DNA from: Clostridia bacterium
Lineage (GTDB): Bacteria > Bacillota > Clostridia > Oscillospirales > CAG-272
Assembly (NCBI GenBank): GCA_017621695.1
Contig: JAGASP010000033.1
Coordinates: 1-55,094, forward strand
Direction: 5' to 3'
DNA: 55,094 nt
Shown here piece after piece: positions 1-55,094 of the stretch. Both the position numbers and the translations under genes were made by a program. Numbering within the stretch: the first letter of the stretch is position 1; each line of letters opens with the position of its first letter. The notes under the pieces were generated by a model that was given only the letters and a program-made list of their open reading frames with translations, was not told the origin of the DNA and did no database searches.

Positions 1-115
1 CCTCCCGCCAAAAAGATTGTTGACCCACAAGGGTTTTGTCGATGTCGGGACGACGGGCGACCACATAGGGTCGCCCCTACGGGTTTTCGTTAATCCTCCG
101 CTAAACAACAATTTA
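1..115. repeat. right end of an interspersed repeat element (cut by window edge)
   Basis: Positions 99-115 carry CGCTAAACAACAATTTA, identical to the right terminal inverted repeat of the element at 29103-29453. Upstream lies a perfect 8-bp hairpin (GGGCGACC / GGTCGCCC, around 54-76). No coding frame is evident. The other end lies outside the window, so extent and orientation are inferred. Confidence 0.55.
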
Positions 116-134
116 CATGACCATGAAAAAGGCA

Positions 135-164
135 GAAAACCCCGCTGTGGTTTCCACAGCGGGG
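135..164 (-). terminator. intrinsic terminator of the GAPDH gene
   Basis: Perfect 11-bp stem CCCCGCTGTGG / CCACAGCGGGG with a 3-nt loop. On the minus strand it is followed by TTTTC. It lies about 22 bp beyond the GAPDH stop codon. Confidence 0.9.
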
Positions 165-186
165 CATTTCTCTATTGAGTTCTGAA

Positions 187-1203
187 TTAGATCTCAGCGA
201 AGTACTTGATGGTGCGGACCATCTGGCTGGTGTAGGAGTTCTCGTTGTCGTACCAAGAAACGACCTGAACCTGGTAGGTGTCGTCGTCGATCTTAGCCAC
301 CATGGTCTGGGTGGAGTCGAACAGAGAACCGTAGGTGATACCGATGATATCGGAGGAAACGATCTGATCCTCGTTGTAGCCGAAGGAAGCGGAAGCCTGA
401 GCCTTCATAGCAGCGTTGATGCTGTCAACGGTAACGTCAGTACCCTTAACAACGGCAACCAGGATAGTGGTGGAGCCGGTGCAGGTGGGAACGCGCTGAG
501 CGGAACCGATCAGCTTGCCGTTGAGCTCGGGGATAACCAGACCGATAGCCTTAGCAGCGCCGGTGGAGTTGGGAACGATGTTCTGAGCACCTGCGCGAGC
601 GCGGCGGAGGTCACCCTTTCTGTGGGGGCCGTCCAGGATCATCTGGTCGCCGGTGTAAGCATGAACGGTGGTCATGATACCGGACTGGATGGGATATGCA
701 TCGTTGAGAGCCTTAGCCATGGGAGCGAGGCAGTTGGTGGTGCAGGAAGCAGCGGAGATGATCTTGTCGTCAGCGGACAGGGTCTTCTCGTTAACGCCGT
801 AAACGATGGTCTTCAGATCCTTACCTGCGGGAGCGGAGATAACGACCTTCTTAGCGCCTGCGTTGATGTGAGCCATGGACTTCTCGGTGGAGCAGTAGAA
901 ACCGGTGCACTCGAGAACAACGTCAACACCCAGTTCAGCCCAAGGGCAGTTAGCAGCGTCCTTCTCAGCGTAGATCTTCAGAACCTTACCGTCAACGGTG
1001 ATGGTGCCGGCCTCGTCGTCAGCGACAACGGTGTGACCGTCGTAACGACCCTGAGCGGTGTCGTACTTCAAGAGGTGAGCGAGCATGGAAGCCTTGGTCA
1101 GGTCGTTGATGGCAACGATCTCATAACCCTCAGCGCCGAACATCTGACGGAAAGCCAGACGACCGATACGGCCAAAGCCATTGATAGCAACTTTTACAGA
1201 CAT
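187..1203 (-). CDS. gap: glyceraldehyde-3-phosphate dehydrogenase, type I
   Basis: This is the glycolytic enzyme that oxidises glyceraldehyde-3-phosphate with NAD and phosphate to 1,3-bisphosphoglycerate in the cytoplasm. The protein has 338 residues, normal for the family. It opens with the NAD-binding Rossmann motif INGFGRIGR, and the catalytic Cys lies in the signature [12 protein letters not shown]. The C-terminal [14 protein letters not shown] block is typical. The ATG at 1203 was chosen because a GGAGG sequence lies just upstream and family alignments begin at this point; an upstream in-frame Met would add 24 unrelated residues. The gene appears monocistronic, with its own promoter (1282-1310) and terminator (135-164). 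Confidence 0.98.
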
Positions 1204-1281
1204 GGTAAAAATCCTCCATTTTATATAGTTTTTATTTTTGACATACGGATAGGCGGAACAAACCTTCTGTTCCAAGAATAT

Positions 1282-1310
1282 ATTTTACCCCAAATTTCCA
1301 AATAATGCAA
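1282..1310 (-). promoter_or_regulatory. sigma-A-type promoter for gap
   Basis: On the minus strand TTGCAT, a 17-nt spacer and TAAAAT. The untranslated leader is about 75 nt and contains a small GGAACA/TGTTCC hairpin. Confidence 0.7.
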
Positions 1311-1413
1311 GGGCTTTTGGGAATTTTTTTCAGATTCTCCGTTTTGCACTTTTGAAACAAACGGGAAAAGGGAAATTCGTGCAACTTGACAAAATTCTGT
1401 CAATATTTTGATA

Positions 1414-3186
1414 TTACGATGCGTCGTCTTCTGCGACAATGGTGATCTTTGATTCGTCCACACCGTCTATTGCGAGATTCAGAATGCGCTCTGTGGACGC
1501 GAGCTTGCCGTTGCGGGTGCAGTTTTCAAAGGTGATACCGTGAATCGCACCGCCTACGGTGGAGCGGTTGCAAATGCGGATCTTTTTGGAACCGTTGATG
1601 GCAATGTCTCTGAACACAAGATCCGAGATCTGGGCTCTGGACTTGTCTCCGACCGTCACGTTGATGGGGTACTTATCGCATTCGTACAGCTCAATGTTTT
1701 CAAAGGTCACCTGTGTGATTTTGGATGGTCCTTCGGTGTAGATCACCAAGCCCGCGAGATCCTCCATCCAGGTAGCCGAGGCAAAGCCGACGGAGCAGTT
1801 TTTGAAGGTAATGTTCGTCATATCCCGCGTGGTCTCGGCAATGATACCCATGCCGCGCGCCTTGTCGGGCCATGCGTTGCAGTTATCAAAGACGATATTT
1901 TCGATCTTAACGGTGCATCCCCCGTACATGGACTTGACCTCAAAGAGGTCGTCTCCCGAGCGGGCAAAGCAATCCTTGACAAGCGCGTTGCCGCTGTCCA
2001 CGATGGCGATGCCGTCGCTGTTCTGGCGGTAGCCGAAGAGCATGACGTCCTTGACGTTGATGTGATCGCTCTGGGTAAAATACAGTGTCCATTCAGGACA
2101 GTTGTTGATGGTGACACCCTCCACCGTGATGTTCTGGCAGAGATCAAACTGGATGCCCGAGCGGGCGTGCCAGTCCAGACGGGAAAGATCAATGAACCCG
2201 CGTCCGCTGATGCGCACGTTGGATACGTTCTGACCCTGGAAGAGTGCAAACCAGCGCACCTTTCCCGACCATGCGGGATTCAAAAAGGGCTTTTCCTCCA
2301 TGTCGGGCATGGTGGCGTAGATGTACGCGCCGCGCTCCAGATATACCTCGGTGTTGCTTTTGAAGGTGATATTGTACTTAAGCTCATGCGTGCCCGCCTC
2401 AAAATAGAGCACCTGCTTTTCGGCGGTGAATTCGATCTTTTCGTTGTGCACACCGGGGGCAATTTTGATGACCTCATAGCCCTCGGGGGCTTCGTAAGGC
2501 TGCTCGGCACGAACAAACAGGGTAATGGCCTTGGTCTTGTCACCGTTGAGCACAAAGGTGTAGTTGCCGCAACGGTCAACGGTTGCCGTAGCCCCTTCCT
2601 CGGTCTTTTCGGCTTTGATGCCGTAATGCTCGGGCAGGACTGTTACCTTACGGTAATCGGTCAGCACGCCAAGGTCGATTTCCAAAGGAAAGCTCGCCTC
2701 GGATGCGTCGATCATGGCAAAGGAATGCGCGCCGATGGCGGTACGTACGGCGTAGCAGGCCACGTCGGTGCCGTTGATCTTCATGGTGAAGTAGGGGGAG
2801 AGGATCGCGCCGACCTCTTTGGCCTCATTGTTGTGCTCGCCGTTTTCGTAGTCCACCTCGGCGATGAATGCTTCAAGATTTTCCACGGCCTTGATCTCTT
2901 CAAAGACGATGGGGGTGATGGGTGCTTTGGTCACGGTCGTTTCTCCTTCGGTGGTTGATTCTTCTGTGATAGGGGCTTGTGTTTCGGGTGTTGCTTCGGT
3001 AGATGTCTGGGGATCCGTCTCCGTCATATCCGTGAGCGCTTGGGTGGGGATCTCGGTTTCGGTTATATCCGTCGCCGCTTGCGTCGGAGTATCTGTCTCA
3101 CTGCCTTGCTCTTCGCCGCAGGCAACAAAAAATACGCAGCAGCACAGCAAAAGCAGACACAGGATGAGTCCAATATTCTTTTTCAT
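1414..3186 (-). CDS. beta-helix glycoside-hydrolase-like lipoprotein (clan GH-N type)
   Basis: Exported lipoprotein of 590 residues, probably acting on a polysaccharide outside the cell. A signal peptide ends in the lipobox VAC (Cys23), followed by a Thr/Glu/Pro-rich linker to about residue 90. Residues ~95-235 look like a beta-sandwich, and ~240-560 show the repeating turns of a right-handed parallel beta-helix. NSDGI (389-393) and SGDD (410-413) match the positions of the catalytic aspartates in GH28 polygalacturonases and GH49 dextranases. I do not see the GHG motif of true polygalacturonases, where MGIIAE occurs instead, so substrate and activity are uncertain. The start at MKKNIGL has a good ribosome site (GGAG). 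It is the last gene of a three-gene run, 23 bp after the CBM9-like gene. Confidence 0.72.
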   Translation of the reverse strand: MKKNIGLILCLLLLCCCVFFVACGEEQGSETDTPTQAATDITETEIPTQALTDMTETDPQTSTEATPETQAPITEESTTEGETTVTKAPITPIVFEEIKAVENLEAFIAEVDYENGEHNNEAKEVGAILSPYFTMKINGTDVACYAVRTAIGAHSFAMIDASEASFPLEIDLGVLTDYRKVTVLPEHYGIKAEKTEEGATATVDRCGNYTFVLNGDKTKAITLFVRAEQPYEAPEGYEVIKIAPGVHNEKIEFTAEKQVLYFEAGTHELKYNITFKSNTEVYLERGAYIYATMPDMEEKPFLNPAWSGKVRWFALFQGQNVSNVRISGRGFIDLSRLDWHARSGIQFDLCQNITVEGVTINNCPEWTLYFTQSDHINVKDVMLFGYRQNSDGIAIVDSGNALVKDCFARSGDDLFEVKSMYGGCTVKIENIVFDNCNAWPDKARGMGIIAETTRDMTNITFKNCSVGFASATWMEDLAGLVIYTEGPSKITQVTFENIELYECDKYPINVTVGDKSRAQISDLVFRDIAINGSKKIRICNRSTVGGAIHGITFENCTRNGKLASTERILNLAIDGVDESKITIVAEDDAS

Positions 3187-3209
3187 GATGGTCTCCAATT
3201 TGGAATTTT

Positions 3210-4273
3210 TCAGGGGTGTTCTTTGTGTTTTTTTGCGCCAACGCAAGCCAGTCCAACCAAGACTGTCAAAAGGCACAGGCTGCTTGCCGTGGCCGTACTG
3301 CCGCAGCCTTCGGGCGATGTCCCGGTGCTTGTTGTATCAGACGAAGAGACAAGCTCGGTCGTTTGCGCGGCGGTAGCGCTTTCCTCAGGCTCGGAAGCAG
3401 AGGAGGCCTCGGGTTCTGTTCCGATGATCAGGGAAGGAGCAGTCTCTACCGGCTCGGATTCTACGGGCGGCAACGTCTCCGCGGGATTCGTCTCGACAGG
3501 AGACGGATCGGTGACGGCCTCGGAATCCGTGGACTCCGTTTTTGAAAGATGCGCGAGAAGGTATTCTCCGGTGATAAAATCGGTGTCGTTGCATTTGTAG
3601 GCTGTGCCGACGGTGTTGTCATCTGTGGCGTCAATGGTAGCCAGCACCAGATCCATGACGAGCTGATGCTCGGGCACCAGATGTGTCGCGTCCAGATGGG
3701 TGTCGGTCTTGGTGCAATCCGCTTCAATGAAGATCAGCGACCAAGGGATGCAGACCTCCACGGTATAGGAGGAGCTGCCTTCGGTGTGTCCCAGAGAACA
3801 GCCGTCTACCTTGGAGGATACAATCCTTTCGTCATAGTTATGGCGGTAGACCACAACGTTGCCGTCGGCCATGGCACCCATGGAGAAAAATACACCCTTA
3901 TCATCGGATTTTTTCAGAACATATCCCGGGTTGAGGCCGATCTCCACACAGTCCGCGCCTACCCAATGGCCGTTTGTACCGCGGTAAACAGGGGTCTTGT
4001 CTTTGACGGTGGTGAAAACGTATAAGCCCGTGTCGTCCCAAGCAAAATACCAGACCGTAGAGGTTTCGGGGGTCATGCTTCCCACCCAAGCCTCAGCGGT
4101 GGTGTCATTCATGACCAACGCTTCTCCGGGATATTCTCCTTCCGAAAGGACTCCGTCGATGACAGGCGCATTTTGCGCATAGGGGATCTCTATGGAGTCA
4201 TCGACGGCACCGACGGTCAAAAGTCCCAACACCGTGAGGGTCAGAATCAAAAGGAGAAAAGAAAAGATTTTTT

Positions 4274-4277
<4 letters not shown>
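3210..4277 (-). CDS. surface protein with CBM9/DOMON-like domain and C-terminal Cys-TM-Lys signal
   Basis: Exported protein of 355 residues. An N-terminal signal peptide ends near VGA (24), followed by a beta-sandwich (~25-235) that resembles the carbohydrate-binding module family 9 / DOMON fold (APVIDGVLSEGEY, TVWYFAWDDTGLYVFTTV). A Glu/Ser/Thr/Pro-rich linker spans ~240-320. The C-terminus has GCGS, a hydrophobic stretch and KKHKEHP, an end shared with three other proteins in the window (see findings). The ATG overlaps the stop of the upstream nuclease-fold gene by four bases (ATGA), so translation is probably coupled. Likely role: binding glycan at the cell surface; this is inferred from fold similarity only. 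Confidence 0.72.
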
Positions 4278-6004
<1,727 letters not shown>

Positions 6005-6022
6005 GGTGTGGTTCTTCCTTTC

Positions 6023-6082
6023 AAAAAAATCGGTTGCCTTGCCGCCAAGAGCTTGAATCTCCCGCCGAACTTGGCAACCGAT
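6023..6082 (-). terminator. intrinsic terminator or attenuator between rubrerythrin and the nuclease-fold gene
   Basis: On the minus strand ATCGGTTGCC pairs perfectly with GGCAACCGAT (10 bp, 34-nt loop), followed by a run of seven T. An overlapping inner pairing (GCCAAG / CTTGGC) competes with the outer stem. It ends only a few bases before the AAAGGAAG ribosome site of the next gene, and I saw no good promoter in between. Confidence 0.7.
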
Positions 6083-6142
6083 ATGCGTTTATAACTTGCC
6101 TTAGTTAAAAATGAACTATCAAAGCGTCCTTGTCAAGCGGCA

Positions 6143-6802
6143 TCAATAATTCTTGGCCTCAACCTCGAAATAGCTCTGAGGATGTGCGCAAACGGGGCAG
6201 ACGTCGGGAGCCTTCATACCAACGACGATGTGACCGCAGTTGCGGCATTCCCAGACCTGCACCGAGCTCTTCTCAAAGACGGTCTTGGTCTCGACGTTAT
6301 GCAGCAGGGCTCTGTATCTTTCCTCGTGGTGACGCTCGACCTCGGCAACGGCGCGGAACTTGGCGGCCAGCTCGGTAAAGCCTTCGGCTTCGGCGGTCTT
6401 GGCAAATTCGGCGTACATATCCGTCCACTCGTAGTTCTCGCCCTCAGCGGCGTGGAGCAGGTTTTCGGCGGTGTTGCCGATGCCCTTCAGCTCCTTGAAC
6501 CACATCTTTGCGTGCTCCTTTTCGTTGTCGGCGGTCTTCTGGAAGAGAGCGGAGATCTGCTCGTAGCCTTCCTTCTTGGCGACGGATGCAAAGTAGGTGT
6601 ACTTGTTTCTTGCCTGGGATTCACCGGCAAAGGCAGCCTCCAGATTCTTCTCGGTCTGGGTGCCGGCATAGGAGTTCTTGGGTGCGGGATCGGGCAGGCG
6701 CTCCAGCTTGTCGATGTGTGCGCCGCAGAGAGGGCAGATAGGGGTCTCGCCGTCAACAACGTCGAAGACCTTCATGCAAAGCTTACATTTGTAGGTAGCC
6801 AT
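6143..6802 (-). CDS. rbr: rubrerythrin with rubredoxin-like centres at both ends
   Basis: A non-haem di-iron peroxidase that reduces hydrogen peroxide in the cytoplasm of anaerobes. The 219 residues show an N-terminal CxxC pair set (C6, C9, C23, C26; ICPLCG), then a ferritin-like four-helix domain (~45-170, with [18 protein letters not shown] and [10 protein letters not shown] supplying di-iron ligands), then a C-terminal rubredoxin domain (WECRNCG ... CPVCAHP). Classical rubrerythrins have only the C-terminal centre and 'reverse' rubrerythrins only the N-terminal one; here both are present. It follows acpP by 49 bp with a GGAG ribosome site, so the two are probably co-transcribed. A short palindrome AAAGGT-g-ACCTTT overlaps the end of acpP; no PerR box was recognised. 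Confidence 0.93.
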
Positions 6803-6851
6803 AATTTTTATCTCCTTGTTTGTTAAAATTTAGAATCATCAAAGGTGACCT

Positions 6852-7073
6852 TTAATGCAGGGTTTCGAGATAAGCCGCCATTTTTTCAATGGAATTCAGC
6901 TTGGGGGAAAGCTCGACGAAAAGTCCCAGCTCGTCCTCGATCTTCATTGCCAGTTCAGCGACGTCCAGGGAATCCAGGCCAAGCTCGGTAAAGGGAACGT
7001 CGGTCTTGATTTCTGCGGGGTCGATCTCGCGGTATTCCGCCACGATCTCTACCAGCTTTTGTGTCATATCCAC
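6852..7073 (-). CDS. acpP: acyl carrier protein
   Basis: Carrier for acyl chains in fatty-acid synthesis; 73 residues, mostly helical and acidic. The phosphopantetheine attachment Ser is in GLDSLD (about residue 35). The start is a GTG at 7073: the GGAGG site is 7 nt upstream, good spacing, whereas the in-frame ATG two codons later is less well placed. It has a near-consensus promoter. The rest of a fatty-acid synthesis operon is not adjacent, so this may be a stand-alone or second ACP. Confidence 0.93.
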   Translation of the reverse strand: MDMTQKLVEIVAEYREIDPAEIKTDVPFTELGLDSLDVAELAMKIEDELGLFVELSPKLNSIEKMAAYLETLH

Positions 7074-7114
7074 GGTAAATCCTCCTTCAATATAGATTGG
7101 GGGTATTTAGTTAT

Positions 7115-7143
7115 ATAATATACGGAAAAACCTCCTTTGTCAA
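7115..7143 (-). promoter_or_regulatory. sigma-A-type promoter for acpP-rbr
   Basis: Minus strand TTGACA, 17-nt spacer, TATTAT. It is divergent from the promoter of the TIR gene at 7201-7228; the two -35 boxes are about 57 bp apart. Confidence 0.88.
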
Positions 7144-7200
7144 GAGCTTTGCCGCATTTTTAACAATTTATTTCCGTAATTCAAAAAAATTCAATACACC

Positions 7201-7228
7201 TTGACTTTTACCAAAAATGGTGTATAAT
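7201..7228 (+). promoter_or_regulatory. sigma-A-type promoter for the TIR/LRR gene
   Basis: TTGACT, 16-nt spacer, TATAAT. The expected start site is about 45 bp upstream of the ATG at 7279. Confidence 0.85.
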
Positions 7229-7278
7229 GATACATATATCTTTTTATTTCGACAAAATGACCGCACAGGAGAAAATTT

Positions 7279-10200
7279 ATGAAGGAAATGCGATGTCTGC
7301 ATTGTTATTCCAATGAATTTTCAGAGCGGAACGGTCACCTGTACTGTGTGTACTGCGGAAGCAAGTACCGACAGCGTCCGGAGGATCAGGAGATCCTTCT
7401 GTCCATGGCGTACAGAGAGCTCCGCTTCATGAATTTTCTGGATGCTGAAAATGCATTTGAGGACATCATCAGTCGGCACCCCGATCTGCCCGAGGCGTAC
7501 TGGGGCTGTGTCTGCGCAAGATACGGCATCAAGTTCGAGCAGGACTATACGGGTAAACAGATTCCCACCTGTTGCCTCCCGGCCATCGAAAGCATCCTGG
7601 AGGATCGCTACTACCAAAAAGCGTTGGAGCTCTCGGATGAAGAAACTGCCGAATGGTACAGAGGACAGGGCGAATATCTGGAGCGCGTGCGCAAAACTTG
7701 GATCGAGCGCGCCCGCAAGCTCGCCCCGTATGATGTGTTCATTTCTTACAAGGACAGCGATCAGGAAAAGGGACTGGATCGCACCGAGGACAGCCTCAAG
7801 GCGCAGAGCATCTATACCCACCTTGTGACCCAGGGGTATTCGGTGTTCTACAGCCGCGAGTCGCTGAGCAACGTCATCGGTGAGAAGTACGAGCCCTATA
7901 TTTTCCAGGCGCTCAGCACCTCCCGCGCCATGATCGTCTATGGCTCTACCCCGGAATATATCAATTCCACCTGGGTGAGAAACGAGTGGCAGCGCTACGC
8001 CAAAAAGATGCAGAAGGGCGAGAAGGACAAGGGTTCTCTCATCGTCATCTGCGACGGTTTCTCCCCCAAGGATCTGCCCCCCATGCTCCGCTCCATGCAG
8101 GTGCTCGACGGACGGGATATGTTCTGCTATTCCAAGCTGGATGACCACTTGAAGGGCTTGCTGGCCAAAAAGGTGAGCCCCGAGGAAGAAGCAAAGAAAA
8201 AAGCCGAGGAGGAAGCACGAAAACGCGCAGAGGCCAAGGCGGAAGCCAAGAGACGCGCAGTAGCGGAGGCGAAGAAAAAAGCTGACGCGGAGGCAAAGCG
8301 GAAAGCTGAAGCAGAGGCAAAGCGGAAAGCTGAAGCAGAGGCAAAGAAAAAGGCTGAGGCAAAAGCCAAAAAAGATGCTGCCGTCGCGGCGGAATTGTCT
8401 TCTGAAAAGAAGGAGGGCGGATCTGCCTCCAAAAAGGCGGCTGTGATTGGCATCCTTTCTGCAATCGTGCTTACGGTAGCAATAACTCTTCTTTTCGTTT
8501 TGATGCAAGGTGACAGACGGGAACGTGAGCTCCCTTCGCAGGACGACAGCATTGAGGCAAACGAGGAAAACCCCGAAATGATCGGCAGTAAAGGATTGAA
8601 GTATACTTCTAACGGCGACGGGACTTGCTCTGTGAGCGGTATTGGAACCTGCAAAGATACGAAGATCGTGATTCCTGAGGAATCTCCCGATGGTGATAAG
8701 GTCACGAGAATTGGCAAAGGGGCGTTTACCACCTGCAGTACTTTGACGGGTATCACCATTCCCGATAGCGTCACGAGCATTGGCGAGTGGGCGTTCGCTA
8801 GTTGTAGTGCCCTGACGAGTATTACCATTCCCGACGGTGTCACAAGCATTGGTAACACTGCATTCGCCGATTGCGGTAGTGTGACGAGCATCACCATTCC
8901 CGCCAGCGTTACTAGCATCGGCTATTCGGCATTCAGTCATTGTTACAACTTGACGAGCATCGAGGTAGACGACCGTAATACCGTATATCATGATGCAGGA
9001 AACTGTCTCATAGAAACCGCCGTAAAAACCTTGATTACGGGATGCAAAACCAGCATTATTCCTACCGATGGTAGTGTTACCAGCATTGGCGATGGTGTGT
9101 TCATAGGCTTCGATTTAACGAGCATAGTTATCCCCGACTGTGTGACGAGCATTGGCAAATCCGCATTTTTCGATTGCTCCAGCCTGACGAGTATCACGTT
9201 CAACGGTACGAAGGCTCAATGGGAAACCATAGAAAAAGGGGCAGAATGGGATGAAAATACCGGTAACTACACCGTCCACTGTACCGACGGAGAAATTCCC
9301 AAGAGCGAAGACGTGACGGCGGATGATCCGGAAATTTCCGCCAGCAAAGGTCTTTCATTTACATCTAACGACGACGGAACTTGTTATATCAGCGGCATCG
9401 GCTCCTGCAAGGATACCAACCTGATGATCCCTGCCAATTCTCCTAAAGGAGATAGAGTTACAGGTATCGGCCGGCGTGCGTTCCAAGATTGTAAGAATGT
9501 GACGAGCATCGAAATTCCCGGCAGCGTTACCGGCATCCGCGATTATGCGTTTTCTGGATGCGAAAACTTGACAAGCATCACCATTCCCGACAGCATTACG
9601 AGCATCGGCTACTATGCATTCCAATCTTGCAAGAATTTGAAGAGCATCACCATTCCCGATAGTGTTACCGACATCCGCGATTATGCGTTTGCAGGATGCG
9701 AAAACTTGATGAGCATCACCATTCCTGACAGCGTTACGAGCATTGGTTGGAATGCATTCGAATATTGCAGTAGTCTGGCGAGCATCACCATTCCCGGTAG
9801 CATTAAGAATATTAGCCCCGGTACATTCTGCGGATGTGATAACTTGGCGAGCATTACTATGCCCAACAGCATTACGAGTATTGGTGATAAGGCGTTCTAC
9901 GGTTGCGATCGTTTGACGAGCATCACCATTCCCGATAGTGTAACAAGTATTGGCGCTGCTGCGTTCGGCTACTGTAATAACCTGACAAGTATCACCATTC
10001 CCGATAGTGTAACAAGTATTGGCGCTGCTGCGTTTGACTGTTGCGATAGTCTGACGAGTATCACCATTCCCGACAGTATTACGAGCGTTCTCGCTGGAAC
10101 ATTCCATGATTGCAGTAGCCTGTCGGGTATTACCATTCCTGCTAGCGTTACCAGCATCGGCGATAATGCGTTCGGCTACTGTAATAACCTGACAAGTATC

Positions 10201-10320
10201 ACCTTCCAAGGCACCAAAGCCGAATGGAACGCCATTGAAAAGGACGAAACCTGGTGTATTAACACCGGCTCCTACACCGTCCACTGCACCGACGGCGACA
10301 TCCCCAAATCCGAATCCTGA
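7279..10320 (+). CDS. zinc-ribbon / TIR / transmembrane / leucine-rich-repeat receptor-like protein
   Basis: 1013 residues in a striking order. 1-30: zinc ribbon (C6, C9, C23, C26). ~35-145: helical region, TPR-like. ~148-295: TIR domain opening with YDVFISYKDSD; STWVRNEW places Glu236 where the catalytic Glu of NADase TIR domains sits. ~300-370: Lys/Glu/Ala-rich helix, probably coiled coil. ~388-410: one membrane helix. ~434-677 and ~685-1012: two BspA-type leucine-rich-repeat blocks of 23-residue units (consensus LTSITIPDSVTSIG..AF..C), each opening with a similar cap and ending in QW/EW..IEK...YTVHCTDG. There is no signal peptide; the Lys-rich N-terminal side predicts TIR inside and repeats outside. 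This is a mirror image of animal Toll-like receptors. Function is unknown; signalling, adhesion or defence are possible. AGGAG lies 7 nt before the ATG. Monocistronic, with its own promoter and terminator. Confidence 0.88.
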   Translation: MKEMRCLHCYSNEFSERNGHLYCVYCGSKYRQRPEDQEILLSMAYRELRFMNFLDAENAFEDIISRHPDLPEAYWGCVCARYGIKFEQDYTGKQIPTCCLPAIESILEDRYYQKALELSDEETAEWYRGQGEYLERVRKTWIERARKLAPYDVFISYKDSDQEKGLDRTEDSLKAQSIYTHLVTQGYSVFYSRESLSNVIGEKYEPYIFQALSTSRAMIVYGSTPEYINSTWVRNEWQRYAKKMQKGEKDKGSLIVICDGFSPKDLPPMLRSMQVLDGRDMFCYSKLDDHLKGLLAKKVSPEEEAKKKAEEEARKRAEAKAEAKRRAVAEAKKKADAEAKRKAEAEAKRKAEAEAKKKAEAKAKKDAAVAAELSSEKKEGGSASKKAAVIGILSAIVLTVAITLLFVLMQGDRRERELPSQDDSIEANEENPEMIGSKGLKYTSNGDGTCSVSGIGTCKDTKIVIPEESPDGDKVTRIGKGAFTTCSTLTGITIPDSVTSIGEWAFASCSALTSITIPDGVTSIGNTAFADCGSVTSITIPASVTSIGYSAFSHCYNLTSIEVDDRNTVYHDAGNCLIETAVKTLITGCKTSIIPTDGSVTSIGDGVFIGFDLTSIVIPDCVTSIGKSAFFDCSSLTSITFNGTKAQWETIEKGAEWDENTGNYTVHCTDGEIPKSEDVTADDPEISASKGLSFTSNDDGTCYISGIGSCKDTNLMIPANSPKGDRVTGIGRRAFQDCKNVTSIEIPGSVTGIRDYAFSGCENLTSITIPDSITSIGYYAFQSCKNLKSITIPDSVTDIRDYAFAGCENLMSITIPDSVTSIGWNAFEYCSSLASITIPGSIKNISPGTFCGCDNLASITMPNSITSIGDKAFYGCDRLTSITIPDSVTSIGAAAFGYCNNLTSITIPDSVTSIGAAAFDCCDSLTSITIPDSITSVLAGTFHDCSSLSGITIPASVTSIGDNAFGYCNNLTSITFQGTKAEWNAIEKDETWCINTGSYTVHCTDGDIPKSES
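8764..10206 (+). repeat. 69-bp coding repeats of the leucine-rich-repeat region
   Basis: Each 69-bp unit encodes one 23-residue repeat. Adjacent units around 9925-10040 are almost identical at DNA level (the run ending in GGCGCTGCTGCGTT occurs twice, 69 bp apart), which points to recent expansion by unequal exchange. The codons near 10165-10200 repeat those near 9965-9995. Confidence 0.85.
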
Positions 10321-10323
10321 TAT

Positions 10324-10350
10324 AAACCCACCGCCTCGACGGTGGGTTTT
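10324..10350 (+). terminator. intrinsic terminator of the TIR/LRR gene
   Basis: AAACCCACCG / CGGTGGGTTT, 10-bp stem with a 6-nt loop and a short T run, immediately after the stop codon. Confidence 0.88.
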
Positions 10351-10354
10351 CATA

Positions 10355-10383
10355 TTGACAAACCCCCGCATTTATGCTATACT
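10355..10383 (+). promoter_or_regulatory. sigma-A-type promoter for the lipoprotein at 10442
   Basis: TTGACA, 17-nt spacer, TATACT. It begins 5 bp after the preceding terminator. Confidence 0.88.
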
Positions 10384-10441
10384 ATCCCTATCTTTTTGAC
10401 CGCATCCACCCCGAAATACATCCGGAAAGGTTGATACATTC

Positions 10442-12622
10442 ATGAAAAAAACCAAAGCCGCCGTACTGCTTTCTGTTTTGCTCTCCGCGCTTCTTTTGGC
10501 CGTTGCCTGCTCGGACGGTGCGGATACGACCGACACCCAAGGGGATACGGCATCCGATACCGCCGTCGAATCGGCGGTCGATACGTCTGCAGATACCCAA
10601 GCGGACAGCGAGACCGTGACCGAGCCCGAAACCGAAGCTGCGACCGATGCCGCGACCGACACCGATACGTCCGCCGTGCCCTCTGACAGCGCCGAGCCCG
10701 AGACATCTACGCCCGACGAGCCCGTCGAGACAGAGCCCGAAACCCCTACCGAGCCTGAGGAAATTGTTGTCGCAGGCCCTGAGGTGATCGCCTTCGACAA
10801 GCAGATCTCTGTGCGCGAGATGGGCAGTCAGGCCACCGTCGTTGCCAACGAGGGGCTGTCCTACAAGGCTTCGGGCTACAAGTCATGGAACGGTAACCTC
10901 TTTGTCCTCAACGGCGCTATGACGGTCAGCTTCACTCCTTCCGACGTGACCCGAGCCGATTTTAACCGTTTTTCCATCTGCTATACCTCCACCCAACCCC
11001 TCAAGGGCACCGTCACCTATACCGAAAACGGCAAGCAGAAAACCGATAATTTCTTCCTTGAGGCCGGCGAGAACACGTTTTCCTGCCTGACCACGAGCTA
11101 TCTTGACAAAATCAAGGGCAAGGACATTTCCTCCATGACCTTTGCTTCCTGCAACGGCAAGGACGCGGAATTTGCCCTTTGTCTCCTCAAAACCTACGAT
11201 TATCCCGTCTATACCGCGGCCGATGAGGATACCTATTACATCCAGAACGGCACCTACAAGCTGGGCATCCGCCTCTCCTGGGGCGGCGGCATCAACTACC
11301 TGTGCGATCTGAAAAACAAGAGCGTCATTCCGGGCGCAAACAACCTCATCAACCAGGCAGACACGGGTCGTCTCGTACAGCAGTCCTATTACGGTACCAT
11401 CAGCGAGGGGGACTACAAGGCGGGGATCTATAACGGCTCTCAATGGCGCTATAACCCCGTGCAGGGCGGCGATAAGGAGCAAAACCACAGCCGCATCATT
11501 GATATTGTCGTGACGGAGCATTCGGTGTACGTCAAGGCGCAGCCCATGGACTGGTCGCTGGACAACAAGATCACCCCCAGCTACATGGAGAACAGCTATA
11601 CCCTGTATGAGGATCACATCCGCGTGGATAACCGTTTCGTGGATTTTTCGGGCATGAAGCATCCCTTCTATCACCAGGAGCTTCCCGCGTTCTATACCCT
11701 CAGCTGCTTCAACCGCTTCAATTGGTACGACGGCAGCGCGGGATGGACGGATGACGAGCTGTCCTACCGCGACGATCTCGGCTTCTGGGGTGACAGCGCA
11801 TACTATGATGACTGTACCTTCCTCGTCAAAGAAAGCAACACCGAGACGTGGTGCGCCTGGACGCACAGTAAAAAGGACTATGGCATCGGTCTGTACGTGC
11901 CCAACGCCGACTCCTACCTCGCGGGTCGCCATGCCTTTGATGCCTCTCCCAGTGCCGGCTCGGGATCTACCAACTACGTCGCGCCCGTCAACACCAAGCA
12001 GCTCGTATCCTACGAGCCCCTCGCTTACAGCTACCTCATCACCACGGGCTCTGTGTCCGAGATCCGCGAAATCTTCAAGCAGAACAAGGATTTTGCCGAC
12101 AACGCAAGCCTGCATGAAAATCATCAGAGCCGCCGCGTCCCCGACAGCAATCCCGTGCAAAAGCCCGCCGAGGGCGGCCATACGTTGGATATGACCAACG
12201 CCACCCACCGCGGCGGCGTGACTCCCGCCCACAACGCGACCGTAGAGTACGATGGCGGCCGCAGGGCGCTGAAGCTCATTGCCAAGGGCGATGACCCCAA
12301 CGTCAACGTCAGCTTTTCCAAGGTCGGTACCATTTCCGCGAGTGCGTACAAGACCCTCGTGATCGAATACATGGTGCCTACCACCCATTCCGCCGACAAC
12401 GCGCTCTGCGATCTGTTTATCTGCGCGGATGCCGTGACGAACGCTACCGCCGATTGCTGTGTCCGCAAGGATCTTGTCGTGGACGGACAGTTCCACGTGC
12501 TGGAGGTCGATCTGTCGGGCTATGCTTGGTGGACGGGAAGCCTCAACTCCATCCGTTTTGACTTTTTGGATGCCGTGACGTCGGGAGATTGCGTTTTTGT
12601 CAAGAGCATCGGCTTCAAATGA
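10442..12622 (+). CDS. uncharacterised large lipoprotein, possibly carbohydrate-active
   Basis: A lipoprotein of 726 residues with lipobox AVAC (Cys23) and an Asp/Thr/Glu/Pro-rich linker to ~100. I do not recognise the family with certainty. Residues ~105-260 and ~575-726 look like beta-sandwich modules (the latter resembles carbohydrate-binding jelly rolls). The central part (~260-560) is rich in aromatic residues (LSWGGGINYL, HPFYHQELPAFYTL, RFNWYDGSAGW) and may have the galactose-mutarotase-like beta fold found in some polysaccharide lyases and hydrolases; that is a guess. No catalytic motif was identified. It has its own promoter; a GGAAAGG ribosome site lies 11 nt upstream. I saw no clear terminator before the next gene. 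Confidence 0.6.
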   Translation: MKKTKAAVLLSVLLSALLLAVACSDGADTTDTQGDTASDTAVESAVDTSADTQADSETVTEPETEAATDAATDTDTSAVPSDSAEPETSTPDEPVETEPETPTEPEEIVVAGPEVIAFDKQISVREMGSQATVVANEGLSYKASGYKSWNGNLFVLNGAMTVSFTPSDVTRADFNRFSICYTSTQPLKGTVTYTENGKQKTDNFFLEAGENTFSCLTTSYLDKIKGKDISSMTFASCNGKDAEFALCLLKTYDYPVYTAADEDTYYIQNGTYKLGIRLSWGGGINYLCDLKNKSVIPGANNLINQADTGRLVQQSYYGTISEGDYKAGIYNGSQWRYNPVQGGDKEQNHSRIIDIVVTEHSVYVKAQPMDWSLDNKITPSYMENSYTLYEDHIRVDNRFVDFSGMKHPFYHQELPAFYTLSCFNRFNWYDGSAGWTDDELSYRDDLGFWGDSAYYDDCTFLVKESNTETWCAWTHSKKDYGIGLYVPNADSYLAGRHAFDASPSAGSGSTNYVAPVNTKQLVSYEPLAYSYLITTGSVSEIREIFKQNKDFADNASLHENHQSRRVPDSNPVQKPAEGGHTLDMTNATHRGGVTPAHNATVEYDGGRRALKLIAKGDDPNVNVSFSKVGTISASAYKTLVIEYMVPTTHSADNALCDLFICADAVTNATADCCVRKDLVVDGQFHVLEVDLSGYAWWTGSLNSIRFDFLDAVTSGDCVFVKSIGFK

Positions 12623-12674
12623 GGGTCTTTGCGGATATTTCCTTGAAAATTGTGTGAATTTATGCCGTAAACCC

Positions 12675-12703
12675 TTGATTTTTGACACAAAAAAGTGTAT
12701 GAT
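12675..12703 (+). promoter_or_regulatory. promoter of the first trigger-factor-like lipoprotein
   Basis: TTGATT, 17-nt spacer, TATGAT. The surrounding ~80 bp (including TTGTGTGAATTT upstream) match the region before 17079, so promoter and gene were duplicated together. Confidence 0.8.
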
Positions 12704-12735
12704 GTAAGCATCGTTTAAGAAATCGGAGTATGAAT

Positions 12736-14037
12736 ATGAAAACAAACAAGCTTTTGTATATTTTGGCGGGCGCGCTTTTGAGCCTTTGCGTCCTCGCTTC
12801 CTGCGGTACGTCTGCGTCCTCGGATCAGGAGACCACGACCGAAACCGATACGGGTGCTGAGATTGCCACGGGAGCTACGACCTCTGCCGAAACCACCGCG
12901 GAAACCAAGGAAGAAGTGACCCAGATGCCCCGTTACGACTATTTTGAGGCCGAGGTTGGCCCCGACGTGACGCTGGACAAGTCTGTCTACGCTTCCATGA
13001 AGCTGGAACTCCCCAAGTCTCTGCTTGTCACCGACGAGCAGGTGCAGACCTACCTCAACTATCTTATTTTCCAGGAAAGAGAAGCGGTCAATGGGGACAC
13101 CAAGGTCTACGATCAGCCCCTCAAGCTGGGCGATACCGCTTATATCTACTATCGCGGCACCGTGGACGGCAAGGAATTTGAGGGCGGCTCCAATATGGAG
13201 GACAAGACCTCCTACGGTCTGGGTCTCGGCTCGGGCTCCTTCATTCCCGGCTTCGAAGAGGGTCTTGTGGGCGTGATCCCCAACCAGACCTCCAAGGACA
13301 ACCCCGCCGAGGTGCACGTCACCTTCCCCGAGGGCTATAGCGCCGAGCTTGGCGGTAAGGATGCCATCTTCTACGTCTACGTCGAGTATGCCGTGCAGTA
13401 CACCCTGCCCGAATATACCCGCGAATTCGTGGAAAAAACCCTCAAATACGAATCCGAAAAGGTGCACGTTACCGAAAAATCCTTCCTGGCGGAATTTGAG
13501 GCCTATCTCAAGACGTATATTGAAGATCAGAATAAGGAAAACGTCGAGGCTGCCAAGACCGACGCGCTTTGGACGTATCTGACCGAAAAGGTGGTCTGCG
13601 TGAATCTGCCTCAGATGGAGCTGGACTATTATACCACCTCTTACCTGAACGAGATCAATGCTGCGTATGAATATTATTCCACGGGCGCAAGCAAGGATCA
13701 GTTCCTTGAGATGTACCCCACCGTCGGTGATTTTGCCATCGTGTTCATGGGATATGACGAGGATGCCGACTGGGAAGCAGAGATCGCCAAGCAGGCCGAG
13801 CTGATGGTCAAGAAGGATATGCTGGTGCACGCCATCGCCGAATGGGAAAATATGGAGACCGTGACCGACGAGGAGCTGGAGGACGAGATCGAGTACTGGA
13901 TCGAGTACTACGGCGGCTACGTGACAAAGGAAGATATTCTGGAGAACATCGGAGAGGCATATCTCCGTGAATCTGCATTTGCCGTGAAGATGTACGATTA
14001 TCTGATCGCCAACTGCACGTTTGAATATACGAAGTAA
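12736..14037 (+). CDS. extracytoplasmic trigger-factor-like FKBP lipoprotein (copy 1)
   Basis: Probable membrane-anchored folding factor for exported proteins; 433 residues. The lipobox is LASC (Cys23), followed by a Thr/Glu linker. Residues ~131-218 are an FKBP-type prolyl isomerase domain ([34 protein letters not shown]). Residues ~225-430 are a helical region matching the substrate-cradling C-terminal domain of trigger factor. The N-terminal ribosome-binding domain of cytosolic trigger factor is absent. The start was set at the second ATG (12736) because GGAG is 7 nt before it but only 1 nt before the ATG at 12730; the paralogue at 17079 has the same arrangement. A terminator follows. Confidence 0.83.
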
Positions 14038-14059
14038 AAGGTAACTTCCGAAAAGTACA

Positions 14060-14096
14060 CCCGCTCTTTCGCCGATGGAAGGAGCGGGCTTTGCTT
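14060..14096 (+). terminator. intrinsic terminator after the first trigger-factor-like gene
   Basis: CCCGCTC / GAGCGGG stem extended by partial pairing, followed by CTTTGCTTT. Confidence 0.75.
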
Positions 14097-14139
14097 TAAA
14101 AACTATTTGTCAAATGCGCACAAAATACAGGCAAAAGCA

Positions 14140-14167
14140 TTGACAAATTTCGGGTTTGTGGTATAAT
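14140..14167 (+). promoter_or_regulatory. sigma-A-type promoter of the CBM9-like gene at 14223
   Basis: TTGACA, 16-nt spacer, TATAAT, about 50 bp upstream of the start codon. Confidence 0.85.
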
Positions 14168-14222
14168 ATGAATAACACCTGTCCTCGGGCAGTGTGAAAT
14201 CATGCACAAGGAGAAATGCAAG

Positions 14223-15953
14223 ATGAAAAAATATTTGGCTTTGATCTTTTGTATCGCGGTTCTTTTGATCGGCGGTACGATCCTGATCTCCGCAGCTCCC
14301 GCAGAGCAAGCGGGCTTCTGGATCGAAGATGCCGTGAAGGCAGAAGAAATTCTCGCGGGTGAAGCAGGCGAGCGCGATATCATTTGGAACGTGCCCTTCC
14401 TGCACATCGCTCCCGAGCTGGACGGTGAGATCGGCAAGAACGAGTACATCCCCTTTGAAGAGTACGAAGACTACATCGCCTGGATGGCAAACTCTGTGGA
14501 CGCTACCACCGGTCAGCCTTCCAACTCGGTTGAAGAATTCCAGGAATTCTATGATGCAACGCAGGACGGCTTCTTTGAGGCTTATTGGGGCTGGGACGGT
14601 AACTACCTCTACCTTGCCTTTGACGTAAACCTCGTCAATGGCTTTACCTGTACCCCTGAGAAGCTGGGTGGCGATATGTTCCTGTGGGCTTACAACTGTC
14701 TGCAGGTCGGTATTGCAAGCGTGGATGCTACCGGCAGAGACCCCAGCTACGTAGAGCTTGGTTTTGGTGTACACAGTGAAACCAATGAGTCCATTACCGC
14801 AAACTGGGCAGGCTCCTATCTTCCCACGGCAGGTGAGGACTTCATCGGTTACTATGATGCAACCAACCAGAAGCTTCGCTATGAGCTTCGTATTCATCTG
14901 CAGTCTGCGCTGGGTCTGACCGACCGTACGGTTGAAAACGGCGATCAGATCAACTTCGCATGGCTTCTGTCCTGTAACGGTGAAAGCACCGGTGCACACG
15001 ATACCTGGCAGATCGCTTTCTGTCACGGTATTGGCGGTCCTTACTCCGGCAAGGAAAACAAGTATTTCGCACGCATCACCTTTGCAGATAAGCCCGACGG
15101 TCTGGATATTCCCATCGTAGAGCTGCCCGGCATGAGTGAGGAAGATAAGGAATACGGTCTGAGAGAGTTCATCGACCTGAGCAACGAAAAGGTGGCAGGA
15201 ACCTTTGAGGGCGAGAATGCCGCTGTGGAATACATCACCGAAGGCGAAACCTCCTTCCTGCGCATCACTTCTCTTGCTACCGATAACGATTATCCCTTCG
15301 CTTACAGCACCAAGTACCCCACCAACCTTGTCGGTGGTCTGGGTGACTACATCGTTGTCAAGTACCGCACCTCTTCTCCCGAGGGTGAGGATCTGGGTAT
15401 TGTATTCCGTAACATTTATGCAACCGAGCATGATCCCGAAAACTGCTACATCGACACCATCGGCAACGACGGTGAGTGGCACACCATGATCTTCTATATG
15501 TCCGGTGAAGCCAACTGGCAGCACTTCATTCTGAACATTGGTCTGGTTCCTTTCGCATATTCTTCCAATTCCGCACAGGAAACCATTGATATTGCATGGA
15601 TCAAGATCTATCAGAACGACCCCACCGAGATCTACGAGAATGATTTCTACGATCCCGATGCCGGCGAAGACGAGTCTACGGATGAATCCGAGGCAGGTTC
15701 CGAGGCAGGCTCTGAGGTAGGCTCCGAGGGTGAATCCCAGCCTGCTGAGTCCAAGCCCGTAGAATCCACGCCCGTTGAATCCGATTCCACCAAGGACAGC
15801 GCTGCTGAATCCAACAGCGCAAAGGATTCCACCGCTGATGAATCCGAGTCCGAGGAAGAGCAGTCGGGTTGCGGCGCAACCGTTCTCGGTTCTGTGGCTG
15901 TTCTGATGGCCGCTGCCGCTGCTGCTGTGGTTCTCAAGAAGAAGGAAGACTGA
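14223..15953 (+). CDS. CBM9-like surface protein with C-terminal Cys-TM-Lys signal (copy 1)
   Basis: Exported protein of 576 residues. After a signal peptide (1-~24, ending SAAP) comes a CBM9/DOMON-like beta-sandwich (~60-290; LDGEIGKNEY, WGWDGNYLYLAFDVN). A second beta-rich domain follows (~310-470; FEGENAAVEYITEG, YIVVKYRTSS) and resembles a carbohydrate-binding jelly roll. A Ser/Glu/Pro/Lys-rich linker (~480-545) leads to SGCGAT, a hydrophobic helix and KKKED. No catalytic motif was seen, so a binding role at the surface is most likely. AAGGAG lies 9 nt before the ATG chosen; an upstream in-frame ATG at 14202 has no ribosome site. It is clearly paralogous to the protein encoded at 18643-20352. 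Confidence 0.75.
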   Translation: MKKYLALIFCIAVLLIGGTILISAAPAEQAGFWIEDAVKAEEILAGEAGERDIIWNVPFLHIAPELDGEIGKNEYIPFEEYEDYIAWMANSVDATTGQPSNSVEEFQEFYDATQDGFFEAYWGWDGNYLYLAFDVNLVNGFTCTPEKLGGDMFLWAYNCLQVGIASVDATGRDPSYVELGFGVHSETNESITANWAGSYLPTAGEDFIGYYDATNQKLRYELRIHLQSALGLTDRTVENGDQINFAWLLSCNGESTGAHDTWQIAFCHGIGGPYSGKENKYFARITFADKPDGLDIPIVELPGMSEEDKEYGLREFIDLSNEKVAGTFEGENAAVEYITEGETSFLRITSLATDNDYPFAYSTKYPTNLVGGLGDYIVVKYRTSSPEGEDLGIVFRNIYATEHDPENCYIDTIGNDGEWHTMIFYMSGEANWQHFILNIGLVPFAYSSNSAQETIDIAWIKIYQNDPTEIYENDFYDPDAGEDESTDESEAGSEAGSEVGSEGESQPAESKPVESTPVESDSTKDSAAESNSAKDSTADESESEEEQSGCGATVLGSVAVLMAAAAAAVVLKKKED

Positions 15954-15981
15954 TCTCGGTCAGTTCATCCGAAGTAACTGA

Positions 15982-16013
15982 AAAAAGCCCTGCGCGTATG
16001 CGCAGGGCTTTTT
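15982..16013. terminator. bidirectional terminator between the CBM9-like gene and birA
   Basis: AAAAGCCCTGCGC / GCGCAGGGCTTTT with a 4-nt loop, A-rich on one side and T-rich on the other. It serves two convergent genes. A tandem ATAGGTAACCGTT pair follows at 16014-16040. Confidence 0.92.
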
Positions 16014-16037
16014 ATAGGTAACCGTTATAGGTAACCG

Positions 16038-16856
16038 TTATAAAACCGTCAGACTGATCTCTCCGCCGCGCAAAACGGTTTGTGTCGCATCATCCAAGCG
16101 CAGGAGCAAGCCGTAATCATCATCTACTCCCATGATCCTGCCTTCGACAGATCGAGAGGGATCGGGGGTGCCGTCGGGCGCAAAATTGCGTGAGCACACC
16201 ACACGCTCTCCCACCAGCATCAGCCGTGAGCGGTAGCAGGCCAGCGTTGCCTCTGTGCGATCCCCGTGCAAGGCGTCCACCAGCGCATTTGCTACCGTTG
16301 CGCACAGTAAAGACAGATTTACAGGCGCATCCGTCGGAGAAAGCACCGCTCCTGCGGGATTTCGCATTCCCTCGGGGAAGCTATGGGTGGTGATATTGAT
16401 ACCGATCCCTACCAGCACGCGGATGCCGTCGGCTGTCGGGATCGCTTCCGTGAGGATGCCGCAGATCTTTTTGCCGTCCAGATACAGGTCGTTGACCCAT
16501 TTGATCTGTGCTCGCTTTTGGCAAACCGCCTCCAGAGCAAGAAAAACCGCCACAGCGGCGGCAGGTGTCACACGGGAAACTACTGCTTCGTCGGCGCGCA
16601 GATCCAACGCCAGGGTCATATAAAGTCCGCTCCCGGCAGGCGAATAAAAGCTCCGTCCCAGCCGTCCCCTCCCCGCCGTCTGCGCGTGGGCGACCACGAG
16701 ATACGGTGCGGACACCTGCTGCTCGGCAAGTCTGCGCGCTTGGGTATTGGTGGAATCTATAGACGCGTGCACCGAGATGGGCATATCGGCAAGTGCATCC
16801 GCAAGGTACTTGCGGATCTGCTCGCTTGCGGGCAAAAGGTGGGAAGGATAGATCAT
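16038..16856 (-). CDS. birA: biotin--[acetyl-CoA carboxylase] ligase, without repressor domain
   Basis: Activates biotin with ATP and attaches it to the biotin carboxyl carrier protein. The 272 residues show the biotinyl-AMP loop motif GRGRLGRSF, then IKWVNDLYLDGKKICGIL (active-site Lys) and VGIGINI, followed by the small C-terminal SH3-like domain (RIMGVDDDYGLLLRL). There is no N-terminal winged-helix domain, so it cannot act as the biotin operon repressor as in E. coli BirA. It sits alone between the two duplicated surface-protein pairs and converges with the gene at 14223. Confidence 0.93.
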   Translation of the reverse strand: MIYPSHLLPASEQIRKYLADALADMPISVHASIDSTNTQARRLAEQQVSAPYLVVAHAQTAGRGRLGRSFYSPAGSGLYMTLALDLRADEAVVSRVTPAAAVAVFLALEAVCQKRAQIKWVNDLYLDGKKICGILTEAIPTADGIRVLVGIGINITTHSFPEGMRNPAGAVLSPTDAPVNLSLLCATVANALVDALHGDRTEATLACYRSRLMLVGERVVCSRNFAPDGTPDPSRSVEGRIMGVDDDYGLLLRLDDATQTVLRGGEISLTVL

Positions 16857-16991
16857 ACGCGCTCCTTTTTGCTTTTTTATACATCATACCTTTTTTTCAA
16901 AAAGCAAGTGTGAACTTGGTGTAAATAATCCTGCGTTTTTGCGATTTGAGGAAAATTTATTGACGGTTGTGTGAATTTCTCCGCCTACCCC

Positions 16992-17020
16992 TTGATTTTT
17001 TTGCTCAAAAGGTGTATGAT
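16992..17020 (+). promoter_or_regulatory. promoter of the second trigger-factor-like lipoprotein
   Basis: TTGATT, 17-nt spacer, TATGAT, the same boxes and spacing as at 12675-12703. The rest of the gap 16857-17078 holds nothing else I recognise. Confidence 0.8.
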
Positions 17021-17078
17021 ATAGCCAATGACGCGCGCAAGTGCCGCGTCGCATCTTACATGAAATCGGAGAATCCTT

Positions 17079-18548
17079 ATGAAATCCAACAAGCTTTTCC
17101 TGATCCTCCTCTCCCTTGTGCTGAGCGTGACGCTTCTGGTCGCCTGTACGCAGGATGAGAAGCCCGCCGACGGCGAAAGCGATACCGCGTCGTCCGAAAC
17201 CAACGCATCCTCCAATACGGCAGATACCGCAGACGAGGGCACCGCCGCTTCGGATACCGACACCGATGATACCGCTGGTACCGCTGACACCGTGGACACC
17301 GCTGACACCGCTGACACCGCGGACACCGCGGATACCGCCGAAACGTCCGAAGACGGAACCGCTTCTTCCGACGAGGAAACAGGTACCGATGCCATTACCG
17401 ATGGTGACACTACCCCCGAGGAAACCGAAGCGCCTCTCCCCCGTTACGACTATTTTGAAGAAGAGGTTGCCCCCAACGTCACGCTGGACAAGTCCAAGTA
17501 TCAGTCCATGAGCCTCACCCTCCCTGCGAGTCTCATGATCACCGACGAGCAGGTGCAAAGCTACATTGATTACCTCATGTTCCAGGAGCGAACCGCCAAA
17601 AACGGCGAAACCAAGGTCTACGATCAGGCCATTCAAAAGGGCGACACCGCGTATATTTACTATCGCGGCACGATCGATGGCAAAGAATTTGAAGGCGGCT
17701 CCAATATGGAGGATACTGCTCCTTACGGCTTGGGTATTGGCTCGGGCGCTTTCATTCCCGGCTTTGAAGAGGGCCTTGTGGGCGTGATCCCCAACCAGAC
17801 CTCCAAGGAGAATCCTGCCGAGGTGCACGTCACCTTCCCCGAGGGCTACAACGCCGAGCTCGGCGGCAAGGATGCCATCTTCTACGTGGTTGTTGAGTAT
17901 TCCGTGCAGTACACCCTGCCCGAATACAACCGCGCGTTCGTTGAAAATACGCTGGGCTATGAGTCTGAAAAGGTGCACGTTACAGACAAGTCCTTCCTCA
18001 ATGAATTTTTTGGTTTTATCAGAGCCTATCTTGAAGAACAGAACGCCGAGTACGTGGAATCCGCCAAGACCGATGCGCTCTGGACATACCTGACCGAGAC
18101 GGCCGAGTGCATCAATCTGCCGCAGATCGAGCTGGACTATTATTTCATTACCTACAAGAAAGAACTCCAATCCGCGTATGACTATTATTGCAGCGGTGCC
18201 CAGAAAGAGGAATTCCTCAAGCTGTATCCTACCTTAGGCGATTTTGCCATTGCCTACATGGGCTATGATGAGGATGCCGATTGGGAAGCCGAGATCGCCA
18301 AGCAGGCTGAGCTGATGGTGAAAAAGGATATGATCACCCACGCCATTGCCGAGTGGGAGAACATGGAAACCGTCACCGACAAGGAGCTGGAGGAAGAGAT
18401 CGAATACTGGGTCGAATACTACGGCGGTTATGTGACCAAGGAAGACATTCTGGAGAACATCGGTGAGGAGTATCTTCGCGAATCCGCCTTTGCTGTCAAG
18501 CTCTTTGACTATCTCATCGCCAACTGCACCTTCACCTACGAGGAATGA
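17079..18548 (+). CDS. extracytoplasmic trigger-factor-like FKBP lipoprotein (copy 2)
   Basis: Paralogue of the protein at 12736-14037; 489 residues. Lipobox LVAC (Cys23). The linker (24-120) is longer and contains an array of DTA triplets made from 9-bp tandem repeats (~17280-17340). FKBP domain ~188-275 ([27 protein letters not shown]), trigger-factor-like helical C-terminal domain ~280-485. From about residue 120 on the two copies are very similar, while the linkers differ freely. GGAG is 7 nt before the ATG. Expected to sit on the outer face of the membrane and assist folding of exported proteins. Confidence 0.83.
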   Translation: MKSNKLFLILLSLVLSVTLLVACTQDEKPADGESDTASSETNASSNTADTADEGTAASDTDTDDTAGTADTVDTADTADTADTADTAETSEDGTASSDEETGTDAITDGDTTPEETEAPLPRYDYFEEEVAPNVTLDKSKYQSMSLTLPASLMITDEQVQSYIDYLMFQERTAKNGETKVYDQAIQKGDTAYIYYRGTIDGKEFEGGSNMEDTAPYGLGIGSGAFIPGFEEGLVGVIPNQTSKENPAEVHVTFPEGYNAELGGKDAIFYVVVEYSVQYTLPEYNRAFVENTLGYESEKVHVTDKSFLNEFFGFIRAYLEEQNAEYVESAKTDALWTYLTETAECINLPQIELDYYFITYKKELQSAYDYYCSGAQKEEFLKLYPTLGDFAIAYMGYDEDADWEAEIAKQAELMVKKDMITHAIAEWENMETVTDKELEEEIEYWVEYYGGYVTKEDILENIGEEYLRESAFAVKLFDYLIANCTFTYEE

Positions 18549-18584
18549 TAAGAACCCTTCATTCAGAGTTTCTGTTAACTTAAT

Positions 18585-18613
18585 AAAAGCCCTGCTCATG
18601 TGAGCAGGGCTTT
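18585..18613. terminator. bidirectional terminator between convergent genes
   Basis: AAAGCCCTGCTCA / TGAGCAGGGCTTT, 13-bp stem with a 2-nt centre, A-rich before and T-rich after. Confidence 0.88.
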
Positions 18614-18642
18614 ATCAATTGCTTCGGATGAGCTGACCGAGA

Positions 18643-20352
18643 TCAGTCTTCCTTCTTCTTGAGAACCGCAGCGGCAGCGACAGCGGCTATCAAAACAGCC
18701 ACAGAACTAAGCAGCGTTGCGCCGCAACCCGATTTTTCTTCTGCCTCAGACTCGGATTCAGCGGCGGCAGAATCCTTTGCGCTGTCGGACTCGGCGGGGA
18801 TGGATTCGGCAGGCTTGGATTCGGCAGGCTGAGACTCCGCAGACTGGGATTCCACGGGTACAGACTCGGCAGGGGTGGACTCGGGCTCGGAATCCGCGTC
18901 AGAAGAGGATTCCTCCTCTGCGTCGGGATCATAGAAGTCATGATAGTACATCTCGGAGGGGTCTTCCTGATAGAATTTGATCCAAGCGAGATCGAGGGTC
19001 TCCTGGGCGGAGTTTTTAGCGAGTGCGAAGGGCACAAATCCAAGATTCAGGATGAAGTGCTGCCAGTTGTTTTCGCCCGTCATATAGAAGATCGTGACGT
19101 GCCACTCACCGTCGGTGCCAATGGTATCCACGTAACAATTGTCAGGATGGAATTCCGTGTCGAAGACGTTGCGGAAAATGATGCCCAGATCCTCGCCCAT
19201 TTCAGAGGAGGTGCGATACTTGACAACAACGTAGTCACCGAGACCGCCTACAATGTTTCTGGGGTATTTGGTGCTGTAAACGTAGGGGTAGCCTTCGGTG
19301 GCAAAGGAAGTGATACGCATGAAGGATTCGTCTCCCTCGGTGATATACTCCACACCGGCATTTTCGCCTTCAAAGGTCTTGACGACCGTCTCGTTACTCA
19401 GATCCACCGTCTCCTTGAGACCCAGCGCCTTGTCCTCCTCGCTCATACCGGGGATGACATTGATCATAGGGCCGTCATCTCCGATGGGCTTACCGGCGAA
19501 GGTCACGCGTGCCATGTTGGCGGCATTCTTGGAATGAGGGCCGCTGATGCCGTGGCAGAAGAAAAGGTGCCATACGTCGTAGGTGCCGGTGGTCTCGCCG
19601 TTGAGGGAAAGCACCCATGCCAAATTCATGGTATCACCGTTTTCCACGGTGCGGTCAAGCTCCAGAACGGAGGGCAGATGGATGCGCATTTCATAGCGGA
19701 GCAGCTGATTCTGTTCGTCATAGTAACCGTTGAAATCCTCGCCTGCTACGGGGCAGTAGGTGCCGAACCAGTTGAAGGTGATGGGCTCATTGGTTTCGCT
19801 GTGTACACCAAAGCCAAGCTCGGTGTAGCCGTCGATGCCTGTGGCATCTGCGGGGGACAGACCGACCTGCAGGCAGTTATAGGCCCACAGCATCATATCA
19901 CCACCCATGACCTCAGGGGTACAGGTGAAGCCGTTGACGAGATTGACTTCAAAGGCGAGATAGAGGTAGTTGCCGTCCCAACCCCACCAGGGCTTGAAAA
20001 AGCCTTCCTGTGTGGCATCGTAGAACAGTTGAAAATCTTCGCGGGTGTTGGGAATCTCGCCCGTGGTGGGATCGGTAGAGTTTGCCAGCCAGGAGAGATA
20101 ATCTTCATACATTTCAAAGGGATAATATTCGGCCTTTCCGATCTGACCGTCAAGCGTGGGAGGGATGTGCAGATAAGGAACTTCCCACAGTATGTCTTCC
20201 TCGCCGGCTTTTCCCGCGAGGATCTCGTCGGTTTTTTCGGATTTGACCATGTAATATCCGGCTTCCTCGACGATATTGGCGGCAGACGTGATCAAAACGC
20301 CCACCAAAAACAGGGAAGCGATACACAGGGCAAGTGCAAGCAGTTTTTTCAT
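18643..20352 (-). CDS. CBM9-like surface protein with C-terminal Cys-TM-Lys signal (copy 2)
   Basis: 569 residues, paralogous to the protein at 14223-15953 over its whole length. Signal peptide (1-~25), CBM9/DOMON-like domain (LDGQIGKAEY, WGWDGNYLYLAFEVN), second beta-rich domain (FEGENAGVEYITEG, YVVVKYRTSS), Glu/Ser/Pro/Ala linker built from repeated ESxPAES units, then SGCGAT, a hydrophobic helix and KKKED. Oriented opposite to its trigger-factor-like neighbour, whereas copy 1 is co-oriented; the pair was duplicated and this half inverted or re-inserted. AAAGGAG precedes the ATG and a consensus promoter is present. Confidence 0.75.
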   Translation of the reverse strand: MKKLLALALCIASLFLVGVLITSAANIVEEAGYYMVKSEKTDEILAGKAGEEDILWEVPYLHIPPTLDGQIGKAEYYPFEMYEDYLSWLANSTDPTTGEIPNTREDFQLFYDATQEGFFKPWWGWDGNYLYLAFEVNLVNGFTCTPEVMGGDMMLWAYNCLQVGLSPADATGIDGYTELGFGVHSETNEPITFNWFGTYCPVAGEDFNGYYDEQNQLLRYEMRIHLPSVLELDRTVENGDTMNLAWVLSLNGETTGTYDVWHLFFCHGISGPHSKNAANMARVTFAGKPIGDDGPMINVIPGMSEEDKALGLKETVDLSNETVVKTFEGENAGVEYITEGDESFMRITSFATEGYPYVYSTKYPRNIVGGLGDYVVVKYRTSSEMGEDLGIIFRNVFDTEFHPDNCYVDTIGTDGEWHVTIFYMTGENNWQHFILNLGFVPFALAKNSAQETLDLAWIKFYQEDPSEMYYHDFYDPDAEEESSSDADSEPESTPAESVPVESQSAESQPAESKPAESIPAESDSAKDSAAAESESEAEEKSGCGATLLSSVAVLIAAVAAAAVLKKKED

Positions 20353-20397
20353 TTGAGGGGTCTCCTTTCAAGATGATTTTAACGATTCCTCGGAAAA

Positions 20398-20426
20398 ATT
20401 ATACCATGTGCCCAAACTTTTGTCAA
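20398..20426 (-). promoter_or_regulatory. sigma-A-type promoter of the CBM9-like gene at 20352
   Basis: Minus strand TTGACA, 17-nt spacer, TATAAT, about 45 bp before the start codon. The stretch 20427-20572 holds nothing I recognise. Confidence 0.88.
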
Positions 20427-20572
20427 TGCTTTCAAGGAAAAATCACCAAAACGACCAAGGATGACGAAAAAATAACCCCTGAAGTGCGATTGCGGCGTGT
20501 TTGGGTTTGGTTTTTTGGGGGAAATCTTTTGAAAAAATGCGTTGTTTTTTTAAAATATTTTTCAAAAACCCC

Positions 20573-20602
20573 TTGACAAATCAGGGACTTTGCGGTTATA
20601 AT
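20573..20602 (+). promoter_or_regulatory. sigma-A-type promoter for rpmH
   Basis: TTGACA, 18-nt spacer, TATAAT, giving a leader of about 120 nt before rpmH. Confidence 0.85.
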
Positions 20603-20604
20603 AT

Positions 20605-20685
20605 AAGGGTCAATGCCATGAGTAGGCAGAAAGCGTATCGGAGGCTGACCCTTCCTTGTAACCCGACAGGAATGATCTGACCCTA
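20605..20685 (+). promoter_or_regulatory. structured rpmH leader with alternative pairings
   Basis: AAGGGTCA (20605-20612) can pair with TGACCCTT (20646-20653) or with the nearly identical TGACCCTA near 20679-20686. Between the two sits a small hairpin (CCTTGT / ACAGG). Two mutually exclusive stems may allow control of rpmH, but no terminator or known riboswitch class is recognised. Confidence 0.35.
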
Positions 20686-20730
20686 TGCGATATATACGCC
20701 ACCCACTAATTACGAAGGAGGTGCACTGAA

Positions 20731-20865
20731 ATGCTCAGAACTTACCAGCCTAAGAAGAGACAGAGAAAGAAGGAGCACGGCTTCAGAAAGAGAATGAGAA
20801 CTGCTGACGGCAGAAACGTTCTTAAGAGAAGACGCGCTAAGGGCAGAAAGAGACTGACCTATTGA
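20731..20865 (+). CDS. rpmH: 50S ribosomal protein L34
   Basis: Small, very basic ribosomal protein of 44 residues, the normal length. It begins [14 protein letters not shown], continues HGFRKRM and ends RKRLTY, all characteristic. AAGGAGGTG lies 8 nt upstream of the ATG. It starts the conserved rpmH-rnpA-yidD-yidC-jag-mnmE cluster; the following rnpA is unusually distant (505 bp). Confidence 0.97.
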
Positions 20866-21370
20866 TCCGTGAAATGCGCGGGCACACCTGTGCGCCTGCT
20901 TTCACGCACGGCAGAACCTTGAAGCTGATGTAACGCTGTTTTGTCATAGAAAAACCGCCGATGACTGATGGAACCGGATTTTTCGCTGTGTCTGTCTTTC
21001 CTCGGGGTTTTTTCTTGTCAGGACACGTTCGGTCATTTTGAAGAACTTTTCTCGAAAAGTTTCTTATGCGGAGCTTGAGGCAGAGCCTTGAAGCATCATG
21101 GTACAGCTTTTGCCGTGTTCGCCCGTAAGTTAACCGTAAACAATCATTGCTTTCAAAGCTTTTGAAGATTCATAAGAAACTTTTCCCGAAAAGTTTCTTA
21201 TGCGGAGCTTGAGGCAGAGCCTTGAAGCATCATGGTACAGCTTTTGCCGTGTTCGCCCGTAAGTTAACCGTAAACAATCATTGCTTTCAAAGCTTTTGAA
21301 GATTCATAAGAAACTTTTCCTGAAAAGTTTCTTGTGCGGAGTTTGAGGCAGAGCCTCAATGTAAAAAATT
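20866..21370 (+). repeat. rpmH-rnpA spacer with 134-bp tandem repeat (2.3 copies)
   Basis: A hairpin follows rpmH (20869-20905, GTGAAA..TTTCAC outer arms, no T run). From ~21040 to ~21357 a 134-bp unit is repeated: GAAAAGTTTCTT starts at 21054, 21188 and 21322, exactly 134 bp apart. The second unit is nearly identical to the first; the third is cut after about 35 bp, just before rnpA. Each unit starts with an inverted repeat (AAGAAACTTTT / AAAAGTTTCTT) and holds a second imperfect one (TTGAGGC-aga-GCCTCAA, perfect in the last unit). No coding frame. Confidence 0.9.
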
Positions 21371-21799
21371 ATGAAGGATATAGCCATCAAAGAGAATCAT
21401 TTATATCAGAAAACATTTCGCCGCGGACAGAGATGGTCGGGGCGGTTTGTGACGGTCTATATCCTCAAGGATCTTCACGCCAAACGGCTGATGAAGGCAA
21501 ACCCACAGAAGCAGTATCTCAATCGGATCGGTTTGTCGGTTCCCAAACGGGAAGGTGGCGCCGTGGAACGAAACCGCGTCAAACGGATTCTGAGAGCGGG
21601 ACTTGCTGACGTGAGAAAGAAGCACAGGCTGAAGACCGGCTATCTCATCGTGATCTCCGCGAAACCCGGAGCAGAGAAGGAGAAGAGCACGGCCATCGCC
21701 GCTGAGCTTCGCTATTTGTTCAAGAAACTGGATATGCTTGTCTCCCCCGCAGGCACGTCCCAAGCCCCGGAGGGGAAAACACAAACTGATTTGTCATGA
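21371..21799 (+). CDS. rnpA: ribonuclease P protein component
   Basis: Protein subunit of RNase P, which trims 5' ends of precursor tRNAs. The 142 residues include the FRRGQRW substrate region and the signature RNRVKRILR. The C-terminal ~20 residues ([17 protein letters not shown]) extend beyond the usual fold. The ATG at 21371 fits the family start, but I see no Shine-Dalgarno sequence in the A/T-rich bases before it, where the tandem repeat ends. The stop overlaps yidD by four bases. Confidence 0.95.
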
Positions 21800-22170
21800 A
21801 ACGGGTATTTATGGCGCTCATTCGCTTTTACAGAAAGCGGATCTCCCCCATGAAGCCGCCCTGCTGTCGATTCACCCCCACCTGCTCGGCCTACGCGCTG
21901 GAAGCATTTGAAAAGCGAGGGTGTATGGCGGGGTTTATTCTCATGATCTGGAGGATTTTGCGTTGCAGTCCTCTGTCACCTGCGGGATATGATCCCGTAC
22001 CCGAAACAGGCTTTCGTACCATGCCTATGCGCTGGAGTAAATACCGCGACACCGAGCCGCCCCGCATCCCTTTGGAACGAGACGAAGCACAGAGCGCGGA
22101 TGACCCACAGGATGATCTCGACGCAGAAGCAGGCCTTGAAAGCAATCAAGATCGGTCGGACGAGCCGTAA
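21796..22170 (+). CDS. yidD: membrane protein insertion efficiency factor YidD
   Basis: Small membrane-associated protein that aids YidC-dependent insertion. The core (1-~75) has the family motif [15 protein letters not shown], and [11 protein letters not shown] replaces the usual C-terminal 'GGxDPVP'. At 124 residues it exceeds the usual ~70-85 because of an acidic hydrophilic tail (~85-124). The start ATG overlaps the rnpA stop (ATGA), so translation is coupled. Confidence 0.93.
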
Positions 22171-22257
22171 GGCCTCCGACATACAGCGGCCAAACCATAT
22201 CGAGGAGCCGCACCTGTCCACATTGGACAACCAAAAAAGATTGGATTGGTAGTAAAA

Positions 22258-24411
22258 ATGAAGCATATTTTTTCCAATTCCCGCGCCCCACGCGTATCCG
22301 CCGTGGTGATCAGACTGGTCGCCGCTCTGCTGATCCTTCTCATGATCGGCAGTGTGTTGACCGCTTGCGGCAGCCGTGCGCCTACACAGTTGACCCTCAA
22401 CCCCCAAAACATTACCATCAAGAAGGAGCACAACGTTCCCGGGGAGGACCGCGACAAGATGCTGGAAAGCATCAACGCCTATGAAAAGAAGGCCGGCGAG
22501 CTCAAAGCCGAGATCGCTGCACTTTCTGATCTGGAGGATGCCGCGCTCGTCACCAAGGACAACGTCCTCGCACTCCTGAAGGGAGCATCCGAAGGTTATG
22601 ATATGACCGCTCCCGTTACCTCCGAAACCACCCCCGTTCCCGAAAAGTCCACCGAGTATGCGTATCAGCTCATGGTGAAGCTCGGCCTTGATAACGCCGA
22701 GGCCTTTGAGCGTATGACCCGCTATGATCTGGACTACCTGATCTACGGCGGCGAGGTGACCGACACCCAGCTCAACACGCTGGCCAAGACCATCGCGAGC
22801 TATAAGACCAAGCTCAGCGATCTCGAGGGCGATATCGGCCACTACGAGACCCTGAAAAAGAACGGTAACATGAAGGCCGGTGACACCCTCACGGGTGATC
22901 ACATCAGAGATCAACTCGTGGCTGCGCTCCGCGGCTATGACATGACCGCTCCCGGCTTTGACGACGCCAATCTGCCCGAACCTCAGCCCGAGAAGGCCAC
23001 GGAATTTGCCTACAACGTGCTGGTCAAGCATAAGGTAGATGAGGCTTCTGCGTATGCCTCCATGAGCCATGCCGATCTTGTTGAGCTGATCAACTGCTTC
23101 AAAACCTCTGTTGCCGTGGAGTCCGAAATGGGCTTCTTTACCCTGCTCCAGCACTGGGTCGCTCTGGGCTTTGAATGGCTCATCAACGTCCCCGGCTTCG
23201 GCAGCTTCATTCTGGGTACGGTGTATTTTGCCATCGTGATCGAGATTCTGATGCTCCCCCTGGGTATCCATCAGCAGAAGAACTCCCGTAAGCAGGCACT
23301 TCTCCGCCCCAAGGAGATGGCCATCCGCAAGAAGTACGCAGGCAGAACCGACCAGGCAACCCAGCAGAAGGCCTCCCAGGAGGTTGCTGAGATGTACCAG
23401 AAGGAGGGATTCAGCCCTATGTCGGGTTGTCTCCCCTTGCTTTTGACCTTCCCTGTCATCATCGCACTTTATAACATCGTTATCAACCCCCTCAAGTATA
23501 TGATGGGCGCATCCGACGAGCTGATCGCCGCTATGACCTCCTTTGCCAAGGCTTCCAGAGCCGCGGGCGGTCTGGGCCTGGAGCTCTCCTCGGGCTCGGG
23601 CACCATCGAGCTTCTGTCCATCATCCGCAACCAGGGTCTGACCGACGCGGTTGTGGAGAACCTGCCCACCTTCGACTTCATCCGCATCGCCGAGGGTACG
23701 GTCGAGAGCTTTGCCGATGGCATCGCTCCCATGATGGCGCGTATCCCCGACTTTACCCTGTTGGGTGTCAACTTCGGTCTGACCCCCGGTTTCGCAAACC
23801 CCTGGCTGCTGTTCATCCCTGTTGTGACCTTCGTGCTGTATTTCCTCAGCTCCAAGCTCAACCGCAAGCTGACCTTCCAGCCTACCGCCAACGATCCTCA
23901 GAACGGCTGCTCCAATACCACCATGAACATCTTCATGCCCGGTATGTCTGCCGCCTTTACCTTCATCGTGCCCGGTGCTGTCGGCCTGTATTGGGGCTTT
24001 AAGAGCATCATCGGTATGGCCAAGCAGTTCATCATTGCCAAGGCAATGCCTCTGCCCGTCTTTACCGAGGCTGATTTCAAGGCCGCTGAGAAGGAGCTGG
24101 CTGCCAAGGAAAAGCACCGCCCTGTCAAGAAGAGCGGCACCAAGAATCCCAACATCCGTTCTCTCCATCACATTGATGACGAGGATGACCTCGAGCCCCT
24201 GCCCAAGTCCGGCCCCAAGGCGGATTACGTAGAGGAAGATACGCCAGCACCCGAAGCCAAGGGCGCATATCTCGGCGAGGCGACCCTCAAGGAGGATGAG
24301 CCCGTCCGCAAGCCCAAGGAAAAGAAGTCCAAGAAGAAAAAGGACGAGAGCGAGCCCGTAGATGCTGCCGCAGAATACGTGGCAGATGAACAGAGCGAAA
24401 ACAACGATTGA
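22258..24411 (+). CDS. yidC: membrane protein insertase YidC/Oxa1 family, with enlarged external N-terminal domain
   Basis: Inserts membrane proteins alone or with Sec. 717 residues, against ~260-290 in Bacillus SpoIIIJ. 1-40: hydrophobic segment ending LTACGS, a lipobox (Cys37). ~60-285: helical external domain with two related repeats (101-163 and 214-280), each with a GYDMTAP motif. ~291-640: the insertase core (HWVALGFEWLINVPGFGSFILG, MYQKEGFSPMSGCLPLLLTFPVIIALYNIV, PGAVGLYWGFKSIIGMAKQF). ~640-717: charged Lys/Glu tail. In the first core helix (FAIVIEILMLPL) Glu329 stands where most homologues have the groove Arg. The ATG start was chosen over a TTG 12 bp upstream; neither has a good ribosome site. 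Confidence 0.93.
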   Translation: MKHIFSNSRAPRVSAVVIRLVAALLILLMIGSVLTACGSRAPTQLTLNPQNITIKKEHNVPGEDRDKMLESINAYEKKAGELKAEIAALSDLEDAALVTKDNVLALLKGASEGYDMTAPVTSETTPVPEKSTEYAYQLMVKLGLDNAEAFERMTRYDLDYLIYGGEVTDTQLNTLAKTIASYKTKLSDLEGDIGHYETLKKNGNMKAGDTLTGDHIRDQLVAALRGYDMTAPGFDDANLPEPQPEKATEFAYNVLVKHKVDEASAYASMSHADLVELINCFKTSVAVESEMGFFTLLQHWVALGFEWLINVPGFGSFILGTVYFAIVIEILMLPLGIHQQKNSRKQALLRPKEMAIRKKYAGRTDQATQQKASQEVAEMYQKEGFSPMSGCLPLLLTFPVIIALYNIVINPLKYMMGASDELIAAMTSFAKASRAAGGLGLELSSGSGTIELLSIIRNQGLTDAVVENLPTFDFIRIAEGTVESFADGIAPMMARIPDFTLLGVNFGLTPGFANPWLLFIPVVTFVLYFLSSKLNRKLTFQPTANDPQNGCSNTTMNIFMPGMSAAFTFIVPGAVGLYWGFKSIIGMAKQFIIAKAMPLPVFTEADFKAAEKELAAKEKHRPVKKSGTKNPNIRSLHHIDDEDDLEPLPKSGPKADYVEEDTPAPEAKGAYLGEATLKEDEPVRKPKEKKSKKKKDESEPVDAAAEYVADEQSENND

Positions 24412-24445
24412 CCAAATTTCATATCAGATAAGGATATCAAACGAC

Positions 24446-25609
24446 ATGAAAAAAGAAATTGAAGTCAGCGCCAAGACAAAGGAAGAGGCCATTGCGAAAG
24501 CGGTGGAAGAGCTGGGTGCACCCGGCGAGTCTGCGCTGTTTATCACTGTTATCAACGAAGGCAGAAAGGGCTTTCTGGGCTTTGGCTCGGTAGACGCGAC
24601 CATCAAGGCCGTCTATCAGATCCCCGATGCTCCTGCCGAGAAGAAGGAGCGCCGCGATCGTTCGGATCGTCGCGATCGCCGCGACCGCAAGGGCAACCGC
24701 TCGGATCGCGCACCCCGCGCCGTCGAAAATGCCGCCGAAGCAACCGAGGCAGAATCTGCCGAGCATCAGCCCGGTGAGCTGCCCGTTCGTCAGCCCAAGA
24801 ACCGCCAGAATCCCCCCAAGCCCCGTAAGACCTACGAAAACGTGGATCCCGCAACCGTCAAGGAGAGCGAGCGCATGGCTTATGCCTTCATCACCAACCT
24901 TGTGGCCAACATGGGTCTTGCCGACGTGGTCATCGCTATGCATCCCGGCGACAACGACGATATGGTCATCACGGTGGACGGCGAAGCCGCAGGCGTGCTG
25001 ATCGGCCATCACGGTGAGACGCTGGACGCCCTCCAGTACCTTGCCAACCTCGCTGCCAACAAGAAGGAAGAGGGAGAAAAGAGAGAATACGCTCGCATCA
25101 CGGTGGACGTAGAGGCTTACCGCGCAAAGCGTGAGGATGCCCTCCGCGCACTGGCGCGCAAGAAGGCCAATCAGGTGCTTAAGTATAAGAAGAGCATCAT
25201 GCTGGAGCCCATGAATCCCTATGAGCGCCGCATCATCCACTCCGAGATCCAGCACATGGACGGTGTCACCACCAATTCCATCGGTACGGATAACAACCGC
25301 CGCATCGTCATTTTCCTGGAGGACGAGGGTATGCCCGAGGGACAGGCTGTCAAGACCGAAAAGTCCGGTCGCTCCCGTAGCCGCAACCGCCGCAAGAGCA
25401 GCTCTGCGATGGTCGATCCGTTGGCAGGCTCCGGCCGCGTGATGCCCACGACCTCTACCTTTGATGAGGATGACGTAAAGGATCCCTTTGACATCGACCT
25501 CTCTGCCGCTACCTACTCCGAGGAGGATGAGGAAGCCGTGGCAGAAGCTCCTGTGAAGGACGATCTGTTCGCAACGCCCGATCTTTCGGACAGCGAGGAT
25601 AACGCATAA
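24446..25609 (+). CDS. jag: RNA-binding protein Jag/KhpB (Jag_N, KH, R3H)
   Basis: RNA-binding protein linked to cell elongation and small-RNA control; 387 residues. Jag_N domain 1-50 (MKKEIEVSAKTKEEAIAKA ... GFLGFGSVDA); Arg/Asp-rich disordered linker ~60-130; KH domain ~150-225 with GxxG loop LIGHHGETLDALQYL; R3H domain ~225-295 with MNPYERRIIHSEIQ and NNRRIVIFLED; acidic C-terminal tail. The ATG at 24446 has AAGGA upstream and is the family start; upstream in-frame Met codons lie inside yidC. It follows yidC by 34 bp. Confidence 0.95.
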   Translation: MKKEIEVSAKTKEEAIAKAVEELGAPGESALFITVINEGRKGFLGFGSVDATIKAVYQIPDAPAEKKERRDRSDRRDRRDRKGNRSDRAPRAVENAAEATEAESAEHQPGELPVRQPKNRQNPPKPRKTYENVDPATVKESERMAYAFITNLVANMGLADVVIAMHPGDNDDMVITVDGEAAGVLIGHHGETLDALQYLANLAANKKEEGEKREYARITVDVEAYRAKREDALRALARKKANQVLKYKKSIMLEPMNPYERRIIHSEIQHMDGVTTNSIGTDNNRRIVIFLEDEGMPEGQAVKTEKSGRSRSRNRRKSSSAMVDPLAGSGRVMPTTSTFDEDDVKDPFDIDLSAATYSEEDEEAVAEAPVKDDLFATPDLSDSEDNA

Positions 25610-25642
25610 TTATCGGATAGACACGAGTTCCGTCCGACCCTT

Positions 25643-25724
25643 GGCAAGCAGGGAATATCCCCTGCTTGCCGATTCCCATCGGCGGAAGTCTCGGATATAT
25701 TTCCCAGGACTTCCGTTTGATTTT
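25643..25724 (+). terminator. double hairpin terminator after jag
   Basis: First hairpin GGCAAGCAGGG / CCCTGCTTGCC (25643-25670), then CGGAAGTC / GACTTCCG (25683-25715) followed by TTTGATTTT. Confidence 0.78.
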
Positions 25725-25734
25725 CCGAAAACTG

Positions 25735-25763
25735 TTGACAAGACAACATCTTTGTGTTATGAT
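25735..25763 (+). promoter_or_regulatory. sigma-A-type promoter for mnmE
   Basis: TTGACA, 17-nt spacer, TATGAT, 30 bp before the start codon; mnmE is therefore a separate transcription unit from rpmH-jag. Confidence 0.85.
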
Positions 25764-25792
25764 AAAGATGACCCAACGGAAGAAGGTATATC

Positions 25793-27208
25793 ATGCACTG
25801 TTTTGATACCATTGCTGCGGTCAGCACCCCCTTTGGTAAGGGCGGCGTGGCGGTGATCCGCTTGTCGGGTTCTGAGGCCATATCCGTGACCGACAAGATC
25901 TTTCGACCCAAATCCAAAAGATATGCGTCCCTCGCAGAAGCTCCTGTGCGATCGATGGTCTATGGAGAGATCTTCTCTCCGGATGATCCCGAACGCGTAT
26001 TGGACGATGTGCTGTGCGCCTATTTTCCCGCGCCCAACTCTTTTACGGGGGAGGACGTGGTGGAGATCTCCTGCCACGGCGGTGTTCTCGTGACCCGCAG
26101 TGTGCTTTCGGCCTGTCTCATGGCAGGTGCGCGTGCCGCTGAGGCCGGTGAATATACGCGCCGTGCCTATCTGAACGGCAAGATGTCTCTCCCCGAAGCC
26201 GAAGCGCTCGGTAACCTGCTGGAGGCTGGAAACGACGAGCAGCTGCGCCTCGCCCGTTCAGGCATGAAAGGGCATCTTTGCAAGGCCATGGAGGAGATCT
26301 ACGGAAGAATTCTTACGATCCTTGCCAATCTGGAGGTCGGCATGGATTTCCCCGAGGAGGATCTTACGGAGATTCCCCGCGAGGATATGATCCTGCTCCT
26401 GCAAGGCATTCGGGTCGAGCTTGAACGGCTACAGGAGACCTACCGCACGGGGCACGCCATCGCCGAGGGTGTGCCGACCGTCATTGTTGGCCGCCCCAAC
26501 GCGGGAAAATCCGCGCTGTATAACCGCTTGGTCGGGCGAGAAGCCGCCATCGTGACGGATATTGCGGGCACGACCCGCGACGTTTTGTCAGAAACCGTCT
26601 CTCTCGGTCGCGTGACGTTGCGCCTGTCGGATACTGCGGGTTTGCGTGAAACAGAGGATCCTGTGGAGCGCATCGGTGTCACGCGCGCCCAAAACGCCTT
26701 GGATGAGGCGGAATTGGTGCTCGCGCTGTTTGATGGAGCTTCTCCCGCCACAAAAGAGGATATACAATTGCTCCGTACCCTGCAGGATATGACACGGCAG
26801 GGGAAGCAGATCGTATATATTCTGACCAAAAAGGATCTTTGGCAAGAGCAGGAGCAGCCTCCGTTTGGAACACCCGAAACCGCCACAGGTCTTGGCTTTA
26901 TGCCGTTCTCGGCTACGAGCGGATATGGCATGGAAACCCTGACTTCCGTTGTGGAGGATCTGTTCATCGACGGCAGCCTGGACACGGGGGTATCGGCCAT
27001 CGTATTCAGCGCCCGGCAGCATACCGCCCTGACGCAAGGCTATGCGGCGCTCACAAGAGCCATCGACGCGCTTTCGGGATACCTGCCCTATGATCTTTGC
27101 GCTGAGGACATCCGCGATGCACTGGCCGCGCTTGGCGAGCTGTCGGGTCACAGCGTCAGAGAGGAAGTCATTTCCGAGATTTTTCATAAGTTTTGTGTGG
27201 GAAAATAA
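25793..27208 (+). CDS. mnmE: tRNA uridine-5-carboxymethylaminomethyl modification GTPase MnmE
   Basis: With MnmG it modifies the wobble uridine of certain tRNAs. The 471 residues begin with the folate-binding N-terminal domain (DTIAAVSTPFGKGGVAVIRLSG). The embedded GTPase domain shows G1 GRPNAGKS, G2/switch DIAGTTRD, G3 DTAGLRE and G4 TKKD. The C-terminal HKFCVGK ends in the invariant FC(I/V)GK whose Cys is essential. An imperfect copy of the last 24 bp of this gene, differing only at two wobble positions, lies 131 bp downstream (see findings). Confidence 0.97.
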   Translation: MHCFDTIAAVSTPFGKGGVAVIRLSGSEAISVTDKIFRPKSKRYASLAEAPVRSMVYGEIFSPDDPERVLDDVLCAYFPAPNSFTGEDVVEISCHGGVLVTRSVLSACLMAGARAAEAGEYTRRAYLNGKMSLPEAEALGNLLEAGNDEQLRLARSGMKGHLCKAMEEIYGRILTILANLEVGMDFPEEDLTEIPREDMILLLQGIRVELERLQETYRTGHAIAEGVPTVIVGRPNAGKSALYNRLVGREAAIVTDIAGTTRDVLSETVSLGRVTLRLSDTAGLRETEDPVERIGVTRAQNALDEAELVLALFDGASPATKEDIQLLRTLQDMTRQGKQIVYILTKKDLWQEQEQPPFGTPETATGLGFMPFSATSGYGMETLTSVVEDLFIDGSLDTGVSAIVFSARQHTALTQGYAALTRAIDALSGYLPYDLCAEDIRDALAALGELSGHSVREEVISEIFHKFCVGK

Positions 27209-27333
27209 GGTCACCTCTAAAAGCTCTCTCGATGAAAAATCCGTGGTGATTTTTCCGTCCACAGAGTTTGAAATGTTCCCATAAGTTTGTTATTTCAAAT
27301 CCCCATTCAATTTTTCATAAGTTCTGCGTGGGA
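27179..27333 (+). repeat. direct repeat of the mnmE 3' end
   Basis: 27179-27202 (inside mnmE) and 27310-27333 match at 22 of 24 positions. The two differences, TTT/TTC and TGT/TGC, are both synonymous in the mnmE frame, so the downstream copy still encodes IFHKFCVG. The 107 bp between them contain two inverted repeats (AAAAATC / GATTTTT near 27234 and TTTGAAAT / ATTTCAAA at 27267-27299) and no gene. Confidence 0.85.
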
Positions 27334-27359
27334 TGTGATGTCCCGAAAGGAGTTTGTAT

Positions 27360-29105
27360 ATGGAAAAAAACAAGCATAAGCCCATGAACCGCCGCCGTCT
27401 CGTGCGTTCCCTGCCGCACATCTGGGATGTCGTTGATCTTGTGGACGTTATCAATAAGCATGGCGACCGCATCTGCTTCCGTTATTTTGAGGGCAGAGAA
27501 ATTCACTCCATGACCTATGCCGAGTTCGGCAATATGATCCACGAGACTGCCGCCGCCTTCAACGCGATGGATCTCGCGGGCCAAAAGATCGTGGTCATCG
27601 GCGACAACTCCCCCCGCTGGCTCTGCACCTACCTTGCCGCGCTTGCGTCCGGGTGCGTCATCGTCCCCATGGATAAGGAGCTGGATATCGAAGAGATCCG
27701 TAAGTTCTTTGGGGTCGTGGATGCCAAAGCCGTGGTATACGGCAAGACCTTTAACGAAAAATTCATCAAGTCCATCGAGGCGGATGACACAGGCATCCAG
27801 TATTTCGTGCCCATGGTGCCTGCCTACAACAGCGATTTTGACCATAAGGTCATCACCTATGATGAGGTGCTCCAACTGGGTCGCGAGCGTATCGAGCGCG
27901 AGGGCTATGACTATCCTCTGCTCCACAACCGCGAGGAGCTGGCGGAAATGCTGTTTACGTCGGGTACGACGGGTACTTCCAAGTGCGTGATGCTCTGCCA
28001 GAAAAACATTTTCTCGGTGGTCAACGCCGCGCTTGAGTCGGTGTGCTTCTATCCGGATGACGTGATGGTATCGGTGCTTCCCGTGCACCACACCTACGAG
28101 CTGATGTGCCTGATGGCCGAGATGGTGCTGGGTATCGAGATCTGTATCAATGACTCTCTCAGCCACGTCATGAGAAACTTCAAGCTCTTCAAGCCTACGG
28201 GACTTGTGCTGGTGCCCCTGTTCCTCAACACCATGTATAAGAAGATCTGGTCCGAAGCCGAAAAGTCGGGACGTGACAAGGCGCTCAAGACGGGACTGGC
28301 GCTCTCCAAGACCCTTTTGTCTGTGGGTATTGACAAGCGCCGCAGTATTTTCAAGGCGGTGCACGAGGCGTTTGGCGGCCGCTTGGATCGCATCATCTGC
28401 GGCGGTGCCAAGCTCAACCCCGATCTGATCGCCGCGTTTGAAGATTTCGGCATCTGCGTCTGCGAGGGCTTTGGCATCACCGAATGTTCTCCCCTTGCCA
28501 GCGTGGACAGATATTATAACCGCAAGTGGGGCTCTGTCGGCCCTGCCGTATCTGCCTGCCGCATCCGTGTATCCGAGGAATTCTCCGACGGTACCCTCAA
28601 TGAAAAGGGCTTTATGGAGGGTGAATTGCAGGTCAAGGGCGACAACGTCATGTTGGGATATTACAACAATCCCGAAGCCAACGAGGCCGCGTTCACCAAG
28701 GACGGTTGGTATCGCACGGGCGACGTAGGTTATATGGACGAAGATGGCTACGTGTTCATCACGGGTCGTTGCAAGTCGGTCATCGTTTTGGAAAACGGGA
28801 AAAACGTGTTCCCCGAGGAGATCGAGGAATACCTCTACCAGATCGAAACCATCTCTGAGGTCGTTGTGGTGGGACGCAAGGCCAAGGACAGCGATGAGAT
28901 CATCCTGACCGCCGTGGTTTATGCCAACGAGGAGAAATTCCCCACAGGGGCTACCAAGGAGCTGATTCAGGAATCCATCCGTAATTCCATCAACCAGACC
29001 AACCGCCGCCTGCCTACCTTCAAGCAGATCAAGGCCGTGGAGCTGAGAGATACCGAGTTTGAAAAGACGCCTACCAAGAAGATCAAGAGATTCCTTGTGA
29101 AATAA
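27360..29105 (+). CDS. AMP-binding acyl-CoA/acyl-ACP ligase (long-chain fatty acid type)
   Basis: Member of the adenylate-forming superfamily, which activates a carboxylic acid with ATP and transfers it to CoA or a carrier protein; 581 residues. Motifs: A3 phosphate loop FTSGTTGTSK, the LPVHHTYEL block, GFGITECSP (A5), YRTGDVGYMDEDGYVFITGR (A7/A8) and a C-terminal Lys region (FEKTPTKKIKRF). The family points to a medium- or long-chain fatty-acid ligase; an acyl-ACP synthetase is also possible. AAAGGAG lies 7 nt before the ATG at 27360. A MITE-like element begins exactly at its TAA stop codon, and I saw no terminator between. Confidence 0.87.
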   Translation: MEKNKHKPMNRRRLVRSLPHIWDVVDLVDVINKHGDRICFRYFEGREIHSMTYAEFGNMIHETAAAFNAMDLAGQKIVVIGDNSPRWLCTYLAALASGCVIVPMDKELDIEEIRKFFGVVDAKAVVYGKTFNEKFIKSIEADDTGIQYFVPMVPAYNSDFDHKVITYDEVLQLGRERIEREGYDYPLLHNREELAEMLFTSGTTGTSKCVMLCQKNIFSVVNAALESVCFYPDDVMVSVLPVHHTYELMCLMAEMVLGIEICINDSLSHVMRNFKLFKPTGLVLVPLFLNTMYKKIWSEAEKSGRDKALKTGLALSKTLLSVGIDKRRSIFKAVHEAFGGRLDRIICGGAKLNPDLIAAFEDFGICVCEGFGITECSPLASVDRYYNRKWGSVGPAVSACRIRVSEEFSDGTLNEKGFMEGELQVKGDNVMLGYYNNPEANEAAFTKDGWYRTGDVGYMDEDGYVFITGRCKSVIVLENGKNVFPEEIEEYLYQIETISEVVVVGRKAKDSDEIILTAVVYANEEKFPTGATKELIQESIRNSINQTNRRLPTFKQIKAVELRDTEFEKTPTKKIKRFLVK

Positions 29106-29453
29106 ATTGTTGTTTAGCGGGCTAAGGGGGTGCAGGGGCGCAGCCCCTGCACCTCACAATGGCGGCCGGCAGTGCCGAGGGCGGCCGTGAGCGCCTCGGC
29201 GCGCGGCGGAAGCCGCAAGAAGGTTTTTGAAAGACAAAATTGATGTTGGGAAAACCTTTCGAAAACCTTATTTTTCCTTGTAGTGCAAGGAAGTTTTGCT
29301 CCGCAAAACAATTTTTATTTGATTCAGGGCGCTCAAGGCCGCCCCCGAAACCGCCGGCCGTTCTCATAGGTTCTGGGGGCTTCGCCCCCAGAACCCCCAT
29401 CGGTCATCCGACACCCAAGAGGTGTGGGGTTTACCCCGCTAAACAACAATTTA
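29103..29453. mobile_element. 351-bp MITE-like element with terminal inverted repeats
   Basis: The ends are inverted copies beginning TAAATTGTTGTTTAGCGGG; 22 of the outer 23 bp match. Both ends start/end with TA, consistent with a TA target as used by IS630/mariner-type elements. Inside are a GGTGCAGGGGC hairpin (29129-29153) and a 12-bp GGTTCTGGGGGC hairpin (29369-29395), and no convincing reading frame. The left TA is part of the stop codon of the acyl-CoA ligase. Further ends of the same family occur at 99-115 and 29526-29537. Confidence 0.75.
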
Positions 29454-29540
29454 GAGCTCATACTCCCCATCGGGTGATACCCTTCCGTCACGGAGAGCGT
29501 TACGCGATATTGGCCACGGGCACTGCCCGCTAAACAATGC
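29454..29540. repeat. partial second repeat element
   Basis: Directly after the MITE-like element, about 85 bp end in CCCGCTAAACAA (29526-29537), the first 12 bp of the same terminal repeat, after which the match stops. Probably a truncated relative; no gene is present. Confidence 0.45.
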
Positions 29541-29558
29541 AAAATAGCCGAATATTTC

Positions 29559-29606
29559 TGCAAACAAAAAAGACTTGGAAAAACATCCAAGTCTTTTTTG
29601 TTTGCA
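29559..29606. terminator. perfect 21-bp hairpin terminator
   Basis: Arms 29559-29579 and 29586-29606 pair perfectly over 21 bp with a 6-nt loop. Each arm contains a run of six A or T, so it can end transcription from either side. On the minus strand it ends the RNA transcribed from the promoter at 29881-29909. Confidence 0.88.
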
Positions 29607-29875
29607 AGGTTTATAATGCCTCCGGCACGAAAACCTTTCTTTTAAAGTCCCGCAAAGCCGTGTACACAAATGGTGGAACCCTGTTTGTTCAGGGCGGTGA
29701 CCTATCCGCCGCTTTACTGCTCCCAGCATCCGCTCACGTGTCGGGACAAGTCAACCGATGCACGGAACGGGAGGTCTGCAAACCACAGCGTGAGTCGGTC
29801 TCCTTTCATCAGATGTGGGTCACAAACTCGTATATCACGCACTCCGCAGGATAAAACCAGCTTATGCAGTTGTGG
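29566..29875 (-). ncRNA. structured non-coding RNA (6S-like or raiA-like candidate)
   Basis: A region with a strong minus-strand promoter (29881-29909), a strong terminator (29559-29606) and no reading frame. The expected transcript is ~300 nt. A long closing stem can form between TCCTGCGGA..GCGTGATATA near the 5' side and TGTGTACACGG..TTTGCGGGA near the 3' side, with G-U pairs and small bulges. Inside it are CCACA / TGTGG, an apical CTCCC..GCATC / GATGC..GGGAG stem, GGCGG / CCGCC and CCCTG-aacaaa-CAGGG. A long closing stem enclosing an open centre recalls 6S RNA; the branched middle would also fit the raiA RNA class. I cannot assign the class by eye. Confidence 0.68.
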
Positions 29876-29880
29876 TGCCG

Positions 29881-29909
29881 ATTATACCGAAAAATATGAA
29901 ATCAGTCAA
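29881..29909 (-). promoter_or_regulatory. sigma-A-type promoter of the non-coding RNA
   Basis: Minus strand TTGACT, 17-nt spacer, TATAAT; its -35 box overlaps the last codons of the DUF1292 gene. Confidence 0.82.
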
Positions 29910-30225
29910 CGTTGACGTCGTAGTCAGCCTCGTCGGAGAACATATCGTCGAAGTAGTCGGCCACGTCGTCGAACTCGTCATCGTCGTCAACCGTGACAAG
30001 AATGTCCTCGCCGTCCTCGTCCTTCTCGGCCTTGAGAATGACATACTCACATACGCCGTCCTCGGGCTGATCGTCCACGGGAACCATGGCGTAGTACATC
30101 TGGCCGTTGAGCTCAGCGGAACCGATGACTTCGAACTGCAGCTCGTTGCCGTCCTCGTCGGTCAGGGTATAGAACTCACCCTGCAGTGCATCCTCGTTTT
30201 CGGGGATCATGTTTTTCTCATCCAT
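29902..30225 (-). CDS. DUF1292 family protein
   Basis: Very acidic protein of 107 residues. It has the DUF1292 (YrzB-like) pattern: a beta-rich N-terminal part (YTLTDEDGNELQFEVIGSAELNGQMYYAMVPVD, described here in pieces: TDEDGNELQFEV and YYAMVP) and a C-terminal Asp/Glu tail. Function unknown; in other Clostridia and Bacilli such genes neighbour tRNA-modification or RuvX-type genes. The start is uncertain: the ATG at 30237 lies directly against the AAAGG site with no spacing, so the in-frame ATG at 30225 is preferred. Confidence 0.82.
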   Translation of the reverse strand: MDEKNMIPENEDALQGEFYTLTDEDGNELQFEVIGSAELNGQMYYAMVPVDDQPEDGVCEYVILKAEKDEDGEDILVTVDDDDEFDDVADYFDDMFSDEADYDVNVD

Positions 30226-30304
30226 GGGATAGTCCATCCTTTCTATCGTTGGGGCAACGCTTGCCCTTGTGCTTTAAGTGGCAGAGGAATGACCTCTCGC
30301 TTAT

Positions 30305-30333
30305 ATTATACACGATTTTCTGCGGAAAGTCAA
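30305..30333 (-). promoter_or_regulatory. sigma-A-type promoter of the DUF1292 gene
   Basis: Minus strand TTGACT, 17-nt spacer, TATAAT. Confidence 0.85.
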
Positions 30334-30372
30334 TAGGGAGCCTTTATTTTTTATATACCGTGCCGTGCGTGC

Positions 30373-31539
30373 TCAAAAAATCTCCGAAATGAGCGCACCG
30401 ATGATCTGATTGCTCAAAAGAAATCCTTTGCGTGTCAGGGAGATCCGCGCGTCGCGGCGAGTGAGGAGCCCTTCTTTTTCCAGCCTGTCGCAAAGCTTTG
30501 TGAAGGCGGGCGGGAAGACGACCCCCGTTGTTCTCGAGATCTCGTTTGTGTCAATGCCGTCGGACAAGCGCAGACCCAGCATGATCGCCTCCTCGGCGGC
30601 CTCTTCGGGGGTAATGGTGTAGGCGTCCTCCAAAATGCTGTCCCCTTTCAAAAATGCGGAAAGATCACGGCTGTTGGCGTAACGGACACCGTTGACATAG
30701 CCGTGTGCCGCGATGCCGAGACCGAGATACTCCCGCCCCTGCCAGGTGTGCAGGTTATGTCGGGAACGCTTGTCGGGCAGGGAAAAATTGCTGATCTCAT
30801 AATGCTCATAGCCGCGAGAGACGAGATAATCTGCGGCGGCCTCATACAGATCCGCCATACCGTCGTCATCGGGAATTCCCAACGCGGCCGCCCCACGGCG
30901 GCCAAAGGGGGTGTCCTCCTCCAGAATCAGACAGTAGGATGACAGGTGCGCAGGGGAGAGGTCTACGGCTTTTTGCAGGGTTTCCAAAAGGCTGTCTTTG
31001 GTTTGCTCGGGAATGCCCATCATAAAATCAAGGTTGATGTTGTGAAATCCCGCCGCTCGCGCGTGTTGCACCGTGCGGCAGACATCCTCCCAGCTATGCA
31101 GGCGTCCCAAGGCCTTGAGCTCGTTGGTGTGCGCGCTTTGGGCGCCCATGCTGAGGCGGTTGGCACCACCCTGCCGCCAAAGAGACAGGAGAGAAAGATC
31201 CGCCGTGCCGGGATTACATTCCAGCGTGATTTCGGCATCGGGGAGCAGCGAAAAGGAGGTGAAGACAGCATCCAGCAGCCGCTCTGCATCCGCCGGAGAA
31301 AGCAACGTGGGGGTGCCGCCGCCGAAATACACCGTGTCCACGGGGCGGGAAACAAACGACTCGGCTTCGGTGCGGATGGATTCGATCAGTCGCGAGACGT
31401 AGGACGTAACGGTATCGGCCGATGGGTGGGGATAGGAGCAGAAGTCACAGTAGGGACATTTGCTTTTGCAAAAGGGAATATGAATGTAAACCCCCAAGGG
31501 CTCGTGGGAGCTTTTGGGGGTGTTGTCAGTTGCATACAT
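30373..31539 (-). CDS. hemW: HemW-like radical SAM protein (haem chaperone, formerly 'coproporphyrinogen III oxidase-like')
   Basis: 388 residues. The radical-SAM cluster motif is CKSKCPYCDF near the N-terminus (CxxxCxxC followed by Phe, the HemW form), then the family blocks VYFGGGTPTLL, RLSMGAQS, NINLDFMMGIPEQT and, near the end, a winged-helix-like HemN C-terminal domain (ISRTTGVVFP ... KEGLLTRR). Orthologues bind haem and deliver it to membrane enzymes and do not make coproporphyrinogen. AAAGGA lies 8 nt before the ATG. It is the last gene of the fmt-peptidase-hemW run, 27 bp after the peptidase. Confidence 0.92.
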   Translation of the reverse strand: MYATDNTPKSSHEPLGVYIHIPFCKSKCPYCDFCSYPHPSADTVTSYVSRLIESIRTEAESFVSRPVDTVYFGGGTPTLLSPADAERLLDAVFTSFSLLPDAEITLECNPGTADLSLLSLWRQGGANRLSMGAQSAHTNELKALGRLHSWEDVCRTVQHARAAGFHNINLDFMMGIPEQTKDSLLETLQKAVDLSPAHLSSYCLILEEDTPFGRRGAAALGIPDDDGMADLYEAAADYLVSRGYEHYEISNFSLPDKRSRHNLHTWQGREYLGLGIAAHGYVNGVRYANSRDLSAFLKGDSILEDAYTITPEEAAEEAIMLGLRLSDGIDTNEISRTTGVVFPPAFTKLCDRLEKEGLLTRRDARISLTRKGFLLSNQIIGALISEIF

Positions 31540-31566
31540 GGTTTGTTTCCTTTAATTGGGTAGATC

Positions 31567-32286
31567 TTATCTTCTTCGGTTGGCGATGAGGATGAGGCGC
31601 AAAAGGGACGCCAGCGAGGTGGCAAGCGCTGCGACGTAGGTCAGGGCGGCGGCCTGCAGGGTCTTGCTTGCGGCAGTCAGCTCCTCGCCCTGCAGAGAAC
31701 CTGTGACCTCCAGGGTTTTGAGCGCGCGGGAGGACGCGTTGAACTCGGTGGGCAGAGTGACAAGCTGGAAGATGGTGGACAGAGAGAACAGAAGAATGCC
31801 CGCAAACATGAAGATATCACCGACCTGTCCGGGAACCCAAGCACCGCCCGCAAAGATGAGTCCCAGCAAAAAGACGGGCATGGCCAGCATAGAACCGAAA
31901 TTGGTGACGGGAATGATGGCGGCGCGGATCTTGATGGGAAGATAGTTGGTGGCGTGCTGACAGGCGTGACCCGCTTCGTGGGCGGCAACGCCGATGGCGG
32001 CGGCACTCATAGAGGTGTATACCGCATCGGACAGGCGAATGACACCCGCCTTGGGGTCGTAATGGTCGTTGAGATGGCCGTGGATGTGCTCCACTTGGAT
32101 GTGATACAGGCCGTTTTCGTTGAGAATGCGACGGGCAACGTCAGCACCCGTCAGACCGCGCGAGTTGCGGACGGCGCTGTATTTTTTAAAGGTGGATTGT
32201 ACGTTGATCTGTGCCCAGAAGGCAAAGATCATGGTGGGGACCAGGAGAAGAACTGTCCAGTCACCCCAGAATAAACCGAATAACAT
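31567..32286 (-). CDS. YugP-like zinc-dependent membrane metallopeptidase
   Basis: Membrane protein of 239 residues. An N-terminal hydrophobic segment precedes the zinc motif HEAGH (in VAAHEAGHACQH, ~103-107), and further hydrophobic helices lie at ~125-185 and ~210-235. LPTEFNASSRA is characteristic of the family ('neutral zinc metallopeptidase', B. subtilis YugP). The substrate is unknown. It sits 15 bp downstream of fmt with an AAGGAGG ribosome site; this neighbourhood (def-fmt-yugP) is common in Clostridia. Confidence 0.92.
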   Translation of the reverse strand: MLFGLFWGDWTVLLLVPTMIFAFWAQINVQSTFKKYSAVRNSRGLTGADVARRILNENGLYHIQVEHIHGHLNDHYDPKAGVIRLSDAVYTSMSAAAIGVAAHEAGHACQHATNYLPIKIRAAIIPVTNFGSMLAMPVFLLGLIFAGGAWVPGQVGDIFMFAGILLFSLSTIFQLVTLPTEFNASSRALKTLEVTGSLQGEELTAASKTLQAAALTYVAALATSLASLLRLILIANRRR

Positions 32287-32301
32287 GGAAACCTCCTTGG
32301 G

Positions 32302-33234
32302 TTAGGATAATTGATCGTTCAGATTGATTTTTCGTCCGCGGACGAAGTCAGCCGCACCCATCTGTCCCTTTCCTTCGGGGACAACACGGGTGAAGACGAC
32401 AGAGCCGTTACCGCAGGCCACTTCGATACCGTCTGTCACAGAGATCACCTTGCCGGGGATATCCGCGTGTCCTTCTGCTTTGCCGATATGCGCGGCAACC
32501 ACCTTGAGCAGCTTGCCGTCGGGGGTGTGGGTGAAGGACAGGGGAATGGGGGACAGGCCGCGGATCTGGTTGTGCACCTCGGCGGCAGATTTGGTAAAGT
32601 CAATGAGACAGTCGGATTTTTCGATCTTGGCGGCATAGGTTGCTAAGGTATCGTCCTGTACGGTGCGCACCAACGTACCTGCGCGCAAGGCGGCGATGGT
32701 CTTTTTCATGGTCTCAGCACCCAACGCGGCCAGCTTGTCGTGTACCGTCTCAAAATTGTCATCGGGCAGAATGGGCATCTCGGCCTTGATGAGCATATCG
32801 CCCGTGTCAATCCCATCAGCCATATACATGGTGGTGATGCCCGTGACGGGATGACCCTCCATGATGGCGCGCTGCATGGGTGCCGCGCCGCGCAGGGTGG
32901 GCAGGAGAGAGCCGTGAACGTTCATGCAACCGTGAATGGGATAGTCCAGCACCGAGGGGGGCAGAATTTTACCGTAGGCTACGACTACGATGAGCTCGGG
33001 ATCCAGTGCTTTTAAGGTCTCGTCAAAAGCACCGTTTTTCAGCGTGGTGGGCTGATAAGCGGGGATGCCCACCGATTCCGCAAACACCTTGACAGGAGGC
33101 GGGGTCATGATATTGCCGCGTCCGCGGGGCTTGTCGGGTTGTGTGACGACACCGACGATATTTTCGCCGTCATCGTAAAGGGCTTTCAGAGTGGCAAGGG
33201 CAAAGTCGGGTGTGCCCATGAATAGGATGCGCAT
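32302..33234 (-). CDS. fmt: methionyl-tRNA formyltransferase
   Basis: Formylates the initiator Met-tRNA. 310 residues, normal length. N-terminal formyltransferase domain: RILFMGTPDFA, VVTQPDKPRGRG, the catalytic region NVHGSLLPTLRGAAPMQRAIMEG and the catalytic Asp in DGIDTGDM. The C-terminal OB-like domain (from ~205) has LSPIPLSFTH and ends ADFVRGRKIN. AAAGGAG precedes the start. Its usual partner def lies 609 bp upstream, separated by the tandem repeat array. Confidence 0.97.
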   Translation of the reverse strand: MRILFMGTPDFALATLKALYDDGENIVGVVTQPDKPRGRGNIMTPPPVKVFAESVGIPAYQPTTLKNGAFDETLKALDPELIVVVAYGKILPPSVLDYPIHGCMNVHGSLLPTLRGAAPMQRAIMEGHPVTGITTMYMADGIDTGDMLIKAEMPILPDDNFETVHDKLAALGAETMKKTIAALRAGTLVRTVQDDTLATYAAKIEKSDCLIDFTKSAAEVHNQIRGLSPIPLSFTHTPDGKLLKVVAAHIGKAEGHADIPGKVISVTDGIEVACGNGSVVFTRVVPEGKGQMGAADFVRGRKINLNDQLS

Positions 33235-33809
33235 AAAGGGACTCCTTTAGAAGTGAAATTTGCCGTTTTGATGGCAAGAAACGGGACATTTTCCTTGCGC
33301 GGATCAGGCCTGACACAAAAGCTTTCCAAATCGCAAGGCGGGTGTCTATACCCTTTTTCAAAAGGGTTTTGAGGGGCTTGGGGAACTTTTTCAAAAATTC
33401 TCCTTGCGTTCTCCACCCCCAAGCGCGCATATATCGCTTCCGGGTGTTTCTACCCCTTTTTTAAAAGGTTTTGAGGGGTCAGGGGAACTTTTTCAAAAAT
33501 TCTCCTTGCGTTCTCCACCCCCAAGCGCATATATCGCTTTCGGGTGTTTCAACCCCTTTTTTAAAAGGTTTTGAGGGGCTTGGGGAACTTTTTCAAAAAT
33601 TCTCCTTGCGTTCTCCACCCCAAGCGCGCATATATCGCTTCCGGGTGTTTCTACCCCTTTTTTAAAAGGTTTTGAGGGGCTTGGGGAACTTTTTCAAAAA
33701 TTCTCCTTGCGTTCTCCACCCCCAAGCGCGCATATATCGCTTCCGGGTGTTTCTACCCCTTTTTTAAAAGGTTTTGAGGGGCTTGGGGAACTTTTTTCAA
33801 AAGTTCCCC
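33235..33809. repeat. tandem array of five ~101-bp repeats between def and fmt
   Basis: Units begin with GGTGT at 33341, 33443, 33543, 33644 and 33746, so the period is 100-102 bp; the last is partial. Each holds a small palindrome (CCTTTT-tt-AAAAGG), GGGGAACTTTTTCAAAAATT and CCAAGCGC..ATATATCGCTT. The array ends with a perfect hairpin GGGGAACTTTT / AAAAGTTCCCC (33785-33809). Units differ at only a few positions, so the array is young or kept homogeneous. 33235-33340 holds only the 5' leader of fmt. No gene is seen. Confidence 0.9.
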
Positions 33810-33843
33810 TGTCGTTCCCCTTCGTACTCCTTCGTACTCCTCC

Positions 33844-34299
33844 TCAATCCTCGTCCATCGAGGTTGCGGAGTCGATATAGAGCTTGCCGTCGAGGTGCTC
33901 GATCTCATGGCAGAAGGCGCGAGCCAGGAGCTCGTGGCCTGTGACCTGATAGGTCTCGCCCTTACGGTTGGTGGCTTCGACGGTGACGTGCATGGGGCGC
34001 TTGACGATCCCCCAGCGGCCGGGAACCGACAGACAGCCCTCTCGACCTTCCTGTTCGCCGGAGAATGCGATGATCTTGGGATTGATGAGCTCGTAGACCG
34101 TACCCTCTTCCACCTCGACGACCGCGATACGGCGGAGAATACCGACCTGCGGTGCGGCAAGACCGCAACCGTCGGCGGCACGCATGGTTTCGATCATGTC
34201 ATCGAGCAGGGTGACGATGCGGGGGGTAATTTCGTCTACGGGACGGCAATTTTTGCGGAGCACCTCGTCTCCGATCTTTCTGATTTGCAGCTTGGCCAT
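33844..34299 (-). CDS. def: peptide deformylase
   Basis: Removes the formyl group from new proteins. 151 residues. The three family motifs are present: GCGLAAPQVG, EGCLSVP and HEIEHLDG (metal ligands Cys, His, His; catalytic Glu). AAAGGA precedes the ATG. A promoter was not clearly found; TTGACA occurs near 34395 on the minus strand without a good -10. The gene may be read from the upstream operon, whose terminal hairpin lacks a T run. Confidence 0.96.
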   Translation of the reverse strand: MAKLQIRKIGDEVLRKNCRPVDEITPRIVTLLDDMIETMRAADGCGLAAPQVGILRRIAVVEVEEGTVYELINPKIIAFSGEQEGREGCLSVPGRWGIVKRPMHVTVEATNRKGETYQVTGHELLARAFCHEIEHLDGKLYIDSATSMDED

Positions 34300-34427
34300 G
34301 GTGATGTCCTTTCTGAAGCAGATGTAAAAATGAATATTTATAGTTAAATGAAATTGTTTTCCTATTCGGGGCGGTACAACCGCAGGGATTCTCTGTCAAT
34401 AGCGGTTACAGAGTGATCCACAGTAGC

Positions 34428-34451
34428 GGGAGAGGCCTTGCGGCCTCTCCC
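34428..34451 (-). terminator. hairpin after the DUF4340 gene
   Basis: GGGAGAGGCC / GGCCTCTCCC, 10-bp GC-rich stem with a 4-nt loop, about 20 bp after the stop. No T run follows, so it may only slow transcription or protect the 3' end. Confidence 0.5.
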
Positions 34452-34469
34452 ACGGGGGAGTCTGTCATA

Positions 34470-36863
34470 TCAGTTCTTGGAGGATACGACGATCTCCTCT
34501 TCGTTGATGAAACGGTATGCATCTGCGATGAGCTTGTCGCAGAAGGTGCGGGATACATAGAAGATACCCTGGCCGTTTTCGGGATTACCTGCGGATTCGG
34601 GAGAATCCAGAAGCTCAATGGTCATATAGGATTTGCGTTCGGTGATCTGATAGAAGCGGTAGACGGCATAGCGGGTGCTTTCATCGGTTCCCTTGCCGTC
34701 GTCCAGCAGAATGGTCAGCTTGAGCTGGCATTCCTCGTCGGGGGTCTTTCGGATCTCTGCCATTTCTTCCTCGGTAAGCTCTACCGTGCCAGCCACGGAG
34801 GCGGTCAGGAGTGCCTGATAGAAGCGGCGGAAATTGTAATTCGCGGTCTCGGTGGCGATGCTGCCCGAGGGCTTGGTCACCAGGAGGGAATAATTCATCA
34901 GCTTTCCCTTGTAATAAATCTCCAGATTGTCGGAGTTGATCTTTTCGCTTTGGTCGGACTTGGAGTTGTCAAGCTCAAAGATGACAGGCTCGGGCATGGA
35001 CGCGCCCTCCAGCTTGATGCCCTGACAGTGGGCAATGTTGGCAAGGAAGTACTCCCGCTCGTACCAGTCGATCTCCTTCCATTCAAGGAAGGCAAAGCTC
35101 TTTTCGTCTACCTCCACGATCATATCGTGGTAGGGTGAATAGGCGTAATATGCGCCGTTCTCGGTACGCTCCGAGATCTGCACATAGTTGGGGAATTGCT
35201 GACCCGAGGCATCGGTGTAGGTGAAGGACAGAATGTGCGCGGCCTCCTCAAGACCGTATTCGTAAAGCTCGTCATCCGAGGGTCCCAGCTTGACGACACG
35301 ATTGAAAGAGGTGCTGTACAGGTTATAAAGCACTTCGCTGATGTTGTCAGAGTTGGGGAAGTAGCCCTCCATATAATCCGAGGCCATGTGATAGGGAATG
35401 GTGGAGTCCAGCGTGTTTTCACGGTCATCCAGATCAATAAAGGTGAAGGCCGTTACGAGATGAGAGTTCTTGGCGATGAGCTTTTCGTATCTGCCGTTGG
35501 CTGTTTCGTAGTCCTCCGCTTCCTCTTCGGCTCGGAGGATGGCCTGGGCTTCCTTGATCTTTTCCAACGCCTCCTCTGGATACTTGCCGGTCTCGGGGTC
35601 GGGGACAACGTCGGAAATGTCGTAGCCCGTGAGCTCCATGACCAGCTCTACAAGAATCCGTTCATAGTCTATGTCGGTGCGGTAGGTAAAATTCGAAACG
35701 TTGAAATAAGCATTCATGCTCATGGGATAGATGATCATGGGCGTGACCAGCGCCTCGCCGGGCTGGAGCACAGCGGCGTCCAGATTGACCGAGGACAGGA
35801 TATAGATCTTGTCTCTTCCCTCGTACATGGCGTAGTAGCCGGCACCCGAGACAGTAGCATCACCCAGAATGACGGTGTATTTGTCACCCGAAAGTGTGGT
35901 GATGGTGTAACGGCTGGGGGTGTAGTCGTAGGTTTCCTCATTGCCCTCCTCGTCGGTGCGGGTGCGCACCTCGGGGGCAAGACCGTATTCCGCAAGGTCA
36001 ATGGAGCCGTCGGAAAGGGACACGGGATTTTCCAGACGCATCTGGGAAATGGTATAACCGCAGCCGTTGGAAAGCTGCGCGAAGAGCTCTCGGTTGAGGA
36101 AAGCGGATTCGTGACCCTTGATGACAAAATCGTTGCTGTTCTGACCGCGCTCGTAGATAACGTGCCCGTGCTGATTTTCAATATCGATGGTCTGGATGAT
36201 ACGGGAGGGGTCCTTGGTGGAGGATGCATCGTAGGTGAGCTGCTTGAACATAAGCACACGCTGATTGGCGCCTACCTGTTCGGTACCCTCCACGTCAACG
36301 ATGGCGTAGATCTGGTATTCACCGGTCTCGGGATTGACCGTGAGCTGGTTGCCAAAAAGGGTGAGATAATAGCCGTCCTCGTTGACGTCGCAAAGCTCGC
36401 CGTCATAGTAAAGCCCGTAAACACCGTCTGATTTCTTGATGGTGTACTTCGTGCCGTCGGTGTCCACGTAGCTGTAGATGTCCACGACGTATTTGACAAC
36501 GATCAGGCCAATGATGAGCAGTACGGTGAGAATGGCTGTGATCCAAACAGCCTTTTTCTGGGTGGAAAGCGAAGATTTTTTGTTTTGAACTTTCTTTGCG
36601 CGGGTAGCTTTGGTGGGTGCCTCCCAGTAGGCGTACAGGGTCATGCCGTCGCTGATGAGCTCGTCCACCACGGTTTCAGAGCTGATGCGCAGCGCATCCT
36701 CTGCGGAGTCCTGTGGCTGTGTGTACCAACCCTTGAAGACGTATCCGCGTCTTTGGGGCTTGGGCAACGTGCCGATTCTGTCTCCGCGATAGGCGTGGAT
36801 GCTTTGAATATCGACAGAGCCCTTTCCGGGATCAAATATCAGTTGTATTTCTTTTTCCTGCAT
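34470..36863 (-). CDS. DUF4340-type membrane-anchored protein with N-terminal InlB-like repeat
   Basis: 797 residues. 1-~80: a short repeat of the Listeria-Bacteroides/InlB B-repeat (Flg_new) type (FDPGKGSV ... GYVFKGWYTQ). ~85-105: basic stretch; ~107-128: one membrane helix. The rest is a large beta-rich external domain with the DUF4340 pattern (DGTKYTIKKSDGVYGLYYDG, YTITTLSGDKYTVILGDATV). DUF4340 proteins are regularly encoded behind GldG-type genes and are thought to be external parts of the same exporter. An InlB-type repeat on the cytoplasmic side of the helix is odd, since this module is normally secreted. It starts 12 bp after the second GldG gene and ends the operon. Confidence 0.75.
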   Translation of the reverse strand: MQEKEIQLIFDPGKGSVDIQSIHAYRGDRIGTLPKPQRRGYVFKGWYTQPQDSAEDALRISSETVVDELISDGMTLYAYWEAPTKATRAKKVQNKKSSLSTQKKAVWITAILTVLLIIGLIVVKYVVDIYSYVDTDGTKYTIKKSDGVYGLYYDGELCDVNEDGYYLTLFGNQLTVNPETGEYQIYAIVDVEGTEQVGANQRVLMFKQLTYDASSTKDPSRIIQTIDIENQHGHVIYERGQNSNDFVIKGHESAFLNRELFAQLSNGCGYTISQMRLENPVSLSDGSIDLAEYGLAPEVRTRTDEEGNEETYDYTPSRYTITTLSGDKYTVILGDATVSGAGYYAMYEGRDKIYILSSVNLDAAVLQPGEALVTPMIIYPMSMNAYFNVSNFTYRTDIDYERILVELVMELTGYDISDVVPDPETGKYPEEALEKIKEAQAILRAEEEAEDYETANGRYEKLIAKNSHLVTAFTFIDLDDRENTLDSTIPYHMASDYMEGYFPNSDNISEVLYNLYSTSFNRVVKLGPSDDELYEYGLEEAAHILSFTYTDASGQQFPNYVQISERTENGAYYAYSPYHDMIVEVDEKSFAFLEWKEIDWYEREYFLANIAHCQGIKLEGASMPEPVIFELDNSKSDQSEKINSDNLEIYYKGKLMNYSLLVTKPSGSIATETANYNFRRFYQALLTASVAGTVELTEEEMAEIRKTPDEECQLKLTILLDDGKGTDESTRYAVYRFYQITERKSYMTIELLDSPESAGNPENGQGIFYVSRTFCDKLIADAYRFINEEEIVVSSKN

Positions 36864-36875
36864 GAAGTGGCTCCT

Positions 36876-38621
36876 TTATCTGTACTTTCTGCGGATCGTG
36901 ACGTAAATGCCCAGACCGAAGCAGATGAGGGCGGGGATGGCTGCAAAGAGAACGGCTGTGGTGATCAGGCTTCCCTTGGTGAGGGAAGCACCGCCGGCAA
37001 CCACCGCCTCGGCATCCATCGTGTAGTTCTTGAATGCAATGATGTCCAGATTGGCGGGGGCTACCTCACGACCCAGCGCGCGCAGGGTTGCCATGAGAAC
37101 GTCGGCGTTGCCGTAAGCATCCGAGGAGAGCACGGCATCCGACGCAAACTCGGTCGAGCCGATCACCGTCACGAACGAACGGTCCTGCTGGGAGAAATAG
37201 TTGGTCTCCTGGCGAACACGCTCCTCAGAGGTGATGGTCATGAGCTTAAAGTGTTTGGATTCGGTGGTGATCTCGTATTGCTTGCCATTGACCTCCGCGA
37301 CGGCGTTCTGACCGGCCGTGAATACGTCGTTGAAGTAGCGGGTCACACCGTTGCCGTAGTAGGTGCCGTAGCGGTAAGGCTTCTTGTCGGTGGTCGCGGC
37401 GGAGGACATACCGACCGTCAACGTAGAGTTGGGCGTGGTTTCTTCGGGATAGGTGTTGCGGTAGCCCTTGGCCTGCTCAATGGCGGTGGCGTTGGGGAAG
37501 ACGACCTTCGCGGGATACGCGAGACTTCTCATGTCTGCGGTGATGGAGGAGCCCAGACCGTCGGTCGCGTAGGTTGCGAGAGGCGTATAGCCCTCCTTAT
37601 CCAGTTTTTCCACCGTGTCGCGGATGGTGTAGTTGTCCTTTACTCCGTCGGTCGTGGCGCGGGAGAGAACAACGCCCCACTCCTCAAGATATTCCTCCAG
37701 GTTGGGCAGGACGGGAGTCTTGTTGTCCACAAACAGGAGGAAGGAGAAGCAGCCGTCCAAATACTTGTCCAGCTTGTCGATCTCGGAGACGCCTGCTTCA
37801 CCCATGTTGCCAAAGGCGTAGAAATCGGTTTGGGGATCGTAGCAGATGAGCAAACGGCAATCCTCGGGGATGTCCTCTTTTTCAAGGTCCAGATCCTTGA
37901 CAATATAGCCGGATCTTTCTACCAGCAGACGCAGCTCCGAAATCTCCTCCAAATTCTCACCGTGGTTGCTGATGAAGCAGGCGACGGGAGATTCGGCGCG
38001 TGTTACGGCGAGGATGGCGTTGGCAAAGTGCTTTTCGCCGTTATATGCCCACGGTGTTGTGGAGTTTTCGTTGTTGACAAAGAAGTTGGCCATGGAATAC
38101 ACGCGATATTCGGTGCCAAATTCAAAAATGACGTTGGAGGAATAGATGCGCGTCGCGGAGGTCGCCTTGTACTTCTGTACGGCGGAGGGGTTTTTGTTGA
38201 CATTGATGAAGGATACGTTGATCTGATCCTTGAAGGCCTTTTGCAGATGCAGAGCGGTGTAGAGCACGTAGCGCATCTGATCCGAGCCCCAGACGAGGTC
38301 ACGGTCGGCGCAGAAAATGATGTTGACGGTGATGGGCTCCTCGCCGCGAGTCTCTCTCTCGGCGTTGACCTTGTCCACCATGGGGATGGCGTTTTCCTCA
38401 ATGAGCTGCATGAAGGGCTCTGTGGGGGTGTAGAGAGACAGGTGCTTCATGGTGTCATTGGTGTAGCGGTTGACGGATTCGTCGATCTGCCAGATGTTGT
38501 CCTGCCCCAGAATGCTGATGATCAGATTGAGCAGAATGACCGCTACCAGGATCAGAACGGTTACGGTGGTGAAAAGGGTGCGGCGACCCAGACGGCCGGA
38601 GCGATATTCATTGTGTCTCAT
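36876..38621 (-). CDS. GldG-like ABC transporter accessory protein (paralogue B)
   Basis: 581 residues. An N-terminal helix (~15-38), a long external part with the GldG/ABC_transp_aux fold (ITVNIIFCADRD, VACFISNHGEN, DLDLEKEDIPEDCRLLICYDPQTDF, LLFVDNKTPVLPNLEEYLEEWGV) and a C-terminal helix (~555-575) followed by RRKYR. Such proteins accompany gliding-type (GldA/GldF) exporters. It is paralogous to the preceding gene product, whose stop it overlaps by four bases (ATGA); GGAGGAAA lies upstream. Confidence 0.82.
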   Translation of the reverse strand: MRHNEYRSGRLGRRTLFTTVTVLILVAVILLNLIISILGQDNIWQIDESVNRYTNDTMKHLSLYTPTEPFMQLIEENAIPMVDKVNAERETRGEEPITVNIIFCADRDLVWGSDQMRYVLYTALHLQKAFKDQINVSFINVNKNPSAVQKYKATSATRIYSSNVIFEFGTEYRVYSMANFFVNNENSTTPWAYNGEKHFANAILAVTRAESPVACFISNHGENLEEISELRLLVERSGYIVKDLDLEKEDIPEDCRLLICYDPQTDFYAFGNMGEAGVSEIDKLDKYLDGCFSFLLFVDNKTPVLPNLEEYLEEWGVVLSRATTDGVKDNYTIRDTVEKLDKEGYTPLATYATDGLGSSITADMRSLAYPAKVVFPNATAIEQAKGYRNTYPEETTPNSTLTVGMSSAATTDKKPYRYGTYYGNGVTRYFNDVFTAGQNAVAEVNGKQYEITTESKHFKLMTITSEERVRQETNYFSQQDRSFVTVIGSTEFASDAVLSSDAYGNADVLMATLRALGREVAPANLDIIAFKNYTMDAEAVVAGGASLTKGSLITTAVLFAAIPALICFGLGIYVTIRRKYR

Positions 38622-40117
38622 GCGAATTTCCTCCGGATCAGAATGATGAGTCCCGCTGCCAGCACCAGCGTGGTGGGGACTGCCGTCAGGACGACGGTGA
38701 TGTTTCTTGCCTGACGGGTGGTCAGGGTATCGATGGTGGTGTCGTCAAAGGGCTGGCTCTTCATTTGCACGGGAATGTCTGTTTTACCCATGGCACCCAT
38801 AGCGGTCAACAGGAACGCGGCGTTGTCATAGGATGCGGATTGCAGGGTGGTTTCCGTGGCAAACTCAGTAGAGGAGCACACCATAACGTGGGAATTTTGC
38901 GCTTTGTTTTCGGTCAGCGTAATTACGGGGAAGCCGTCAGTTGTGCGCTCGGCGGCACGTCCGCCTGCCCATGCCTCGGCACTGGGGTGGGAGGTCAAGA
39001 GGGTGGTCATGCGGTAGTCGCCCTGGGTATAGCTGTCCTTTCCGTCGGACGTGAAGTCCTTGGCGGGAGAAATGGAGGTGGCGTTGGAGAGACGGAGAGA
39101 GCTGCCCACGCCCTCCATGATCTCGGCGGCTTTTCCGCCCTCGGGAACCTTGCCGAACAGGGTGTAGCCGTCGGTGGAGAGGGCATGGTCCAGGTCGCGG
39201 ATGGCATAGCATTCCTCTACGTTTTCCTCTCCGGTGCGGTGGTCAAAGGTCACACCGCGCTTTTCAAGAAAGCCCTCCAGGTTGGCAAAGCCACCTGCGG
39301 AAAACGTGTCGGCAGATACGAATACCATATAGTTGCCGCCCTTTTCAAGATAAGCCTCCAGCTTGTCGATCTCGGAAAATCCCGAAACGCCGTCAATGGA
39401 GGTAAAGTCCTGCGCGGGGTTGTAGGTTACGAGCAGGTCGCAATCCTCGGGGATGTCAAAGGACAGCGCGTCGAGATAGCTGACGGTGTAGCCCGCATCG
39501 GTCGCGGCGATGAGCAGGGAATAATCGGGGAAGGACTCGCCGTGGTTGACGGTGAAATAAGCCATGGGTGTATCGGAAGAAACAACAGCCTTCATGGCCA
39601 CGGCAAAGCGCTTTTCGCCGTTATAGGCGGTGGGAAGGGTGGTGTCTGCGGCGGAGAAGGTGAAGAAATCCTTCAGGGTGCAAACACGGTGATTGTCTCC
39701 GCTTCTGACGACCACGTCAGTGGAGGCGGTGACACCGTAGGAGCGTGCCTTTTTGGGGTGCTCCCAGACGTTGAGGTAAGAAATGGAAACGCGGTCGGGA
39801 TAGCTCTCGGCCAGCTCGGCGGCAGTTGCGTGCACCATGGCCTGCGTGCCGTCCTCCAGGACCTCCTCTTTTTCGGAGCAAAAGATGAATTCAATGTCCG
39901 CGTCACTCTTGGAGAACACGTATTCGTCGAGATATGCGTAGCAGGTATCCGTGACGGGATAGAGACGGTCAGGGTTCATATTACAGAACCAACCGTAGCG
40001 CATGGCAAGCGCGGTGACGATGGCGTTCGACAGGATGGCCACAGCCAGTACAGCCACTGTCAGAACGATCGAAACGCTGCCGTAGCGCATTTTCTTTTTC
40101 GATGTTATTCTTGGCAT
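38618..40117 (-). CDS. GldG-like ABC transporter accessory protein (paralogue A)
   Basis: 499 residues with the same plan as its neighbour: N-terminal helix (~15-38), external domain (IEFIFCSEKEEVLEDG, MAYFTVNHGES, ALSFDIPEDCDLLVTYNPAQDF, GNYMVFVSADTFS) and C-terminal helix (~475-495) with RRKFA. The two differ enough that they may form a heterodimer; this is inference. It follows the permease gene by 33 bp. Confidence 0.82.
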   Translation of the reverse strand: MPRITSKKKMRYGSVSIVLTVAVLAVAILSNAIVTALAMRYGWFCNMNPDRLYPVTDTCYAYLDEYVFSKSDADIEFIFCSEKEEVLEDGTQAMVHATAAELAESYPDRVSISYLNVWEHPKKARSYGVTASTDVVVRSGDNHRVCTLKDFFTFSAADTTLPTAYNGEKRFAVAMKAVVSSDTPMAYFTVNHGESFPDYSLLIAATDAGYTVSYLDALSFDIPEDCDLLVTYNPAQDFTSIDGVSGFSEIDKLEAYLEKGGNYMVFVSADTFSAGGFANLEGFLEKRGVTFDHRTGEENVEECYAIRDLDHALSTDGYTLFGKVPEGGKAAEIMEGVGSSLRLSNATSISPAKDFTSDGKDSYTQGDYRMTTLLTSHPSAEAWAGGRAAERTTDGFPVITLTENKAQNSHVMVCSSTEFATETTLQSASYDNAAFLLTAMGAMGKTDIPVQMKSQPFDDTTIDTLTTRQARNITVVLTAVPTTLVLAAGLIILIRRKFA

Positions 40118-40150
40118 ATGTGATTTTCCTCTCGTGATTTTTCGGTAAGA

Positions 40151-40897
40151 TCAGGCCCATCTGCGCTTTTCGTACACGCGGATGGTGAGGAAAATAAAGA
40201 CACCGCAGATCGACAGGTAATAGAAGATGGCCGCAAAGTCAAAGAGGCCGTTGGTAAAGTTACCGAAACGGGAATAGACGGAAATCCAGGAGATGATGGT
40301 GCGGAGCCAGTATGCGTCGATGAGGTTGTTGAGAAGGCTCAGGCCGATCATGCCGAAAATCACGGCAATGGTAATAACGGCGGCGGCGAGCTGGTTCTCG
40401 GTCAGAGCCGAGATGAAGGTGCCGATGGCGATGAAGGCCGCACCCAGCAGAAGCAGGCTGACAAGGCAGCCCACGAGCTCACCCGCAACGATACCCGTGT
40501 GGTAGTGCTGGTAGGAGGCACCGCCACGCTCTGCATCGGCAATGACAGCCAGCGGGATAAAGTTGATGCAGGAGACGAGCAGGGTAGAGGTGAACAGGGT
40601 CAGGGCGGCTAAAAATTTGCCGAGCACCATGCCCGTAATGGTCACGGGAGCGGTGAGGAGCAATTGCTCGGTGCGCAATTTGCGCTCTTCGGCAAACAGG
40701 CGCATGGTGAGCAGGGGAATGAGAATGACGAAGGCATACATCATGTACACGAAGTAGACCGTCACGTCGTAGCTGGACTGGAGATAGGTGGTAAAGCAGC
40801 AGATGAGCGCGGCGGCGGCAAGGAAGATGCCGGTGTAGATGTATCCGATGGGATTGATGAAATAAGATTTCAGCTCTTTTTTATAAATGGCCAGCAT
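40151..40897 (-). CDS. ABC-2 type permease (GldF-like)
   Basis: Integral membrane subunit of 248 residues with six predicted helices (~20-42, 58-78, ~100-125, ~140-165, ~175-195, ~215-240). It starts MLAIYKKELKSYFINPIGYIY, the typical opening of GldF-like permeases, and has RLFAEERKLRTEQLLLTAPV, the coupling region. It forms the channel with the ATPase encoded 57 bp upstream. What it moves is unknown. Confidence 0.9.
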   Translation of the reverse strand: MLAIYKKELKSYFINPIGYIYTGIFLAAAALICCFTTYLQSSYDVTVYFVYMMYAFVILIPLLTMRLFAEERKLRTEQLLLTAPVTITGMVLGKFLAALTLFTSTLLVSCINFIPLAVIADAERGGASYQHYHTGIVAGELVGCLVSLLLLGAAFIAIGTFISALTENQLAAAVITIAVIFGMIGLSLLNNLIDAYWLRTIISWISVYSRFGNFTNGLFDFAAIFYYLSICGVFIFLTIRVYEKRRWA

Positions 40898-40954
40898 GGT
40901 GAAAAACCTTTCTTTTGTATTTGGTCTGACAGGGAAGGCAGGAGAAACGGGGGA

Positions 40955-42037
40955 TCATTCTTCGTCCTCGTCGAGTCCGAGCGCGGAGGCTTCGGCGCGC
41001 TTCTGGCCTGCCTGGGTGTAAAGATCCGAGGCGACCTGCGACTCAATGGCAGAGCGAGCGCGGGTCTTTTGGCGGCGGGTGTAACGGGAGGGACCGTCAT
41101 CCGCATCCGACTTGTTGACGACGGTGATGAAGATGTCCTCCAGAGAAAGACCCAACGCCTCGAGGCCAATGAGTGCCCAGCCCTCATTTGACAGCGTAAA
41201 GAAGAGTTTCTTGCGGATATCCACACCGGGGTTGCTTTCGATCATGTAGGTGATGGCATCGCCGTCTCTTTCGGCCAGAGCTTCGCAGTAGGCGACACCG
41301 GGAAGATTTCGCAGGGTGGAGAGCACCTGTGCCTGAGGGCCGCAGATCTTGGCGTTGAAGCGACGATTGTTTTCAATGACACGGGTGATGTTCTCGGTCT
41401 TCTCGTCAGCTACGATGCGTCCCTTGTTGATGATGACGATACGGTCGCAGACGGCCTGCACCTCCTGCAGAATGTGGGTGGAGAGAATGACGGTGTGATC
41501 CTTACCGAGCGAGCGGATGAGGTTGCGGATCTCAATGATCTGCTTGGGGTCAAGACCTACGGTTGGCTCATCGAAGATGATGACTCGGGGATTGCCCACC
41601 AAAGCGCCCGCAATACCCACACGCTGGCGGTAGCCCTTGGAGAGATTCTTGATGACGCGGCGGCGCACGTCCCCGATGTGCACAACGTCACAGACCTCTC
41701 GGATATGCTCGGCGCGGCTGAGCTTGCAGTTTTTGAGGTCGTAGTTGAAATTCAGGTATTCGTCCACGGTCATATCCAGATACAGCGGAGGCTGCTCAGG
41801 CAGATAACCGATCTGCTTTTTTGCGCCCAAGGGGTCGTTCAGCACGTCAATGCCTGCCACGCTGACACGGCCGGCGGTTGAGGACAGATAGCCTGTGAGA
41901 ATATTCATGGTCGTGGATTTGCCGGCACCGTTCGGGCCGAGAAAGCCGACGATCTCTCCATCGGAAATTTCCAGGCTGATGTCGTCCACCGCACAGTTGG
42001 TGCCGTAGTTTTTAACGAGATGCTCAATCTTAATCAT
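40955..42037 (-). CDS. ABC transporter ATP-binding protein (GldA-like)
   Basis: 360 residues. Walker A GPNGAGKSTTMN, Q-loop GYLPEQPPLY, signature LSKGYRQRVGIAGAL, Walker B VIIFDEPTVGLDP, switch His in LSTHIL. C-terminal ~310-360 is a charged tail after the usual ~310-residue length. The start is the ATG at 42037 (AAAGGA 9 nt upstream). First gene of the exporter operon. Confidence 0.95.
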   Translation of the reverse strand: MIKIEHLVKNYGTNCAVDDISLEISDGEIVGFLGPNGAGKSTTMNILTGYLSSTAGRVSVAGIDVLNDPLGAKKQIGYLPEQPPLYLDMTVDEYLNFNYDLKNCKLSRAEHIREVCDVVHIGDVRRRVIKNLSKGYRQRVGIAGALVGNPRVIIFDEPTVGLDPKQIIEIRNLIRSLGKDHTVILSTHILQEVQAVCDRIVIINKGRIVADEKTENITRVIENNRRFNAKICGPQAQVLSTLRNLPGVAYCEALAERDGDAITYMIESNPGVDIRKKLFFTLSNEGWALIGLEALGLSLEDIFITVVNKSDADDGPSRYTRRQKTRARSAIESQVASDLYTQAGQKRAEASALGLDEDEE

Positions 42038-42125
42038 AGGAAAAAATCCTTTCTCCGCGTGGGATGCTCCCCGCGTATTATTCGCGTCTGCCCGTTTTCT
42101 TTGTGCAGACAATACTACATCTTAC

Positions 42126-42131
42126 ATTATA
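42126..42131 (-). promoter_or_regulatory. possible extended -10 promoter of the ABC exporter operon
   Basis: TG-n-TATAAT on the minus strand without a good -35 at the right distance. A TTGACT lies 27 nt upstream, too far. Together with the yicC promoter it accounts for the gap 42038-42351, where I see nothing else. Confidence 0.45.
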
Positions 42132-42255
42132 ACATAATTTTGTATCTAATTTATGAACAGTCAATGCGTATGGGTAAATTCATCGTGATTTTTCGGTGAA
42201 AAAATATGAAAATTCAGGCAGTTGCGGTTATTTTTTAAAAATTTTTTCGTTTCCA

Positions 42256-42284
42256 TTGACAAAGCCTCAAAAATGTTGTAAAAT
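42256..42284 (+). promoter_or_regulatory. sigma-A-type promoter for yicC
   Basis: TTGACA, 17-nt spacer, TAAAAT. Confidence 0.82.
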
Positions 42285-42351
42285 AATATTATCTATGGAA
42301 ATAACCTGCGCTTGGATTGCCGCAAGATGCAGATAAAGGAGACCGAGTATC

Positions 42352-43248
42352 GTGAGAAGTATGACAGCCTTCGGGCGTGCGGTGGGCATCACCGAAACCA
42401 AAGAGATCACCGTGGAAATGAAATCGGTCAACAACCGCTATCTGGACTGGAGCATCCGCTTGCCTCGCAACTATGCGGGACTGGAGGAGCGTGTCAAGAC
42501 CACCCTGTCCGCCGCGGGAATCAGCCGCGGTAAGGTGGATGTCACGGTCACGCTGGCCGACGTGCAGACGGGGGATCGCGCGGGTGTGATTCTGGAGCCT
42601 GACATGGAGGTCGCGCGCCGCTACCTGTTGGCTGCGCAGAAAATGGAAGCCGAGCTGGGGATCCCCAACGACTTGGCAGCCTCCCGTCTTTTGACCCTGC
42701 CGGGTGTTATGGTGCCCGTCAAGGAGGAGGCCTTGGACGACGATGCCGTCTGGGCCATGATTTTACCCGTTCTGATCGAAGCTGCTACGCAGTTTATTGC
42801 CGCAAGAGAGCGCGAGGGCGAGCGGCTTTCCTACGACCTCTTGCAAAAGCTCGGCGGTATCCGAGAGATGACCGCGACGCTGGCGGCAGCGACCGAGGCG
42901 AATATTTCGGGCTACAGAGCCCGCTTTGAGGAGCGTCTGAAGAACGTTATGGACGATCACGGGCTCATCCTCGACGAAGGCCGCGTCATAACCGAGTGCG
43001 CGATTTATGCCGATCGTGTTGCCATTGACGAGGAATTGGTGCGTCTCGGCTCGCATTTCGATGCGTTGGAGGCGCTGTTTGCATCCAAGGAATCCGTTGG
43101 CCGCCGCATTGATTTTATGCTCCAGGAAACCAACCGTGAGGTCAACACCATTGGCTCCAAATGCTCGGATGCCGATATGGCGCGCACGGTAGCGGAGATC
43201 AAGAGCGAGCTGGAAAAGATTCGCGAGCAGATTCAAAACATTGAGTAA
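42352..43248 (+). CDS. yicC: YicC family endoribonuclease
   Basis: 298 residues; the family includes RNases linked to small-RNA turnover. N-terminal RSMTAFGRA and VEMKSVNNRYLD, C-terminal RIDFMLQETNREVNTIGSKCSD are the family signatures. The start is a GTG at 42352, 10 nt after AAAGGAG, matching the normal MRSMT beginning. First gene of the yicC-remA-rpoZ run. Confidence 0.94.
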   Translation: MRSMTAFGRAVGITETKEITVEMKSVNNRYLDWSIRLPRNYAGLEERVKTTLSAAGISRGKVDVTVTLADVQTGDRAGVILEPDMEVARRYLLAAQKMEAELGIPNDLAASRLLTLPGVMVPVKEEALDDDAVWAMILPVLIEAATQFIAAREREGERLSYDLLQKLGGIREMTATLAAATEANISGYRARFEERLKNVMDDHGLILDEGRVITECAIYADRVAIDEELVRLGSHFDALEALFASKESVGRRIDFMLQETNREVNTIGSKCSDADMARTVAEIKSELEKIREQIQNIE

Positions 43249-43400
43249 CCGCGTGAAAGTAAAGCGATCCCACTCCGAAGTAAACTGTTTCACGCATAAT
43301 TCACCCTAAACATGGGACCCGACCCATGTTTGTCGCCGGCGACACGGGCGAATTGCAAGGTGTATCATTATGCCGCTGACAGCGGCGGAAGGAGAAACAT
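43249..43400 (+). repeat. hairpin-rich spacer upstream of remA
   Basis: Four consecutive inverted repeats: GCGTGAAA / TTTCACGC (about 43252-43295), AAACATGGG / CCCATGTTT (43308-43331), the perfect 14-bp palindrome TGTCGCCGGCGACA (43331-43344) and GCCGCT / AGCGGC (43372-43386), the last ending at the remA ribosome site. It resembles the palindromic intergenic repeats of gut Clostridia; a regulatory leader of remA is also possible. Confidence 0.55.
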
Positions 43401-43685
43401 ATGAAATTCATCAACATCGGATACGGAAACATGGTCGCCGTGGAACGTGTGGTGACGTTGGTCAGCCCTGATTCCGCGCCTGTTAAGCGTTTGATTCAGG
43501 ATGCCAAGGATGACGGCAGAATCATTGACGTTACCTGCGGCAGAAAGACCCGTGCGGTGGTCATTACCGACTCAGAGCACGTGATTCTCTCTGCACTGCA
43601 GACCGAAACCATTGCCAACCGCCTCAACAACAGCGATTCTGACACCGTGGATACGGATGCTGAGGAAGAAGAAGCCGCAGAATAA
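43401..43685 (+). CDS. remA: RemA family (DUF370) transcriptional regulator
   Basis: 94 residues. RemA activates extracellular-matrix and osmoprotection genes in B. subtilis by binding DNA as a ring-shaped oligomer. Core 1-75: [18 protein letters not shown] and [13 protein letters not shown] are characteristic. A Glu-rich tail of ~18 residues is added. AAGGAG is just upstream. In Bacilli and many Clostridia gmk follows; here rpoZ follows directly. Confidence 0.95.
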
Positions 43686-43736
43686 GAGCGGTACCCCATT
43701 TTGTAAAATTATCTGTCTATATAAGGAGAAGCAATT

Positions 43737-44174
43737 ATGATCTACCCCACCATCAACGACCTGAGCAAGGGCGAGTACAACCGCTATGAGATCGCGCTGG
43801 CGACCGCAAAGTGCGCCCGCATGATCACCAACGAGTATGCGCATCAGCGCGAGGAGGCCGAGAGTGCCGCCGCCGCCAAGGAGACCGACAAGCCCGTCAA
43901 CGCCCTCATCGACAAGGAAGTGCGTGACGAAAAGGCGGTCAAGATCGCCATCAGCCGCATTTATGCAGGCAAGTATCACATCGTACACAAGGATCCCGCC
44001 GAGCAGGAGAAGGCAGAGCTGGAGATCCTCGAGGGCTTGCGCCGCAAGTACGACGAAATGTACGAGTATCCCAGCATGAGCTTTATGAAGGACGCTGACG
44101 AGGATGCCGCAGAGGACGAAGACCTCGATGCCGATATCGACGAAAGCGCGGATGAAGATTCCGAGGAAATCTGA
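43737..44174 (+). CDS. rpoZ: DNA-directed RNA polymerase omega subunit, extended
   Basis: Omega stabilises beta' in RNA polymerase. The conserved parts are NRYEIALATAKCARMI and EKAVKIAISRIYAGK. At 145 residues it is about twice the usual length, with a Lys/Glu-rich helix and a strongly acidic C-terminal tail (from ~115). AAGGAG precedes the ATG. Confidence 0.9.
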   Translation: MIYPTINDLSKGEYNRYEIALATAKCARMITNEYAHQREEAESAAAAKETDKPVNALIDKEVRDEKAVKIAISRIYAGKYHIVHKDPAEQEKAELEILEGLRRKYDEMYEYPSMSFMKDADEDAAEDEDLDADIDESADEDSEEI

Positions 44175-44182
44175 TGAGCCAA

Positions 44183-44208
44183 GCTGTGCCCTTTTTTCGG
44201 GGCACAGC
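44183..44208 (+). terminator. hairpin after rpoZ
   Basis: GCTGTGCCC / GGGCACAGC, 9-bp perfect stem, followed by ATTTCTAT; weak T run. It lies between the rpoZ stop and the priA ribosome site and so argues against an earlier priA start at 44174. Confidence 0.6.
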
Positions 44209-44236
44209 ATTTCTATATCCGAAAAGAGGTGACTCT

Positions 44237-46822
44237 GTGAAGCTTTCTCCCGAATTTACGAGTGATCTTTCGTCGCCGTCGGTCTATGCCACGGCAGACG
44301 TATACATATTGGACAATCCTTTTTCCATTGACCGTTCCTATGCCTATTATATCCCTGCGGACATGACCGATGAGGTGACGGAGGGCGCTTTTGTCACGGT
44401 TCCCTTCGGCAGAAGCAACCGCAAGCAGCTTGGGCTTGTGGTCGCCGTGCACGCACCTTTGGCGGCAGGTACTCCTGAGGAGCTGGCCGCCGCTGCGGGT
44501 TTCTTACATGAAACCAAGCCCATTGCAGCTGTATGTACCGAGCGGCTTACCCTCTCCGACGAACAACTGGCTCTCTGCCGCTATCTGAAGGAGCAGACCC
44601 TTTGCACCATGGGCGAGGCCGTGCGAACCGTGGTTCCCGCAGGCGCGATGGTCAAGCTGACCGAGATGTATATATCCCTTGTTGACACCCCGGAGGCGTT
44701 ACCGCAAAGCCTGAAGGAAGAAGAACGGGCGGTGATGGAGGCGCTGATCCTCAGCAAAAAGCTACCCTTTCGCTCCCTCAGACACCGCTTTGGCACGACT
44801 GTGCGGGAGCCTCTTTCGAGGCTTTTGATGCAGGGACTGATCAAGAAGGAGATGCTGCTCAAGCAGCCTGCTCCTCCCTCGGAAAAGCAGTATATTCTGG
44901 CGATTTCGAGAGAGGATGCGCAAAAGCTTTTGGACAACACGCCTTCGGTCAAGCCCAAGCTGCAATCCGAGAAGCAAAAGGCGGTTTTGCGCGCCCTGCT
45001 GGCTTCTGATCAGCCCATGTCCCAGCGGGAGCTGTGCGAGGCATCCGGCGCGGGGAAAACCCAGTTTGACGCATTGGTGTCCAAGGAAATTCTGCGGGAG
45101 CAGACCGTGGTGTCCCTGCCGTTCTCTTTGGGGATCCCCACCGATATCCAACCCACGGTGCGCACGCCGCACAATCTCAACGAGGAACAGGCCAAGGCGT
45201 TTGAAACGCTTTGCGCGTTGGCAGACACCGAAGAGCCCAAGGCTGCCCTGTTGCACGGTGTGACGGGAAGCGGAAAGACCTGCGTGATGCTGGAAATGAT
45301 CGACCGTATGCTGGACAAGGGCAAGGGCGTCATCGTCCTGTTGCCCGAGATCTCCCTGACACCGCAGATGCTCTCCATCTTCCACGCACGGTACGGCACG
45401 CAAGTGGCTGTGATCCACTCAGGACTTTCCAACGGTGAGCGGCAAGCATCCTATCTGCGCATTCTGAGCGGCGACGCGCGTGTCGCGATCGGCACACGTT
45501 CCGCCGTGTTTGCCCCTGTCCAAAACCTCGGCATGATCATCATGGACGAGGAGCAGGAGCACACCTATAAATCCGATATGAACCCCAAATATCACGCCCG
45601 CGATATTGCGCGTTATCGCTGTGCCGTGAGCTCTGCCCTGCTTTTGCTGGCATCGGCTACTCCTTCGCTGGAGAGCTATTACAAGGCAAAAGAAGGAAAA
45701 TATACCCTCATCACCATGAAACAACGCTACGGCAAGGGCGGTCTTCCGCGTGTGGAGATCGTGGATATGCGCGGCGAGGCCATGCTGGGCAATTCCACCC
45801 CGCTCAGTCAGCGCCTCTCCGAAATGCTCACCGAAACCCACGCTGCAGGAAATCAATCGGTGCTGTTTTTGAATCGACGGGGCTACAGCACGCGACTTGT
45901 GTGCCGCAGCTGTGGCAAGGCCGTGACCTGCCCCCATTGTTCCGTGGCCATGAATTATCATATCCGAGGCAATGACTACAGCGACGGAGAGCTTGTGTGC
46001 CATTGGTGCGGCACGCGCCGCCGCTCGGTATCGGTCTGTCCCGATTGCGGCTCCCCCCACCTGACCCGTATGGGTTACGGTACGCAACGGCTGGAGCAGG
46101 AGCTTTCTTCTCTTCTGCCGAAAGCCAAGGTGATGCGCATGGATGCCGACACAACCACCTCCAAAACCGCCTATCATGATCTTCTGGGGAGCTTTCGCAA
46201 CCGGGAAGCGGATATTCTGATGGGTACGCAAATGGTCACCAAGGGGCATGATTTCCCTGATGTTACGCTGGTGGGCGTTCTGCTTGCCGATGCCTCCCTG
46301 TATCTGGATGATTATCGCGCGTCCGAGCGCACCTTCTCCATGCTGACCCAGGTCATTGGGCGCGCAGGACGCGGAGACCGTCCGGGTCTTGCCGTTATCC
46401 AGACCATGAATCCCGATCACGAGGTCATCCGCGGTGCTTGCCGTCAGGAATATGAGGCGTTTTATGAGCAGGAGATCCAATTGAGGCGCCTGTTGGTCTT
46501 CCCTCCCTTCTGCGACATCGTCCTCTTGACTCTGACGTCTCCCGACGAAAAGGAACTGCAGAAAGCCTCGCTCCGTCTCGCTGAGGAGCTGACTTCCATG
46601 ACGACGGGGGATTACAGCGACGTTCCCGTGGTATCCTTCGGCCCCTTTGAAGCGCCCGTCTACCGCGTGGAAAATATATATCGTATGAGAATGGTGGTCA
46701 AGTGCCGTCTCAATAAGCGTTCGCGAGGGATGTTTGCAGAGCTGCTCGGAAAATTTTCCTCGGCGCGCAAAAACCGCGAGCAACCTATGCTGAGTGTGGA
46801 TTTCAATCCCTCCGGCATCTGA
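44237..46822 (+). CDS. priA: primosomal replication restart helicase PriA
   Basis: Restarts stalled replication forks. 861 residues from a GTG at 44237, chosen because AGAGGTG lies 5 nt upstream and the DNA-binding domain (VYILDNPFSIDRSYAYYIP) starts soon after. A longer frame from 44174 would read through a hairpin. Helicase motifs: Walker A LHGVTGSGKTC, MDEEQEHTYKSD (Walker B; usual form DEEH), and RRGYS and GTQMVTKGHDFP. The zinc-binding insertion has paired Cys: CRSCGKAVTCPHCS and CHWCG..CPDCG. Normally followed by def-fmt; here uxaC follows. Confidence 0.96.
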   Translation: MKLSPEFTSDLSSPSVYATADVYILDNPFSIDRSYAYYIPADMTDEVTEGAFVTVPFGRSNRKQLGLVVAVHAPLAAGTPEELAAAAGFLHETKPIAAVCTERLTLSDEQLALCRYLKEQTLCTMGEAVRTVVPAGAMVKLTEMYISLVDTPEALPQSLKEEERAVMEALILSKKLPFRSLRHRFGTTVREPLSRLLMQGLIKKEMLLKQPAPPSEKQYILAISREDAQKLLDNTPSVKPKLQSEKQKAVLRALLASDQPMSQRELCEASGAGKTQFDALVSKEILREQTVVSLPFSLGIPTDIQPTVRTPHNLNEEQAKAFETLCALADTEEPKAALLHGVTGSGKTCVMLEMIDRMLDKGKGVIVLLPEISLTPQMLSIFHARYGTQVAVIHSGLSNGERQASYLRILSGDARVAIGTRSAVFAPVQNLGMIIMDEEQEHTYKSDMNPKYHARDIARYRCAVSSALLLLASATPSLESYYKAKEGKYTLITMKQRYGKGGLPRVEIVDMRGEAMLGNSTPLSQRLSEMLTETHAAGNQSVLFLNRRGYSTRLVCRSCGKAVTCPHCSVAMNYHIRGNDYSDGELVCHWCGTRRRSVSVCPDCGSPHLTRMGYGTQRLEQELSSLLPKAKVMRMDADTTTSKTAYHDLLGSFRNREADILMGTQMVTKGHDFPDVTLVGVLLADASLYLDDYRASERTFSMLTQVIGRAGRGDRPGLAVIQTMNPDHEVIRGACRQEYEAFYEQEIQLRRLLVFPPFCDIVLLTLTSPDEKELQKASLRLAEELTSMTTGDYSDVPVVSFGPFEAPVYRVENIYRMRMVVKCRLNKRSRGMFAELLGKFSSARKNREQPMLSVDFNPSGI

Positions 46823-46839
46823 ACCAACGGAGGTAAAAC

Positions 46840-48255
46840 ATGAACGTGTGTGAAAAAAAGTCCTTTATGGACAAGGATTTTCTTCTGTCAACCGAAACCT
46901 CGCGCATTCTGTATCACGAGTACGCCGCGTCTATGCCCATCGTGGATTATCATTGCCACGTCAGCCCCAAGGAGATCTGGGAGGACGTGCGCTTTGAAAA
47001 TCTGACGCAGCTTTGGCTGGCAGGCGATCACTATAAGTGGCGTCTCATGCGGTGGCAGGGTATCGACGAGTACTATATCACGGGAAATGCGCCCGACGAG
47101 GAAAAATTCCAAAAGTTCGCCGAGGCTTTGCCCCGCGCCATTGGCAATCCTATGTATCATTGGTGCCATCTGGAGCTGCAGCGCTATTTCGGCATCCACG
47201 AGACGCTGAACGGCAAGACCGCTCCCGATATTTTCCAAAAGACCAAGGAGATTTTGGCTGAGGGAGAGCTTTCGGTGCGCAGTATCATAAAAAAGAGCGG
47301 TGTTTCCTTCATCGGCACGACAGATGACCCGACCGACACACTGGAATACCACGAAAAGCTCGCTCCGGACGACAGCTTTTCTGTCACCGTCGCGCCTACC
47401 TTCCGTCCCGACAAGGCCATTCATATCCACAAGGCGGGATTCCGTGAGTACATCCAAAAGCTGTCGGAGGTTGTGGGATATGAGATTGCCGACGTGGAGA
47501 CCCTGACCCGAGCACTGCGTGATCGCATGGCGTATTTTGCGGAGCGCGGTTGCCGCGCGGCGGATCTCGGTATGGATTACATGGTCTGCCGTCCCGTTTC
47601 GGCGGATGCCGCCAACGCCGTTTTCCAAAAGGTGATGAACGGACGCGCACCGTCCCCCGAGGAAGCCGAGGGATATATGACCTATCTCCTGCTGTTCTGC
47701 GGTGCGTCTTTTGCGGAGTACGGCTGGGTCATGCAGATCCATTGTAACTGCCTGAGAAATCCCAACACCAAACGCTTTGCGGCCTTGGGCCCCGACAGCG
47801 GATTTGACTGTGTCGGCCCCGATCGCGGTGGCGACGCTATGGCGAAATTCCTCGATTGGCTGGACAGCCGTGATCTTCTCCCCAAAACCATCCTTTACAG
47901 TCTCCGCGAATCCGACAACACCTATCTTGCGGTATTGGCGGGCGCGTTCCAGAGCGCGGGGGTTCCCGGAAAGGTACAGTTGGGTAGCGCATGGTGGTTC
48001 AACGACCATCTTCCCGGCATGAAAAAGCAACTCATGGATCTTGCAAGCGTGGGTATCCTTGGCAATTTTGTGGGGATGCTGACGGATTCCCGCAGCTTCC
48101 TCAGCTATACGCGGCATGAATATTTTCGCCGCATTCTCTGCGATTTGATCGGCGCGTGGGTGGAAAACGGCGAGTATCCCTGTGATATGGAGACCTTGGG
48201 AGATCTCGTTCGTGATATTTCCTATCGCAACGCGGAGGCGTATTTCGGGCTTTGA
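46840..48255 (+). CDS. uxaC: glucuronate isomerase
   Basis: Converts D-glucuronate to D-fructuronate (and galacturonate to tagaturonate), the entry step of uronate breakdown. 471 residues, normal size. Metal-binding DYHCHVSPKEIWED near the N-terminus, MQIHCNCLRNPN, GSAWWFNDHLPGM and MLTDSRSFLSYTRHEYFRR match the family. GGAGG lies ahead of the ATG. It is 17 bp after priA and so probably shares its transcript. No other uronate genes (uxaA/uxaB, kdgK) are in the window. Confidence 0.96.
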   Translation: MNVCEKKSFMDKDFLLSTETSRILYHEYAASMPIVDYHCHVSPKEIWEDVRFENLTQLWLAGDHYKWRLMRWQGIDEYYITGNAPDEEKFQKFAEALPRAIGNPMYHWCHLELQRYFGIHETLNGKTAPDIFQKTKEILAEGELSVRSIIKKSGVSFIGTTDDPTDTLEYHEKLAPDDSFSVTVAPTFRPDKAIHIHKAGFREYIQKLSEVVGYEIADVETLTRALRDRMAYFAERGCRAADLGMDYMVCRPVSADAANAVFQKVMNGRAPSPEEAEGYMTYLLLFCGASFAEYGWVMQIHCNCLRNPNTKRFAALGPDSGFDCVGPDRGGDAMAKFLDWLDSRDLLPKTILYSLRESDNTYLAVLAGAFQSAGVPGKVQLGSAWWFNDHLPGMKKQLMDLASVGILGNFVGMLTDSRSFLSYTRHEYFRRILCDLIGAWVENGEYPCDMETLGDLVRDISYRNAEAYFGL

Positions 48256-48343
48256 CAGATTGCATCCCGATCATGGCTGTCGCTCGGTCGCAAATACCCG
48301 CTTTTGCGGGCTGACCGCAGGATTGCCTGCATAAATAAAGATA

Positions 48344-48378
48344 CCGCACAGCGATCTTTGGATCGCTGTGCGGTTTTT
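48344..48378. terminator. terminator after uxaC
   Basis: CCGCACAGCGATC / GATCGCTGTGCGG with a 4-nt loop and TTTTT on the plus strand; the minus strand end is also T-rich, so it may serve the convergent gene too. A second small hairpin (CCCGC-tttt-GCGGG) lies at 48297-48310. Confidence 0.9.
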
Positions 48379-48417
48379 GCTATATATCTCCCTTGCGGAG
48401 ACGCTTTTTGGGGTGTA

Positions 48418-51400
48418 TCAGTCCTCTTTTTTGCGGAGGGCGAACCATGCGAGGGGCAGAAGAGAGAGGGCCGTCAGCGCGACGAGAGATGCGCAACCGG
48501 CATCCTCTACGGGTGATGTTTCGTTGTCCACGGGGGTCGTTGCGGTCTCTTGGGCGGTTGCTTCCTCCGATCCCGCGGGTTCGGTGACGGAGTCGCTCTC
48601 ACCGTCGATAGACTGTTCGGGCTCGCTTGACGTATCCTCAGGCTCGGTCACGGATTCGCTCTCGCCCTCGGTGGGCTGCTCGGGATCTTCGGGATCGACA
48701 ATGGTATCGGGATCCTCAGGATCCTCGGGGAATGCGGGCGGCAGCTCCTTGCCGACCAGCGCGAGCAGCTTTTTCGCATAGTCTCTGGCCTGTGTCTGGG
48801 TCAGAAGGGGATTTTCCAGAGCGGACATCACGTCCTTGAGCTCCTTGGCGTTCTCGTCGCCACCCTCAGCCTTGAAGGTGTCGATGGCATCCTGCAGGAC
48901 GGTTTTGTCACATACGGGCTTGCCGTAAGCCTCGATCTCGCCGAGCTGAAGGAGGAAGCCGTCGTTACCGCCGCCGCGGAGCTTGGTGCCCGTGACACGG
49001 ACAAAACGTGCGTTGACGGGAGAATCCAAAACGATTTCGAGCTTGTGACCCGAATTATAGTCCTGAGAGCCCGTGACCTCATGGACAACGGTCCAGGCGA
49101 GGCCGTCCTCGGACAGCGCAACGCTATAGTCCTCGGGGAAAGCGCCGTTATCTTCCAAAACAATCTTTTCCACGGCAAAGAGATCTCCGAAATTGATACC
49201 GACGTATTCGGTAGCTGTAGAGGTGCGGTTGAGGCCTACGTTAGAGGTCCAGCCGTTACCTGTCTTACCGTCGTTGATGTAGGAGATATCCCAGCCCCAC
49301 ACCTGATAGTGGGCGGGGGTGGTGGAGGAGAAGAAGGTCTCCTTGCCCTTGGCGATGTTTTCGCCTTCCTTGTATCCGACCACGGTTTCGTCGTCCTTGT
49401 CGAGCAGGCTGAACTTTTCGGGCGCGGGAACGGTGCCGTCGTCGTTGTAGATCTCGATCTCGTTGATGGCCATGTACTGTGCGCCCTGGGCAATTTCAAG
49501 CAGGTCGATGCGCACGTATCTGGCTTCCTGTTCGCCAATGCTGATCTTCATGCCCTTGGGGGATGTGATCTCCAGATCGGTCAGGGATTTGACCTCGACC
49601 CAAGCTTCTCCGTCGTTGGAAACCGAAATTTTTAGATCGGCGGGGAAGGCCTTGCCGTAGGCGAAGATGCCGCCTGCGGGATAGAGATCCACGCGGTTGA
49701 ACTTGAGCGTGCGGCCAAGGTCGATGTCGATGTAAGAATCTCTGCGGTTTTCGGTTCTCCAGCCGTTGCCCTTGCCCTCGGAAAGTCTTTGGCCGTCCTG
49801 CAGGCAGGAGATGTACCAGCCGTCAGAGCCCACGGAGGAGGGAGCGGTGATCATGGCATCCTCCACGAGATTGGTCGTAGCATCAGGCTGACCCTCGGAG
49901 GCTTCATAGAAATCAAAGCTTTCGGGGAGCGCGATGAACATGGCGTCGCCGGCTGCCAGCGTCAGGGAAAGCTTCTGGCCGTTCATGGTCAGCGCCTTGA
50001 GAGAACCGTCGGTGCGGCTGACCTCAGAAAGAGACTTGATGGCGCTGTCAAAGGTGAGCTCCACGTCCTGTTTGGCCCCGTAATTGTTGTTGACGACCAT
50101 GAGGTAGTTGCGGCCGGTCTCCTTGTGTCGCATCCAGGAGAGGATGACCGAGTCGTTCTTGTCGGCCTTTACGAAGAAATCTTCGGGAACGGCGGGCTGA
50201 CCGTAGGTGTCGGGGCCGTTGAAGTATACGCCCAAAGCATCGCATTTGACAAGCGTCTTGCCGATGGCCAGAATCTCGTGGTTGATGGTCTTGATGGCCT
50301 CGTAATGAGCGTTGGGTGTGCCGTCAGCCGCGATGATACCGTCACGGAAGGGCTCGGAGCGGTTGACGGGGGTAAACCATGTAAAGAAGGAGAGCTGCTT
50401 GTAGCCAAAGGCCAGGGAAGCATACATTTCATAGCGGATCTCACTGTCGGTGGGGCGACGGAAGGCAACCTCCTGACAAACGGTCTGGATGTAAAGACCC
50501 GTTTTGACGTCATTTTTCAGACCCACCTCGTAGCAGGAGCGGACGTTCTTGAAGAATCCCGCGCGATCCATAGCACCTGCCTGCAGGGGGAAAGGATAGC
50601 GGTCGAACATCAGGTAATCCAGAGGATAGCCTGCGTCGGCGGTCAGGCGGCACCAGTCATTCATCTGTGCCTGATAAATCTCCTCCGAGCCGTAAGCGGC
50701 GCTGGGGAGGAAATTGAGGTGCATATATGCGTCGGGCGCTGCCTTTTTGAGGTTGATATAAGCCTTCAGGTATGCGTTGGGATTGAGGGGCTCGTCAAGA
50801 ATGTAGAAGCCGTAAGCGCCGGGGACATTCTTATAGCGAGCAACAGCATCGGCTACCTGCTTTTCGCTCTTGTTGAGGAGAGAGCCGCCGAAATTGCCGT
50901 CGGATACCGTCATGCCGAGACCGTACTTTTCGCAGAGGGCCAGCATTTTGGCCTGATTATCCACGGTCGCAAGGGTCTCCTCGCCCGCGCCGAGCACCCA
51001 GGTAACACCTGCATCGGCGATGAGCTTGTACTGCTCGTCGGTGATGTATTCGGGGGTGGGAGGCCAGAAGATGGAGATCATGATATTATCGTCGAAGGAA
51101 TACTTCTTGTCAACTACCTTGACAGAGCAGGTCACCGATTGATTGAGCTGTGCACAGGTCATGGTGATGGTGGTCTTGCCCAGCTTCTTGGGGGTGATGG
51201 TACCGTCGGCGGCAATGGTGGCTACCGAGGTGTCCGAGCTCTTATAGGTGACAGGATATGTGTCCGTCGTGCCCTTGAAGGTGGGCTTGAGCTGATCGGT
51301 CTCTCCCACGAAAAGCTCAAGGGAGGTTCGATCCAAGGCCAGGGTGGCCTTGGCATTGCCGAAAACGGCGATCTCACCGAGCTGTGCCAATGCGCCGTCA

Positions 51401-51963
51401 CGACCTGTGGCGGGGTTGCGCTCAATGATATGCAGGCGAACAAACTTTGCGGTTGTCTGGGCAAAGGTATAGGTCTTGGGTTCGGACTGATTGATGGGAA
51501 CACCGGCATCCTCTGCTACCTTTTTGAAGGTCTTGCCGTCGGTGGAGAGCTGGATCTCATATTTGGCGGGGAACTGACCGTTCGGGAACAGCATCACCAT
51601 GGAGACATCGGTCTTGCTTGCAAGCTCCAGGGTCACGGTGACAGGCTTGGTGTGATCCATTTCGCGGTCGTAGGGCTGGCAGGACCAGCCGCCGTTACCG
51701 ATGATACCGTCGGTGAGCAGGAGCTTCGTCCAACGCTCGGAGGGCATCTCATAGCTGTTTTCCGAGCCTGCACGCTCGTTGGTACAGGCGGAGATGGTCA
51801 CGGTTGCGTCAAGGGAAACCAGGGTGGTTCCGGTGGGGGCGTACTTGGATACGTTTTCCTCAGCGGCGCTGACGGTGATGGGGAGGGCGGCCAATGTGCT
51901 GATCAGCATCGCGAGCACCATCAGGACGGACATGAGCTTGGTTGCAGTGCGTTTCTTTTTCAT
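48418..51963 (-). CDS. large discoidin-domain surface protein with central barrel and C-terminal Cys-TM-Lys signal
   Basis: 1181 residues from the ATG at 51963 (AAAGGA upstream). Signal peptide ending VSA (~34); F5/8 type C (discoidin) domain ~40-205; Big_2 Ig-like domain ~205-285 (TYPVTYKSSDTSVATI, TPKKLGKTTITMTC); central (beta/alpha) barrel ~290-620 resembling clan GH-A glycosidases (WVLGAGEETLATV, GFYILDEPLNPN with a candidate catalytic Glu, YLMFDRYPF), then a beta domain; two more F5/8C domains (~730-870 and ~895-1050); a FIVAR-like helical domain (~1055-1110); Glu/Pro/Ser/Thr linker; then GCAS, a hydrophobic helix and RKKED. Likely a glycan-binding, possibly hydrolytic, surface protein. 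It follows the cyclophilin genes by 32 bp. Confidence 0.8.
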   Translation of the reverse strand: MKKKRTATKLMSVLMVLAMLISTLAALPITVSAAEENVSKYAPTGTTLVSLDATVTISACTNERAGSENSYEMPSERWTKLLLTDGIIGNGGWSCQPYDREMDHTKPVTVTLELASKTDVSMVMLFPNGQFPAKYEIQLSTDGKTFKKVAEDAGVPINQSEPKTYTFAQTTAKFVRLHIIERNPATGRDGALAQLGEIAVFGNAKATLALDRTSLELFVGETDQLKPTFKGTTDTYPVTYKSSDTSVATIAADGTITPKKLGKTTITMTCAQLNQSVTCSVKVVDKKYSFDDNIMISIFWPPTPEYITDEQYKLIADAGVTWVLGAGEETLATVDNQAKMLALCEKYGLGMTVSDGNFGGSLLNKSEKQVADAVARYKNVPGAYGFYILDEPLNPNAYLKAYINLKKAAPDAYMHLNFLPSAAYGSEEIYQAQMNDWCRLTADAGYPLDYLMFDRYPFPLQAGAMDRAGFFKNVRSCYEVGLKNDVKTGLYIQTVCQEVAFRRPTDSEIRYEMYASLAFGYKQLSFFTWFTPVNRSEPFRDGIIAADGTPNAHYEAIKTINHEILAIGKTLVKCDALGVYFNGPDTYGQPAVPEDFFVKADKNDSVILSWMRHKETGRNYLMVVNNNYGAKQDVELTFDSAIKSLSEVSRTDGSLKALTMNGQKLSLTLAAGDAMFIALPESFDFYEASEGQPDATTNLVEDAMITAPSSVGSDGWYISCLQDGQRLSEGKGNGWRTENRRDSYIDIDLGRTLKFNRVDLYPAGGIFAYGKAFPADLKISVSNDGEAWVEVKSLTDLEITSPKGMKISIGEQEARYVRIDLLEIAQGAQYMAINEIEIYNDDGTVPAPEKFSLLDKDDETVVGYKEGENIAKGKETFFSSTTPAHYQVWGWDISYINDGKTGNGWTSNVGLNRTSTATEYVGINFGDLFAVEKIVLEDNGAFPEDYSVALSEDGLAWTVVHEVTGSQDYNSGHKLEIVLDSPVNARFVRVTGTKLRGGGNDGFLLQLGEIEAYGKPVCDKTVLQDAIDTFKAEGGDENAKELKDVMSALENPLLTQTQARDYAKKLLALVGKELPPAFPEDPEDPDTIVDPEDPEQPTEGESESVTEPEDTSSEPEQSIDGESDSVTEPAGSEEATAQETATTPVDNETSPVEDAGCASLVALTALSLLPLAWFALRKKED

Positions 51964-51995
51964 AACGTGATTCCTTTCCGAAAGTGATTTGGGAA

Positions 51996-52712
51996 CTAAG
52001 ATGCTTTGGGCATGACGAAGCAAGCCTTTTGGATGACGATGGGTTCTTGGGGCAGGGAGATCTCGCCTGCCATGTCGGGCTGCACGTCTACGGGGGCGGC
52101 TGCGATCTTGTCCACCGTGCCAAGACCCGCGATGACGTAACCGAAGGCGGCGTAGCTTCCGTCAAGAAAGGTCGCGTCCCCGTGGCAGATGAAAAACTCC
52201 GACGTGGCGCTGTCATAGTTGCGGTTTCGTGCCATGGAGAGCACACCGCGCACGTGGCTGATCCGGTTGGCAACACCGTTTTCAGTAAATTCTCCCTTGA
52301 CGGTGGATACGTCCGCGCCCTTGCCTGCTTGGATCAGATAGTCCTTGTAGACGCGGTGGAAGATCAGCCCGTTATAATAACCGTCAGCGACCAGCGCTTG
52401 AAAATGCGCGGTTGTCAAGGGCGCTACGCTGCTTTGCAGACGAAGGATGATGTCACCGTAGTCCTTTACCGACAGTTTGACGAATTCGGTGGTTTCGGAG
52501 CATTCCGTAAAATCCTCTGTCGCCATGCTGTCAATCCCTTCCTGCACCTCGATCATGGAGACGGGCATGGATGCGGCCTCCTCTTCGGCACTTTGACAAG
52601 CCGAGCCGTAAAGGAGCAGGGAGAGGCAAAGGACACAAATGAGCAACAGACGGGGGAACGCGCACACTTCCTTGAGGGTATGTATCATCATTGCTTTGCG
52701 TGGATGCTTCAA
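51996..52712 (-). CDS. cyclophilin-type prolyl isomerase lipoprotein, degenerate (copy 3)
   Basis: 238 residues with signal peptide and lipobox GSAC (~Cys39). The cyclophilin domain (~70-238) keeps FHRV but has YLIQAGKGAD where active copies have FMIQGGDPKG, and SEFFI where SQFFI is usual, so activity may be reduced. The start is a TTG at 52712: AAAGGA is 9 nt upstream and the codon overlaps the stop of the preceding gene (TTGA), whereas the internal ATG at 52691 has no ribosome site. Confidence 0.83.
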   Translation of the reverse strand: MKHPRKAMMIHTLKEVCAFPRLLLICVLCLSLLLYGSACQSAEEEAASMPVSMIEVQEGIDSMATEDFTECSETTEFVKLSVKDYGDIILRLQSSVAPLTTAHFQALVADGYYNGLIFHRVYKDYLIQAGKGADVSTVKGEFTENGVANRISHVRGVLSMARNRNYDSATSEFFICHGDATFLDGSYAAFGYVIAGLGTVDKIAAAPVDVQPDMAGEISLPQEPIVIQKACFVMPKAS

Positions 52713-53473
52713 GGCTGTGCGTCCTTTACGTTACGCACAAAGCAGACCTTTTCCATGACAATGGGGGTCTTGGGCACCGACTGCTCGCCGCCTGCGGTAG
52801 GGCCTACGCTGACAGATGTGATGGAGTCTATCGTGCCGAGGCCGGCAATCACGTATCCGAAGGTGGCGTATTTGCCGTCGAGATGGGGATTGGAGGTGTC
52901 GCAGATGAAGAATTGACAGGAGGCGGAGTTGTTGTCCTTGCCGCGTGCCATGGAAAGCACGCCACGCAGATGCTTGAGGTCGTTTTTGAAGCCATTGTCG
53001 GTAAACTCGCCCTTGATCTTCTGATCGGTATAGCCCGTGCCGTTGCCCTTGGGGTCACCGCCCTGGATCATGAAGTTCTGCATGACACGGTGGAAGGTAA
53101 GGCCGTTATAAAAGCCTTCGGACACCAGCTTTTGGAAGTTTTTGACGGTCTCGGGCGCGAGCTTGGGGAGTAGCTCGAGGATGATATCCCCGTGACCTGG
53201 GACGGAGATCTTGACGTAATTTGTGACCTCCGCGGTCTCTTCAAAATCTGTCAGGTATTGGCTGTTGACACGGTCGGCAACCATTTCGGAAATATTGGCA
53301 TAAACCTTGTCGGCTTTGGTTTCGCTTTCAGGGGTATCCGTTTTTTCCTCTTTTTTTGTGTCCTTTTCGGAGGACTCGGCATCTGTGGAGGTTTCACAGG
53401 AAACGGCACAGGGAAGGATCATGGCACCAATCAAAAGAAGAAGCAGGAGAGCGGAGCAGAATTTTTTAAGCAT
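52709..53473 (-). CDS. cyclophilin-type prolyl isomerase lipoprotein (copy 2)
   Basis: 254 residues. Lipobox AVSC (Cys26), Lys/Glu/Ser-rich linker, then a cyclophilin domain (~90-250) with FHRVMQNFMIQGGDPKG and SCQFFIC, the catalytic and substrate-binding residues intact. Located outside the membrane; assists prolyl isomerisation of exported proteins. It lies just after an intrinsic terminator-like hairpin and overlaps the next gene. Confidence 0.92.
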   Translation of the reverse strand: MLKKFCSALLLLLLIGAMILPCAVSCETSTDAESSEKDTKKEEKTDTPESETKADKVYANISEMVADRVNSQYLTDFEETAEVTNYVKISVPGHGDIILELLPKLAPETVKNFQKLVSEGFYNGLTFHRVMQNFMIQGGDPKGNGTGYTDQKIKGEFTDNGFKNDLKHLRGVLSMARGKDNNSASCQFFICDTSNPHLDGKYATFGYVIAGLGTIDSITSVSVGPTAGGEQSVPKTPIVMEKVCFVRNVKDAQP

Positions 53474-53495
53474 GGTAAACTATCCTTTCGTTTTT

Positions 53496-53539
53496 GAAAA
53501 AGGCTTTTCGCAAGTGTATAAGCGCTTACGAAAAGCCTT
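53496..53539 (-). terminator. terminator or attenuator between cyclophilin genes
   Basis: Minus strand AAGGCTTTTCG / CGAAAAGCCTT (11 bp, 18-nt loop with an inner TAAGCGCTTA) followed by TTTTC. It ends just upstream of the ribosome site of the next cyclophilin gene, and no promoter is seen between. Confidence 0.72.
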
Positions 53540-53545
53540 GAGCTA

Positions 53546-54307
53546 TCAATGGTTATGGTTGTCCTTGACAAAGACGATCTTCTCGATGATTACATCTTTG
53601 ACAGGGTCGGACATCTCTCTGCCGTTGGACTGAACCTCTACGGAGGCAATGGAATCCACAGTCTCCATGCCGGCCATGACGTAGCCGAAGGCAGCGTAAT
53701 TACCGTCAAGAGAGGCAGTGGCGGAATCACAGATGAAGAACTGGCAGGATGCGGAATCGGGCTCGTTGCCGCGTGCCATGGAAATGACACCGCGGACATG
53801 CTTCAGATTGTTGGTGAATCCGTTGGCGGTAAATTCGCCCTTGATATCCTTGCCGGCATCTCCCGTGCCGTCACCCTTGGGGTCGCCGCCCTGAATCATG
53901 AAGCCCTTCATGATGCGGTGGAAGGACAGGCCGTCGTAGAAGCCCTTGGCAACCAGCTCCTGGAAATTCTTGACGGTTTCGGGAGCAACGTCGGGACGGA
54001 GGCGGATGACGATATCACCGTGATCCTTGACCGACATCTTGACATATTCGGTGGTTTCCTTGGTCTCGGTGAAGTCGGTGGTCTTGTGGCTGTTGACGGC
54101 GGCGTTGACCTCGGACATCAGGGTAGATTCGGGGATGGGAACGAATTCCGTGACTTGCTCAGAAGAGCCTTCTTCTCCGCCCATGGAGATGATGAGGACC
54201 GTAACCACGGCGGCGACGGCGATTGCCACGGCGACGAGAATGATGATGAGTGCCAGCGTACCTTCGCTGATGCCCTTTTTAGCGGGCGCTTTTTTCTTTT
54301 GGGACAT
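53546..54307 (-). CDS. cyclophilin-type prolyl isomerase with N-terminal membrane anchor (copy 1)
   Basis: 253 residues. A basic N-terminus and one long hydrophobic helix (~18-42) without a lipobox; then a cyclophilin domain (~85-250) with FHRIMKGFMIQGGDPKG and SCQFFIC. The active residues look intact. First gene of the run; AAAGGA precedes the ATG and a consensus promoter lies at 54370-54398. Confidence 0.93.
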   Translation of the reverse strand: MSQKKKAPAKKGISEGTLALIIILVAVAIAVAAVVTVLIISMGGEEGSSEQVTEFVPIPESTLMSEVNAAVNSHKTTDFTETKETTEYVKMSVKDHGDIVIRLRPDVAPETVKNFQELVAKGFYDGLSFHRIMKGFMIQGGDPKGDGTGDAGKDIKGEFTANGFTNNLKHVRGVISMARGNEPDSASCQFFICDSATASLDGNYAAFGYVMAGMETVDSIASVEVQSNGREMSDPVKDVIIEKIVFVKDNHNH

Positions 54308-54369
54308 GATGGAGTTCCTTTCTTGATTTCATGAGCACGCACAGCGTACCCAAATGTATGTATGCATTC

Positions 54370-54398
54370 ATTGTACCATTTTTTATGCTTATTGTCAA
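54370..54398 (-). promoter_or_regulatory. sigma-A-type promoter of the cyclophilin operon
   Basis: Minus strand TTGACA, 17-nt spacer, TACAAT. Confidence 0.85.
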
Positions 54399-54489
54399 GA
54401 AAAATTCTGTGTGCAGACAAATATTTTTGCCCATGAAAAACATACGATGGAGTCAGGGAGACGGATATCCCCCGAAGTGAGGTGAAGGG

Positions 54490-55094
54490 ATGATTTCAAA
54501 GGAAGATGCGCGGCTGCTTCGGCTCTCGCAGGGCCTTGTCGCGGTCGCACTGCTTGCAGGGGGCATCTGGCTGGGGTTTCGCTATGCGTTGCCTGTCCTG
54601 TTGCCGTTTTTGCTTGCACGGTTGACAGCGGCGATGTTGCGCCCCTTGGTAGATCTTGTCGCAGGGAAACGAAGGATGCTTCGCAGGATGACGGCGGCGG
54701 TGCTTGTGATCCTGTCGGTGGGGCTTTTGCTGCTGTTGGCTGTCAAGGGCGCGGAGCGCGGAGTGCGGGAGCTTGGCCGTTTGCTGGAGGGCTTTTCAGA
54801 GAAAAATTCCGGGCTCGACGGCTTGTTTGACAGTATTTTTGCCTGCGTGACATCTATATCTTCGCATTTCCCCTTTTTGGACCACCCGCAATTCGATGCG
54901 TTTTGTGCCGCGCTGGACGAGGCGGTCGCCCGGGCTGTCGGGAAAACGCTGGAAAGCCTGAGCGGGCAGATCCCATCTGCCGCTTTGACGGTTGCGGGAC
55001 GCTTGCCGACGCTCCTTTTGTTTCTGACGACGTGGTTGCTCTCCTGCTACGATTTTTGCGCATCCGTAGCCTCCCCCGAGGAGCGGTTGATTGC
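54490..55094 (+). CDS. YtvI/AI-2E-transporter-family membrane protein (5' part only)
   Basis: Open frame from the ATG at 54490 (preceded by GAGGTGAAGGG) to the window edge, 201 codons seen and no stop. Begins MISKEDARLLRLSQGLV, then a hydrophobic hairpin with YALPVLLPFLLARLTAAMLRPLVD, the typical opening of the AI-2E transporter / PerM family; a second hydrophobic pair at ~68-85; an amphipathic region; and another helix at ~175-190. The short size of the first segments suggests the sporulation membrane protein YtvI, but assignment needs the missing part. Confidence 0.75.
   Translation, partial: MISKEDARLLRLSQGLVAVALLAGGIWLGFRYALPVLLPFLLARLTAAMLRPLVDLVAGKRRMLRRMTAAVLVILSVGLLLLLAVKGAERGVRELGRLLEGFSEKNSGLDGLFDSIFACVTSISSHFPFLDHPQFDAFCAALDEAVARAVGKTLESLSGQIPSAALTVAGRLPTLLLFLTTWLLSCYDFCASVASPEERLI

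Follow-up and report, generated by a model that had tools for sequence, protein, structure and literature searches.

A Clostridia protein with a TIR domain, a membrane helix and leucine-rich repeats belongs to a family with a constant TIR module and exchanged tails

The stretch of DNA analysed here (the window; 55,094 nucleotides, contig JAGASP010000033.1 of GenBank assembly GCA_017621695.1, from a Clostridia bacterium of the order Oscillospirales, probably a gut species) carries a gene whose product joins a TIR domain, a membrane helix and BspA-type leucine-rich repeats (LRRs) in one chain. Table 1 lists the features of the gene, whose reading frame, start codon and length agree with the initial annotation. 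Promoter-like sites around the gene number 6, compared with 4.6 in shuffled sequence, and the terminator hairpin (10327-10346, followed by TTTT) has a z-score of -4.8. The suggestion that the gene works without a dedicated operon partner fits the window locus, but among its relatives SPFH and 4-TM genes are frequent co-directional neighbours.

Table 1. Positions in the window of the gene, its signals and the parts of its product
Feature	Position	Strand	Remarks
Promoter-like TTGACT-16-TATAAT	7201..7228	+	11/12 matches
AGGAG, ribosome-binding-site-like	7267..7271	+	Read off the sequence
Whole gene: zinc ribbon, TPR-like, TIR, charged linker, membrane helix, BspA-type LRRs	7279..10320	+	1013 aa, ATG start
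Zinc-ribbon-like, residues 6-26 (C6, C9, C23, C26)	7294..7356	+	CxxC-x13-CxxC
TPR-like/helical part of the constant module, ~residues 38-135	7390..7683	+	TPR matches partial; remainder inferred
TIR domain, residues 153-280	7735..8118	+	Pfam TIR_2
Glu236 in WV[KR]NEW, putative catalytic residue	7984..7986	+	Alignment conservation
Charged Ala/Lys/Glu linker, residues 298-388	8170..8442	+	Composition
24-bp tandem repeat in linker DNA	8262-8361	+	Repeat search
Single membrane helix, residues 389-407	8443..8499	+	Kyte-Doolittle 2.83 over 19 residues
First BspA-type LRR block, ~residues 431-690	8569..9348	+	Pfam and repeat pattern
Second BspA-type LRR block, ~residues 700-1013	9376..10317	+	Pfam and repeat pattern
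Intrinsic terminator	10327..10350	+	7-bp core stem CCCACCG/CGGTGGG, then TTTT

At the N-terminus, the four cysteines of the proposed zinc ribbon are invariant in all alignment rows that cover them (n=153 or 154), but Pfam zinc-ribbon models match below threshold (best E 0.014). The TIR domain was recovered by Pfam TIR_2 (E 5.4e-11, 43.5 bits against a cut-off of 28) and by a profile match (E 6e-7) to TIR chain 7ylf, named Toll-like receptor 15 / 2; the profile was made from A2, an 18-row alignment from a protein search that did not use the Glu motif. Glu236, within STWVRNEWQR, occupies what we take to be the position of the catalytic glutamate of TIR NADases, as had been proposed. It is a glutamate in 161/161 covering rows, a set in which many loci were retrieved by a pattern containing the Glu motif and a few genes are counted twice via two sequence stretches, as well as in all 122 complete proteins. 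Within the same 161 rows W232 and W237 are also without variation, and N235 and R239 have one exception each; all five residues are conserved in 18/18 rows of A2. The conserved residues make the TIR module a candidate NADase. Conservation of the glutamate is no proof of this activity, since an equivalent residue is also frequent in TLR1/2/6/10, according to PMC7075850. Ahead of the TIR domain lies a TPR-like stretch absent from the earlier description, with TPR matches in relatives at approximately residues 43-84; in the profile comparison, residues 33-84 matched structures of TPR proteins.

Behind the TIR domain, residues 298-388 had been read as a coiled coil. With 29 Ala, 24 Lys, 18 Glu and 6 Arg, and with three Val and one Leu as the sole large aliphatics, this part has no hydrophobic heptad core, and the corresponding linker of a paralogue in the same genome (L031) consists of Lys/Glu/Pro repeats. 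A coiled coil as signalling element was consequently rejected, and a charged spacer fits better. The hydrophobic helix proposed at ~388-410 was found at residues 389-407, and Kyte-Doolittle values gave no further helix in residues 1-380 (maximum 0.72) or in the LRR part (1.61). Lys and Arg are more numerous before the helix than after it in 48/50 complete single-helix members of the family, with one tie and one reversal (binomial p 2e-12, relatedness ignored). The earlier prediction of a cytoplasmic TIR and external repeats thus agrees with the family pattern, while for the window protein itself the margin is weak, at 4 versus 3 Lys and Arg in the 20 residues either side and a net charge of +1 versus -3. 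For the window protein, a TIR domain inside the cell and LRRs outside is the likely arrangement. The helix is nevertheless not universal: it is absent from 5/16 LRR, 13/29 DUF6273, 13/19 RCC1 and 26/58 unclassified complete members, and present in 4/4 members with Listeria-Bacteroides repeats. One of the helix-less LRR relatives, the paralogue L032, lies in the window's own genome (Kyte-Doolittle maximum 1.24 after residue 280), so an external LRR is not a general property of the family.

Both LRR blocks of the initial annotation were borne out by Pfam LRR_5 (E 1.2e-146, five stretches; LRR_8 secondary, E 4e-20) and by 14 strict-pattern repeats, four at residues 489-613 and ten at 741-948; the DNA of the second block contains 69- and 138-bp tandem repeats. 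Homologous LRR proteins of the same genome were sampled from stretches covering 15 of the 17 other contigs with LRR matches. Among 20 such open reading frames, 15 have a signal-peptide-like N-terminus, as judged by a lenient home-made score, and three a hydrophobic stretch near residue 50; of the remaining two, one is cut at a contig end and one has neither signal type. Judged by its sequence, the LRR tail comes from the same stock as the lipoprotein-like and other exported proteins of this genome.

A search for homologues with the same domain order, suggested alongside the concern that an assembly error had joined two genes, found it in L031 and in members from other genomes (among them L037, L038 and L117, with LRRs and helix). 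As the order is common to a same-genome paralogue and to other genomes, the fusion is genuine and an assembly artefact is ruled out. Sequence comparison shows a constant module, residues 1-298, found in Clostridia. It is better conserved than the tail in all 35 same-locus pairs (identity 53-94% versus 23-52%), with a steep drop just past residue 280 in 4/6 pairs read along the chain. The tails are exchanged among BspA LRR, RCC1, DUF6273, Listeria-Bacteroides repeats and unclassified types (58/122 complete proteins), with the helix present or absent. A quick 119-row tree requires at least 20 tail-class changes among rows with named tails and at least 10 when LRR tails are set against all others, counts that depend on the tree, as 40/114 inner branches are open. 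The loci of the family are not independent, some being strains of one species (e.g. L111 and L118). Occurrence is patchy: of 394 genomes of the order, 36 have the family. One of them is the window's genome, which holds three copies, L031 and L032 among them; a scan of genome contigs with a single protein as query gave no match. No description of a family with this TIR module and variable tails was found among the matches listed from the open-access literature, and this large bacterial family is apparently undescribed.

The neighbours of the family were then compared. An SPFH gene lies on the strand of the TIR gene in 43/78 named loci, against about 0.44 expected by density over 38 genomes, the sole baseline, and opposite to it in 0 of 78. 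Control stretches (n=17) are uninformative: all were taken from the genome of the window, where SPFH has no match at all, and absence of SPFH genes from them says nothing. In that genome (90.6% complete), no Band_7_1 (SPFH) match was found. Searches without a positive control also failed to find there the two helical genes that accompany the family in the nearest clade. 4-TM genes are likewise common co-directional neighbours, and in a genome of the window's genus (G009) the one family member, an LRR protein with helix, sits in an SPFH-TM4-TIR array. Neighbours in the nearest clade include SPFH, AAA and trypsin-like genes. An ESCRT-III/Vps4 identity for the clade's helical and AAA neighbours is not claimed, as PDB profile and Pfam results contained no ESCRT-type match; the AAA neighbour protein had 270 PDB matches, of which the best 60 all aligned to its AAA part. 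Members with a helix tend to have an SPFH gene (odds ratio 2.1, p 0.08, among members with a locus; 8/11 versus 0/5 in LRR members, p 0.026), an association that is post hoc and uncorrected for relatedness and is therefore not used as evidence.

A role in phage defence, raised by the initial annotation, gained little support from the neighbours, and records of phages and plasmids lent it none. PADLOC at E 1e-15 on 127 neighbours matched IetA models in 8, TRIP13 in 5 and five other model names in one protein each, which gives little support to a defence island; the IetA and TRIP13 matches agree with 8 AAA proteins among these neighbours. The window protein gave no strong PADLOC match (best E 9e-4, PDC-S66, residues 139-247). 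A mobile element was also rejected, given that the family had no match in phage or plasmid records, with two IMG/VR contigs and resolvase-type recombinases in 4/127 neighbours. L031 had seemed to overlap an NAD synthetase reading frame by 4 nt, but the likelier start of that frame is ~70 codons further in, and a terminator-like inverted repeat spans the codons with which the frame opens. As it is the strongest of the genome's three matches to that enzyme family, the other two being short, the adjacency is treated as coincidence.

The most likely reading, to which we give about an even chance, is that the gene product is a single-pass receptor, N-terminus in and C-terminus out, in which the LRR tail would encounter its ligand or partner on the outside of the cell. 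Contact would cluster TIR modules at the membrane, where the TIR domains might break down NAD+ or produce a nucleotide signal, and this output would slow or kill the cell or change its state. In many relatives the adjoining SPFH scaffold and 4-TM protein would probably organise receptors in the membrane, while the window's orphan copy may act alone or with other partners. The plan of constant module and variable tail could give copies differing specificities. More tentatively, and with considerable doubt, the family may form a receptor repertoire in which a constant NAD-cleaving module, organised by SPFH and 4-TM proteins, is combined with exchanged LRR, RCC1-propeller, DUF6273 or surface-repeat tails, TLR-like receptors having been assembled independently several times and diversified by tail exchange.

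Several other explanations could account for these observations. Together with SPFH and 4-TM proteins, the receptor might monitor the envelope or neighbouring cells and its TIR signal tune metabolism, with no part in phage defence. The SPFH and 4-TM neighbours, the SPFH, AAA and trypsin-like genes of the nearest clade, the scarcity of defence genes nearby and the lack of matches in phage and plasmid records all favour such an envelope sensor. We consider it rather unlikely, as tail swapping and patchy occurrence resemble conflict more than housekeeping, and the window's genome, with its three copies, has no SPFH match.

BspA-type LRRs are usually adhesin-like, and the TIR module might merely assemble proteins, making the whole a membrane-anchored adhesin or display protein. 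The mostly export-type N-termini of the LRR kin in the window's genome fit this, as does the caution over the glutamate drawn from PMC7075850. The invariant and near-invariant residues around Glu236, in the partly motif-chosen rows and throughout A2, and the absence of a surface-type tail from many members make such a scaffold distinctly unlikely. Equally improbable to us is that the LRR, RCC1 and DUF6273 tails bind targets inside the cell, such as phage proteins, with the helix only a tether. Helix-less members of all three classes, L032 included, speak for cytosolic sensing, and according to PMC11312562 the TIR proteins of staphylococcal Thoeris bind the phage major capsid protein in a complex; against it, the helix of the window protein sits between TIR and LRRs, the family charge bias puts the tail outside, and Listeria-Bacteroides repeats occur solely with a helix. 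A polymorphic-effector plan, with the constant module as anchoring or regulatory head and the tail as active part, has the constant head, swapped tail and steep boundary in its favour but is very hard to sustain, as the tails that are commonly recognised consist of repeats or binding domains rather than enzymes or toxins, although 58 of the 122 tails are unclassified, and no immunity-type gene stood out in the neighbour clusters.

The proposed surface receptor can be set beside known systems. Like animal Toll-like receptors, the window protein combines a TIR domain with LRRs and a single membrane helix in the same chain and, if the topology is right, has the TIR inside and the LRRs outside. 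Its order is mirrored, TIR - helix - LRR, whereas Toll-like receptors run from signal peptide and LRR ectodomain through the helix to a C-terminal TIR; its N-terminus is not hydrophobic (maximum 0.72), its repeats are BspA-type LRR_5 rather than TLR-type, and its family has a zinc-ribbon and TPR-like head and swappable tails. With bacterial TIR NADase or cyclase defence proteins (Thoeris ThsB/ThcB4, SpbK, TIR-STING, Cat1) it shares a TIR with Glu at the NADase position, and it differs in its membrane helix and surface-type tail and in the SPFH and 4-TM neighbours of its family. Matches were weak to ThsB (PADLOC, E 0.015, not above cut-off) and ThcB4 (NCBIfam, E 7.5e-6, 25 bits versus a cut-off of 220), and a ThsA-type model was absent from the PADLOC matches (1e-15) of the 127 neighbours of relatives; nothing similar turned up when seven further proteins of the window were compared with Pfam. 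Thoeris, SpbK, TIR-STING and Cat1 sense inside the cell, while most animal TLRs have the sensor on the far side of the membrane; a bacterial TIR protein with an outside sensor, if true, would join the two designs and make surface sensing by a bacterial TIR a directly testable question. The constant-module plan and the SPFH-4TM-TIR gene order offer a concrete system for cloning.

BspA-type surface proteins share the LRR_5 tail (above cut-off), and the homologues in this genome mostly have signal-peptide- or lipobox-like N-termini, whereas the window protein begins with a zinc ribbon without a signal and carries its tail behind a TIR domain and a helix within the chain. PASTA-type receptor kinases (PknB/Stk1) consist of a cytoplasmic output domain, a linker, one helix and external repeats, the same layout with an unrelated output domain; an NCBIfam match to a PASTA kinase (E 0.0039) spans residues 306-450 only, that is, the linker, the helix and the start of the tail.

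The initial annotation had read a TIR domain and leucine-rich repeats into the window protein, and Pfam recovers both (TIR_2 at residues 153-280, E = 5.4e-11; LRR_5, E = 1.2e-146). The only strongly hydrophobic helix spans residues 389-407, the rest of the chain being far weaker, in agreement with the one membrane helix proposed. The N-terminal zinc ribbon stands in part: every family row spanning its four cysteines retains them, but Pfam zinc-ribbon models score below cut-off. A promoter and terminator of the gene's own had also been proposed. The terminator is good, while the promoter-like site is not clearly above chance (6 sites in the region versus 4.6 in shuffles); an AGGAG sequence lies 5′ of the gene. 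Pfam scans of seven further proteins of the window revealed no recognised defence or signalling partner.

The TIR gene and its flanking genes in the window
Feature	Coordinates	Strand	Remark
TIR gene	7279-10320	+	encodes 1013 aa
Acyl-carrier-protein-like ORF (LGLDSLDVAEL)	6852-7073	-	upstream of and divergent from TIR gene
Rubrerythrin gene		-	upstream of TIR gene; Pfam
First two genes 3′ of TIR gene			lipoprotein-like N-termini in both
Second gene 3′ of TIR gene			FKBP and trigger-factor domains; Pfam

The TIR-helix-LRR protein is real and recurrent. Its genome (2.62 Mb, 127 contigs, 90.6% complete) encodes two paralogues, L031 and L032, whose N-terminal parts are 61% and 53% identical to that of the window protein. 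L031 carries both helix and LRRs, and L032 combines LRRs with a long charged linker and lacks the helix. Members with LRRs and a helix occur in other genomes as well (loci L037, L038, L042, L051, L056-L058 and L117), so homologues of the same domain order exist both in the window genome and elsewhere, which rules out two genes joined by misassembly. A fourth TIR_2 match in the window genome (L203, contig C66, 28.3 bits, in a 1248-aa open frame) is absent among the module matches and falls outside the family. On contig C87, the strongest NAD synthetase match of the window genome comes after the L031 paralogue (1752-6547), with a terminator-like repeat in between.

Across the family, a constant module (residues 1-298) is joined to swapped tails. 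From 163 family ORFs, a few of which are one gene in two stretches, we retained 122 complete ones, and tail classes were called by Pfam at 1e-6 in two sets (n = 44 and n = 78). LRR_5 tails were found in 16 of the 122 (13/44 and 3/78), DUF6273 in 29 (10/44 and 19/78), RCC1_2 in 18 (8/44 and 10/78) and Flg_new in 4 (4/44 and 0/78). Our own profiles gave 16 LRR tails (4 also Flg_new), 29 DUF6273, 19 RCC1 and 58 with none of these. In each of the 35 same-locus pairs, identity over the first 297 residues (53-94%) exceeds that of the tails (23-52%), with the qualification that the tail alignment spans at most 30 positions in two pairs and that some loci stem from near-identical strains (L111, L118); in 20 of the pairs the two members have different tail classes or helix states. 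Of six close pairs followed along the chain, four show a steep drop in identity just past residue 280. For the L065 pair the drop comes after 400; for the L035 pair it comes after 200 of the first member's piece, which starts past an in-frame stop. A 119-row quick tree requires a minimum of 36 changes of tail class (20 with named-tail rows only), 10 for LRR versus all other tails and 25 in helix state, counts that are estimates because the tree leaves 40 of its 114 inner branches open. The window module groups with those of L031 and L032 (SH-aLRT 100), with tail identities of 30% and 40% between the window protein and these two.

A cytoplasmic TIR with external repeats had been proposed, and the charge bias of the family favours this orientation. 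Among 50 complete single-helix members, 48 have more Lys and Arg in the 20 residues before the helix than in the 20 after it (one tie, one reversed), and these 48 include all 32 with a named tail. All four Listeria-Bacteroides-repeat members have the helix. The LRR part also points outward by its kin: the window LRR tail matches 55 stretches of the window genome, and the 20 further ORFs with homologous BspA-type LRRs (L193-L208; stretches from 15 of 17 other contigs with LRR matches, phmmer 1e-10) mostly show export-type N-termini. Fifteen of the 20 are signal-peptide-like under lenient scoring that took the best among several candidate starts, and many of these show a lipobox-like cysteine on visual inspection; of the other five, three are hydrophobic near residue 50, one is truncated at a contig end and one has neither. 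Against this, the margin in the window protein itself is small (4 versus 3), and 5/16 LRR, 13/29 DUF6273 and 13/19 RCC1 members have no helix. Tails of such members should stay inside, which argues against an external tail as a general rule.

The nearest ORFs on each side of family genes (127 proteins) include recurrent clusters of a 4-TM protein (TM4; 13 members), an AAA protein (8) and an SPFH membrane-scaffold protein (7). Roughly half the named loci (43/78) hold SPFH genes (37 of one type and 6 of another, by profiles built from neighbours). They lie within 3 kb of the TIR gene in 41/77 loci and within 1 kb in 31/77, never on the opposite strand; density in the window's own order (40 Pfam match rows, 38 genomes, 84 Mb) predicts 0.44 in 0.92 Mb. 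The 17 control stretches come from the SPFH-free window genome, and so provide no control for SPFH. TM4, a membrane protein of about 230 aa, is present in 29/78 named loci (L066, L069, L074, L083 and 25 others), usually encoded between the SPFH and TIR genes; the one member scanned (L083) matched no Pfam family. Gaps between neighbour genes are often a few to some tens of bases, which suggests operons. In 20 further stretches, two of them from the window genome, SPFH is near TIR in seven. One of these seven carries the single family member, an LRR protein with a helix, of a genome in the same genus as the window (G009). In seven loci from the clade closest to the window (L051, L056-L061), the TIR gene is accompanied by two helical proteins (335 and 195 aa, no convincing database match) and AAA ATPase genes, with SPFH in 6/7 and a zinc-ribbon trypsin-like protease in 4/7, possibly forming a multi-gene membrane system. 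The window genome gave no Band_7_1 (SPFH) match, nor any to the two helical proteins in searches run without a positive control. Similar resolvase-type recombinase ORFs adjoin family genes at L082, L107 and L124, and Pfam Resolvase matches 4/127 neighbours.

At the TIR site, W232, E236 and W237 are invariant in 161 rows, and N235 and R239 each vary a single time. Since WV[KR]NEW is part of one of the two scan patterns, the 18-row alignment A2, collected by protein search without that motif, is the cleaner evidence of conservation. Among structures, the A2 profile matched a TIR chain named Toll-like receptor 15 / 2 (E = 6e-7) and, weakly, plant TIRs (E = 0.005 and up). The family may carry out NAD+ chemistry; an equivalent Glu is frequent in TLR1/2/6/10 too, according to a survey (PMC7075850), and TIR activity is therefore something we infer. 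Ligand sensing, a cell-level output and any defence role are likewise inferred. Among the open-access titles and abstract starts listed, none describes this architecture or an SPFH-TIR operon. In a passage of PMC13142454, amoeba TirE combines RCC1 repeats with two TIR domains and TirC has a predicted membrane helix; in passages of PMC7159879, SPFH occurs in the reference list only.

The family is centred on the Clostridia (all genome counts take in the window's own genome). With residues 1-300 as query, 12 of 58 genomes matched (E = 1e-3). For the A2 profile, matching genomes numbered 36 of 394 in the order (E = 1e-20), 21 of 391 in the class (E = 1e-40) and, in the phylum, 2 of 398, namely the window's own and one other of the same class. 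A scan of the named collection with the single window sequence found no relatives; of at least 590 stretches matching the patterns, at least 533 encode relatives. The best 80 of these relative-encoding stretches, kept as the 78 named loci, come mostly from metagenome-assembled genomes that bear the label Clostridia or that of a subgroup, many from animal gut; a few are assigned to Erysipelotrichaceae, Bacilli or Solobacterium. Judged by these relatives, the window probably belongs to a gut Clostridia species. The window protein matched none of 50,697 phage or 72,556 plasmid records, and the A2 profile matched two IMG/VR contigs, both classed viral. One (L210) has SPFH and TM4 genes 5′ of the TIR-family gene, with a 153-aa ORF between, and may be misclassified or host flank. 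In the other (L209), a gene for a zinc-ribbon trypsin-like protease comes 9 bases after the end of the TIR-family ORF (239-2794).
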